From: Brachionus manjavacas
Taxonomy: Eukaryota; Rotifera; Eurotatoria; Ploima; Brachionidae
Length of the DNA: 64,000 nt
NCBI GenBank assembly: GCA_019054805.1
Contig: JAHQIY010000009.1
Location: 1 to 64,000 of the forward strand
Reading direction: 5' to 3'
Position numbers and translations under genes: made by a program
Notes under the pieces: generated by a model
Databases searched by the model: none
Told to the model about the DNA's origin: nothing
The model's input: only the letters and a program-made list of their open reading frames with translations
Part shown: in pieces, positions 1-64,000 of the stretch
Layout of the letters: every line of letters begins with the position of its first letter
How positions within the stretch are numbered: position 1 is the stretch's first letter

Positions 1-2270
1 AACCGAATATACCACTAGATAGATCTTGTAATTTTCTTGCCTTTGGCTTTTCCAGATCAAAAAAAGCTCAAAGATTCGAAAAGTTATGCACATGGGAAAC
101 TTGCAAGTGATCACCAGTCACTTAGTTTTCAGGTCACTGCAGAATGGTCAATTTTCTAGCTACGATAATGATTAATAGCTCAAATTCAAGAGCGCAAAAA
201 GTTCTACATGATACAATTTACAGAAGTCAAAAAATATAAAAGGACACGAAATTAGGCGACTTTGAAAAAGAGCAAAAAACCGATTTTTTGGCATTTTTCA
301 GATAGGTTTTTTGCAATAATTTTTCGAATTATGCCAAACCGAAGTTACCACTAAAAAGATCTTGAAATTTTCTTGCCTTTGGCTTTTACAGATCAAAAAA
401 AGGTCAAAGATTCGAAAAGTTATGCACATGGGAAACTTACATGTGACCACCAGTCACTTGGATTTCAAGTCACTGCAGAATGGTCAATTTAAGCTACGAT
501 AATGATCAATGGCTCAAATTTATGAGCGCAAAAAGTTCTACATGATACTATTTACAGAAGTCGAGAAAATTAAAAGGACACGAAATTAGGCGACTCTGAA
601 AAAGAGCAAAAAACCCATTTTTTGGCATTTTCAGATAGGTTTTTTGCAATGAAATTTTCGAATTATGCAAAACCGAAGATACCACTAGATAGATCTTGAA
701 ATTTTCTTGCCTTTGGCTTTTACAGATCAAAAAAAGGTCAAAGATTCGAAAAGTTATGCACATGGGAAACTTGCAAGTGACCACCAGTCACTTGGATTTC
801 AAGTCACTGCAGAATGGTCAATTTTTTAGCTACGATAATGATTAATAGCTCAAATTCAAGAGCGCAAAAAGTTCTACATGATACAATTTACAGAAGTCAA
901 AAAAATTAAAAGGACACGAAATTAGGCGACTCTGAAAAAGAGCAAAAAACCCATTTTTTGGCATTTTCAGATAGGTTTTTTGCAATGAAATTTTCGAATT
1001 ATGCAAAACCGAAGATACCACTAGATAGATCTTGAAATTTTCTTGCCTTTGGCTTTTACAGATCAAAAAAAGGTCAAAGATTCGAAAAGTTATGCTCATG
1101 GGAAACTTACATGTGACCACCAGTCACTTGGATTTCAAGTCACTGCAGAATGGTCAATTTAAGCTACGATAATGATTAATAGCTCAAATTCAAGAGCGCA
1201 AAAAGTTCTACATGATACTATTTACAGAAGTCGAGAAAATTAAAAGGACACGAAATTAGGCGACTCTGAAAAAGAGCAAAAAACCCATTTTTTGGAATTT
1301 TTCAGATAGGTTTTTTGCAATGAAATTTTCGAATTATGCAAAACCGAAGTTACCACTAAAAAGATCTTGAAATTTTCTTGCCTTTGGCTTTTACAGATCA
1401 AAAAAAGGTCAAAGATTCGAAAAGTTATGCACATGGGAAACTTACATGTGACCACCAGTCACTTGGATTTCAAGTCACTGCAGAATGGTCAATTTTTAAG
1501 CTACGATAATGATTAATAGCTCAAATTCAAGAGCGCAAAAAGTTCTACATGATACAATTTACAGAAGTCGAAAAAATTAAAAGGACACGAAATTAGGCGA
1601 CTCTGAAAAAGAGCAAAAACCCATTTTTTTGCATTTTTCAGAAAGGTTTTTTGCAATAATTTTTCGAATTATGGAAAACCGAAGTTACCACTAGATAGAT
1701 CTTGAAATTTTCTTGCCTTTGGCTTTTACAGATCAAAAAAAGGTCAAAGATTCGAAAAGTTATGCACATGGGAAACTTACATGTGACCACCAGTCACTTG
1801 GATTTCAAGTCACTGCAGAATGGTCAATTTTTAAGCTACGATAATGATTAATAGCTCAAATTCAAGAGCGCAAAAAGTTCTACATGATACAATTTACAGA
1901 AGTCAAAAAAGTAAAATAACACGAAATTAGGCGACTCTGAAAAAGAGCAAAAAACCCATTTTTGGCATTTTTCAGATAGGTTTTTTGCAATGAAATTTTC
2001 GAATTATGCAAAACAGAAGTTATCACTAGATAGATCTTGAAATTTTCTTGCCTTTGGCTTTTACAGATCAAAAAAAGGTCAAAGATTCGAAAAGTTATGC
2101 ACATGGGAAACTTACATGTGACCACCAGTCACTTGGATTTCAAGTCACTGCAGAATGGTCAATTTTTAAGCTACGATAATGATTAATAGCTCAAATTCAA
2201 GAACGCAAAAAGTTCTACATGATACAATTTACAGAAGTCAAAAAAATTAAAAAAACACGAAATTAGGCGA
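1..2270. repeat. Left end zone of the satellite, divergent monomers
   Basis: Monomers here are more varied than in the centre. They carry markers rare elsewhere: CGACTCTGAAAAAG (595-1940) instead of CGACTTTG, TACCACTAAAAAGATC (about 346 and 1350), GATACTATTTACAGAAGTCGAG, and TGGCTCAAATTTATGAG near 512. The same markers reappear in the last 3 kb of the array. The first partial monomer (TTGTAATTTTC with CTTTTCCAGATC) instead matches the monomer near 15.79 kb. Confidence 0.8.
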
Positions 2271-5200
2271 CTTTGAAAAAGAGCAAAAAACCCATTTTTT
2301 GGCATTTTTCAGATAGGTTTTTTGCAATGAATTTTTCGAATTATGCAAAACCGAATATACCACTAGATAGATCTTGAAATTTTCTTGCCTTTGGCTTTTA
2401 CAGATCAAAAAAGGTCAAAGATTCGAAAAGTTATGCACATGGGAAACTTACATGTGACCACCAGTCACTTGGATTTCAAGTCACTGCAGAATGGTCAATT
2501 TTTAAGCTACGATAATGATTAATAGCTCAAATTCAAGAGCGCAAAAAGTTCTACATGATACAATTTACAGAAGTCAAAAAAATTAAAAGGACACGAAATT
2601 AGGCGACTTTGAAAAAGAGCAAAAAACCCATTTTTTGGCATTTTTCAGATAGGTTTTTTGCAATGAATTTTTCGAATTATGCTAAACCGAAATTACCACT
2701 AGATAGAACTTGAAAATTTCTAGCCTTTGGCTTTTACAGATCGAAAAAGGTCAAAGATTCGAAAAGTTATGCACATGGGAAACTTACATGTGACCACCAG
2801 TCACTTGGATTTCAAGTCACTGCAGAATGGTCAATTTTTAAGCTACGATAATGATTAATAGCTCAAATTCAAGAGCGCAAAAAGTTCTACATGATACAAT
2901 TTACAGAAGTCAAAAAAGTTAAAAGGACACGAAATTAGGCGACTTTGAAAAAGAGCAAAAACCGATTTTTTGGCATTTTTCAGATAGGTTTTTGCAATGA
3001 ATTTTTCGAATTATTCAAAACCGAATATACCACTAGATAGATCTTGAAATTTTCTTGCCTTTGGATATTTCAGATCGAAAAAAAATCAAAGATTCGAAAA
3101 GTTATGCACATGGGAAATTTGCAAGTGACCACCAGTCACTTGGATTTCAAGTCACTGCAGAATGGTCAATTTTTAAGCTACGATAATGATTAATGGCACA
3201 AATTCATGAACGCAAAAAGTTCTACATGATAAAATTTACAGAAGTCAAAAAAGTTAAAAGGACACGAAATTAGGCGACTTTGAAAAAGAGCAAAAAACCG
3301 ATTTTTTGGCATTTTTCAGATAGGTTTTTTGCAATGAATTTTTCGAATTATGCAAAACCGAATATACCACTAGATAGATCTTGAAATTTTCTTGCCTTTG
3401 GCGTTTACAGATCAAAAAAAGCTCAAAGATTCGAAAAGTTATGCACATGGGAAACTTGCATGTGATCACCAGTCACTTGGATTTCAAGTCACTGCAGAAT
3501 GGTCAATTTTTAAGCTACGATAATGATTAATAGCTCAAATTCAAGAGCGCAAAAAGTTCTACATGATACAATTTACAGAAGTCCAAAAAGTAAAAAGGAC
3601 AAGAAATTAGGCGACTTTGAAAAAGAGCAAAAAACCCATTTTTTGGCATTTTTCAGATAGGTTTTGCAATGAATTTTTCGAATTATGCAAAACCGAATAT
3701 ACCACTAGATAGATCTTGAAATTTTCTTGCCTTTGGCTTTTTCAGATCAAAAAAAGGTCAAAGATTCGAAAAGTTATGCACATGGGAAACTTACATGTGA
3801 CCACCAGTCACTTGGATTTCAAGTCACTGCAGAATGGTCAATTTTTAAGCTACGATAATGATTAATAGCTCAAATTCAAGAGCGCAAAAAGTTCTACATG
3901 ATACAATTTACAGAAGTCAAAAAAGTTAAAAGGACAAGATTTTAGGCGACTTCGAAAAAGAGCAAAAAACCGATTTTTTGGCATTTTTCAGATAGGTTTT
4001 TTGCAATGAATTTTTCGAATTATGCAAAACCGAATATACCACTAGATAGATCTTGAAATTTTCTTGCCTTTGGCTTTTACAGATCAAAAAAAGCTCAAAG
4101 ATTCGAAAAGTTATGCACATGGGAAACTTACATGTGACCACCAGTCACTTGGATTTCAAGTCACTGCAGAATGGTCAATTTTTAAGCTACGAAAATGATT
4201 AATAGCTCAAATTCAAGAGCGCAAAAAGTTCTACATGATACAATTTACAGAAGTAAAAAAGTAAAAAGGACAAGATTTTAGGCGACTTCGAAAAAGAGCA
4301 AAAAACCCATTTTTTGGCATTTTTCAGATAGGTTTTTTGCAATGAATTTTTCGAATTATGCAAAACCGAATATACCACTAGATAGATCTTGAAATTTTCT
4401 TGCCTTTGGCTTTTTCAGATCGAAAAAAGGTCAAAGATTCGAAAAGTTATGCACATGGGAAACTTACATGTGACCACCAGTCACTTGGATTTCAAGTCAC
4501 TGCAGAATGGTCAATTTTTAAGCTACGATAATGATTAATAGCTCAAATTCAAGAGCGCAAAAAGTTCTACATGATACAATTTACAGAAGTCAAAAAAATT
4601 AAAAAAACACGAAATTAGGCGACTTTGAAAAAGAGCAAAAAACCCATTTTATGCCATTTTTCAGATAGGTTTTTTGCAATGAATTTTTCGAATTATGCAT
4701 AACCGAATATACCACTAGATAGATCTTGAAATTTTCTTGCCTTCGGCTTTTCAGATCGAAAAAAGGTCAAAGATTCGAAAAGTTATGCACATGGGAAACT
4801 TACATGTGACCACCAGTCACTTGGATTTCAAGTCACTGCAGAATGGTCAATTTTTAAGCTACGATAATGATTAATAGCTCAAATTCAAGAGCGCAAAAAG
4901 TTCTACATGATACAATTTACAGAAGTCAAAAAAGTTAAAAGGACACGAAATTAGGCGACTTTGAAAAAGAGCAAAAACCGATTTTTTGGCATTTTTCAGA
5001 TAGGTTTTTTGCAATGAATTTTTCGAATTATGCAAAACCGAATATACCACTAGATAGATCTTGAAATTTTCTTGCCTTTGGCTTTTTCAGATCGAAAAAA
5101 GGTCAAAGATTCGAAAAGTTATGCACATGGGAAACTTACATGTGACCACCAGTCACTTGGATTTCAAGTCACTGCAGAATGGTCAATTTTTAAGCTACGA

Positions 5201-5639
5201 TAATGATTAATAGCTCAAATTCAAGAGCGCAAAAAGTTCTACATGATACAATTTACAGAAGTCAAAAAAGTTAAAAGGACACGAAATTAGGCGACTTTGA
5301 AAAAGAGCAACAACCGATTTTTTGGCATTTTTCAGATAGGTTTTTTGCAATGAATTTTTCGAATTATGCAAAACCGAATATACCACTAGATAGATCTTGA
5401 AATTTTCTTGCCTTTGGCTTTTTCAGATCGAAAAAAGGTCAAAGATTCGAAAAGTTATGCACATGGGAAACTTACATGTGACCACCAGTCACTTGGATTT
5501 CAAGTCACTGCAGAATGGTCAATTTTTAAGCTACGATAATGATTAATAGCTCAAATTCAAGAGCGCAAAAAGTTCTACATGATACAATTTACAGAAGTCA
5601 AAAAAGTTAAAAGGACACGAAATTAGGCGACTTTGAAAA

Positions 5640-8600
5640 AGAGCAATAACCCATATTTTGGCATTTTTCAGATAGGTTTTTTGCAATGAATTTTTCGATT
5701 TATGCAAAACCGAATATACCACTAGATAGATCTTGAAATTTTCTTGCCTTTGGCTTTTTCAGATCGAAAAAGGTCAAAGATTCGAAAAGTTATGCACATG
5801 GGAAACTTACATGTGACCACCAGTCACTTGGATTTCAAGTCACTGCAGAATGGTCAATTTTTAAGCTACGATAATGATTAATAGCTCAAATTCAAGAGCG
5901 CAAAAAGTTCTACATGATACAATTTACAGAAGTAAAAAAGTAAAAAGGACACGAAATTAGGCGACTTTGAAAAAGAGCTAAAAACCCATATTTTGGCATT
6001 TTTCAGATAGGTTTTTTGCAATGAATTTTTCGAATTATGCAAAACCGAATATACCACTAGATAGATCTTGAAATTTTCTTGCCTTTGGCTTTTTCAGATC
6101 GAAAAAAGGTCAAAGATTCGAAAAGTTATGCACATGGGAAACTTACATGTGACCACCAGTCACTTGGATTTCAAGTCACTGCAGAATGGTCAATTTTTAA
6201 GCTACGATAATGATTAATAGCTCAAATTCAAGAGCGCAAAAAGTTCTACATGATACAATTTACAGAAGTCAAAAAAGTTAAAAGGACACGAAATTAGGCG
6301 ACTTTGAAAAAGAGCTAAAAACCCATATTTTGGCATTTTTCAGATAGGTTTTTTGCAATGAATTTTTCGAATTATGCAAAACCGAATATACCACTAGATA
6401 GATCTTGAAATTTTCTTGCCTTTGGCTTTTTCAGATCGAAAAAAGGTCAAAGATTCGAAAAGTTATGCACATGGGAAACTTACATGTGACCACCAGTCAC
6501 TTGGATTTCAAGTCACTGCAGAATGGTCAATTTTTAAGCTACGATAATGATTAATAGCTCAAATTCAAGAGCGCAAAAAGTTCTACATGATACAATTTAC
6601 AGAAGTCAAAAAAGTTAAAAGGACACGAAATTAGGCGACTTTGAAAAAGAGCAATAACCCATATTTTGGCATTTTTCAGATAGGTTTTTTGCAATGAATT
6701 TTTCGATTTATGCAAAACCGAATATACCACTAGATAGATCTTGAAATTTTCTTGCCTTTGGCTTTTTCAGATCGAAAAAGGTCAAAGATTCGAAAAGTTA
6801 TGCACATGGGAAACTTACATGTGACCACCAGTCACTTGGATTTCAAGTCACTGCAGAATGGTCAATTTTTAAGCTACGATAATGATTAATAGCTCAAATT
6901 CAAGAGCGCAAAAAGTTCTACATGATACAATTTACAGAAGTCAAAAAAGTTAAAAGGACACGAAATTAGGCGACTTTGAAAAAGAGCTAAATACCCATAT
7001 TTTGGCATTTTTCAGATAGGTTTTTTGCAATGAATTTTTCGAATTATGCAAAACCGAATATACCACTAGATAGATCTTGAAATTTTCTTGCCTTTGGCTT
7101 TTTCAGATCGAAAAAAGGTCAAAGATTCGAAAAGTTATGCACATGGGAAACTTACATGTGACCACCAGTCACTTGGATTTCAAGTCACTGCAGAATGGTC
7201 AATTTTTAAGCTACGATAATGATTAATAGCTCAAATTCAAGAGCGCAAAAAGTTCTACATGATACAATTTACAGAAGTCAAAAAAGTTAAAAGGACACGA
7301 AATTAGGCGACTTTGAAAAAGAGCTAAAAACCCATATTTTGGCATTTTTCAGATAGGTTTTTTGCAATGAATTTTTCGAATTATGCAAAACCGAATATAC
7401 CACTAGATAGATCTTGAAATTTTCTTGCCTTTGGCTTTTTCAGATCGAAAAAAGGTCAAAGATTCGAAAAGTTATGCACATGGGAAACTTACATGTGACC
7501 ACCAGTCACTTGGATTTCAAGTCACTGCAGAATGGTCAATTTTTAAGCTACGATAATGATTAATAGCTCAAATTCAAGAGCGCAAAAAGTTCTACATGAT
7601 ACAATTTACAGAAGTCAAAAAAGTTAAAAGGACACGAAATTAGGCGACTTTGAAAAAGAGCTAAAAACCCATATTTTGGCATTTTTCAGATAGGTTTTTT
7701 GCAATGAATTTTTCGAATTATGCAAAACCGAATATACCACTAGATAGATCTTGAAATTTTCTTGCCTTTGGCTTTTTCAGATCGAAAAAAGGTCAAAGAT
7801 TCGAAAAGTTATGCACATGGGAAACTTACATGTGACCACCAGTCACTTGGATTTCAAGTCACTGCAGAATGGTCAATTTTTAAGCTACGATAATGATTAA
7901 TAGCTCAAATTCAAGAGCGCAAAAAGTTCTACATGATACAATTTACAGAAGTCAAAAAAGTTAAAAGCACACGAAATTAGGCGACTTTGAAAAAGAGCAA
8001 TAACCCATATTTTGGCATTTTTCAGATAGGTTTTTTGCAATGAATTTTTCGAATAATGCAAAACCGAATATACCACTAGATAGATCTTGAAATTTTCTTG
8101 CCTTTGGCTTTTTCAGATCGAAAAAAGGTCAAAGATTCGAAAAGTTATGCACATGGGAAACTTACATGTGACCACCAGTCACTTGGATTTCAAGTCACTG
8201 CAGAATGGTCAATTTTTAAGCTACGATAATGATTAATAGCTCAAATTCAAGAGCGCAAAAAGTTCTACATGATACAATTTACAGAAGTCAAAAAAGTTAA
8301 AAGGACACGAAATTAGGCGACTTTGAAAAAGAGCTAAAAACCCATATTTTGGCATTTTTCAGATAGGTTTTTTGCAATGAATTTTTCGAATTATGCAAAA
8401 CCGAATATACCACTAGATAGATCTTGAAATTTTCTTGCCTTTGGCTTTTTCAGATCGAAAAAAGGTCAAAGATTCGAAAAGTTATGCACATGGGAAACTT
8501 ACATGTGACCACCAGTCACTTGGATTTCAAGTCACTGCAGAATGGTCAATTTTTAAGCTACGATAATGATTAATAGCTCAAATTCAAGAGCGCAAAAAGT

Positions 8601-11600
8601 TCTACATGATACAATTTACAGAAGTCAAAAAAGTTAAAATAACACGAAATTAGGCGACCTTGAAAAAGAGCAAAAACCCATATTTTGGCATTTTTCAGAT
8701 AGGTTTTTTGCAATGAATTTTTCGAATTATGCAAAACCGAATATACCACTAGATAGATCTTGAAATTTTCTTGCCTTTGGCTTTTTCAGATCGAAAAAAG
8801 GTCAAAGATTCGAAAAGTTATGCACATGGGAAACTTACATGTGACCACCAGTCACTTGGATTTCAAGTCACTGCAGAATGGTCAATTTTTAAGCTACGAT
8901 AATGATTAATAGCTCAAATTCAAGAGCGCAAAAAGTTCTACATGATACAATTTACAGAAGTCAAAAAAGTTAAAAGGACACGAAATTAGGCGACTTTGAA
9001 AAAGAGCAAAAACCCATATTTTGGCATTTTTCAGATAGGTTTTTTGCAATGAATTTTTCGAATTATGCAAAACCGAATATACCACTAGATAGATCTTGAA
9101 ATTTTCTTGCCTTTGGCTTTTTCAGATCGAAAAAAGGTCAAAGATTCGAAAAGTTATGCACATGGGAAACTTACATGTGACCACCAGTCACTTGGATTTC
9201 AAGTCACTGCAGAATGGTCAATTTTTAAGCTACGATAATGATTAATAGCTCAAATTCAAGAGCGCAAAAAGTTCTACATGATACAATTTACAGAAGTCAA
9301 AAAAGTTAAAAGGACACGAAATTAGGCGACCTTGAAAAAGAGCATAAACCCATATTTTGGCATTTTTCAGATAGGTTTTTTGCAATGAATTTTTCGAATT
9401 ATGCAAAACCGAATATACCACTAGATAGATCTTGAAATTTTCTTGCCTTTGGCTTTTTCAGATCGAAAAAAGGTCAAAGATTCGAAAAGTTATGCACATG
9501 GGAAACTTACATGTGACCACCAGTCACTTGGATTTCAAGTCACTGCAGAATGGTCAATTTTTAAGCTACGATAATGATTAATAGCTCAAATTCAAGAGCG
9601 CAAAAAGTTCTACATGATACAATTTACAGAAGTCAAAAAAGTTAAAAGGACACGAAATTAGGCGACTTTGAAAAAGAGCTAAAAACCCATATTTTGGCAT
9701 TTTTCAGATAGGTTTTTTGCAATGAATTTTTCGAATTATGCAAAACCGAATATACCACTAGATAGATCTTGAAATTTTCTTGCCTTTGGCTTTTTCAGAT
9801 CGAAAAAAGGTCAAAGATTCGAAAAGTTATGCACATGGGAAACTTACATGTGACCACCAGTCACTTGGATTTCAAGTCACTGCAGAATGGTCAATTTTTA
9901 AGCTACGATAATGATTAATAGCTCAAATTCAAGAGCGCAAAAAGTTCTACATGATACAATTTACAGAAGTCAAAAAAGTTAAAAGGACACGAAATTAGGT
10001 GACTTTGAAATAGAGCAATAACCCATATTTTGGCATTTTTCAGATAGGTTTTTTGCAATGAATTTTTCGAATTATGCAAAACCGAATATACCACTAGATA
10101 GATCTTGAAATTTTCTTGCCTTTGGCTTTTTCAGATCGAAAAAAGGTCAAAGATTCGAAAAGTTATGCACATGGGAAACTTACATGTGACCACCAGTCAC
10201 TTGGATTTCAAGTCACTGCAGAATGGTCAATTTTTAAGCTACGATAATGATTAATAGCTCAAATTCAAGAGCGCAAAAAGTTCTACATGATACAATTTAC
10301 AGAAGTCAAAAAAGTTAAAAGGACACGAAATTAGGTGACTTTGAAAAAGAGCTAAAAACCCATATTTTGGCATTTTTCAGATAGGTTTTTTGCAATGAAT
10401 TTTTCGAATTATGCAAAACCGAATATACCACTAGATAGATCTTGAAATTTTCTTGCCTTTGGCTTTTTCAGATCGAAAAAAGGTCAAAGATTCGAAAAGT
10501 TATGCACATGGGAAACTTACATGTGACCACCAGTCACTTGGATTTCAAGTCACTGCAGAATGGTCAATTTTTAAGCTACGATAATGATTAATAGCTCAAA
10601 TTCAAGAGCGCAAAAAGTTCTACATGATACAATTTACAGAAGTCAAAAAAGTTAAAAGGACACGAAATTAGGCGACTTTGAAAAAGAGCAAAAACCCATT
10701 TTTTGGCATTTTTCAGATAGGTTTTTTGCAATGAATTTTTCGAATTATGCAAAACCGAATATACCACTAGATAGATCTTGAAATTTTCTTGCCTTTGGCT
10801 TTTTCAGATCGAAAAAAGGTCAAAGATTCGAAAAGTTATGCACATGGGAAACTTACATGTGACCACCAGTCACTTGGATTTCAAGTCACTGCAGAATGGT
10901 CAATTTTTAAGCTACGATAATGATTAATAGCTCAAATTCAAGAACACAAAAAGTTCTACATGATACAATTTACAGAACTCAAAAAAGTTAAAAGGACACG
11001 AAATTAGGTGACTTTGAAAAAGAGCTAAAAACCCATATTTTGGCATTTTTCAAATAAGTTTTTTGCAATAAATTTTTCGAATTATGCAAAACCGAATATA
11101 CCACTAGATAGATCTTGAAATTTTCTTGCCTTTGGCTTTTTCAGATCGAAAAAAGGTCAAAGATTCGAAAAGTTATGCACATGGGAAACTTACATGTGAC
11201 CACCAGTCACTTGGATTTCAAGTCACTGCAGAATGGTCAATTTTTAAGCTACGATAATGATTAATAGCTCAAATTCAAGAGCGCAAAAAGTTCTACATGA
11301 TACAATTTACAGAAGTCAAAAAAGTTAAAAGGACACGAAATTAGGCGACTTTGAAAAAGAGCAATAACCCATATTTTGGCATTTTTCAGATAGGTTTTTT
11401 GCAATGAATTTTTCGATTTATGCAAAACCGAATATACCACTAGATAGATCTTGAAATTTTCTTGCCTTTGGCTTTTTCAGATCGAAAAAGGTCAAAGATT
11501 CGAAAAGTTATGCACATGGGAAACTTACATGTGACCACCAGTCACTTGGATTTCAAGTCACTGCAGAATGGTCAATTTTTAAGCTACGATAATGATTAAT

Positions 11601-14600
11601 AGCTCAAATTCAAGAACGCAAAAAGTTCTACATGATACAATTTACAGAAGTCAAAAAAGTTAAAAGGACACGAAATTAGGCGACTTTGAAAAAGAGCAAT
11701 AAACCATATTTTGGCATTTTTCAGATAGGTTTTTTGCAATGAATTTTTCGATTTATGCAAAACCGAATATACCACTAGATAGATCTTGAAATTTTCTTGC
11801 CTTTGGCTTTTTCAGATCGAAAAAAGGTCAAAGATTCGAAAAGTTATGCACATGGGAAACTTACATGTGACCACCAGTCACTTGGATTTCAAGTCACTGC
11901 AGAATGGTCAATTTTTAAGCTACGATAATGATTAATAGCTCAAATTCAAGAGCGCAAAAAGTTCTACATGATACAATTTACAGAAGTCAAAAAAGTTAAA
12001 AGGACACGAAATTAGGCGACTTTGAAAAAGAGCTAAATACCCATATTTTGGCATTTTTCAGATAGGTTTTTTGCAATGAATTTTTCGAATTATGCAAAAC
12101 CGAATATACCACTAGATAGATCTTGAAATTTTCTTGCCTTTGGCTTTTTCAGATCGAAAAAAGGTCAAAGATTCGAAAAGTTATGCACATGGGAAACTTA
12201 CATGTGACCACCAGTCACTTGGATTTCAAGTCACTGCAGAATGGTCAATTTTTAAGCTACGATAATGATTAATAGCTCAAATTCAAGAGCGCAAAAAGTT
12301 CTACATGATACAATTTACAGAAGTCAAAAAAGTTAAAAGGACACGAAATTAGGCGACTTTGAAAAAGAGCAAAAACCCATTTTTTGGCATTTTTCAGATA
12401 GGTTTTTTGCAATGAATTTTTCGAATTATGCAAAACCGAATATACCACTAGATAGATCTTGAAATTTTCTTGCCTTTGGCTTTTTCAGATCGAAAAAAGG
12501 TCAAAGATTCGAAAAGTTATGCACATGGGAAACTTACATGTGACCACCAGTCACTTGGATTTCAAGTCACTGCAGAATGGTCAATTTTTAAGCTACGATA
12601 ATGATTAATAGCTCAAATTCAAGAGCGCAAAAAGTTCTACATGATACAATTTACAGAAGTCAAAAAAGTTAAAAGGACACGAAATTAGGCGACTTTGAAA
12701 AAGAGCAAAAACCCATATTTTGTCATTTTTCAGATATGTTTTTTGCAATTAATTTTTCGAATTATGCAAAACCGAATATACCACTAGATAGATCTTGAAA
12801 TTTTCTTGCCTTTGGCTTTTACAGATCGAAAAAGGTCAAAGATTCGAAAAGTTATGCACATGGGAAACTTACATGTGACCACCAGTCACTTGGATTTCAA
12901 GTCACTGCAGAATGGTCAATTTTTAAGCTACGATAATGATTAATAGCTCAAATTCAAGAGCGCAAAAAGTTCTACATGATACAATTTACAGAAGTCAAAA
13001 AAGTTAAAAGGACACGAAATTAGGTGACTTTGAAAAAGAGCTAAAAACCCATTTTTTTGGCATTTTTCAGATAGGTTTTTTGCAATGAATTTTTCGAATT
13101 ATGCAAAACCGAATATACCACTAGATAGATCTTGAAATTTTCTTGCCTTTGGCTTTTTCAGATCGAAAAAAGGTCAAAGATTCGAAAAGTTATGCACATG
13201 GGAAACTTACATGTGACCACCAGTCACTTGGATTTCAAGTCACTGCAGAATGGTCAATTTTTAAGCTACGATAATGATTAATAGCTCAAATTCAAGAGCG
13301 CAAAAAGTTCTACATGATACAATTTACAGAAGTCAAAAAAGTTAAAAGGACACGAAATTAGGCGACTTTGAAAAAGAGCAAAAACCCATATTTTGGCATT
13401 TTTCAGATAGGTTTTTTGCAATGAATTTTTCGAATTATGCAAAACCGAATATACCACTAGATAGATCTTGAAATTTTCTTGCCTTTGGCTTTTTCAGATC
13501 AAAAAGGTCAAAGATTCGAAAAGTTATGCACATGGGAAACTTACATGTGACCACCAGTCACTTGGATTTCAAGTCACTGCAGAATGGTCAATTTTTAAGC
13601 TACGATAATGATTAATAGCTCAAATTCAAGAGCGCAAAAAGTTCTACATGATACAATTTACAGAAGTCAAAAAAGTTAAAAGGACACGAAATTAGGCGAC
13701 TTTGAAAAAGAACAAAAACCCATTTTTTGGCATTTTTCAGATAGGTTTTTTGCAATGAATTTTTCGAATTATGCAAAACCGAATATACCACTAGATAGAT
13801 CTTGAAATTTTCTTGCCTTTGGCTTTTTCAGATCGAAAAAAGGTCAAAGATTCGAAAAGTTATGCACATGGGAAACTTACATGTGACCACCAGTCACTTG
13901 GATTTCAAGTCACTGCAGAATGGTCAATTTTTAAGCTACGATAATGATTAATAGCTCAAATTCAAGAGCGCAAAAAGTTCTACATGATACAATTTACAGA
14001 AGTCAAAAAAGTTAAAAGGACACGAAATTAGGCGACTTTGAAAAAGAGCAAAAAACCGATTTTTTGGCATTTTTCAGATAGGTTTTTTGAAATGAATTTT
14101 TCGAATTATGCAAAACCGAATATACCACTAGATAGATCTTGAAATTTTCTTGCCTTTGGCTTTTTAAGATCGAAAAAAGGTCAAAGATTCGAAAAGTTAT
14201 GCACATGGGAAACTTACATGTGACCACCAGTCACTTGGATTTCAAGTCACTGCAGAATGGTCAATTTTTAAGCTACGATAATGATTAATAGCTCAAATTC
14301 AAGAGCGCAAAAAGTTCTACATGATACAATTTACAGAAGTCAAAAAAGTTAAAAGGACACGAAATTAGGCGACTTTGAAAAAGAGCAAAAACCCATATTT
14401 TGGCATTTTTCAGATAGGTTTTTTGCAATGAATTTTTCGAATTATGCAAAACCGAATATACCACTAGATAGATCTTGAAATTTTCTTGCCTTTGGCTTTT
14501 TCAGATCGAAAAAAGGTCAAAGATTCGAAAAGTTATGCACATGGGAAACTTACATGTGACCACCAGTCACTTGGATTTCAAGTCACTGCAGAATGGTCAA

Positions 14601-14760
14601 TTTTTAAGCTACGATAATGATTAATAGCTCAAATTCAAGAGCGCAAAAAGTTCTACATGATACAATTTACAGAAGTCAAAAAAGTTAAAAGGACACGAAA
14701 TTAGGCGACTTTGAAAAAGAGCATAAACCCATATTTTGGCATTTTTCAGATAGGTTTTTT
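5640..14760. repeat. Central satellite zone, CATATTTTGG subtype
   Basis: Most monomers in this zone carry CCCATATTTTGGC preceded by GAGCTAAAAA, GAGCAATAA or GAGCATAAA, with ACCGAATATACC downstream. Neighbouring monomers are close to identical over long runs. The marker pair GAGCAATAACCC plus TCGATTTATGC occurs at about 5.64, 6.65 and 11.36 kb. The first two are three monomers apart, which suggests a local three-monomer higher-order unit. Isolated members of the subtype occur at about 19.43 and 22.12 kb. Confidence 0.75.
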
Positions 14761-17700
14761 GCAATGAATTTTTCGACTTATGCAAAACCGAATATACCAC
14801 TAGATAGATCTTGAAATTTTCTTGCCTTTGGCTTTTTCAGATCAAAAAGGTCAAAGATTCGAAAAGTTATGCACATGGGAAACTTACATGTGACCACCAG
14901 TCACTTGGATTTCAAGTCACTGCAGAATGGTCAATTTTTAAGCTACGATAATGATTAATAGCTCAAATTCAAGAGCGCAAAAAGTTCTACATGATACAAT
15001 TTACAGAAGTCAAAAAAGTTAAAAGGACACGAAATTAGGCGACTTTGAAAAAGAGCAAAAACCGATTTTTTGGCATTTTTCAGATAGGTTTTTTGCAATG
15101 AATTTTTCGAATTATGCAAAACCGAATATACCACTAGATAGATCTTGAAATTTTCTTGCCTTTGGCTTTTTCAGATCAAAAAAAGGTCAAAGATTCGAAA
15201 AGTTATGCACATGGGAAACTTACATGTGACCACCAGTCACTTGGATTTCAAGTCACTGCAGAATGGTCAATTTTTAAGCTACGATAATGATTAATAGCTC
15301 AAATTCAAGAGCGCAAAAAGTTCTACATGATACAATTTACAGAAGTCAAAAAAGTTAAAAGGACACGAAATTAGGCGACTTTGAAAAAGAGCAAAAACCC
15401 ATTTTTTGGCATTTTTCAGATAGGTTTTTTGCAATGAATTTTTCGAATTATGCAAAACCGAATATACCACTAGATAGATCTTGAAATTTTCTTGCCTTTG
15501 GCTTTTTCAGATCAAAAAGGTCAAAGATTCGAAAAGTTATGCACATGGGAAACTTACATGTGACCACCAGTCACTTGGATTTCAAGTCACTGCAGAATGG
15601 TCAATTTTTAAGCTACGATAATGATTAATAGCTCAAATTCAAGAGCGCAAAAAGTTCTACATGATACAATTTACAGAAGTCAAAAAAGTTAAAAGGACAC
15701 GAAATTAGGCGACTTTGAAAAAGAGCAAAAAACCGATTTTTTGGCATTTTTCAGATAGGTTTTTTGCAATGAATTTTTCGAATTATGCAAAACCGAATAT
15801 ACCACTAGATAGATCTTGTAATTTTCTTGCCTTTGGCTTTTCCAGATCAAAAAAAGCTCAAAGATTCGAAAAGTTATGCACATGGGACACTTACATGTGA
15901 CCACCAGTCACTTGGATTTCAAGTCACTGCAGAATGGTCAATTTTTAAGCTACGATAATGATTAATAGCTCAAATTCAAGAGCGCAAAAAGTTCTACATG
16001 ATACAATTTACAGAAGTCAAAAAAGTTAAAAGGACACGAAATTAGGCGACTTTGAAAAAGAGCAAAAAGCCAATTTTTGGCATTTTTCAGATAGGTTTTT
16101 TGCAATGAATTTTTCGATTTATGCAAAACCGAATATACCACTAGATAGATCTTGAAATTTTCTTGCCTTTGGCTTTTTCAGATCGAAAAAGGTCAAAGAT
16201 TCGAAAAGTTATGCACATGGGAAACTTACATGTGACCACCAGTCACTTGGATTTCAAGTCACTGCAGAATGGTCAATTTTTAAGCTACGATAATGATTAA
16301 TAGCTCAAATTCAAGAGCGCAAAAAGTTCTACATGATACAATTTACAGAAGTCAAAAAAGTTAAAAGGACACGAAATTAGGCGACTTTGAAAAAGAGCAA
16401 AAACCCTTTTTTTGGCATTTTTCAGATAGGTTTTTTGCAATGAATTTTTCGAATTATGCAAAACCGAATATACCACTAGATAGATCTTGAAATTTTCTTG
16501 CCTTTGGCTTTTTCAGATCGAAAAAAGGTCAAAGATTCGAAAAGTTATGCACATGGGAAACTTACATGTGACCACCAGTCACTTGGATTTCAAGTCACTG
16601 CAGAATGGTCAATTTTTAAGCTACGATAATGATTAATAGCTCAAATTCAAGAGCGCAAAAAGTTCTACATGATACAATTTACAGAAGTCAAAAAAGTTAA
16701 AAGGATACGAAATTAGGCGACTTTGAAAAAGAGAAAAAACCTATTTTTTGGCATTTTTCAGATAGGTTTTTTGCAATGAATTTTTCGAATTATGCAAAAC
16801 CGAATATACCACTAGATAGATCTTGAAATTTTCTTGCCTTTGGCTTTTTACAGATCGAAAAAGGTCAAAGATTCGAAAAGTTATGCACATGGGAAACTTA
16901 CATGTGACCACCAGTCACTTGGATTTCAAGTCACTGCAGAATGGTCAATTTTTAAGCTACGATAATGATTAATAGCTCAAATTCAAGAGCGCAAAAAGTT
17001 CTACATGATACAATTTACAGAAGTCAAAAAAGTTAAAAGGACACGAAATTAGGCGACTTTGAAAAAGAGCAAAAAACCGATTTTTTGGCATTTTTCAGAT
17101 AGGTTTTTTGCAATGAATTTTTCGAATTATGCAAAACCGAATATACCACTAGATAGATCTTGAAATTTTCTTGCCTTTGGCTTTTCCAGATCAAAAAAAG
17201 CTCAAAGATTCGAAAAGTTATGCACATGGGAAACTTACATGTGACCACCAGTCACTTGGATTTCAAGTCACTGCAGAATGGTCAATTTTTAAGCTACGAT
17301 AATGATTAATAGCTCAAATTCAAGAACGCAAAAAGTTCTACATGATACAATTTACAGAAGTCAAAAAAGTTAAAAGGATACGAAATTAGGCGACTTTGAA
17401 AAAGAGCAAAAAACCTATTTTTTGGCATTTTTCAGATAGGTTTTTTGCAATGAATTTTTCGAATTATGCAAAACCGAATATACCACTAGATAGATCTTGA
17501 AATTTTCTTGCCTTTGGCTTTTTCAGATCGAAAAAAAATCAAAGATTCGAAAAGTTATGCACATGGGAAACTTACATGTGACCACCAGTCACTTGGATTT
17601 CAAGTCACTGCAGAATGGTCAATTTTTAAGCTACGATAATGATTAATAGCTCAAATTCAAGAGCGCAAAAAGTTCTACATGATACAATTTACAGAAGTCA

Positions 17701-20700
17701 AAAAAGTTAAAAGGACACGAAATTAGGCGACTTTGAAAAAGAGCAAAAAACCGATTTTTTGGCATTTTTCAGATAGGTTTTTTGCAATGAATTTTTCGAA
17801 TTATGCAAAACCGAATATACCACTAGATAGATCTTGAAATTTTCTTGCCTTTGGCTTTTTCAGATCGAAAAAAGGTCAAAGATTCGAAAAGTTATGCACA
17901 TGGGAAACTTACATGTGACCACCAGTCACTTGGATTTCAAGTCACTGCAGAATGGTCAATTTTTAAGCTACGATAATGATTAATAGCTCAAATTCAAGAG
18001 CGCAAAAAGTTCTACATGATACAATTTACAGAAGTCAAAAAAGTTAAAAGGACACGAAATTAGGCGACTTTGAAAAAGAGAAAAAACCTATTTTTTGGCA
18101 TTTTTCAGATAGGTTTTTTGCAATGAATTTTTCGAATTATGCAAAACCGAATATACCACTAGATAGATCTTGAAATTTTCTTGCCTTTGGCTTTTTCAGA
18201 TCTAAATAAGTTAAATGATTCGAAAAGTTATGCACATGGGAAACTTACATGTGACCACCAGTCACTTGGATTTCAAGTCACTGCAGAATGGTCAATTTTT
18301 AAGCTACGATAATGATTAATAGCTCAAATTCAAGAGCGCAAAAAGTTCTACATGATACAATTTACAGAAGTCAAAAAAGTTAAAAGGACACGAAATTAGG
18401 CGACTTTGAAAAAGAGCAAAAAACCGATTTTTTGGCATTTTTCAGATAGGTTTTTTGCAATGAATTTTTCGAATTATGCAAAACCGAATATACCACTAGA
18501 TAGATCTTGAAATTTTCTTGCCTTTGGCTTTTTCAGATCGAAAAAAGGTCAAAGATTCGAAAAGTTATGCACATGGGAAACTTACATGTGACCACCAGTC
18601 ACTTGGATTTCAAGTCACTGCAGAATGGTCAATTTTTAAGCTACGATAATGATTAATAGCTCAAATTCAAGAGCGCAAAAAGTTCTACATGATACAATTT
18701 ACAGAAGTCAAAAAAGTTAAAAGGACACGAAATTAGGCGACTTTGAAAAAGAGCAAAAAACCGATTTTTTGGCATTTTTCAGATAGGTTTTTTGCAATGA
18801 ATTTTTCGAATTATGCAAAACCGAATATACCACTAGATAGATCTTGAAATTTTCTTGCCTTTGGCTTTTTAAGATCGAAAAAAAATCAAAGATTCGAAAA
18901 GTTATGCACATGGGAAACTTACATGTGACCACCAGTCACTTGGATTTCAAGTCACTGCAGAATGGTCAATTTTTAAGCTACGATAATGATTAATAGCTCA
19001 AATTCAAGAGCGCAAAAAGTTCTACATGATACAATTTACAGAAGTCAAAAAAGTTAAAAGGACACGAAATTAGGCGACTTTGAAAAAGAGCAAAAACCCA
19101 TTTTTTGGCATTTTTCAGATAGGTTTTTTGCAATGAATTTTTCGAATTATGCAAAACCGAATATACCACTAGATAGATCTTGAAATTTTCTTGCCTTAGG
19201 CTTTTTCAGATCAAAAAAAGGTCAAAGATTCGAAAAGTTATGCACATGGGAAACTTACATGTGACCACCAGTCACTTGGATTTCAAGTCACTGCAGAATG
19301 GTCAATTTTTAAGCTACGATAATGATTAATAGCTCAAATTCAAGAGCGCAAAAAGTTCTACATGATACAATTTACAGAAGTCAAAAAAGTTAAAAGGACA
19401 CGAAATTAGGCGACTTTGAAAAAGAGCAATAACCCATATTTTGGCATTTTTCAGATAGGTTTTTTGCAATGAATTTTTCGAATTATGGAAAACCGAATAT
19501 ACCACTAGATAGATCTTGAAATTTTCTTGCCTTTGGCTTTTACAGATCAAAATAGGTCAAAGATTCGAAAAGTTATGCACATGGGAAACTTACATGTGAC
19601 CACCAGTCACTTGGATTTCAAGTCACTGCAGAATGGTCAATTTTTAAGCTACGATAATGATTAATAGCTCAAATTCAAGAGCGCAAAAAGTTCTACATGA
19701 TACAATTTACAGAAGTCAAAAAAGTTAAAAGGACACGAAATTAGGCGACTTTGAAAAAGAGCAAAAAACCGATTTTTTGGCATTTTTCAGATAGGTTTTT
19801 TGCAATGAATTTTTCGAATTATGGAAAACCGAAGATACCACTAGATAGATCTTGAAATTTTCTTGCCTTTGGCTTTTTCAGATCGAAAAAAGGTCAAAGA
19901 TTCGAAAAGTTATGCACATGGGAAACTTACATGTGACCACCAGTCACTTGGATTTCAAGTCACTGCAGAATGGTCAATTTTTAAGCTACGATAATGATTA
20001 ATAGCTCAAATTCAAGAGCGCAAAAAGTTCTACATGATACAATTTACAGAAGTCAAAAAAGTTAAAAGGACACGAAATTAGGCGACTTTGAAAAAGAGCA
20101 AAAAACCGATTTTTTGGCATTTTTCAGATAGGTTTTTTGCAATGAATTTTTCGAATTATGCAAAACCGAATATACCACTAGATAGATCTTGAAATTTTCT
20201 TGCCTTTGGCTTTTTCAGATCAAAAAAGGTCAAAGATTCGAAAAGTTATGCACATGGGAAACTTACATGTGACCACCAGTCACTTGGATTTCAAGTCACT
20301 GCAGAATGGTCAATTTTTAAGCTACGATAATGATTAATAGCTCAAATTCAAGAGCGCAAAAAGTTCTACATGATACAATTTACAGAAGTCAAAAAAGTTA
20401 AAAGGACACGAAATTAGGCGACTTTGAAAAAGAGCAAAAACCCATTTTTTGGCATTTTTCAGATAGGTTTTTTGCAATGAATTTTTCGAATTATGCAAAA
20501 CCGAATATACCACTAGATAGATCTTGAAATTTTCTTGCCTTTGGCTTTTTCAGATCAAAAAAGGTCAAAGATTCGAAAAGTTATGCACATGGGAAACTTA
20601 CATGTGACCACCAGTCACTTGGATTTCAAGTCACTGCAGAATGGTCAATTTTTAAGCTACGATAATGATTAATAGCTCAAATTCAAGAGCGCAAAAAGTT

Positions 20701-23700
20701 CTACATGATACAATTTACAGAAGTCAAAAAAGTTAAAAGGACACGAAATTAGGCGACTTTGAAAAAGAGCAAAAACCCATTTTTTGGCATTTTTCAGATA
20801 GGTTTTTTGCAATGAATTTTTCGAATTATGCAAAACCGAATATACCACTAGATAGATCTTGAAATTTTCTTGCCTTAGGCTTTTTCAGATCAAAAAAAGG
20901 TCAAAGATTCGAAAAGTTATGCACATGGGAAACTTACATGTGACCACCAGTCACTTGGATTTCAAGTCACTGCAGAATGGTCAATTTTTAAGCTACGATA
21001 ATGATTAATAGCTCAAATTCAAGAGCGCAAAAAGTTCTACATGATACAATTTACAGAAGTCAAAAAAGTTAAAAGGACACGAAATTAGGCGACTTTGAAA
21101 AAGAGCAAAAACCCATTTTTTGGCATTTTTCAGATAGGTTTTTTGCAATGAATTTTTCGAATTATGCAAAACCGAATATACCACTAGATAGATCTTGAAA
21201 TTTTCTTGCCTTTGGCTTTTTCAGATCGAAAAAAGGTCAAAGATTCGAAAAGTTATGCACATGGGAAACTTACATGTGACCACCAGTCACTTGGATTTCA
21301 AGTCACTGCAGAATGGTCAATTTTTAAGCTACGATAATGATTAATAGCTCAAATTCAAGAGCGCAAAAAGTTCTACATGATACAATTTACAGAAGTCAAA
21401 AAAGTTAAAAGGACACGAAATTAGGCGACTTTGAAAAAGAGCAAAAACCGATTTTTTGGCATTTTTCAGATAGGTTTTTTGCAATGAATTTTTCGAATTA
21501 TGCAAAACCGAATATACCACTAGATAGATCTTGAAATTTTCTTGCCTTTGGCGTTTACAGATCAAAAAAAGCTCAAAGATTCGAAAAGTTATGCACATGG
21601 GAAACTTACATGTGACCACCAGTCACTTGGATTTCAAGTCACTGCAGAATGGTCAATTTTTAAGCTACGATAATGATTAATAGCTCAAATTCAAGAGCGC
21701 AAAAAGTTCTACATGATACAATTTACAGAAGTCAAAAAAGTTAAAAGGACACGAAATTAGGCGACTTTGAAAAAGAGCAAAAACCCATTTTTTGGCATTT
21801 TTCAGATAGGTTTTTTGCAATGAATTTTTCGAATTATGCAAAACCGAATATACCACTAGATAGATCTTGAAATTTTCTTGCCTTTGGCTTTTTCAGATCG
21901 AAAAAAGGTCAAAGATTCGAAAAGTTATGCACATGGGAAACTTACATGTGACCACCAGTCACTTGGATTTCAAGTCACTGCAGAATGGTCAATTTTTAAG
22001 CTACGATAATGATTAATAGCTCAAATTCAAGAGCGCAAAAAGTTCTACATGATACAATTTACAGAAGTCAAAAAAGTTAAAAGCACACGAAATTAGGCGA
22101 CTTTGAAAAAGAGCAATAACCCATATTTTGGCATTTTTCAGATAGGTTTTTTGCAATGAATTTTTCGAATAATGCAAAACCGAATATACCACTAGATAGA
22201 TCTTGAAATTTTCTTGCCTTTGGCTTTTACAGATCAAAAAAAGGTCAAAGATTCGAAAAGTTATGCACATGGGAAACTTACATGTGACCACCAGTCACTT
22301 GGATTTCAAGTCACTGCAGAATGGTCAATTTTTAAGCTACGATAATGATTAATAGCTCAAATTCAAGAGCGCAAAAAGTTCTACATGATACAATTTACAG
22401 AAGTCAAAAAAGTTAAAAGGACACGAAATTAGGCGACTTTGAAAAAGAGCAAAAACCCATTTTTTGGCATTTTTCAGATAGGTTTTTTGCAATGAATTTT
22501 TCGAATTATGCAAAACCGAATATACCACTAGATAGATCTTGAAATTTTCTTGCCTTTGGCTTTTTCAGATCGAAAAAAGGTCAAAGATTCGAAAAGTTAT
22601 GCACATGGGAAACTTACATGTGACCACCAGTCACTTGGATTTCAAGTCACTGCAGAATGGTCAATTTTTAAGCTACGATAATGATTAATAGCTCAAATTC
22701 AAGAGCGCAAAAAGTTCTACATGATACAATTTACAGAAGTCAAAAAAGTTAAAAGGACACGAAATTAGGCGACTTTGAAAAAGAGCAAAAAACCCATTTT
22801 TTGGCATTTTTCAGATAGGTTTTTTGCAATGAATTTTTCGAATTATGCAAAACCGAATATACCACTAGATAGATCTTGAAATTTTCTTGCCTTTGGCTTT
22901 TTCAGATCAAAAAGGTCAAAGATTCGAAAAGTTATGCACATGGGAAACTTACATGTGACCACCAGTCACTTGGATTTCAAGTCACTGCAGAATGGTCAAT
23001 TTTTAAGCTACGATAATGATTAATAGCTCAAATTCAAGAGCGCAAAAAGTTCTACATGATACAATTTACAGAAGTCAAAAAAGTTAAAAGGACACGAAAT
23101 TAGGCGACTTTGAAAAAGAGCAAAAACCCATTATTTTGGCATTTTTCAGATAGGTTTTTTGCAATGAATTTTTCGAATTATGCAAAACCGAATATACCAC
23201 TAGATAGATCTTGAAATTTTCTTGCCTTTGGCTTTTTCAGATCGAAAAAAGGTCAAAGATTCGAAAAGTTATGCACATGGGAAACTTACATGTGACCACC
23301 AGTCACTTGGATTTCAAGTCACTGCAGAATGGTCAATTTTTAAGCTACGATAATGATTAATAGCTCAAATTCAAGAGCGCAAAAAGTTCTACATGATACA
23401 ATTTACAGAAGTCAAAAAAGTTAAAAGGACACGAAATTAGGCGACTTTGAAAAAGAGCAAAAAACCGATTTTTTGGCATTTTTCAGATAGGTTTTTTGCA
23501 ATGAATTTTTCGAATTATGCAAAACCGAATATACCACTAGATAGATCTTGAAATTTTCTTGCCTTTGGCGTTTACAGATCAAAAAAAGCTCAAAGATTCG
23601 AAAAGTTATGCACATGGGAAACTTACATGTGACCACCAGTCACTTGGATTTCAAGTCACTGCAGAATGGTCAATTTTTAAGCTACGATAATGATTAATAG

Positions 23701-26700
23701 CTCAAATTCAAGAGCGCAAAAAGTTCTACATGATACAATTTACAGAAGTCAAAAAAGTTAAAAGGACACGAAATTAGGCGACTTTGAAAAAGAGCAAAAA
23801 CCGATTTTTTGGCATTTTTCAGATAGGTTTTTTGCAATGAATTTTTCGAATTATGCAAAACCGAATATACCACTAGATATATCTTGAAATTTTCTTGCCT
23901 TTGGCTTTTTCAGATCAAAAAGGTCAAAGATTCGAAAAGTTATGCACATGGGAAACTTACATGTGACCACCAGTCACTTGGATTTCAAGTCACTGCAGAA
24001 TGGTCAATTTTTAAGCTACGATAATGATTAATAGCTCAAATTCAAGAGCGCAAAAAGTTCTACATGATACAATTTACAGAAGTCAAAAAAGTTAAAAGGA
24101 CACGAAATTAGGCGACTTTGAAAAAGAGCAAAAACCCATTATTTTGGCATTTTTCAGATAGGTTTTTTGCAATGAATTTTTCGAATTATGCAAAACCGAA
24201 TATAGCACTAGATAGATCTTGAATATTTCTTGCCTTTGGCTTTTTACAGATCAAAAAAGGTCAAAGATTCGAAAAGTTATGCACATGGGAAACTTACATG
24301 TGACCACCAGTCACTTGGATTTCAAGTCACTGCAGAATGGTCAATTTTTAAGCTACGATAATGATTAATAGCTCAAATTCAAGAGCGCAAAAAGTTCTAC
24401 ATGATACAATTTACAGAAGTCAAAAAAGTTAAAAGGACACGAAATTAGGCGACTTTGAAAAAGAGCAAAAAACCGATTTTTTGGCATTTTTCAGATAGGT
24501 TTTTTGCAATGAATTTTTCGAATTATGCAAAACCGAATATACCACTAGATAGATCTTGAAATTTTCTTGCCTTTGGCTTTTCCAGATCAAAAAAGGTCAA
24601 AGATTCGAAAAGTTATGCACATGGGAAACTTACATGTGACCACCAGTCACTTGGATTTCAAGTCACTGCAGAATGGTCAATTTTTAAGCTACGATAATGA
24701 TTAATAGCTCAAATTCAAGAGCGCAAAAAGTTCTACATGATACAATTTACAGAAGTCAAAAAAGTTAAAAGGACACGAAATTAGGCGACTTTGAAAAAGA
24801 GCAAAAACCGATTTTTTGGCATTTTTCAGATAGGTTTTTTGCAATGAATTTTTCGAATTATGCAAAACCGAATATACCACTAGATAGATCTTGAAATTTT
24901 CTTGCCTTTGGCTTTTTCAGATCAAAAAAAGGTCAAAGATTCGAAAAGTTATGCACATGGGAAACTTACATGTGACCACCAGTCACTTGGATTTCAAGTC
25001 ACTGCAGAATGGTCAATTTTTAAGCTACGATAATGATTAATAGCTCAAATTCAAGAGCGCAAAAAGTTCTACATGATACAATTTACAGAAGTCAAAAAAG
25101 TTAAAAGGACACGAAATTAGGCGACTTTGAAAAAGAGCAAAAAACCCATTTTTTGGCATTTTTCAGATAGGTTTTTTGCAATGAATTTTTCGAATTATGC
25201 AAAACCGAATATACCACTAGATAGATCTTGAAATTTTCTTGCCTTTGGCTTTTTCAGATCGAAAAAAGGTCAAAGATTCGAAAAGTTATGCACATGGGAA
25301 ACTTACATGTGACCACCAGTCACTTGGATTTCAAGTCACTGCAGAATGGTCAATTTTTAAGCTACGATAATGATTAATAGCTCAAATTCAAGAGCGCAAA
25401 AAGTTCTACATGATACAATTTACAGAAGTCAAAAAAGTTAAAAGGACACGAAATTAGGCGACTTTGAAAAAGAGCAAAAAACCGATTTTTTGGCATTTTT
25501 CAGATAGGTTTTTTGCAATGAATTTTTCGAATTATGCAAAACCGAATATACCACTAGATAGATCTTGAAATTTTCTTGCCTTTGGCTTTTTAAGATCGAA
25601 AAAAAATCAAAGATTCGAAAAGTTATGCACATGGGAAACTTACATGTGACCACCAGTCACTTGGATTTCAAGTCACTGCAGAATGGTCAATTTTTAAGCT
25701 ACGATAATGATTAATAGCTCAAATTCAAGAGCGCAAAAAGTTCTACATGATACAATTTACAGAAGTCAAAAAAGTTAAAAGGACACGAAATTAGGCGACT
25801 TTGAAAAAGAGCAAAAACCCATTTTTTGGCATTTTTCAGATAGGTTTTTTGCAATGAATTTTTCGAATTATGCAAAACCGAATATACCACTAGATAGATC
25901 TTGAAATTTTCTTGCCTTTGGCTTTTACAGATCGAAAAAAGGTCAAAGATTCGAAAAGTTATGCACATGGGAAACTTACATGTGACCACCAGTCACTTGG
26001 ATTTCAAGTCACTGCAGAATGGTCAATTTTTAAGCTACGATAATGATTAATAGCTCAAATTCAAGAGCGCAAAAAGTTCTACATGATACAATTTACAGAA
26101 GTCAAAAAAGTTAAAAGGACACGAAATTAGGCGACTTTGAAAAAGAGCAAAAACCCATTTTTTGGCATTTTTCAGATAGGTTTTTTGCAATGAATTTTTC
26201 GAATTATGCAAAACCGAATATACCACTAGATAGATCTTGAAATTTTCTTGCCTTTGGCTTTTTCAGATCGAAAAAAGGTCAAAGATTCGAAAAGTTATGC
26301 ACATGGGAAACTTACATGTGACCACCAGTCACTTGGATTTCAAGTCACTGCAGAATGGTCAATTTTTAAGCTACGATAATGATTAATAGCTCAAATTCAA
26401 GAGCGCAAAAAGTTCTACATGATACAATTTACAGAAGTCAAAAAAGTTAAAAGGACACGAAATTAGGCGACTTTGAAAAAGAGCAAAAACCCATTTTTTG
26501 GCATTTTTCAGATAGGTTTTTTGCAATGAATTTTTCGAATTATGCAAAACCGAATATACCACTAGATAGATCTTGAAATTTTCTTGCCTTTGGCTTTTTC
26601 AGATCGAAAAAAGGTCAAAGATTCGAAAAGTTATGCACATGGGAAACTTACATGTGACCACCAGTCACTTGGATTTCAAGTCACTGCAGAATGGTCAATT

Positions 26701-29700
26701 TTTAAGCTACGATAATGATTAATAGCTCAAATTCAAGAGCGCAAAAAGTTCTACATGATACAATTTACAGAAGTCAAAAAAGTTAAAAGGACACGAAATT
26801 AGGCGACTTTGAAAAAGAGCAAAAACCCATTTTTTGGCATTTTTCAGATAGGTTTTTTGCAATGAATTTTTCGAATTATGCAAAACCGAATATACCACTA
26901 GATAGATCTTGAAATTTTCTTGCCTTTGGCTTTTTCAGATCGAAAAAAGGTCAAAGATTCGAAAAGTTATGCACATGGGAAACTTACATGTGACCACCAG
27001 TCACTTGGATTTCAAGTCACTGCAGAATGGTCAATTTTTAAGCTACGATAATGATTAATAGCTCAAATTCAAGAGCGCAAAAAGTTCTACATGATACAAT
27101 TTACAGAAGTCAAAAAAGTTAAAAGGACACGAAATTAGGCGACTTTGAAAAAGAGCAAAAAACCGATTTTTTGGCATTTTTCAGATAGGTTTTTTGCAAT
27201 GAATTTTTCGAATTATGCAAAACCGAATATACCACTAGATAGATCTTGAAATTTTCTTGCCTTTGGCTTTTTCAGATCCAAAAAAGGTCAAAGATTCGAA
27301 AAGTTATGCACATGGGAAACTTACATGTGACCACCAGTCACTTGGATTTCAAGTCACTGCAGAATGGTCAATTTTTAAGCTACGATAATGATTAATAGCT
27401 CAAATTCAAGAGCGCAAAAAGTTCTACATGATACAATTTACAGAAGTCAAAAAAGTTAAAAGGACACGAAATTAGGTGACTTTGAAAAAGAGCTAAAAAC
27501 CCATTTTTTGGCATTTTTCAGATAGGTTTTTTGCAATGAATTTTTCGAATTATGCAAAACCGAATATACCACTAGATAGATCTTGAAATTTTCTTGCCTT
27601 TGGCTTTTTCAGATCAAAAAAAGGTCAAAGATTCGAAAAGTTATGCACATGGGAAACTTACATGTGACCACCAGTCACTTGGATTTCAAGTCACTGCAGA
27701 ATGGTCAATTTTTAAGCTACGATAATGATTAATAGCTCAAATTCAAGAGCGCAAAAAGTTCTACATGATACAATTTACAGAAGTCAAAAAAGTTAAAAGG
27801 ACACGAAATTAGGCGACTTTGAAAAAGAGCAAAAACCCATTTTTTGGCATTTTTCAGATAGGTTTTTTGCAATGAATTTTTCGAATTATGCAAAACCGAA
27901 TATACCACTAGATAGATCTTGAAATTTTCTTGCCTTTGGCTTTTTCAGATAAAAAAGGTCAAAGATTCGAAAAGTTATGCACATGGGAAACTTACATGTG
28001 ACCACCAGTCACTTGGATTTCAAGTCACTGCAGAATGGTCAATTTTTAAGCTACGATAATGATTAATAGCTCAAATTCAAGAACGCAAAAAGTTCTACAT
28101 GATACAATTTACAGAAGTCAAAAAAGTTAAAAGGACACGAAATTAGGCGACTTTGAAAAAGAGCAAAAAACCGATTTTTTGGCATTTTTCAGATAGGTTT
28201 TTTGCAATGAATTTTTCGAATTATGCAAAACCGAATATACCACTAGATAGATCTTGAAATTTTCTTGCCTTTGGCTTTTTCAGATCAAAAAAGGTCAAAG
28301 ATTCGAAAAGTTATGCACATGGGAAACTTACATGTGACCACCAGTCACTTGGATTTCAAGTCACTGCAGAATGGTCAATTTTTAAGCTACGATAATGATT
28401 AATAGCTCAAATTCAAGAGCGCAAAAAGTTCTACATGATACAATTTACAGAAGTCAAAAAAGTTAAAAGGACACGAAATTAGGCGACTTTGAAAAAGAGC
28501 AAAAACCCATTTTTTGGCATTTTTCAGATAGGTTTTTTGCAATGAATTTTTCGAATTATGCAAAACCGAATATACCACTAGATAGATCTTGAAATTTTCT
28601 TGCCTTTGGCTTTTACAGATCGAAAAAAGGTCAAAGATTCGAAAAGTTATGCACATGGGAAACTTACATGTGACCACCAGTCACTTGGATTTCAAGTCAC
28701 TGCAGAATGGTCAATTTTTAAGCTACGATAATGATTAATAGCTCAAATTCAAGAGCGCAAAAAGTTCTACATGATACAATTTACAGAAGTCAAAAAAGTT
28801 AAAAGGACACGAAATTAGGCGACTTTGAAAAAGAGCAAAAAACCCATTTTTTGACTTTTTTCAGATAGGTTTTTTGCAATGAATTTTTCGAATTATGCAA
28901 AACCGAATATACCACTAGATAGATCTTGTAATTTTCTTGCCTTTGGCTTTTCCAGATCGAAAAAAGGTCAAAGATTCGAAAAGTTATGCACATGGGAAAC
29001 TTACATGTGACCACCAGTCTCTTGGATTTCAAGTCACTGCAGAATGGTCAAATTTTTAAGCTACGATAATTATTAATAGCTCAAATTCAAGAGCGCAAAA
29101 AGTTCTACATGATACAATTTACAGAAGTCAAAAAAGTTAAAAGGACACGAAATTAGGCGACTTTGAAAAAGAGCAAAAAAACCGATTTTTTGGCATTTTT
29201 CAGATAGGTTTTTTGCAATGAATTTTTCGAATTATGCAAAACCGAATATACCACTAGATAGATCTTGAAATTTTCTTGCCTTTGGCTTTTTCAGATCGAA
29301 AAAAGGTCAAAGATTCGAAAAGTTATGCACATGGGAAACTTACATGTGACCACCAGTCACTTGGATTTCAAGTCACTGCAGAATGGTCAATTTTTAAGCT
29401 ACGATAATGATTAATAGCTCAAATTCAAGAACGCAAAAAGTTCTACATGATACAATTTACAGAAGTCAAAAAAGTTAAAAGGACACGAAATTAGGCGACT
29501 TTGAAAAAGAGCAAAAAACCGATTTTTTGGCATTTTTCAGATAGGTTTTTTGCAATGAATTTTTCGAATTATGCAAAACCGAATATACCACTAGATAGAT
29601 CTTGAAATTTTCTTGCCTTTGGCTTTTTCAGATCAAAAAAGGTCAAAGATTCGAAAAGTTATGCACATGGGAAACTTACATGTGACCACCAGTCACTTGG

Positions 29701-32700
29701 ATTTCAAGTCACTGCAGAATGGTCAATTTTTAAGCTACGATAATGATTAATAGCTCAAATTCAAGAGCGCAAAAAGTTCTACATGATACAATTTACAGAA
29801 GTCAAAAAAGTTAAAAGGACACGAAATTAGGCGACTTTGAAAAAGAGCAAAAAACCGATTTTTTGGCATTTTTCAGATAGGTTTTTTGCAATGAATTTTT
29901 CGAATTATGCAAAACCGAATATACCACTAGATAGATCTTGAAATTTTCTTGCCTTTGGCTTTTTCAGATCAAAAAAAGGTCGAAGATTCGAAAAGTTATG
30001 CACATGGGAAACTTACATGTGACCACCAGTCACTTGGATTTCAAGTCACTGCAGAATGGTCAATTTTTAAGCTACGATAATGATTAATAGCTCAAATTCA
30101 AGAGCGCAAAAAGTTCTACATGATACAATTTACAGAAGTCAAAAAAGTTAAAAGGACACGAAATTAGGCGACTTTGAAAAAGAGCAAAAACCCATTTTTT
30201 GGCATTTTTCAGATAGGTTTTTTGCAATGAATTTTTCGAATTATGCAAAACCGAATATACCACTAGATAGATCTTGAAATTTTCTTGCCTTTGGCTTTTT
30301 CAGATCGAAAAAAGGTCAAAGATTCGAAAAGTTATGCACATGGGAAACTTACATGTGACCACCAGTCACTTGGATTTCAAGTCACTGCAGAATGGTCAAT
30401 TTTTAAGCTACGATAATGATTAATAGCTCAAATTCAAGAGCGCAAAAAGTTCTACATGATACAATTTACAGAAGTCAAAAAAGTTAAAAGGACACGAAAT
30501 TAGGCGACTTTGAAAAAGAGCAAAAAACCCATTTTTTGGCATTTTTCAGATAGGTTTTTTGCAATGAATTTTTCGAATTATGCAAAACCGAATATACCAC
30601 TAGATAGATCTTGAAATTTTCTTGCCTTTGGCTTTTTCAGATCGAAAAAAGGTCAAAGATTCGAAAAGTTATGCACATGGGAAACTTACATGTGACCACC
30701 AGTCACTTGGATTTCAAGTCACTGCAGAATGGTCAATTTTTAAGCTACGATAATGATTAATAGCTCAAATTCAAGAGCGCAAAAAGTTCTACATGATACA
30801 ATTTACAGAAGTCAAAAAAGTTAAAAGGACACGAAATTAGGCGACTTTGAAAAAGAGCAATAACCCATTTTTTGGCATTTTTCAGATAGGTTTTTTGCAA
30901 TGAATTTTTCGATTTATGCAAAACCGAATATACCACTAGATAGATCTTGAAATTTTCTTGCCTTTGGCTTTTTCAGATCGAAAAAAGGTCAAAGATTCGA
31001 AAAGTTATGCACATGGGAAACTTACATGTGACCACCAGTCACTTGGATTTCAAGTCACTGCAGAATGGTCAATTTTCTAGCTACGATAATGATTAATAGC
31101 TCAAATTCAAGAGCGCAAAAAGTTCTACATGATACAATTTACAGAAGTCAAAAAAGTTAAAAGGACACGAAATTAGGCGACTTTGAAAAAGAGCAAAAAA
31201 CCGATTTTTTGGCATTTTTCAGATAGGTTTTTTGCAATGAATTTTTCGAATTATGCAAAACCGAATATACCACTAGATAGATCTTGAAATTTTCTTGCCT
31301 TTGGCTTTTTCAGATCGAAAAAAGGTCAAAGATTCGAAAAGTTATGCACATGGGAAACTTACATGTGACCACCAGTCACTTGGATTTCAAGTCACTGCAG
31401 AATGGTCAATTTTTAAGCTACGATAATGATTAATAGCTCAAATTCAAGAGCGCAAAAAGTTCTACATGATACAATTTACAGAAGTCAAAAAAGTTAAAAG
31501 GACACGAAATTAGGCGACTTTGAAAAAGAGCAAAAAACCGATTTTTTGGCATTTTTCAGATAGGTTTTTTGCAATGAATTTTTCGAATTATGCAAAACCG
31601 AATATACCACTAGATAGATCTTGAAATTTTCTTGCCTTTGGCTTTTTCAGATCGAAAAAAGGTCAAAGATTCGAAAAGTTATGCACATGGGAAACTTACA
31701 TGTGACCACCAGTCACTTGGATTTCAAGTCACTGCAGAATGGTCAATTTTTAAGCTACGATAATGATTAATAGCTCAAATTCAAGAACGCAAAAAGTTCT
31801 ACATGATACAATTTACAGAAGTCAAAAAAGTTAAAAGGACACGAAATTAGGCGACTTTGAAAAAGAGCAAATAACCCATTTTATGGCATTTTTCAGATAG
31901 GTTTTTTGCAATGAATTTTTCGAATTATGCAAAACCGAATATACCACTAGATAGATCTTGAAATTTTCTTGCCTTTGGCTTTTTCAGATCTAAAAAAAGT
32001 TAAAGATTCGAAAAGTTATGCACATGGGAAACTTACATGTGACCACCAGTCACTTGGATTTCAAGTCACTGCAGAATGGTCAATTTTTAAGCTACGATAA
32101 TGATTAATAGCTCAAATTCAAGAGCGCAAAAAGTTCTACATGATACAATTTACAGAAGTCAAAAAAGTTAAAAGGACACGAAATTAGGCGACTTTGAAAA
32201 AGAGCAAAAAACCCTTTTTTTGGCATTTTTCAGATAGGTTTTTTGCAATGAATTTTTCGAATTATGCAAAACCGAATATACCACTAGATAGATCTTGAAA
32301 TTTTCTTGCCTTTGGCTTTTTCAGATCGAAAAAAGGTCAAAGATTCGAAAAGTTATGCACATGGGAAACTTACATGTGACCACCAGTCACTTGGATTTCA
32401 AGTCACTGCAGAATGGTCAATTTTTAAGCTACGATAATGATTAATAGCTCAAATTCAAGAGCGCAAAAAGTTCTACATGATACAATTTACAGAAGTCAAA
32501 AAAGTTAAAAGGACACGAAATTAGGCGACTTTGAAAAAGAGCAAAAAACCGATTTTTTGGCATTTTTCAGATAGGTTTTTTGCAATGAATTTTTCGAATT
32601 ATGCAAAACCGAATATACCACTAGATAGATCTTGAAATTTTCTTGCCTTTGGCTTTTTCAGATCAAAAAGGTCAAAGATTCGAAAAGTTATGCACATGGG

Positions 32701-35700
32701 AAACTTACATGTGACCACCAGTCACTTGGATTTCAAGTCACTGCAGAATGGTCAATTTTTAAGCTACGATAATGATTAATAGCTCAAATTCAAGAGCGCA
32801 AAAAGTTCTACATGATACAATTTACAGAAGTCAAAAAAGTTAAAAGGACACGAAATTAGGCGACTTTGAAAAAGAGCAAAAAACCGATTTTTTGGCATTT
32901 TTCAGATAGGTTTTTTGCAATGAATTTTTCGAATTATGCAAAACCGAATATACCACTAGATAGATCTTGAAATTTTCTTGCCTTTGGCGTTTACAGATCA
33001 AAAAAAGCTCAAAGATTCGAAAAGTTATGCACATGGGAAACTTACATGTGACCACCAGTCACTTGGATTTCAAGTCACTGCAGAATGGTCAATTTTTAAG
33101 CTACGATAATGATTAATAGCTCAAATTCAAGAGCGCAAAAAGTTCTACATGATACAATTTACAGAAGTCAAAAAAGTTAAAAGGACACGAAATTAGGCGA
33201 CTTTGAAAAAGAGCAAAAAACCCATTTTTTGGCATTTTTCAGATAGGTTTTTTGCAATGAATTTTTCGAATTATGCAAAACCGAATATACCACTAGATAG
33301 ATCTTGAAATTTTCTTGCCTTTGGCTTTTTCAGATCGAAAAAAGGTCAAAGATTCGAAAAGTTATGCACATGGGAAACTTACATGTGACCACCAGTCACT
33401 TGGATTTCAAGTCACTGCAGAATGGTCAATTTTTAAGCTACGATAATGATTAATAGCTCAAATTCAAGAGCGCAAAAAGTTCTACATGATACAATTTACA
33501 GAAGTCAAAAAAGTTAAAAGGACACGAAATTAGGCGACTTTGAAAAAGAGCAAAAACCGATTTTTTGGCATTTTTCAGATAGGTTTTTTGCAATGAATTT
33601 TTCGAATTATGCAAAACCGAATATACCACTAGATAGATCTTGAAATTTTCTTGCCTTTGGCTTTTACAGATCAAAAAAAGCTCAAAGATTCGAAAAGTTA
33701 TGCACATGGGAAACTTACATGTGACCACCAGTCACTTGGATTTCAAGTCACTGCAGAATGGTCAATTTTTAAGCTACGATAATGATTAATAGCTCAAATT
33801 CAAGAGCGCAAAAAGTTCTACATGATACAATTTACAGAAGTCAAAAAAGTTAAAAGGACACGAAATTAGGCGACTTTGAAAAAGAGCAATAACCCTTTTT
33901 TTGGCATTTTTCAGATAGGTTTTTTGCAATGAATTTTTCGAATTATGCAAAACCGAATATACCACTAGATAGATCTTGAAATTTTCTTGCCTTTGGCTTT
34001 TTACAGATCAAAAAAAGGTCAAAGATTCGAAAAGTTATGCACATGGGAAACTTACATGTGACCACCAGTCACTTGGATTTCAAGTCACTGCAGAATGGTC
34101 AATTTTTAAGCTACGATAATGATTAATAGCTCAAATTCAAGAACGCAAAAAGTTCTACATGATACAATTTACAGAAGTCAAAAAAGTTAAAAGGACACGA
34201 AATTAGGCGACTTTGAAAAAGAGCAAAAAACCCATTTTTTGGCATTTTTCAGATAGGTTTTTTGCAATGAATTTTTCGAATTATGCAAAACCGAATATAC
34301 CACTAGATAGATCTTGAAATTTTCTTGCCTTTGGCTTTTTCAGATCGAAAAAAGGTCAAAGATTCGAAAAGTTATGCACATGGGAAACTTACATGTGACC
34401 ACCAGTCACTTGGATTTCAAGTCACTGCAGAATGGTCAATTTTTAAGCTACGATAATGATTAATAGCTCAAATTCAAGAGCGCAAAAAGTTCTACATGAT
34501 ACAATTTACAGAAGTCAAAAAAGTTAAAAGGACACGAAATTAGGCGACTTTGAAAAAGAGCAAAAAACCGATTTTTTGGCATTTTTCAGATAGGTTTTTT
34601 GCAATGAATTTTTCGAATTATGCAAAACCGAATATACCACTAGATAGATCTTGAAATTTTCTTGCCTTTGGCTTTTCCAGATCAAAAAAAGCTCAAAGAT
34701 TCGAAAAGTTATGCACATGGGAAACTTACATGTGACCACCAGTCACTTGGATTTCAAGTCACTGCAGAATGGTCAATTTTTAAGCTACGATAATGATTAA
34801 TAGCTCAAATTCAAGAGCGCAAAAAGTTCTACATGATACAATTTACAGAAGTCAAAAAAGTTAAAAGGACACGAAATTAGGCGACTTTGAAAAAGAGCAA
34901 AAACCCATTTTTTGGCATTTTTCAGATAGGTTTTTTGCAATGAATTTTTCGAATTATGCAAAACCGAATATACCACTAGATAGATCTTGAAATTTTCTTG
35001 CCTTTGGCTTTTTCAGATCAAAAAGGTCAAAGATTCGAAAAGTTATGCACATGGGAAACTTACATGTGACCACCAGTCACTTGGATTTCAAGTCACTGCA
35101 GAATGGTCAATTTTTAAGCTACGATAATGATTAATAGCTCAAATTCAAGAGCGCAAAAAGTTCTACATGATACAATTTACAGAAGTCAAAAAAGTTAAAA
35201 GGACACGAAATTAGGCGACTTTGAAAAAGAGCAAAAAACCGATTTTTTGGCATTTTTCAGATAGGTTTTTTGCAATGAATTTTTCGAATTATGCAAAACC
35301 GAATATACCACTAGATAGATCTTGAAATTTTCTTGCCTTTGGCTTTTTCAGATCGAAAAAAGGTTAAAGATTCGAAAAGTTATGCACATGGGAAACTTAC
35401 ATGTGACCACCAGTCACTTGGATTTCAAGTCACTGCAGAATGGTCAATTTTTAAGCTACGATAATGATTAATAGCTCAAATTCAAGAGCGCAAAAAGTTC
35501 TACATGATACAATTTACAGAAGTCAAAAAAGTTAAAAGGACACGAAATTAGGCGACTTTGAAAAAGAGCAAAAAACCGATTTTTTGGCATTTTTCAGATA
35601 GGTTTTTTGCAATGAATTTTTCGAATTATGCAAAACCGAATATACCACTAGATAGATCTTGAAATTTTCTTGCCTTTGGCGTTTACAGATCAAAAAAAGG

Positions 35701-37300
35701 TCAAAGATTCGAAAAGTTATGCACATGGGAAACTTACATGTGACCACCAGTCACTTGGATTTCAAGTCACTGCAGAATGGTCAATTTTTTAGCTACGATA
35801 ATGATTAATAGCTCAAATTCAAGAGCGCAAAAAGTTCTACATGATACAATTTACAGAAGTCAAAAAAGTTAAAAGGACACGAAATTAGGCGACTTTGAAA
35901 AAGAGCAAAAACCGATTTTTTGGCATTTTTCAGATAGGTTTTTTGCAATGAATTTTTCGAATTATGCAAAACCGAATATACCACTAGATAGATCTTGAAA
36001 TTTTCTTGCCTTTGGCGTTTACAGATCAAAAAAAGCTCAAAGATTCGAAAAGTTATGCACATGGGAAACTTACATGTGACCACCAGTCACTTGGATTTCA
36101 AGTCACTGCAGAATGGTCAATTTTTAAGCTACGATAATGATTAATAGCTCAAATTCAAGAGCGCAAAAAGTTCTACATGATACAATTTACAGAAGTCAAA
36201 AAAGTTAAAAGGACACGAAATTAGGCGACTTTGAAAAAGAGCAAAAAACCCATTTTTTGGCATTTTTCAGATAGGTTTTTTGCAATGAATTTTTCGAATT
36301 ATGCAAAACCGAATATACCACTAGATAGATCTTGAAATTTTCTTGCCTTTGGCTTTTTCAGATCAAAAAGGTCAAAGATTCGAAAAGTTATGCACATGGG
36401 AAACTTACATGTGACCACCAGTCACTTGGATTTCAAGTCACTGCAGAATGGTCAATTTTTAAGCTACGATAATGATTAATAGCTCAAATTCAAGAGCGCA
36501 AAAAGTTCTACATGATACAATTTACAGAAGTCAAAAAAGTTAAAAGGACACGAAATTAGGCGACTTTGAAAAAGAGCAAAAACCCATTTTTTGGCATTTT
36601 TCAGATAGGTTTTTTGCAATGAATTTTTCGAATTATGCAAAACCGAATATACCACTAGATAGATCTTGAGATTTTCTTGCCTTTGGCTTTTACAGATCAA
36701 AAAAGGTCAAAGATTCGAAAAGTTATGCACATGGGAAACTTACATGTGACCACCAGTCACTTGGATTTCAAGTCACTGCAGAATGGTCAATTTTTAAGCT
36801 ACGATAATGATTAATAGCTCAAATTCAAGAGCGCAAAAAGTTCTACATGATACAATTTACAGAAGTCAAAAAAGTTAAAAGGACACGAAATTAGGCGACT
36901 TTGAAAAAGAGCAAAAACCCATTTTTTGGCATTTTTCAGATAGGTTTTTTGCAATGAATTTTTCGAATTATGCAAAACCGAATATACCACTAGATAGATC
37001 TTGAAATTTTCTTGCCTTTGGCTTTTTCAGATCGAAAAAAGGTCAAAGATTCGAAAAGTTATGCACATGGGAAACTTACATGTGACCACCAGTCACTTGG
37101 ATTTCAAGTCACTGCAGAATGGTCAATTTTTAAGCTACGATAATGATTAATAGCTCAAATTCAAGAGCGCAAAAAGTTCTACATGATACAATTTACAGAA
37201 GTCAAAAAAGTTAAAAGGACACGAAATTAGGCGACTTTGAAAAAGAGCAAAAAACCCATTTTTTGGCATTTTTCAGATAGGTTTTTTGCAATGAATTTTT
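14760..37300. repeat. Central satellite zone, mixed CCCATTTTTT / CCGATTTTTT subtypes
   Basis: Monomers alternate irregularly between AACCCATTTTTTGG and AACCGATTTTTTGG, nearly all with ACCGAATATACC. Local duplications of blocks are visible. The rare CTTGCCTTAGGC variant occurs at about 19.19 and 20.87 kb (five monomers apart), and TTTAAGATCG with an A8 run occurs at about 18.87 and 25.59 kb (twenty monomers apart). No non-satellite sequence is seen. Confidence 0.7.
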
Positions 37301-40300
37301 CGAATTATGCAAAACCGAAGATACCACTAGATAGATCTTGAAATTTTCTTGCCTTTGGCTTTTTACAGATCAAAAAAGGTCAAAGATTCGAAAAGTTATG
37401 CACATGGGAAACTTACATGTGACCACCAGTCACTTGGATTTCAAGTCACTGCAGAATGGTCAATTTTTAAGCTACGATAATGATTAATAGCTCAAATTCA
37501 AGAGCGCAAAAAGTTCTACATGATACAATTTACAGAAGTCAAAAAAGTTAAAAGGACACGAAATTAGGCGACTTTGAAAAAGAGCAAAAAACCGATTTTT
37601 TGGCATTTTTCAGATAGGTTTTTTGCAATGAATTTTTCGAATTATGGAAAACCGAAGATACCACTAGATAGATCTTGAAATTTTCTTGCCTTTGGCTTTT
37701 TCAGATCGAAAAAAGGTCAAAGATTCGAAAAGTTATGCACATGGGAAACTTACATGTGACCACCAGTCACTTGGATTTCAAGTCACTGCAGAATGGTCAA
37801 TTTTTAAGCTACGATAATGATTAATAGCTCAAATTCAAGAGCGCAAAAAGTTCTACATGATACAATTTACAGAAGTCAAAAAAGTTAAAAGGACACGAAA
37901 TTAGGCGACTTTGAAAAAGAACAACAACCCATTTTTTGGCATTTTTCAGATAGGTTTTTTGCAATGAATTTTTCGAATTATGCAAAACCGAAGATACCAC
38001 TAGATAGATCTTGAAATTTTCTTGCCTTTGGCTTTTTCAGATCTAAAAAAAGTTAAAGATTCGAAAAGTTATGCACATGGGAAACTTACATGTGACCACC
38101 AGTCACTTGGATTTCAAGTCACTGCAGAATGGTCAATTTTTAAGCTACGATAATGATTAATAGCTCAAATTCAAGAGCGCAAAAAGTTCTACATGATACA
38201 ATTTACAGAAGTCAAAAAAGTTAAAAGGACACGAAATTAGGCGACTTTGAAAAAGAACAAAAACCCATTTTTTGGCATTTTTCAGATAGGTTTTTTGCAA
38301 TGAATTTTTCGAATTATGCAAAACCGAAGATACCACTAGATAGGTCTTGAAATTTTCTTGCCTTTGGCTTTTACAGACCTAAAAAGGTCAAAGATTCGAA
38401 AAGTTATGCACATGGGAAACTTACATGTGACCACCAGTCACTTGGATTTCAAGTCACTGCAGAATGGTCAATTTTTAAGCTACGATAATGATTAATAGCT
38501 CAAATTCAAGAGCGCAAAAAGTTCTACATGATACAATTTACAGAAGTCAAAAAAGTTAAAAGGACACGAAATTAGGCGACTTTGAAAAAGAGCAAAAAAC
38601 CGATTTTTTGGCATTTTTCAGATAGGTTTTTTGCAATGAATTTTTCGAATTATGCAAAACCGAAGATACCACTAGATAGATCTTGAAATTTTCTTGCCTT
38701 TGGCTTTTACAGATCGAAAAAAGGTCAAAGATTCGAAAAGTTATGCACATGGGAAACTTACATGTGACCACCAGTCACTTGGATTTCAAGTCACTGCAGA
38801 ATGGTCAATTTTTAAGCTACGATAATGATTAATAGCTCAAATTCAAGAGCGCAAAAAGTTCTACATGATACAATTTACAGAAGTCAAAAAAGTTAAAAGG
38901 ACACGAAATTAGGCGACTTTGAAAAAGAGCAAAAAACCGATTTTTTGGCATTTTTCAGATAGGTTTTTTGCAATGAATTTTTCGAATTATGGAAAACCGA
39001 AGATACCACTAGATAGATCTTGAAATTTTCTTGCCTTTGGCTTTTACAGATCAATAAAAGGTCAAAGATTCGAAAAGTTATGCACATGGGAAACTTCCAT
39101 GTGACCACCAGTCACTTGGATTTCAAGTCACTGCAGAATGGTCAATTTTTAAGCTACGATAATGATTAATAGCTCAAATTCAAGAACGCAAAAAGTTCTA
39201 CATGATACAATTTACAGAAGTCAAAAAAGTTAAAAGGACACGAAATTAGGCGACTTTGAAAAAGAGCAAAAAACCCATTTTTTGGCATTTTTCAGATAGG
39301 TTTTTTGCAATGAATTTTTCGAATTATGCAAAACCGAAGATACCACTAGATAGATCTTGAAATTTTCTTGCCTTTGGCGTTTACAGATCAAAAAAGGTCA
39401 AAGATTCGAAAAGTTATGCACATGGGAAACTTACATGTGACCACCAGTCACTTGGATTTCAAGTCACTGCAGAATGGTCAATTTTTAAGCTACGATAATG
39501 ATTAATAGCTCAAATTCAAGAGCGCAAAAAGTTCTACATGATACAATTTACAGAAGTCAAAAAAGTTAAAAGGACACGAAATTAGGCGACTTTGAAAAAG
39601 TGCAAAAAACCCATTTTTTGACGTTTTTCAGATAGGTTTTTTGCAATGAATTTTTCGAATTATGGAAAACCGAAGATACCACTAGATAGATCTTGAAATT
39701 TTCTTGACTTTGGCTTTTACAGATCAAAAAAAGAACAAAGATTCGAAAAGTTATGCACATGGGAAACTTACATGTGACCACCAGTCACTTGGATTTCAAG
39801 TCACTGCAGAATGGTCAATTTTTAAGCTACGATAATGATTAATAGCTCAAATTCAAGAGCGCAAAAAGTTCTACATGATACAATTTACAGAAGTCAAAAA
39901 AGTTAAAAGGACACGAAATTAGGCGACTTTGAAAAAGAGCAAAAAACCGATTTTTTGGCATTTTTCAGATAGGTTTTTTGCAATGAATTTTTCGAATTTT
40001 GCAAAACCGAAGATACCACTAGATAGATCTTGAAATTTTCTTGACTTTGGCTTTTACAGATCAAAAAAAGAACAAAGATTCGAAAAGTTATGCACATGGG
40101 AAACTTACATGTGACCACCAGTCACTTGGATTTCAAGTCACTGCAGAATGGTCAATTTTTAAGCTACGATAATGATTAATAGCTCAAATTCAAGAGCGCA
40201 AAAAGTTCTACATGATACAATTTACAGAAGTCAAAAAAGTTAAAAGGACACGAAATTAGGCGACTTTGAAAAAGAGCAAAAAACCCATTTTTTGGCATTT

Positions 40301-43300
40301 TTCAGATAGGTTTTTTGCAATGAATTTTTCGAATTATGCAAAACCGAAGATACCACTAGATAGATCTTGAAATTTTCTTGCCTTTGGCTTTTACAGATCA
40401 AAAAAGGTCAAAGATTCGAAAAGTTATGCACATGGGAAACTTACATGTGACCACCAGTCACTTGGATTTCAAGTCACTGCAGAATGGTCAATTTTTAAGC
40501 TACGATAATGATTAATAGCTCAAATTCAAGAACGCAAAAAGTTCTACATGATACAATTTACAGAAGTCAAAAAAGTTAAAAGGACACGAAATTAGGCGAC
40601 TTTGAAAAAGAGCAAAAAACCCATTTTTTGGCATTTTTCAGATAGGTTTTTTGCAATGAATTTTTCGAATTATGGAAAACCGAAGATACCACTAGATAGA
40701 TCTTGAAATTTTCTTGCCTTTGGCTTTTACAGATCAAAAAAAGAACAAAGATTCGAAAAGTTATGCACATGGGAAACTTACATGTGACCACCAGTCACTT
40801 GGATTTCAAGTCACTGCAGAATGGTCAATTTTTAAGCTACGATAATGATTAATAGCTCAAATTCAAGAACGCAAAAAGTTCTACATGATACAATTTACAG
40901 AAGTCAAAAAAGTTAAAAAAATACGAAATTAGGCGACTTTGAAAAAGAGCAAAAAACCTATTTTTTGGCATTTTTCAGATAGGTTTTTTGCAATGAATTT
41001 TTCGAATTATGCAAAACCGAATATACCACTAGATAGATCTTGAAATTTTCTTGCCTTTGGCTTTTACAGATCAAAAAAAGGTCAAAGATTCGAAAAGTTA
41101 TGCACATGGGAAACTTACATGTGACCACCAGTCACTTGGATTTCAAGTCACTGCAGAATGGTCAATTTTTAAGCTACGATAATGATTAATAGCTCAAATT
41201 CAAGAGCGCAAAAAGTTCTACATGATACAATTTACAGAAGTCAAAAAATATAAAAGGACACGAAATTAGGCGACTTTGAAAAAGAGCAAAAAACCGATTT
41301 TTTGGCATTTTTCAGATAGGTTTTTTGCAATGAATTTTTCGAATTATGCAAAACCGAATATACCACTAGATAGATCTTGAAATTTTCTTGCCTTTGGCTT
41401 TTACAGATCAAAAAAAGGTCAAAGATTCGAAAAGTTATGCACATGGGAAACTTACATGTGACCACCAGTCACTTGGATTTCAAGTCACTGCAGAATGGTC
41501 AATTTTTAAGCTACGATAATGATTAATAGCTCAAATTCAAGAGCGCAAAAAGTTCTACATGATACAATTTACAGAAGTCAAAAAAGTTAAAAGGACACGA
41601 AATTAGGCGACTTTGAAAAAGAGCAAAAAACCCATTTTTTGGCATTTTTCAGATAGGTTTTTTGCAATGAATTTTTCGAATTATGCAAAACCGAAGATAC
41701 CACTAGATAGATCTTGAAATTTTCTTGCCTTTGGCGTTTACAGATCAAAAAAGGTCAAAGATTCGAAAAGTTATGCACATGGGAAACTTACATGTGACCA
41801 CCAGTCACTTGGATTTCAAGTCACTGCAGAATGGTCAATTTTTAAGCTACGATAATGATTAATAGCTCAAATTCAAGAGCGCAAAAAGTTCTACATGATA
41901 CAATTTACAGAAGTCAAAAAAGTTAAAAGGACACGAAATTAGGCGACTTTGAAAAAGAGCAAAAAACCCATTTTTTGGCATTTTTCAGATAGGTTTTTTG
42001 CAATGAATTTTTCGAATTATGCAAAACCGAAGATACCACTAGATAGATCTTGAAATTTTCTTGCCTTTGGCTTTTACAGATCAAAAAAAGGTCAAAGATT
42101 CGAAAAGTTATGCACATGGGAAACTTACATGTGACCACCAGTCACTTGGATTTCAAGTCACTGCAGAATGGTCAATTTTTAAGCTACGATAATGATTAAT
42201 AGCTCAAATTCAAGAGCGCAAAAAGTTCTACATGATACAATTTACAGAAGTCAAAAAAGTTAAAAGGACACGAAATTAGGCGACTTTGAAAAAGAGCAAA
42301 AAACCCATTTTTTGGCATTTTTCAGATAGGTTTTTTGCAATGAATTTTTCGAATTATGCAAAACCGAAGATACCACTAGATAGATCTTGAAATTTTCTTG
42401 CCTTTGGCGTTTACAGATCAAAAAAAGCTCAAAGATTCGAAAAGTTATGCACATGGGAAACTTGCAAGTGATCACCAGTCACTTGGATTTCAAGTCACTG
42501 CAGAATGGTCAATTTTTAAGCTACGATAATGAATAATAGCTCAAATTCAAGAGCGCAAAAAGTTCTACATGATACAATTTACAGAAGTCAAAAAAGTTAA
42601 AAGGACACGAAATTAGGCGACTTTGAAAAAGAGCAAAAAACCGATTTTTTGGCATTTTTCAGATAGGTTTTTTGCAATGAATTTTTCGAATTATGGAAAA
42701 CCGAAGATACCACTAGATAGATCTTGAAATTTTCTTGCCTTTGGCTTTTACAGATCAAAAAAAGGTCAAAGATTCGAAAAGTTATGCACATGGGAAACTT
42801 ACATGTGACCACCAGTCACTTGGATTTCAAGTCACTGCAGAATGGTCAATTTTTAAGCTACGATAATGATTAATAGCTCAAATTCAAGAACGCAAAAAGT
42901 TCTACATGATACAATTTACAGAAGTCAAAAAAGTTAAAAAAATACGAAATTAGGCGACTTTGAAAAAGAGCAAAAAACCTATTTTTTGGCATTTTTCAGA
43001 TAGGTTTTTTGCAATGAATTTTTCGAATTATGCAAAACCGAAGATACCACTAGATAGATCTTGAAATTTTCTTGCCTTTGGCTTTTACAGATCAAAAAAA
43101 GGTCAAAGATTCGAAAAGTTATGCACATGGGAAACTTACATGTGACCACCAGTCACTTGGATTTCAAGTCACTGCAGAATGGTCAATTTTTAAGCTACGA
43201 TAATGATTAATAGCTCAAATTCAAGAGCGCAAAAAGTTCTACATGATACAATTTACAGAAGTCAAAAAAGTTAAAAGGACACGAAATTAGGCGACTTTGA

Positions 43301-46300
43301 AAAAGAGCAAAAAACCGATTTTTTGGCATTTTTCAGATAGGTTTTTTGCAATGATTTTTTCGAATTATGGAAAACCGAAGATACCACTAGATAGATCTTG
43401 AAATTTTCTTGCCTTTGGCGTTTACAGATCAAAAAAAGCTCAAAGATTCGAAAAGTTATGCACATGGGAAACTTACATGTGACCACCAGTCACTTGGATT
43501 TCAAGTCACTGCAGAATGGTCAATTTTTAAGCTACGATAATGATTAATAGCTCAAATTCAAGAGCGCAAAAAGTTCTACATGATACAATTTACAGAAGTC
43601 AAAAAAGTTAAAAGGACACGAAATTAGGCGACTTTGAAAAAGAGCAAAAAACCGATTTTTTGGCATTTTTCAGATAGGTTTTTTGCAATGAATTTTTCGA
43701 ATTATGCAAAACCGAAGATACCACTAGATAGATCTTGAAATTTTCTTACGTTTGGCTTTTACAGATCAAAAAAAGAACAAAGATTCGAAAAGTTATGCAC
43801 ATGGGAAACTTACATGTGACCACCAGTCACTTGGATTTCAAGTCACTGCAGAATGGTCAATTTTTTAGCTACGATAATGATTAATAGCTCAAATTCAAGA
43901 GCGCAAAAAGTTCTACATGATACAATTTACAGGACTCAAAAAAATTAAATGGACACGAAATTAGGCGACTTTGAAAAAGAGCAAAAAACCGATTTTTTGG
44001 CATTTTTCAGATAGGTTTTTTGCAATGAATTTTTCGAATTTTGGAAAACCGAAGATACCACTAGATAGATCTTGAAATTTTCTTGCCTTTGGCTTTTACA
44101 GATCAAAAAAAGGTCAAAGATTCGAAAAGTTATGCACATGGGAAACTTACATGTGACCACCAGTCACTTGGATTTCAAGTCACTGCAGAATGGTCAATTT
44201 TTAAGCTACGATAATGATTAATAGCTCAAATTCAAGAGCGCAAAAAGTTCTACATGATACAATTTACAGAAGTCAAAAAAGTTAAAAGGACACGAAATTA
44301 GGCGACTTTGAAAAAGAGCAAAAAACCAATTTTTGACATTTTTCAGATAGGTTTTTTGCAATGAATTTTTCGAATTATGCAAAACCGAAGATACCACTAG
44401 ATAGATCTTGAAATTTTCTTGACTTTGGCTTTTACAGATCAAAAAAAGAACAAAGATTCGAAAAGTTATGCACATGGGAAACTTACATGTGACCACCAGT
44501 CACTTGGATTTCAAGTCACTGCAGAATGGTCAATTTTTAAAGCTACGATAATAATTAATAGCTCAAATTCAAGAGCGCAAAAAGTTCTACATGATACAAT
44601 TTACAGAAGTCAAAAAAAATTAAAAGGACAAGATTTTAGGCGACTTCGAAAAAGAGCAAAAAACCGATTTTTTGGCATTTTTCAGATAGGTTTTTTGCAA
44701 TGAATTTTTCGAATTATGGAAAACCGAAGATACCACTAGATAGATCTTGAAATTTTCTTGCCTTTGGCGTTTACAGATCAAAAAAAGGTAAAAGATTCGA
44801 AAAGTTATGCACATGGGAAACTTACATGTGACCACCAGTCACTTGGATTTCAAGTCACTGCAGAATGGTCAATTTTTAAGCTACGATAATGATTAATAGC
44901 TCAAATTCAAGAGCGCAAAAAGTTCTACATGATACAATTTACAGAAGTCGAGAAAATTAAATGGACACGAAATTAGGCGACTTTGAAAAAGAGCAAAAAA
45001 CCCATTTTTTGACATTTTTCAGATAGGTTTTTTCCAATGAATTTTTCGAATTATGGAAAACCGAAGATATCACTAGATAGATCTTGAAATTTTCTTGCCT
45101 TTGGCTTTTACAGATCAAAAAAAGGTCAAAGATTCGAAAAGTTATGCACATGGGAAACTTACATGTGACCACCAGTCACTTGGATTTCAAGTCACTGCAG
45201 AATGGTCAATTTTTAAGCTACGATAATGATTAATAGCTCAAATTCAAGAGCGCAAAAAGTTCTACATGATACAATTTACAGAAGTCGAGAAAAAGTTAAA
45301 AGGACACGAAATTAGGCGACTTTGATAAAGAGCAAAAAACCCATTTTTTGGCATTTTCAGATAGGTTTTTTGCAATGAAATTTTCGAATTATGCAAAACC
45401 GAAGATACCACTAGATAGATCTTGAAATTTTCTTGCCTTTGGCTTTTACAGAGCAAAAAAGATCAAAGATTCGAAAAGTTATGCACATGGGAAACTTACA
45501 TGTGACCACCAGTCACTTGGATTTCAAGTCACTGCAGAATGGTCAATTTTTAAAGCTACGATAATACTTAATAGCTCAAATTCAAGAGCGCAAAAAGTTC
45601 TACATGACACAATTTACAGAAGTCGAGAAAATTAAATGGACACGAAATTAGGCGACTTTGAAAAAGAGCAAAAAAACGATTTTTTGGCATTTTTCAGATA
45701 GGTTTTTTGCAATGAATTTTTCGAATTTTGCAAAACCGAAGATACCACTAGATAGATCTTGAAATTTTCTTGCCTTTGGCTTTTACAGATCAAAAAAGGT
45801 CAAAGATTCGAAAAGTTATGCACATGGGAAACTTACATGTGACCACCAGTCACTTGGATTTCAAGTCACTGCAGAATGGTCAATTTTTAAGCTACGATAA
45901 TGATTAATAGCTCAAATTCAAGAACGCAAAAAGTTCTACATGATACAATTTACAGAAGTCGAAAAAATTAAAAAAACACGAAATTAGGCGACTTTGAAAA
46001 AGAGCAAAAAACCCATTTTTTGGCATTTTCAGATAGGTTTTTTGCAATGAAATTTTCGAATTATGCAAAACCGAAGATACCACTAGATAGATCTTGAAAT
46101 TTTCTTGCCTTTGGCTTTTACAGATCAAAAAAAGGTCAAAGATTCGAAAAGTTATGCACATGGGAAACTTACATGTGACCACCAGTCACTTGGATTTCAA
46201 GTCACTGCAGAATGGTCAATTTTTTAGCTACGATAATGATTAATAGCTCAAATTCAAGAGCGCAAAAAGTTCTACATGATACAATTTACAGGAGTCAAAA

Positions 46301-46970
46301 AAGTTAAAAGGACAAGATTTTAGGCGACTTTGAAAAAGAGCAAAAAACCGATTTTTTGGCATTTTTCAGATAGGTTTTTTGCAATGATTTTTTCGAATTA
46401 TGGAAAACCGAAGATACCACTAGATAGATCTTGAAATTTTCTTGCCTTTGGCTTTTACAGATCAAAAAAAGGTCAAAGATTCGAAAAGTTATGCACATGG
46501 GAAACTTACATGTTATCACCAGTCACTTGGATTTCAAGTCACTGCAGAATGGTCAATTTTTAAGCCACGATAATGATTAATGGCTGAAATTTATGAGCGC
46601 AAAAAGTTCTACATGATACAATTTACAGAAGTCAAAAAAATTAAAAGGACACGAAATTAGGCGACTTTGAAAAAGAGCAAAAAACCCATTTTTTGGCATT
46701 TTTCAGATAGGTTTTTTGCAATGAATTTTTCGAATTATGCAAAACAGAAGATACCACTAGATAGATCTTGAAATTTTCTTGCCTTTGGCTTTTACAGATC
46801 ACAAAAAGGTCAAAGATTCGAAAAGTTATGCACATGGGAAACTTACATGTTATCACCAGTCACTTGGATTTCAAGTCACTGCAGAATGGTCAATTTTTAA
46901 GCTACGATAATGATTAATAGCTCAAATTCAAGAGCGCAAAAAGTTCTACATGATACTATTTACAGAAGTC
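37300..46970. repeat. Right satellite zone, ACCGAAGATACC subtype with TTATGGAAAACC monomers
   Basis: Nearly all monomers carry ACCGAAGATACC instead of ACCGAATATACC. Many also carry TTATGGAAAACC, spaced at two-monomer steps in places (about 43.37, 44.04 and 44.72 kb). A six-monomer step is visible between the two TTAAAAAAATACG monomers at about 40.91 and 42.93 kb, each preceded by a TTATGG monomer. Confidence 0.75.
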
Positions 46971-49739
46971 GAGAAAATTAAAAGGACACGAAATTAGGCG
47001 ACTCTGAAAAAGAGCAAAAAACCCATTTTTTGGAATTTTTCAGATAGGTTTTTTGCAATGAAATTTTCGAATTATGCAAAACCGAAGATACCACTAGATA
47101 GATCTTGAAATTTTCTTGCCTTTGGCTTTTACAGATCAAAAAAAGGTCAAAGATTCGAAAAGTTATGCACATGGGAAACTTACATGTGACCACCAGTCAC
47201 TTGGATTTCAAGTCACTGCAGAATGGTCAATTTTTAAGCCACGATAATGATTAATGGCTCAAATTTATGAGCGCAAAAAGTTCTACATGATACTATTTAC
47301 AGAAGTCGAAAAAATTAAAAGGACACGAAATTAGGCGACTCTGAAAAAGAGCAAAAAACCCATTTTTTGGCATTTTCAGATAGGTTTTTTGCAATGAAAT
47401 TTTCGAATTATGCAAAACCGAAGATACCACTAGATAGATCTTGAAATTTTCTTGCCTTTGGCTTTTACAGATCAAAAAAGGTCAAAGATTCGAAAAGTTA
47501 TGCTCATGGGAAACTTACATGTGACCACCAGTCACTTGGATTTCAAGTCACTGCAGAATGGTCAATTTTTAAGCCACGATAATGATTAATGGCTCGAATT
47601 TATGAGCGCAAAAGTTCTACATGATACTATTTACAGAAGTCGAGAAAATTAAAGGACACGAAATTAGGCGACTCTGAAAAAGAGAAAAAAACCCATTTTT
47701 TCTGCATTTTCAGATAGGTTTTTTGCAATAATTTTGCGAATTATACAAAACCGAAGTTACCACTAAAAAGATCTTGAAATTTTCTTGCCTTTGGCCTTTA
47801 CAGATCACAAAAAGGTCAAAGATTCGAAAAGTTATGCTCATGGGAAACTTACATGTGACCACCAGTCACTTGGATTTCAAGTCACTGCAGAATGGTCAAT
47901 TTTTAAGCCACGATAATGATTAATGGCTCGAATTTATGAGCGCAAAAAGTTCTACATGATACTATTTACAGAAGTCGAGAAAATTAAAAGGACACGAAAT
48001 TAGGCGACTCTGAAAAAGAGCAAAAAACCCATTTTTTGGCATTTTCAGATAGGTTTTTTGCAATGAAATTTTCGAATTATGCAAAACAGAAGTTATCACT
48101 AGATAGATCTTGAAATTTTCTTGCCTTTGGCTTTTACAGATCAAAAAAAGGTCAAAGATTCGAAAAGTTATGCTCATGGGAAACTTACATGTGACCACCA
48201 GTCACTTGGATTTCAAGTCACTGCAGAATGGTCAATTTTTAAGCCACGATAATGATTAATGGCTCGAATTTATGAGCGCAAAAAGTTCTACATGATACTA
48301 TTTACAGAAGTCGAGAAAATTAAAAGGACACGAAATTAGGCGACTCTGAAAAAGAGCAAAAAACCCATTTTTTGGCATTTTCAGATAGGTTTTTTGCAAT
48401 GAAATTTTCGAATTATGCAAAACAGAAGTTATCACTAGATAGATCTTGAAATTTTCTTGCCTTTGGCTTTTACAGATCAAAAAAAGGTCAAAGATTCGAA
48501 AAGTTATGCACATGGGAAACTTACATGTTATCACCAGTCACTTGGATTTCAAGTCACTGCAGAATGGTCAATTTTTAAGCCACGATAATGATTAATGGCT
48601 CGAATTGATGAGCGCAAAAAGTTCTACATGATACTATTTACAGAAGTCGAAAAAATTAAAAGGACACGAAATTAGGCGACTCTGAAAAAGAGCAAAAAAC
48701 CCATTTTTTGGAATTTTTCAGATAGGTTTTTTGCAATGAAATATTCGAATTATGCAAAACAGAAGTTATCACTAGATAGATCTTGAAATTTTCTTGCCTT
48801 TGGCTTTTACAGATCAAAAAAAGGTCAAAGATTCGAAAGTTATGCTCATGGGAAACTTACATGTGACCACCAGTCACTTGGATTTCAAGTCACTGCAGAA
48901 TGGTCAATTTTTAAGCCACGATAATGATTAATGGCTCGAATTTATGAGCGCAAAAAGTTCTACATGATACTATTTACAGAAGTCGAGAAAATTAAAAGGA
49001 CACGAAATTAGGCGACTCTGAAAAAGAGCAAAAAACCCATTTTTTGGAATTTTTCAGATAGGTTTTTTGCAATGAAATTTTCGAATTATGCAAAACAGAA
49101 GTTATCACTAGATAGATCTTGAAATTTTCTTGCCTTTGGCTTTTACAGATCAAAAAAAGGTCAAAGATTCGAAAAGTTATGCTCATGGGAAACTTACATG
49201 TGACCACCAGTCACTTGGATTTCAAGTCACTGCAGAATGGTCAATTTAAGCTACGATAATGATTAATGGCTCAAATTTATGAGCGCAAAAAGTTCTACAT
49301 GATACTATTTACAGAAGTCGAGAAAATTAAAAGGACACGAAATTAGGCGACTCTGAAAAAGAGCAAAAAACCCATTTTTTTGCATTTTTCAGAAAGGTTT
49401 TTTGCAATAATTTTTCGAATTATGCAAAACCGAAGTTACCACTAAAAAGATCTTGAAATTTTCTTGCCTTTGGCTTTTACAGATCAAAAAAAGGTCAAAG
49501 ATTCGAAAAGTTATGCACATGGGAAACTTACATGTGACCACCAGTCACTTGGATTTCAAGTCACTGCAGAATGGTCAATTTTTAAGCTACGATAATGATT
49601 AATGGCTCGAATTGATGAGCGCAAAAAGTTCTACATGATACTATTTACAGAAGTCGAGAAAATTAAAAGGACACGAAATTAGGCGACTCTGAAAAAGAGC
49701 AAAAAACCCATTTTTTGGCATTTTTCAGATAGGTTTTTT
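46970..49739. repeat. Right end zone of the satellite, divergent monomers
   Basis: The last monomers share CGACTCTGAAAAAG, AAGCCACGATAATG, TGGCTCGAATTTATGAG, GATACTATTTACAG and, in some, TACCACTAAAAAGATC. Several of these markers are shared only with the left end zone. The zone is interrupted at 49740 by a hAT element. Confidence 0.8.
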
Positions 49740-50332
49740 CAGAGTTGGGAAACTGATACTGAATAACTGATCAGTATCAGTTAATTTCAGTTATCAGTTA
49801 AACTGAAACTAACCGATAACGTATTTTGAATTAACTGAGACTGACTGAAAACTGTTTAACTATTTATTTGAATTTTTGAAAATTTTTTTTTCGGTTTTAA
49901 TTTAGTTTTACACTTATATATTTTTTTGACTTGTTAGTAATGCTTTGCAATAAATAAAAAGCTAATATATACATTATCTAAACCTTTTTTATTTTCTTTT
50001 ATTTGAAATAAAGTTCATTTTAAAAATGTCAGAGATAAGGTCAGATTCTACATTTTTGATGAGACCACATAGAAGTAGATTCACTTATAAAAATTTATCA
50101 AATATAATGTTTCTAAAATGTAATAAAAAATATATGCAAATATCCGTTTTAAATGTTAATTAGGCTTTAATTTTTATAAACTGTTTAATAAATAAACTAA
50201 TTGTATCATTTTTCTAATTAACTGATTTTTAACTGATAACTGATACCCATTAACTGAGACTGATACTGAACTGATGCTCGAAAAACTGATACTGACTGAA
50301 AACTGATTTTTTTATAACTGATCCCAACTCTG
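49740..50332. mobile_element. Non-autonomous hAT element (MITE), 593 bp
   Basis: The element starts CAGAGTTGGGA and ends with the exact inverse TCCCAACTCTG, an 11-bp terminal inverted repeat of the hAT type. It is flanked by a perfect 8-bp target duplication GGTTTTTT (49732-49739 and 50333-50340). Removing the element and one duplication restores a normal satellite monomer, so both borders are exact. Both subterminal regions are packed with ACTGAT/ATCAGT hexamers, roughly five on the left and nine on the right, which resemble the subterminal transposase-binding repeats known in hAT elements. The interior is AT-rich with no useful open frame, so it would depend on a transposase supplied elsewhere. 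Confidence 0.93.
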
Positions 50333-50419
50333 GGTTTTTTGCAATAAATTTTTCGAATTATGCAAAACCGAAGTTACCACTAAAAAGATCTTGAAATTTT
50401 CTTGCCTTTGGCTTTTACA
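50333..50419. repeat. Last, truncated satellite monomer
   Basis: After the hAT insertion the interrupted monomer resumes (target duplication, then GCAATAAATTTTTCGAATTA) and runs through TACCACTAAAAAGATC to GGCTTTTACA. It then breaks off into unrelated sequence at about 50420. It is an end-type monomer (GAAGTTACC subtype) and marks the right boundary of the array. Confidence 0.9.
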
Positions 50420-50449
50420 ATATAAGAATTGGGAAATTGTATTAAATGG

Positions 50450-51969
50450 TGTGATAAGAAAATAAATATCTAGGTTATAGTATTAATTTCAAAATTTTAC
50501 GCTCGATCTAAAGCTTGCAATTCTAACCAATTTAATGGCCTATATGGGTGCATTAAATGTCTTCATCTTAATCAAAGAAGTAACAATGTTACGGTGTATC
50601 GTGTTTTCCCTAATATTCCTAATAGAACACATGAAACTTATTGTAAACGGTTTGAAAGAGCAAATTCTGCAAAAAGTTGAATAGAAGGGGTGAAAGGTTT
50701 TTCTTATTAATCAAACTGGATAAAAATACCTGATAAATGGATTAATGAATACATGAATCTGAGTCTGATTGGTTCATTCAAAAAAATGTTAAGCAGCTTT
50801 TTTGATAGAAATAATTGGCAGCATAATTTTTATCTGGGTAAATCTTTTCAATTTCAGATGAAATTCTAATAAAAATTTATAATTTAAAGGAAAAGTCATA
50901 AAGTTTATAGATAATCGTAAAATGGATGTTACTATCTACTAAAATAAAGAGAATAACAAGACCATTAAAAGATAGACATTTTTATAAAGCTAATGAATGT
51001 AGGACTTTTCTATCTTTCATTCGGAATCCTCAAAGGCATTTTAAAAGATATATATTTAATGAATTTATTGAAGTTTGCTATTTTCATGTGAATTTTGTGA
51101 CAAGATGAAATAACTAAAGAAGAAATAAACTATGCTCAAAAAATAATTATTGATTTCATCACATAATTTGAATCTCTTTCCTGTCAAATAAAATTGACAT
51201 CAAATCTTCACACTCATATTCACCTCTCAGAACAGGTAAAAAATTTTGGACCTTTAATAAAAACGTCATGCTTTCCTTTTGATAATGTTTTCAAAATGAT
51301 ACATGATCTTTTTTACGGTACAAGAAATTATGAAGGACAAATAATCATGAATTTTGACCGAAGAAAGAAAATAAGAGCAAAAATCAAAACACTTAGTGAA
51401 GAAACTAAATATGTTGAAATTCAATCTTATCTAAAAAATGAAATCTCTAATATTAAATCATTTTTCACCAAAAATCAATTAATAAATCCACATCAAGTAG
51501 ATTACTTTCAATTAGTGGCTTTATAAAAACAATTAATAGATGAATTTTGTCAAAAAAATCATATGATTAAAAATAATATAACCGTTCTTAAAAGAAATAG
51601 AGCTTTATACAATAAATTTGAGAATCATTCTGTTGATTATGACAGGAGGTTTGAATCTTTAAACAACAACTTTATACAATATAAATAATGAAAATACTTG
51701 CTCTTTGGCTGTATTATTTGTTTTTTTTTCAATTAATGACTCATGTATTGTATTGCTTAAAAAAATTTTAACAATATAAATAAGACTATTTTTATAATAA
51801 TTTTAGCATTGAATGCTTAAAATATAAAGACAAATTTTTTCAAATAGGAGAATTTGTTGAAATATTTGAGCTAATCAAATTGGAATGGATCAGACGTCGC
51901 TGTATATCATTTAGTACAGATAATGATCTAATAATAATCCCAACAAATTATTTAACAGAAGTTGATTGA
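50450..51969 (+). mobile_element. Decayed CACTA/EnSpm-like DNA transposase remnant
   Basis: Several plus-strand segments, in different frames and broken by stops, resemble consecutive parts of the large CACTA-type (Transposase_21/DUF4218-like) transposases. At about 50516-50676 a segment reads QFNGLYGCIKCLH followed by RTHETYC. At about 50722-50851 the IPDKWINEYMNLSLIGS segment corresponds to the usual 'xxDYMHxxLLG' stretch. At about 50940-51020 IKRITRPLKDRHFYKANECR matches the 'P..I.R.PR....KA.E.R' stretch. At 51194-51526 NLHTHIHLSEQVKNFGPL and SCFPFDNVFK are followed by GTRNYEGQI. A terminal piece near 51895-51969 reads to a natural-looking stop. The element is inactive. No terminal repeats or target duplication were recognised. 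The family assignment comes from remembered motif patterns, not a search. Confidence 0.72.
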
Positions 51970-52020
51970 ATTTATACTTAAAGTTTATTTTTTTGAATTT
52001 TTCATAATTTTTATTAAAAT

Positions 52021-52147
52021 AAACGCGATTAAACTTCACGATTTTTAACATTTTTTCAGCGAATAAAAATATAACATATATTTTCCAAAAAAAGGAAAAT
52101 GTAAAACGTTTTTAAGCGTTTTTTCAAAAAACGCGACTTAACTCCAC
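52021..52147. repeat. Degenerate direct repeat AAACGCGATTAAACTTCAC with internal hairpin
   Basis: AAACGCGATTAAACTTCAC (52021-52039) recurs as AAACGCGACTTAACTCCAC (52129-52147), 16 of 19 positions alike and 108 bp apart. The second copy overlaps a perfect palindrome, GCGTTTTTT-c-AAAAAACGC (52116-52134). A weaker relative (ATGTGATTAAATCTACTCAC) lies near 52330. The repeat may be a fragment of a small transposable element. Its nature is unknown. Confidence 0.4.
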
Positions 52148-52726
52148 AAAAAACGCGTTTTTTTTTTTCTCTGGTTATTAAGATTGATTTGGGCTTTTAA
52201 ACTTTTCTTATTTTCAAACTTCGATTAAAAATTTATCTGTTCATTTATCTTTCAAATTTATTGATTAAAAAAATATTTTGATTTGAAGCATTTATTTTAG
52301 ATAAAAAGAATAAACAAATACTTTCAAAAAAATGTGATTAAATCTACTCACTAATTTAATTTTATTCAGCAATTATCGTGAGACTAGAAAAAAATAATGA
52401 ACTGTGTTATGCATTATTTTAAAAAATTTAAATTTTTGAATTTTTTTCTTACATTTAATCGCCCTATGTGTTTTTCAAAAAAAAAAATTTATTAATTAAT
52501 AATTTCCTGTCGTTTTACTAATTCTCAGTGTTCTTAGTCTCAATAAATAATCATAATAATGATATCAATTTCAAAATTTTCGAATTATTTAAATTAGAAA
52601 ATTTTTATTTCTTTAACAAAAATATTGTAAAAAACAATTTTTTTAATAAATTCTTTTTAAACAAGTCCAAAAAAAAGAAAGTCAAATGAAAGCGACTGAA
52701 TTAGTTTGAGATTTGACAAACTTACC

Positions 52727-52875
52727 TTACGATAAAAGAAATTTATTTAAGAGTCTGATATCACTAAAAGAATGAAGAGAAAAGGTGGCCATATCGAGTT
52801 CTGTACGCAGGTTTAAGCTAACATACATAGTGGGTTCAGGGTTTTTTCTCCACAGGTTAACCCCGATTGAAGATT
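52727..52875 (-). other. GC-richer islet with short minus-strand open frame and donor-like GGTAAGT
   Basis: In an otherwise A/T-dominated spacer this block has balanced composition. On the minus strand it is open for about 48 codons, including an ATG (reading TMYVSLNLRTELDMATF), to a stop at 52727-52729. It is followed immediately by GGTAAGT (52720-52726), which looks like a 5' splice site. The block could be an exon of an unseen gene, a non-coding RNA piece or a SINE-like repeat. I do not recognise it with certainty. No tRNA A/B boxes or Sm site were found. Confidence 0.3.
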
Positions 52876-53242
52876 ATTAATTAGGTAAATTGTAAAGAAT
52901 ATCAATAAAATTCTTTTATTTTCGTCTGATAAATAATGAGACATAAAAAATTCATTAATATTGGAAATTAATTCTGTCTGGGAAGAAAAAACGTGACTTT
53001 TTTTAAATAAAATTTCAAAAATAAAAAAATAGTCAAGAATGGTGTGTTTTAGAAATATTAAAATATAAAAATGAATTTAAAAAATGATTCCAAGAATTAA
53101 ATTCGATAACGTGAAAAAGTTAACGAACACTTTGAGTTTAGAAAAAAAAATATAGGGTTATCATTTGAAAACATAAAAAATTATTAATTTCATTTTAATA
53201 AAAAATACCATAAATAAAAGTTTTTAATATAACAATAACAAA

Positions 53243-54433
53243 CTAAAAAAAGAAATCATTAGTACGAGCAAAAAATCCAAGGAGTATTCCACTTGCAAAC
53301 ATGGACATCATTGCCACAATAGAACCAATAAAAAGATGTGAAGTACCAGAGATACCGTGTCCAGTGTTGCATCCACCAGCGAGTCTAGCACCAAAAACGA
53401 GTAAAAATCCACCCAAAACGGCATTGTAAGGGTGTACAGGTTGAGCTTTAGCAAAAACACCACCCAAGAAGGCGGAAGCCATACTTCCACCAAAAACGGA
53501 TAAAACAAACAAAATTGATAAATAATTGTTGAATCCAAATCTGAACTTTTTGAGGTATGGAAATCGTTCCAAAAGTTTAAATGGAAAAACCATGCTAACT
53601 GCTGTTGTAAAACTGCTAGATGAACCAAGAGACTTGGAAAGCAAGAGCAAAGAGAAAAATTGAAGAGAACCCAAGCAACATCCGCCAATAATTGGCTGCC
53701 ACACTTCACTAGTTACCGAGAAAAATGGTCTTGTACTATCTTTGAATGTGTAGTCTTTTTTCCATGGCACAAATACTTCCATCAAAGCAACACCAACTGC
53801 CAAAAGAACAATGAAAACAATGCGCACAATAATCGCATTCACTTTGATTACTTCGAACAATGTCTTTGATGTAATCGGGTCTGCTTTTGACGAACCTGTC
53901 AAGTATGTGTTGAGTAATCCGTGGACCAAACCTGCCATCAGTCCACCAACCAAAGTCAAATAGGAATAGTTGACACCAGCACCTAGTTGAACAAAAACCA
54001 TTCCTGGACATGATCCCCCCACAGTCATACCAAGTCCAAGAATAAGACCTCCAGCAGATACGATCAAAAGAGATTTTGACTTGAGCATTGTGCGATAGGA
54101 TTCAAACACTTTGTTGTATCGTTCTTTGGCTACAAAATTTAAAATAAATATGCTCACCGAAGAAGTTGCCAGGGCAGAGAGAAACATTTTCATCATGAGA
54201 AACTTGTTGAATATCATTTGTTGTCTAATAAATCTGGGCTCATAAACTTTACTCTTTTCCAATATGAAACCAAAAAAGAATCCAATTATTGCCATTACTA
54301 CTACCTTTATTATGGTTATTAGATTTTTTTTCCATTTGCTTTTTCCATTTTCTTCATTTTTTTCTTCATGTTTCTGTTCTTCTTTATTTTCAGACAAGTC
54401 AATATTTACACTCAAATTATTTTCTTCTTTCAT
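53243..54433 (-). CDS. YeeE/YedE-family (sulfur/thiosulfate transport) membrane protein, copy 1, intact
   Basis: This is a single uninterrupted frame of 396 codons for a polytopic membrane protein. Residues 1-38 are a charged E/K/N-rich cytosol-like tail, followed by about nine hydrophobic segments. Two family hallmarks are clear: GGSCPGMVFVQLGAG (139-153, Cys142) and GARLAGGCNTGHGISG (348-363, Cys355). A further GGCCLGSLQF lies at 250-259 (Cys252/253). In bacterial YeeE/TsuA, conserved cysteines in such motifs relay thiosulfate through the membrane, so sulfur-compound uptake is the likely role. The animal substrate is unknown. The ATG is the first in frame. A TATAAATA sits 35-42 bp upstream of it (54468-54475) and an ATTAAA-type polyadenylation signal (53223-53228) lies just after the stop. 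The gene has no introns. Large parts are identical at DNA level to the paralogue at 56349-57532. Origin by horizontal transfer is possible but untested. Confidence 0.9.
   Translation of the reverse strand: MKEENNLSVNIDLSENKEEQKHEEKNEENGKSKWKKNLITIIKVVVMAIIGFFFGFILEKSKVYEPRFIRQQMIFNKFLMMKMFLSALATSSVSIFILNFVAKERYNKVFESYRTMLKSKSLLIVSAGGLILGLGMTVGGSCPGMVFVQLGAGVNYSYLTLVGGLMAGLVHGLLNTYLTGSSKADPITSKTLFEVIKVNAIIVRIVFIVLLAVGVALMEVFVPWKKDYTFKDSTRPFFSVTSEVWQPIIGGCCLGSLQFFSLLLLSKSLGSSSSFTTAVSMVFPFKLLERFPYLKKFRFGFNNYLSILFVLSVFGGSMASAFLGGVFAKAQPVHPYNAVLGGFLLVFGARLAGGCNTGHGISGTSHLFIGSIVAMMSMFASGILLGFFARTNDFFF
53267..53458 (-). repeat. Identity tract A (192 bp) shared with 56373-56564
   Basis: The C-terminal coding part of copy 1 (from VFAKAQP through GCNTGHG to near the end) is identical, base for base as far as I can read, to 56373-56564 of copy 2. 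Identity stops abruptly on both sides. The last seven codons and all 3' flanking sequence differ, and the adjoining 160 bp (53459-53618) differ strongly. This is a probable gene-conversion tract. Confidence 0.88.
53619..54289 (-). repeat. Identity tract B (671 bp) shared with 56725-57394
   Basis: This tract covers residues about 49-273 of copy 1. Reading both copies side by side I find one substitution (G at 53675, A at 56781) and one single-base length difference in a T run (five T in copy 1, four in copy 2, coding strand). Identity ends abruptly at both sides within coding sequence. Silent sites are as identical as replacement sites, which points to recent conversion or duplication and not to selection on protein. 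Confidence 0.9.
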
Positions 54434-56348
54434 TTTCTTTTTTATTTCTTATGCCTGAAGAAAAAAATATTTATACCTTTTTGCTTTATGATCTAATGGG
54501 AAATTAATAATTTTTTTTTTTTACTTTTTTCAAAATTTAAAGAACAACGACTCCTTTTTCTAGATATACCTTGTTTATTTATTTTTGTCGAATCATTATT
54601 ATTAGTTAAAATTTTCCGTTCCCTTTATTTTTAATTCAAATATAATTAAATTTGAAATTATTCTTTAATTTAAATGCTCATTATCTTTCCTATTGATTTA
54701 CACTTAAAATAATTTTGTTTATACGTGGGTTTTTATTCACTTTATTTTTGCTAATTTTTACCATGGTTATCCTCCAACTTTTTCGCTTCATCAATTGAGA
54801 ATAAAAACATATCTACAATGTTTTTTCTTTTTCTTTAATTAAGTGTTTAAAAATATAATATAAATAAATATTAAAAGATAATTTTTATTCACTATAGTTT
54901 AACTATTTTAATTAAATCTTAAGTAAAAACTTACTTACGTTGTTTCTTGAAAATGATGTGCAGTTCTTAGTTTAATTAACTTCCATCACAATTGTCAAAA
55001 ATTTAGAGTTCTTAGTAAAAAATGAAAATTTTTGTCAATAATTTAATTTGAGATTTTTTCTTTTGAAAACTCAAATCAAATCTAATTATTTTTTTAAGGT
55101 ACTTAAAAATTTGAAAAAATCACGAATTAATTTATTTTTATTTGGAAAAAATTACTGTTCTTTAAACAGATATTTTTCATGATAAAGATGAAGATATCAA
55201 AAATATCTAATCCTTTTTTTTTTTAAATTATAATAATTGCGCACAAAAATTGTATTTTAAACTTTCAAAAATTATAAAGCTTAGTTGATAAAAATTGTTT
55301 TTTTATCTTGAAACTTTTTAAGAAAAATTGCTGGCTAAATATTTGATATTTAACTAGTATTTTCATTTAATGAAAAGGATTTGTTAAACCAAAAATTCAC
55401 ATTTTAGCAAAAAAATGAGTTTTTAAAGCCTCAAACTTAAAAACACTAATTTAATAGAGTTTTGATGATTATTATTATTCAATTACCAATTCATAATTTC
55501 TAAGCTTTTACACATTTATTTAATATACTGGTTTTTGAAGATTTAAAAAGTTAATTTTCTTTTTAGATAAATCCTTGCATTTCTGAACAAAATTTGCGCT
55601 AATTAGTTAGGAACTTAAAAAATTCACTCATTGCATAATTTTGCAAAATTATTTATATTAAGATTATAATAAAAAATAATTTATGCTGACAAATATTTAA
55701 AAAAATAAATAATCCAGTTTTTGAAAATATCCCAAAAATGTGTTAAATTTTAGGCTACCAATTTAAATACATTTAAATTTTCGATCTTTAAAATTAAAAA
55801 GACAATTATGATTTAAAGAAATAATTGGAACACCCTAAGTAGGAACAGTAATATCAGGAAATCAAAAAAAATTCTATGGAAAATTTCCTCAACATTAATC
55901 AAAATTTAATTGACATTCTAAAGAATATGGCTATAAAAGTATTTTTTTTAAAATTAATTTAAGAAATAATTTATTTATAAATACAAAAATCTATTGTCAA
56001 TTAAAAAATTCAACGTAAAAAATTATTTTTAATATTTAGAAGAGAACAAATTTCAAAAATTCCTTTAAACTAAATTTTATTTTTGCTTATATCTCTTGTA
56101 TAAAACTTTCGTAAAAATTTATTAACAATTTAATGGCCTGCAAAAACTTATAATTTCAAATTAATACATCTAAATTATAATTGTCTATTTTATTTGGAAA
56201 ATAAAATAATTTAAAAAATGACAAAAAACCATTAATAAAAAAGATTTTATAAATTAAATTTTGCTGAATCATGCCAATATTTATTTATTGTGTAAATTTA
56301 TCAAAAAGAAATTATAAAAGATTATAAAAAGATAATTAAGAGTTAAGT
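54434..56348. other. AT-rich intergenic spacer between the two YeeE/YedE copies
   Basis: This 1.9 kb stretch is rich in A/T runs and has no frame with coding character. Its left edge holds the putative promoter of copy 1 (TATAAATA on the minus strand at 54468-54475), and its right edge holds the 3' end signals of copy 2 (overlapping AATAAA on the minus strand, 56280-56289). I saw no repeat shared with the sequence upstream of copy 2, so the duplication unit does not visibly extend into the spacers. Confidence 0.7.
56280..56289 (-). promoter_or_regulatory. Candidate polyadenylation signal of copy 2 (overlapping AATAAA)
   Basis: The plus strand reads TTTATTTATT, giving two overlapping AATAAA hexamers on the minus strand about 60 bp past the stop codon of copy 2. 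Position and orientation fit. In DNA this AT-rich the hexamer also arises by chance. Confidence 0.45.
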
Positions 56349-56372
56349 TTATAAATAAAATTCGTTTGTCAA

Positions 56373-56564
56373 AGCAAAAAATCCAAGGAGTATTCCACTT
56401 GCAAACATGGACATCATTGCCACAATAGAACCAATAAAAAGATGTGAAGTACCAGAGATACCGTGTCCAGTGTTGCATCCACCAGCGAGTCTAGCACCAA
56501 AAACGAGTAAAAATCCACCCAAAACGGCATTGTAAGGGTGTACAGGTTGAGCTTTAGCAAAAAC
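56373..56564 (-). repeat. Identity tract A, copy 2 partner of 53267-53458
   Basis: These 192 bp match 53267-53458 without a visible difference and encode the conserved C-terminal motif region. The next 160 bp towards the N-terminus (56565-56724) are diverged from copy 1. Confidence 0.88.
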
Positions 56565-56724
56565 TCCTGAAAAATTTGATGAAGTAAAACTTCCCATTAA
56601 CACACTAAAAACAAACCCTAAAGTTCCAATATTGGATAAACCACCTCGAAAACGTTTTAAATAGGGAAAATTTTCCAATTGCTCTTTGCTTAATATAAAA
56701 CTAGCTAAAGAGCTAAAGGCACTT

Positions 56725-57394
56725 GATGAACCAAGAGACTTGGAAAGCAAGAGCAAAGAGAAAAATTGAAGAGAACCCAAACAACATCCGCCAATAATTG
56801 GCTGCCACACTTCACTAGTTACCGAGAAAAATGGTCTTGTACTATCTTTGAATGTGTAGTCTTTTTTCCATGGCACAAATACTTCCATCAAAGCAACACC
56901 AACTGCCAAAAGAACAATGAAAACAATGCGCACAATAATCGCATTCACTTTGATTACTTCGAACAATGTCTTTGATGTAATCGGGTCTGCTTTTGACGAA
57001 CCTGTCAAGTATGTGTTGAGTAATCCGTGGACCAAACCTGCCATCAGTCCACCAACCAAAGTCAAATAGGAATAGTTGACACCAGCACCTAGTTGAACAA
57101 AACCATTCCTGGACATGATCCCCCCACAGTCATACCAAGTCCAAGAATAAGACCTCCAGCAGATACGATCAAAAGAGATTTTGACTTGAGCATTGTGCGA
57201 TAGGATTCAAACACTTTGTTGTATCGTTCTTTGGCTACAAAATTTAAAATAAATATGCTCACCGAAGAAGTTGCCAGGGCAGAGAGAAACATTTTCATCA
57301 TGAGAAACTTGTTGAATATCATTTGTTGTCTAATAAATCTGGGCTCATAAACTTTACTCTTTTCCAATATGAAACCAAAAAAGAATCCAATTAT
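56725..57394 (-). repeat. Identity tract B, copy 2 partner of 53619-54289
   Basis: These 670 bp differ from the copy 1 tract by one substitution and the one-base T-run deletion that causes the frameshift. Upstream of 57394 the coding sequence for the first ~50 residues is unrelated at DNA level. Confidence 0.9.
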
Positions 57395-57532
57395 AGATGA
57401 TAACAAAATTATTTTTAAATCATCACTTTTTTCATATTTTTGATTCCCTTTGCTCATTTTTTCTTCGATTACTTCTTTTTGTCCATCACTTAAATTTCTT
57501 TTTCTTAAATCGGGTTGATTTAGCTCGTTCAT

Positions 57533-58127
57533 TTTAAAATAGTTTTTAATTCTTTTTTAGTTATTTTTTATATATTTTAACAACGAAGTTTATTAGACAT
57601 AATTGAAGCCTCTTTCATAATTTACCAGAGGTTGGAATTTTTTTCATAATAATAAATTTTTTTATTTTTAAAATTAAAAAAATCTATATATCACTTTGAT
57701 TCAGCAAAAATTACTTTTTAAACTATTTTATTTTTTAATTATCTGCTTTATCGTTATCAATTTTGTTTTAGATTTAAATTACGTTCTAGAGTTTTATCTT
57801 GTTTTGAAGAATTTTTATTTTGTATATTTGTTTTTCAAATTTATCATTGATCCTATGCAGAGGTAATGATCTGAAATTTTTGTGAATTCATAATCAAATC
57901 CACTTTTGCAAAAAATGTTAAAAAGTTCATTTTCATATCAATGTAAATTTTCTTTTTCATGCCTTGAAGATAAAAATACTTTTTGGGAGATTTTAGATAC
58001 TTAGTAAATTGAAATAAATTTTTATTTTTTTAAATTCTAGTGAACACTCTTAAAATTACGTTGAAATATTTTTACATTAAAAGTTTTAATATGCAAAATC
58101 TTTTTTTCAAAATTTTTAGCATTTGAT
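57533..58127. other. AT-rich spacer
   Basis: Apart from the TATA-like sequence upstream of copy 2 (57567-57574, minus strand), I see no coding frame, repeat or RNA gene here. Near its right end a pyrimidine-rich run ending TTTTTAG (about 58119) looks like a 3' splice site on the plus strand. Confidence 0.6.
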
Positions 58128-58331
58128 ATGCTTGAAATGAGACAGCAAAAAAAAATGAGACTAAATGAGATTCATAAAAAAATCTACATTAGTCATTACT
58201 TAACAGAGGCAGAAAAAAAAATGGACTTGGAATTTCGTCAAGAAAGCAACAAGTTAAGGAACTTGATGAGAACTTTCCCTTTCGATATTGCATCCTTGGA
58301 AACCAAATGCAAAAACTTGTTAAAAGAATGA
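58128..58331 (+). CDS. Weak candidate: small lysine-rich helical protein or terminal exon (67 codons)
   Basis: This is an open frame of 67 codons, rich in K/E/L, with predicted helical character (MLEMRQQKKMRLNEIHKKI, then LTEAEKKMDLEFRQESNKL). It is preceded within 10 bp by a pyrimidine-rich stretch and TTTTTAG, which could be a 3' splice site, and AATAAA follows the stop at about 58395. It may therefore be the last exon of a gene. No upstream exon was identified and no family is recognised. A chance frame is a real alternative. Confidence 0.3.
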   Translation: MLEMRQQKKMRLNEIHKKIYISHYLTEAEKKMDLEFRQESNKLRNLMRTFPFDIASLETKCKNLLKE

Positions 58332-58467
58332 TGATAGAAAAGTAAAAATTTTAAATTTATATTGTGAAAATATTTAATTATAATTGCGTTTAAAAAAATA
58401 AAAATTATATCATATTTTAATATGAAACTTGGCATTATGAAAATGAATCTATTTTAACCCAATTCGA

Positions 58468-59021
58468 AGACCCCTCTTCTCAGCACAAAAAATTTAAATC
58501 ATCCAAAAAAGCTTTTTAGCACAAAAATTATGTGTTTAAACAATAATTTTATTTAGCATGAATTTTTTGTATTTGAAATTAAAAAAGAAAAATTTCAAAA
58601 TTTACTTAATCAACAAATGAGTTAACAAAAAATACATTCCAAAATATCGCATTTTATTTGTTCTTAATTGCAGCTTTAACATATAAATGATTTTAAAAAA
58701 TCTAAAGAAAACATCAGATTACTTTTGCAAAAATGTACCAAAGCGTAAATACACGAAAAATTAAAAAAATTAACAAGGACAATTCAATGAATGATGCTGA
58801 ACCAATTGAATTAGTCGATAATCCAGTCATTGATCAAACCACTTTATCAGACTCGAAACTCTACTCATACAAGTATAAAAATTAAATTTGTCTTCATTTA
58901 AAAATTAAATAAATATTTTGCATTTTTTTAATTTAAATAAAGTTATGGTTTAAACACAAAATTTTTGGGCTAAAAAGCTTTTTTAGACTTATTAGATTAT
59001 TTGTTCTGAGAAGAGGGGTCT
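58468..59021. mobile_element. MITE-like element, 554 bp, with 86-bp terminal inverted repeats
   Basis: The left end (58468-58553) starts AGACCCCTCTTCTCAG, and the right end (58936-59021) is its inverse, ending CTGAGAAGAGGGGTCT. Over 86 bp I count about 12 mismatches. The 16-bp tips and the core AAAAAAGCTTTTTAGC are perfect. No target-site duplication is evident: the flanks read AATTCGA on the left and ATGTACT on the right, so the superfamily is unassigned. The interior is AT-rich and includes the 50-codon frame at 58733-58885. Confidence 0.82.
58733..58885 (+). CDS. Weak candidate: 50-codon frame inside the inverted-repeat element
   Basis: The frame starts ATG (MYQSVNTRKIKKINKDN) and continues into an acidic/polar tail (NDAEPIELVDNPVIDQTTL). 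AATAAA lies at 58908-58913, about 23 bp after the stop. A TTAATTGCAG sequence near 58670 could act as a 3' splice site. The amino-acid composition is less A/T-codon-biased than chance frames nearby. It is very short, no family is recognised, and it may be captured host sequence or chance. Confidence 0.25.
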   Translation: MYQSVNTRKIKKINKDNSMNDAEPIELVDNPVIDQTTLSDSKLYSYKYKN

Positions 59022-59540
59022 ATGTACTGAACAGATTTTTTTTTTGTGTCGAAAAGATTTTTCTTTGTGCGGAAACAATATTCTTAATAAAAATTACTAA
59101 TTAGTGGAGACTTTAATTCGGATCCTTTTCGAAACAAAAATTTTGATAATTGCTACAATGAGATAACACTGGATTACACTAGATACAGGATTTGGTGATT
59201 TAAACTATATGAAGAGGCTTAAAATATTGAACCTAACAAAAAAATTTAGTAATGTGAAATTAGTAGGCTATTAAATTTTATTTATTAATTTTAAACATTC
59301 ATTTAGTTTAGCCACACAGTTAACAAATTTAAATTAATAAAATACAGTATGGTGAAAAAGTTTAGAAATTTTTTATTTTTATTTAATTTTTCATTATATT
59401 TTATGTTTTCAAAAAATAGATGGTAAATGAAATAAAAGCGTTATTTTCTTATTTTTTTATTTGATGCATCGAAAAATCGAATTATAAAAAAAAATTAAAA
59501 TTAAAAGTAAAACAAAACAAAAAGAAAAAACAACAGAAAC
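59022..59540. other. AT-rich spacer up to the LINE insertion
   Basis: No coding frame is seen. A sequence at about 59345, ACAGTATGGTGAAAAAGTTT, resembles Tc1/mariner terminal repeats (a TA then CAGT... start), but no inverted partner was found. The last 16 bp (59525-59540) form the left member of the probable LINE target duplication. Confidence 0.55.
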
Positions 59541-60293
59541 ATGTAAAGTGATGCACTATGGTACAAATAACCCGAATTTCAACTACACAATTAATCAAAC
59601 GAGTAATTCGAAAACAGAGGCAGAACGAGATCTAGGGATAATAATTACGAACAATTTGAAGTAGTCAAATCAAGTCAACACCGCCGCAAATAAAGCTAAT
59701 TTAGTTTTGGGCTCAATAAGGCGAACTATCAAATACCAGAATGAAGAAACAGTAAATAGGCTATATAAAGCTTTTGATTGTCCGTATCTAGAGTATGGAG
59801 TACAAGTTTGGAACCCGTACTAAAAAAAGACATCAAGGTCTTAGAATCAGTCCAGAGAAGAGCTACTAAATTGGTTACAGAACTAAAAAAGCTAAGCTAT
59901 TCAGGAAGATTAGCTGCATTGAATTTAACCAGCCTAGAGACCAGAAGATTAAGAGGGTATCTGATCGAGATGCTTAAAATTATAAAAGGGCACGACAAGA
60001 TTAACTGGCATGTATCCCTAGTCTTCAAGAATAATCCAGAAAATACGTTTCGTCCAACCCCTAGACGTCATGATTTTACGTTAGAAAGACAATTAGTAAA
60101 GAACTGTGAGCAAAGATTTAATTTTTTCAGCAACAGAGTGATCAATGTTTGGAATCGACTTAACAGAGACGTTATTAATTCAGATACAGTAAATGTTTTT
60201 AAAAACAAAATTGATAAACTTGATTTAAACAAGCTATTATGATGAGGCTTAACCCTCGTTCCATGTGCTTGCACATTAAAGCTTTCATTTTAT
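59541..60293 (+). mobile_element. 5'-truncated LINE (non-LTR retrotransposon, CR1/Jockey-like), 3' 753 bp
   Basis: The fragment encodes the end of a reverse-transcriptase ORF. It begins in TCKVMHYGTNNPNF, then KTEAERDLGIIITNNLK (typical '...LGVxx...LKW'; here the W codon is TAG), ANKANLVLGSIRR, and VNRLYKAF...YLEYGVQVWNP. After a frame change comes KKDIKVLESVQRRATKLV, LSYSGRLAALNLTSLETRR, and the usual tail FFSNRVINVWNRLN...FKNKIDKL, ending in TGA at 60242. The last 154-codon open frame (59778-60242) is the longest surviving piece. AAAAAACAACAGAAAC (59525-59540) and AAAAAACAATTGAAAC (60294-60309) look like a 16-bp target duplication with two changes. That gives the insertion borders and shows 5' truncation on arrival. 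The fragment is inactive. Confidence 0.88.
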
Positions 60294-60345
60294 AAAAAAC
60301 AATTGAAACAAAAAAATAAAAAAGCGTTGCAAAAGTTTAGCAGTT

Positions 60346-60517
60346 TTCTTTTTTTATATCAGGATTGTTCCAAAATGGAAAAGATTGTCAGATCGAACTA
60401 TAAAACCCAAGTCGATTAAATGTTTCAAAAATTGTTTAGATAAGATCGAAAAATAAAGATAGCTGATAAAGTATGGTTCATTGAACTCATACTGCTACAA
60501 GTTATACTTGTTTCAGC
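60346..60517 (+). mobile_element. Second LINE 3'-end remnant
   Basis: A plus-strand frame (60346-60456) reads FFFYIRIVPKWKRLSDRTIK, then PKSIKCFKNCLDKIEK and stop. This is the C-terminal pattern of the same broad LINE group ('FFS.RVVN.WN.LP..VV...S...FK..LD'). About 60 bp of 3' untranslated sequence follow, ending at the microsatellite that such LINEs carry as a tail. Only the last ~37 codons remain. It belongs to a different subfamily from the neighbouring LINE, because the 3' ends are unlike. Confidence 0.7.
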
Positions 60518-60560
60518 TTTTATTATTATTATTATATTTATTATATTATTATATTAATAA
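60518..60560. repeat. ATT-rich microsatellite
   Basis: An imperfect (ATT)n/(ATATT)n run of about 43 bp directly follows the LINE remnant and probably derives from its 3' tail. Confidence 0.85.
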
Positions 60561-60599
60561 ATTGGCCACCCGCCAAAAAGTTGGCCGGTTTTTTGGCCG
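60561..60599. repeat. Fragment of the GGCC-rich MITE family
   Basis: The 39 bp around CCGCCAAAAAGTTGGCCGG match 60711-60749 inside the adjoining MITE with about four differences, at an offset of exactly 150 bp. No terminal repeat is attached, so this is a partial second copy lying 31 bp outside the intact MITE's left end. Confidence 0.75.
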
Positions 60600-60630
60600 T
60601 TTATTTTGACGATTTCGCTTTATTAGATAT

Positions 60631-60843
60631 TAGTGTTGGGATCCGTACAAGCGGCCACTTAATCGGCCAAAATTTTCAGAAACCGTGACAGTGTCCGCAT
60701 TTGCCGGCCAAATGGCCGCCCGCCAAAAAGTTGGCCGGATTTTTGGCCGCCCGTATATTTTTGGCCGCCAAGCTGGCCGGCCAAATGGCCGCAAAAAACT
60801 GGCCGTGTAATGGACCGGTTTGTCTTGGCCGCGTCCAACACTA
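60631..60843. mobile_element. hAT-type MITE, 213 bp, GGCC-rich
   Basis: Terminal inverted repeats TAGTGTTGG/CCAACACTA are flanked by a perfect 8-bp target duplication TTAGATAT (60623-60630 and 60844-60851), diagnostic of hAT insertion. The interior is unusually GC-rich for this region and consists of many GGCCA/TGGCC/GGCCGG motifs in both orientations, so the transcript or single strand could fold strongly. There is no coding capacity. The tip resembles that of the hAT element at 49740 (CAGAGTTGGGA), but the interiors are unrelated. Confidence 0.93.
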
Positions 60844-60851
60844 TTAGATAT

Positions 60852-61354
60852 GTTTTATTTTATTAGTAAAAAAACTGAATTAACTAGTTATTTATTGATT
60901 TTGTTAATCTTTTACTGAATTAGATTTTATGATCAAAATCACTAATTTAATATCTAGATCTGAAATTTGCGTTTTCGATGATAAAATAAAAACACTTTAA
61001 GAACAATTTAGTCCTTAAGATTCTTTATACAATCTTCAAAATGGTAAAAATGTTGCCAAAATTTATTTGTTTGAATGATAAAAAAAGCATATCAAATTTT
61101 TTTGGGAACAAATTGAATTTATTATCTTTTTTTTATTCAAATAGTCTAAAGTGAATGCTTAAAAAAAATCAAAATTTTGATTATATAAATTTAGATAAAC
61201 TGGCCGAATTATTTTGATCAGGCTAAAAAAAAATTTAATCAATTAGTAACCAAATTTTCCAAACCCTGATTCAATTTTAAATTAAAAATTTTATTCTAAA
61301 TTTTATAAAACAAATTAGCAAAAAAAAGTAATGCTACAAAAAATAAAAACAAAT
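60852..61354. other. AT-rich spacer
   Basis: Featureless AT-rich sequence between the MITE and the 3' end of the receptor gene. No coding frame or repeat is recognised. Confidence 0.65.
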
Positions 61355-61360
61355 TTTATT
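61355..61360 (-). promoter_or_regulatory. Candidate polyadenylation signal of the receptor gene (AATAAA)
   Basis: The plus strand reads TTTATT, which is AATAAA on the gene strand, about 130 bp past the stop codon. Position and orientation fit a 3' untranslated region. Chance occurrence is possible in AT-rich DNA. Confidence 0.4.
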
Positions 61361-61487
61361 TATTTACTAAATCAAGTATTTTTCTTCTTCCTTTTAAAAA
61401 TATCTACTAAAACCGAAAAGAAATTTTTACAATTTAAAATTTTGAGATTGAGAAATGCAAATTTACAATCTATTGTACATTTATACT

Positions 61488-64000
61488 TTAAATGTGAATA
61501 TCATCATCAAATGCTTGGTTTACAGTCTGTTCTTGTGACTCGAATATGATGTTGCCTTTGCCGAATGAATTCAATTGATCCGTAGTAGAGCTTATGGAAG
61601 ATATAGAATTTTTGGCACCGCTTGAATTCGAACTTGGACTAAAATCCAAAATTGAAGTGGAACTTGACGAATTTTCTCTCATTCGTGACACTTTTTTTTC
61701 TCGAAATCTGCCAATAAATGAAATAGAACTTTTGCTCTCTTTCCGCTGACTCGAGAACTTGTTTGAAAAATATTTCTTGTACAAGTTAATCACATCTTTG
61801 CGGAATAGAAAAGCAAAAAATATGAAAACACCAATTGATGCATTCAACAAAATAAACATATAAGTTAGAATATTGAATACTATTCGAATGAATACAGAAG
61901 ATTGTGAATCGGGTGACGTTGAGGTCAGAAAAAATCCTATTATCCAAGTAAAGCCCATGATGCAGGCTATCTGAATATAGAACTTGACGTCCTCGTCACC
62001 CGGAAGCTTTACATTGGACATTCGACGCAGTTTCTTCTTTTGCTCCATCTTCTTCTTTCTGATATTATAAATAGTCAAAAAATAAAAATATCCATTGACC
62101 AAAATGATGATTCCAATGGGAAGGCCAAAATAGATCAAGTTAGCTCGGCCGTTTCGGATCCAACATGGTCCATTTACTATAAAAACAGTTAGGTTCTTTG
62201 CTCTCTCTTTTTCACATGATGTGTCATTGAAAAAATTGTCTCTGACAGTCTTGTTAGCTAGGCTCTCGTTGTAATTGACATAGTAGGTTTCTGACTCAAA
62301 GCTACATCCATTCAAATAACCTGCATAGCATGGTCTATACGCAGTGTTTGAATTAACACTTAGATCTACAATCAAGCCAGAGATGATGATCACTAGTGGT
62401 ATTATCCACGCGTAAAGAGAATACTTTGGTAAGCGTTCTTTCAGCCGGATGGCCTGTATCAAGATTAGAGATGATTTGTCGCAAAAGTTGCGGTACAGGT
62501 CAAAAGCTATCACGTTCATCCAGAAAAAAGAGGCTAACAAACCGTAATGGGTGAGTATGCTCAGAATGAAACACAAAAGAGGAAACAAATTCAAAAAAGA
62601 ACCGAGCAAAAAACAAAATTGAGCTAGTGTTAGTGCCACAGTTACATTGATGATGTTCCATCCGGGCAAATTTCGCATTTGTTTAAAAATGAAATAAGTG
62701 AGCAAAGTTAAGAACATGAAAAAAAGGGATATTACAGTGCTGAGAAAAGATACCCACCCGGATATTGTTTTGTTTAGGTCGGTTTTAATGTTCAAATTGA
62801 AGCCTGACTCTTGGTGAAAATCATCCGATTTACAAACTCTGATGTATTCACCGGGCACTATGGGATCATACTCGTATTCGTCCAGGAAATAGCACTTGTT
62901 CAAGGCTGGCGAGCAGTATGATCTATCAGGCATCTTTTTGAGCTCACACAGTCGCAATCGAACTGTGGCATAATTTTTGCACTCAACCCTAATCTTTGGT
63001 CTTCGATTGCACACGTGCAAAAGCTTGCTAGAGGCGACACTTGTTGAATTGTTGTCCAGTACAATGTCGGTCACATCGGCCAGCTGAAGTAAATTTAAAT
63101 GAGGGCTCAGTTCTCTTTTGGCTGCATACATTTGATCATCAGATATTATTTGGTGAAAGCTGGCATCAAACACCACATTGTGAAACAGATCGCTTTTTTC
63201 AATCAAAAGTGGTTTTTTAGTTGTGACCGAATCACTGTCCGGCTTCTTGATGTACAAAACTGTCAAGTAGTAATAGCCAGTTCCGTATAGGGTCTCGGTC
63301 TGGTTGACATAAACATAATACTTTGGCAATTTTGGATCTTTGAACGAGGCAAAAATTCTAAAATTGTCGCGAAAAGTTAGCTTTTCGTCTCCGGGCAGAG
63401 TACACCATCCGTCATCCTTGGACTCTTTTATCTCAATGGCTTCATTTAGAAAGCACTGATGCTTGTCAATGTTAAAGTATCTTTTGTCCATTGCCAGCAT
63501 GTTCAGAAGGTAGAATAAAATGATTGTTTCTTTGGTTTCATTTGCAAATAGCTTCATGTCTTTGATTAAAAAAGAAATTTTGAGCAGTTCTTGTGATTCA
63601 GTGATCAAAAGTCGATGCTCATTGTGATCCAGATATTTGTTGGAATCGGCATCAGCACTTCTTTTCAAGTACTGTATTGTGGTGTCATTGTGAATTTGGT
63701 ATGAGACTAGATTAAAATCTTCTATGCGGCTTGAATTAATGTGCAATACCTTGGCAAAGCTGTTTTTGAGAGCTTCTAAAAGATTGTCACTTGGTGTCAT
63801 TACTTGTTTGTGTTCACACGACTTAGTATCATTCTGGCCGTGATAGAACACACATAGCTTATGAATGAGAGTTATTTGGATGTTCATTTGTGATGGCGGC
63901 TTCTTGATCGGCTCCGAGTATTCTGTCTTGTTGAAATTCACATCTTGAATACATCCATTTGGACCCAAAATGTAGCCTTCGACACAGAATACGTCACGGC
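61488..64000 (-). CDS. Methuselah-like / secretin-class (family B) G-protein-coupled receptor, 5' end outside window
   Basis: The frame is open from the window edge to the stop at 61488 (837 codons), so the N-terminus and any signal peptide are missing. Numbering below starts at the codon at 63968. Residues 1-400 are an ectodomain with many NxS/T sites and cysteines clustered at 320-379. Seven membrane helices follow at about 404-429, 437-460, 463-492, 517-538, 609-634, 662-684 and 693-722. Family marks are FFWMNVIAFDLYRNF in helix 3, the long cysteine-bearing second extracellular loop (about 539-608), CWIRNGRANLIYFGLPIGI entering helix 5, and IMGFTWIIGFF in helix 6. The cytoplasmic tail (723-826) is serine-rich, which fits phosphorylation and arrestin control. 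No GPS autoproteolysis motif is seen, so Methuselah-like is favoured over adhesion GPCR. The upstream residues DVFCVEGYILGPNGC could end an EGF-like or another cysteine module. The ligand is unknown. Confidence 0.92.
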   Translation of the reverse strand, partial: RDVFCVEGYILGPNGCIQDVNFNKTEYSEPIKKPPSQMNIQITLIHKLCVFYHGQNDTKSCEHKQVMTPSDNLLEALKNSFAKVLHINSSRIEDFNLVSYQIHNDTTIQYLKRSADADSNKYLDHNEHRLLITESQELLKISFLIKDMKLFANETKETIILFYLLNMLAMDKRYFNIDKHQCFLNEAIEIKESKDDGWCTLPGDEKLTFRDNFRIFASFKDPKLPKYYVYVNQTETLYGTGYYYLTVLYIKKPDSDSVTTKKPLLIEKSDLFHNVVFDASFHQIISDDQMYAAKRELSPHLNLLQLADVTDIVLDNNSTSVASSKLLHVCNRRPKIRVECKNYATVRLRLCELKKMPDRSYCSPALNKCYFLDEYEYDPIVPGEYIRVCKSDDFHQESGFNLNIKTDLNKTISGWVSFLSTVISLFFMFLTLLTYFIFKQMRNLPGWNIINVTVALTLAQFCFLLGSFLNLFPLLCFILSILTHYGLLASFFWMNVIAFDLYRNFCDKSSLILIQAIRLKERLPKYSLYAWIIPLVIIISGLIVDLSVNSNTAYRPCYAGYLNGCSFESETYYVNYNESLANKTVRDNFFNDTSCEKERAKNLTVFIVNGPCWIRNGRANLIYFGLPIGIIILVNGYFYFLTIYNIRKKKMEQKKKLRRMSNVKLPGDEDVKFYIQIACIMGFTWIIGFFLTSTSPDSQSSVFIRIVFNILTYMFILLNASIGVFIFFAFLFRKDVINLYKKYFSNKFSSQRKESKSSISFIGRFREKKVSRMRENSSSSTSILDFSPSSNSSGAKNSISSISSTTDQLNSFGKGNIIFESQEQTVNQAFDDDIHI

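Follow-up and report, generated by a model that had tools for sequence, protein, structure and literature searches.

In the Brachionus plicatilis complex, the copies of mmr-b undergo concerted evolution, with lower similarity among their terminal repeats, attributed by the authors to dissimilar flanks (PMC3495898). A second point of reference is the thiosulfate transporter StYeeE/TsuA of Spirochaeta thermophila (6leo, 8j4c), which shares the Pfam family PF04143 with the genes described here. At three bacterial plasmid loci, we find a split counterpart, encoded by a YeeE/YedE gene (C-half) and a DUF6691 gene (N-half), each of whose products is 28–31% identical to the animal protein; the pair lies beside MBL-fold genes at two of these loci, one of which also has a rhodanese gene. 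Whereas in bacteria the two halves are distinct genes, the C-half preceding the N-half, each animal copy is a single intronless open reading frame that starts with the N-half.

The window, a 64,000-nucleotide stretch of Brachionus manjavacas DNA, is the start of the 3.94-Mb contig C9 in an assembly of 114 Mb. It holds two copies of the gene, A and B, while a third, C, which the original prediction overlooked, lies on contig C34. Searches of the assembly with profiles, proteins and DNA returned, among the best candidates scored, a single gene on a bacterial-looking contig and otherwise no further copy; a strongly diverged or spliced copy would escape them. The features of the locus are as follows.

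1–49739, no strand assigned: array of about 148 copies of a 337-bp satellite, from the contig start
53243–54433, reverse strand: copy A, intact intronless gene for a 396-aa YeeE/YedE-type (PF04143) membrane protein, from the list of open reading frames and a Pfam match (E 1.6e-41)
53267–53458, reverse strand: short shared tract of A, 192 bp, identical to that of B (dS 0)
53459–53618, reverse strand: island of A, 160 bp, a loop and one predicted helix (301–322), C-like (146 of 162 sites alike, codon-rounded edges)
53619–54289, reverse strand: long shared tract of A, 671 bp, dS(A,B) 0.007
54290–54433, reverse strand: N-terminal coding end of A, 48 codons, aligning with the end of B no better than chance-like similarity
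56349–57532, reverse strand: copy B, a paralogue, as assembled two open reading frames at 57089–57532 (147 aa) and 56349–57116 (255 aa)
56373–56564, reverse strand: short shared tract of B, 192 bp, putatively A-derived
56565–56724, reverse strand: island of B, 160 bp, B's own, not overwritten, with an open frame
56725–57394, reverse strand: long shared tract of B, 670 bp, putatively A-derived
57395–57532, reverse strand: N-terminal coding end of B, 46 codons, B's own, unconverted

Bearing on a possible horizontal origin from bacteria, copy A is an intronless reading frame on a multi-megabase contig that also carries the satellite and a GPCR gene. The satellite extends to the contig end, and an array of the same 337-bp unit lies 0.7–1.0 kb from copy C on C34. 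Each of the three copies is at most 7 kb from such an array at a contig end, an association that comprises three genes at two places.

The original prediction described two near-identical tracts around a divergent segment of equal length in both copies, and this holds almost to the base (671/670, 192 and 160 bp). Across 1019 compared sites of the gene body, A and B differ at 80, of which 79 fall inside the island; differences clustered as tightly in none of 20,000 random placements, and the mosaic statistic for the three sequences A, B and C was reached in none of 200,000 shuffles. The long tracts are separated by one synonymous substitution (A 53675, B 56781) and one 1-bp indel. The island proteins, by contrast, differ at 31 of 54 residues (codon-rounded edges), and the 23 that are alike match the predicted likeness of about 40%. 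As also predicted, the breaks are abrupt, lie inside coding sequence and include silent sites: when synonymous divergence is computed by segment on the aligned copies, as had been proposed, it is uneven, at 0.007 in the long tract, about 2 (saturated) in the island and 0 in the short tract. Termini and spacers are unrelated, as stated before, with only short AT-rich matches between the flanks.

So sharp a pattern could in principle be produced by the assembly, either as a chimera or as contamination of the consensus of B by reads from A, and the assembly does appear to hold residual homopolymer deletions and contigs that end in satellite. A chimera, however, would require four switches within 1.2 kb, all at homologous in-frame points; B has the C-like base at the one substituted site; and an older mosaic exists between A and copy C, which lies on another contig. 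Moreover, the uncorrected homopolymers suggest that there was no strong short-read polishing, which would be the likely route to such overwriting. Given the different flanks, the edges inside the reading frame and the fainter, older A–C mosaic, we consider an artefact very unlikely, including the chimera that had been named as the main alternative.

Recent tandem duplication can be rejected, as spacers and ends are unrelated and no flanking sequence is duplicated. In an elaborated form, B would be a recent duplicate of A that took its island and both ends from a lost fourth paralogue. A divergent donor for the island is formally conceivable, but with unrelated flanks the duplication would have to end in frame within coding sequence on both sides and acquire another start and stop, and the assembly searches, which scored the best candidates, revealed no fourth copy; this scenario is scarcely credible.

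Comparison with copy C gives the mosaic a direction. In the tracts, A and B are equidistant from C, with 44 differences in 675 sites for A and 44 in 672 for B in the long tract, and 4 in 183 for each in the short one. In the island, A differs from C at 16 of 162 sites, A from B at 77 and B from C at 82, so that A is 90% like C while B is only about 50% like either. Since in the island it is B that stands apart, and in the tracts B is no farther from C than A is, B would be the recipient and A the donor, a direction read from one outgroup copy in one genome. At the single substituted site of the tracts, B holds the C-like base. Transfer from B to A was rejected, as the tract distance between A and C would then be about that of B's island.

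Copies A and C also form a mosaic, an older and fainter one. It breaks abruptly at the N-terminus, where 43.1% of 102 aligned coding sites differ, against 6.5% in the long tract. Silent divergence between A and C is 0.234 in the long tract, 0.435 in the island and 0.070 in the short tract; its overall heterogeneity is weak (p 0.025), the island differing significantly from the short tract (p 0.0033) but not from the long tract (p 0.12).

In our view, these observations are best explained by ectopic gene conversion from A to B within a family of three copies, probably with the island left behind because its divergence already prevented pairing. Ectopic conversion is expected to leave paralogues at separate loci identical even at silent sites, and to do so within sharp limits inside the homology, as seen here; A, intact and with its C-like island, has the appearance of a donor retained after non-reciprocal transfer, judged by the one outgroup copy. 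The conversion between old paralogues proposed in the original prediction is thus well supported, and copy C adds its direction. On this reading, a single bacterial-type gene for a YeeE/YedE membrane protein is present as three old paralogues, A, B and C. B carries A-type sequence in both tracts down to silent sites, while its island, coding ends and flanks are its own; because its flanks are unrelated to those of A and the mosaic edges lie inside the frame, B should predate the transfer. The transfer itself would be recent, given how little the tracts differ, by one substitution and one deletion. Likewise, the abrupt N-terminal break and the uneven silent divergence between A and C suggest that the three copies were homogenised more than once, as in concerted evolution. 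A segment that escapes a few rounds of conversion would diverge, then resist conversion and become a lasting island, and it is probably for this reason, being too divergent to pair and be copied, that the island of B escaped. To leave such an island of 160 bp, conversion must have run as two tracts, involved patchy repair or been partly reversed later, and the data fit all three alike.

Alternatively, one long conversion may have extended over B's entire gene body, and the island would have come back later through recombination with a B allele that had escaped conversion. As expected of one event, both tracts are equally near to A, the long one of about 670 bp with a single substitution and a single indel and the 192-bp one without any difference, and this is presumably a diploid, sexual organism. 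The two steps, however, need a second, short exchange whose edges happen to flank the most divergent segment, and they leave the tendency of A and C to diverge more in the island unexplained. We regard this course of events as possible but unlikely.

As assembled, B is broken by a 1-bp deletion that splits its frame into the two open reading frames and that the original prediction did not mention.

57099–57102, reverse strand: four-base T run (T4) of B, against five (T5) in A (53993–53997) and in C; a 1-bp deletion, bases given for the coding strand

This frameshift may be an assembly error, since similar homopolymer deletions occur in three histone genes of the same assembly. Among 60 matches to PF00125, five of which contain internal stops, we chose four of seemingly reduced length and set each against one or two more complete siblings. 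In three of them, a single base is missing from a homopolymer no more than about 10 bp from where the match ends, two in a five-base A/T run and one in a seven-base run, whereas the fourth aligns without gaps over just 288 bp and is short for another reason. With four hand-picked matches, some of which could be natural histone pseudogenes, this is a rough measure of the error rate; still, without reads, a single-base frameshift in this assembly is no safe sign of a pseudogene.

At the protein level, the copies clearly belong to PF04143 (Sulf_transp, gathering threshold 27 bits), with 143.3 bits for A, 142.7 for C, and 94.6 and 39.7 for the two pieces of B, but they stay far below the cut-offs of the TsuA models NF041049 and NF052577 (20.9 bits against 645 and 46.2 against 400). 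The StYeeE cysteines C91 and C293 align with C142 and C355 of A, while the third, C22, corresponds to Y64. An alignment of the three copies found no relatives in the genome or viral contigs scanned. With an alignment of the C-half family, the genome scan matched at least 596 stretches, at least 548 of them encoding a relative, and the viral scan none; the genome-contig scans yielded no close bacterial relative of the animal copies. For comparison, the best 80 of the at least 548 were kept, 79 of which gave an open reading frame with the motif, and 71 of these (160–240 aa) were used. A joint alignment of N- and C-half relatives misplaced N-halves on the C-half, and 24 of 25 trial mixtures put one group wrongly. 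An AlphaFold2 model for which all relatives supplied were C-halves is of poor quality as a whole (pLDDT 63.2, pTM 0.42), its ten-residue blocks from 271 to 320 scoring 82–94; the predicted helix at 301–322 is the sole claim that we draw from it. Foldseek returned no match in the PDB at E <= 0.001 (one at 9.7).

These relatives bear on the question of why the island persists. After conversion as above, selection might purge B alleles with an overwritten island, for instance because the copies differ in substrate or partner preference. The B island has an open frame equal in length to that of A, a dN of 0.61 between the two against a dS of about 2 (saturated) suggests past constraint, the B island retains G316, the sole invariant island glycine in the 71 bacterial relatives, and B may be intact, should the T4 run prove to be an error of the assembly. 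Against this, the relay cysteines that align, C142 and C355 of A, lie in the converted tracts outside the island; across the 71 bacterial C-halves, the mean frequency of the top residue is 0.38 in the island, 0.68 in the short tract and 0.48 in the adjoining part of the long tract; A–C silent sites are also most divergent in the island (p 0.003 against the short tract, 0.12 against the long), which selection on the protein does not directly predict; and B is broken as assembled. We find purging of this kind doubtful, and the earlier suggestion that selection for substrate specificity keeps the island distinct possible but unsupported, considering the position of the cysteines, the silent divergence between A and C and the frameshift. 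A broader version, in which satellite-linked conversion homogenises a constant scaffold while selection keeps a cassette of loop and helix, together with the tails, distinct, strikes us as improbable; if true, the copies would not share the same cargo or binding partners. Import of the B island as a new bacterial piece was likewise considered and found unsupported, the mean identity to the 71 bacterial C-halves being 0.187 for B, 0.172 for A and 0.180 for C.

Conversion from A to B, our preferred reading, thus invokes a process that is already known, of which the pair is a very clean case: three copies, sharp edges and silent-site support make for an unusually clean record with a direction. 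It also offers a test case for whether islands in converted genes are kept by sequence divergence alone or by selection. Compared with mmr-b, the genes differ in kind, a bacterial-type membrane protein here and a repeat-containing mating protein there, and, unlike in mmr-b, the homogenised part of A and B is broken by an internal island of 160 bp.

The two neighbouring YeeE/YedE-type paralogues in the window, which spans the first 64 kb of contig C9 (3,943,786 bases; the assembly totals 114,169,980 bases over 61 contigs), were compared with each other and with a third paralogue on contig C34:

Copy A: 53243-54433, minus strand, open reading frame of 396 aa
Copy B: 56349-57532, minus strand, frame-shifted as assembled, matched in two pieces by Pfam
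Copy C: contig C34, 553184-554386, 400 aa, intact, found by DNA search of the assembly
Long tract: A 53619-54289 = B 56725-57394, minus strand, apart from a single synonymous change (A 53675 / B 56781) and a T that B lacks
Short tract: A 53267-53458 = B 56373-56564, minus strand, 192 bp, equal

The Sulf_transp (PF04143) scores of copy A (143.3 bits) and of the two pieces of copy B (94.6 and 39.7 bits) all exceed the curated cut-off of 27 bits. Among the best candidates scored, no copy beyond these three turned up when A and B were used as DNA queries against the assembly or in protein searches, and the sole extra match of a Pfam profile search was a gene on contig C21 (1,221,242 bases). Judged by its neighbour genes, this contig looks bacterial: the PF04143 gene lies beside a CoA-disulfide reductase and a gene that is PTS-like by eye, and a COX1-family gene lies elsewhere. 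Contig C45, with a full-length 16S rRNA gene (135960-137516, 1516 bits; gammaproteobacterial by eye), is likely a second bacterial contig.

The mosaic described in the original prediction is borne out by the exact extents of the two tracts. Between them lies a 160-bp island, equal in length in both copies, with 79 of the 80 A/B differences found over the 1019 compared sites of the gene body. Counted codon-wise, the copies differ at 3/672 sites in the long tract (two of them island-edge sites placed there by codon rounding), 77/162 in the island and 0/183 in the short tract. The identity extends to silent positions, as had been claimed: 1/107 four-fold sites differ in the long tract and 0/35 in the short tract, and silent divergence (Nei-Gojobori, own script) is 0.007 in the long tract, about 2 in the island and 0 in the short tract. 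Likewise, the spacer and outer flanks share nothing except short AT-rich matches.

Copy C gives this pattern a direction. In the tracts, A and B are equally distant from it (44/675 and 44/672 differences in the long tract, 4/183 each in the short tract, codon-wise), whereas in the island A differs from C at 16/162 sites and B at 82/162. Since A pairs with C in the island, while B carries A's sequence in the tracts, B is the recipient. In a mosaic test, the maximum descent over informative sites reached 63, a value that never exceeded 40 in 200,000 shuffles, and the longest run of A/B identity among 145 polymorphic sites was 39, compared with no more than 18 in the 200,000 shuffles. Moreover, B has a start, first 46 codons, last 8 codons, stop and flanks of its own, and thus existed before the transfer. 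An assembly chimera and a recent duplication, weighed as sources of the mosaic, both fit poorly. We favour the predicted conversion between old paralogues: most likely, a recent ectopic event copied the tracts of A into B. The island would have escaped through having diverged too far to pair by that time; with the same conversion, it may instead have been kept by selection, or brought back from a B allele that had not been converted.

The missing T leaves a run of four in the coding strand of B as assembled, compared with five in A and C, and causes a frameshift with a stop at codon 148. As a control, we inspected four of 60 histone matches, picked for their short appearance. Three have, within about 10 bp of the match end, a single-base homopolymer deletion (C38, 272.4 kb; C2, 3903.6 kb; C1, 5479.3 kb), which in two cases shortens an A/T run from five bases to four; the fourth is short for another cause. 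The three genes are 98.4-99.7% identical to fuller siblings, and their deletions are probably residual assembly errors. Since similar deletions occur in such highly conserved genes, B's missing T is likely, though not certainly, an assembly error as well.

A and C also form a mosaic, an older and fainter one. At silent sites they have diverged by 0.234 (long tract), 0.435 (island) and 0.070 (short tract); by Fisher tests on silent sites, the short tract differs from the island (p 0.0033) and the long tract (p 0.042), but the island does not differ significantly from the long tract (p 0.12), and heterogeneity over the three segments at all sites has p 0.025. A and C are identical over the final 138 bp of the gene body, a run matched in length in 86/20,000 shuffles or, more weakly, in 718/20,000 with degenerate codons only. 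Of the 102 sites that align in their N-terminal coding ends, 43.1% differ, versus 6.5% in the adjoining long tract. Such a pattern would be expected if the three loci had converted one another repeatedly and the same segments had been skipped each time, although the island's share in this argument is only suggestive; the family has most likely been homogenised more than once.

All three genes lie near a satellite. A 337-bp repeat (about 148 copies) fills window positions 1-49739 and stops 3.5 kb short of A and 6.6 kb short of B. At a distance of 0.7-1.0 kb from C begins another array of this satellite (about 96% alike), which reaches the end of C's contig. Outside the window, the satellite occupies:

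Contig C34: about 555.1-555.4 kb to the contig end
Contig C28: 1-3000 and about 39.4-49.2 kb
Contig C37: 1-3000 and 20.0-29.9 kb

A satellite of 336-338 bp thus occupies a contig end in 4/4 contigs inspected (C9, C34, C28, C37); since matches of the satellite search (2/296 candidates scored) led to C28 and C37, the four are not a random sample. The main satellites of B. asplanchnoidis have monomers of other lengths, 154 and 143 bp (PMC8447722). From three genes at two places, we infer that such genes could be brought into contact where chromosome ends, or heterochromatin, lie close to one another.

Other features of the window are an element at the satellite edge (49740-50332) with perfect 11-bp inverted ends (CAGAGTTGGGA), past which the satellite resumes by eye; what looks by eye like an 8-bp target duplication (GGTTTTTT) would fit a non-autonomous transposon of hAT type. 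A 154-aa ORF (59778-60239, plus strand) has no Pfam match and looks like the terminal part of a LINE reverse transcriptase, and an 836-codon open frame (61491-63998, minus strand) with a secretin-type 7TM (GPCR) domain, a sign of animal DNA, runs up to the window edge.

The nearest relatives of solved structure are S. thermophila YeeE/TsuA (6leo, E 1.5e-8). As the animal protein scores far below the cut-offs of the NCBIfam TsuA models, thiosulfate transport is a family-level guess. Bacterial relatives, about 25-34% identical to the animal protein across the aligned half, are mostly split genes: the C-half gene (about 190 aa) precedes the N-half (DUF6691) gene in 3/3 plasmid loci opened and in many genome loci (uncounted). 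Of the StYeeE relay cysteines (C293, C91 and C22; PMC11073785), C293 and C91 align to C355 and C142 of A, both inside converted tracts, and C22 to Y64. Among 71 bacterial C-halves, the island region is the least conserved, with a mean top-residue frequency of 0.38 compared with 0.68 in the short tract and 0.48 in the adjoining stretch of the long tract. Most lack the stretch corresponding to A 298-305, within the island; the island glycine G316 is invariant in them and present in A, B and C. An AlphaFold2 model is poor overall, with good local confidence for a helix at 301-322.

In a literature survey made mostly without full texts, we recognised no rotifer description of this gene family. Interlocus gene conversion itself is well known. 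Within the Brachionus plicatilis complex, concerted evolution has been described for mmr-b (PMC3495898), and the A/B mosaic is most likely a further case of interlocus conversion.
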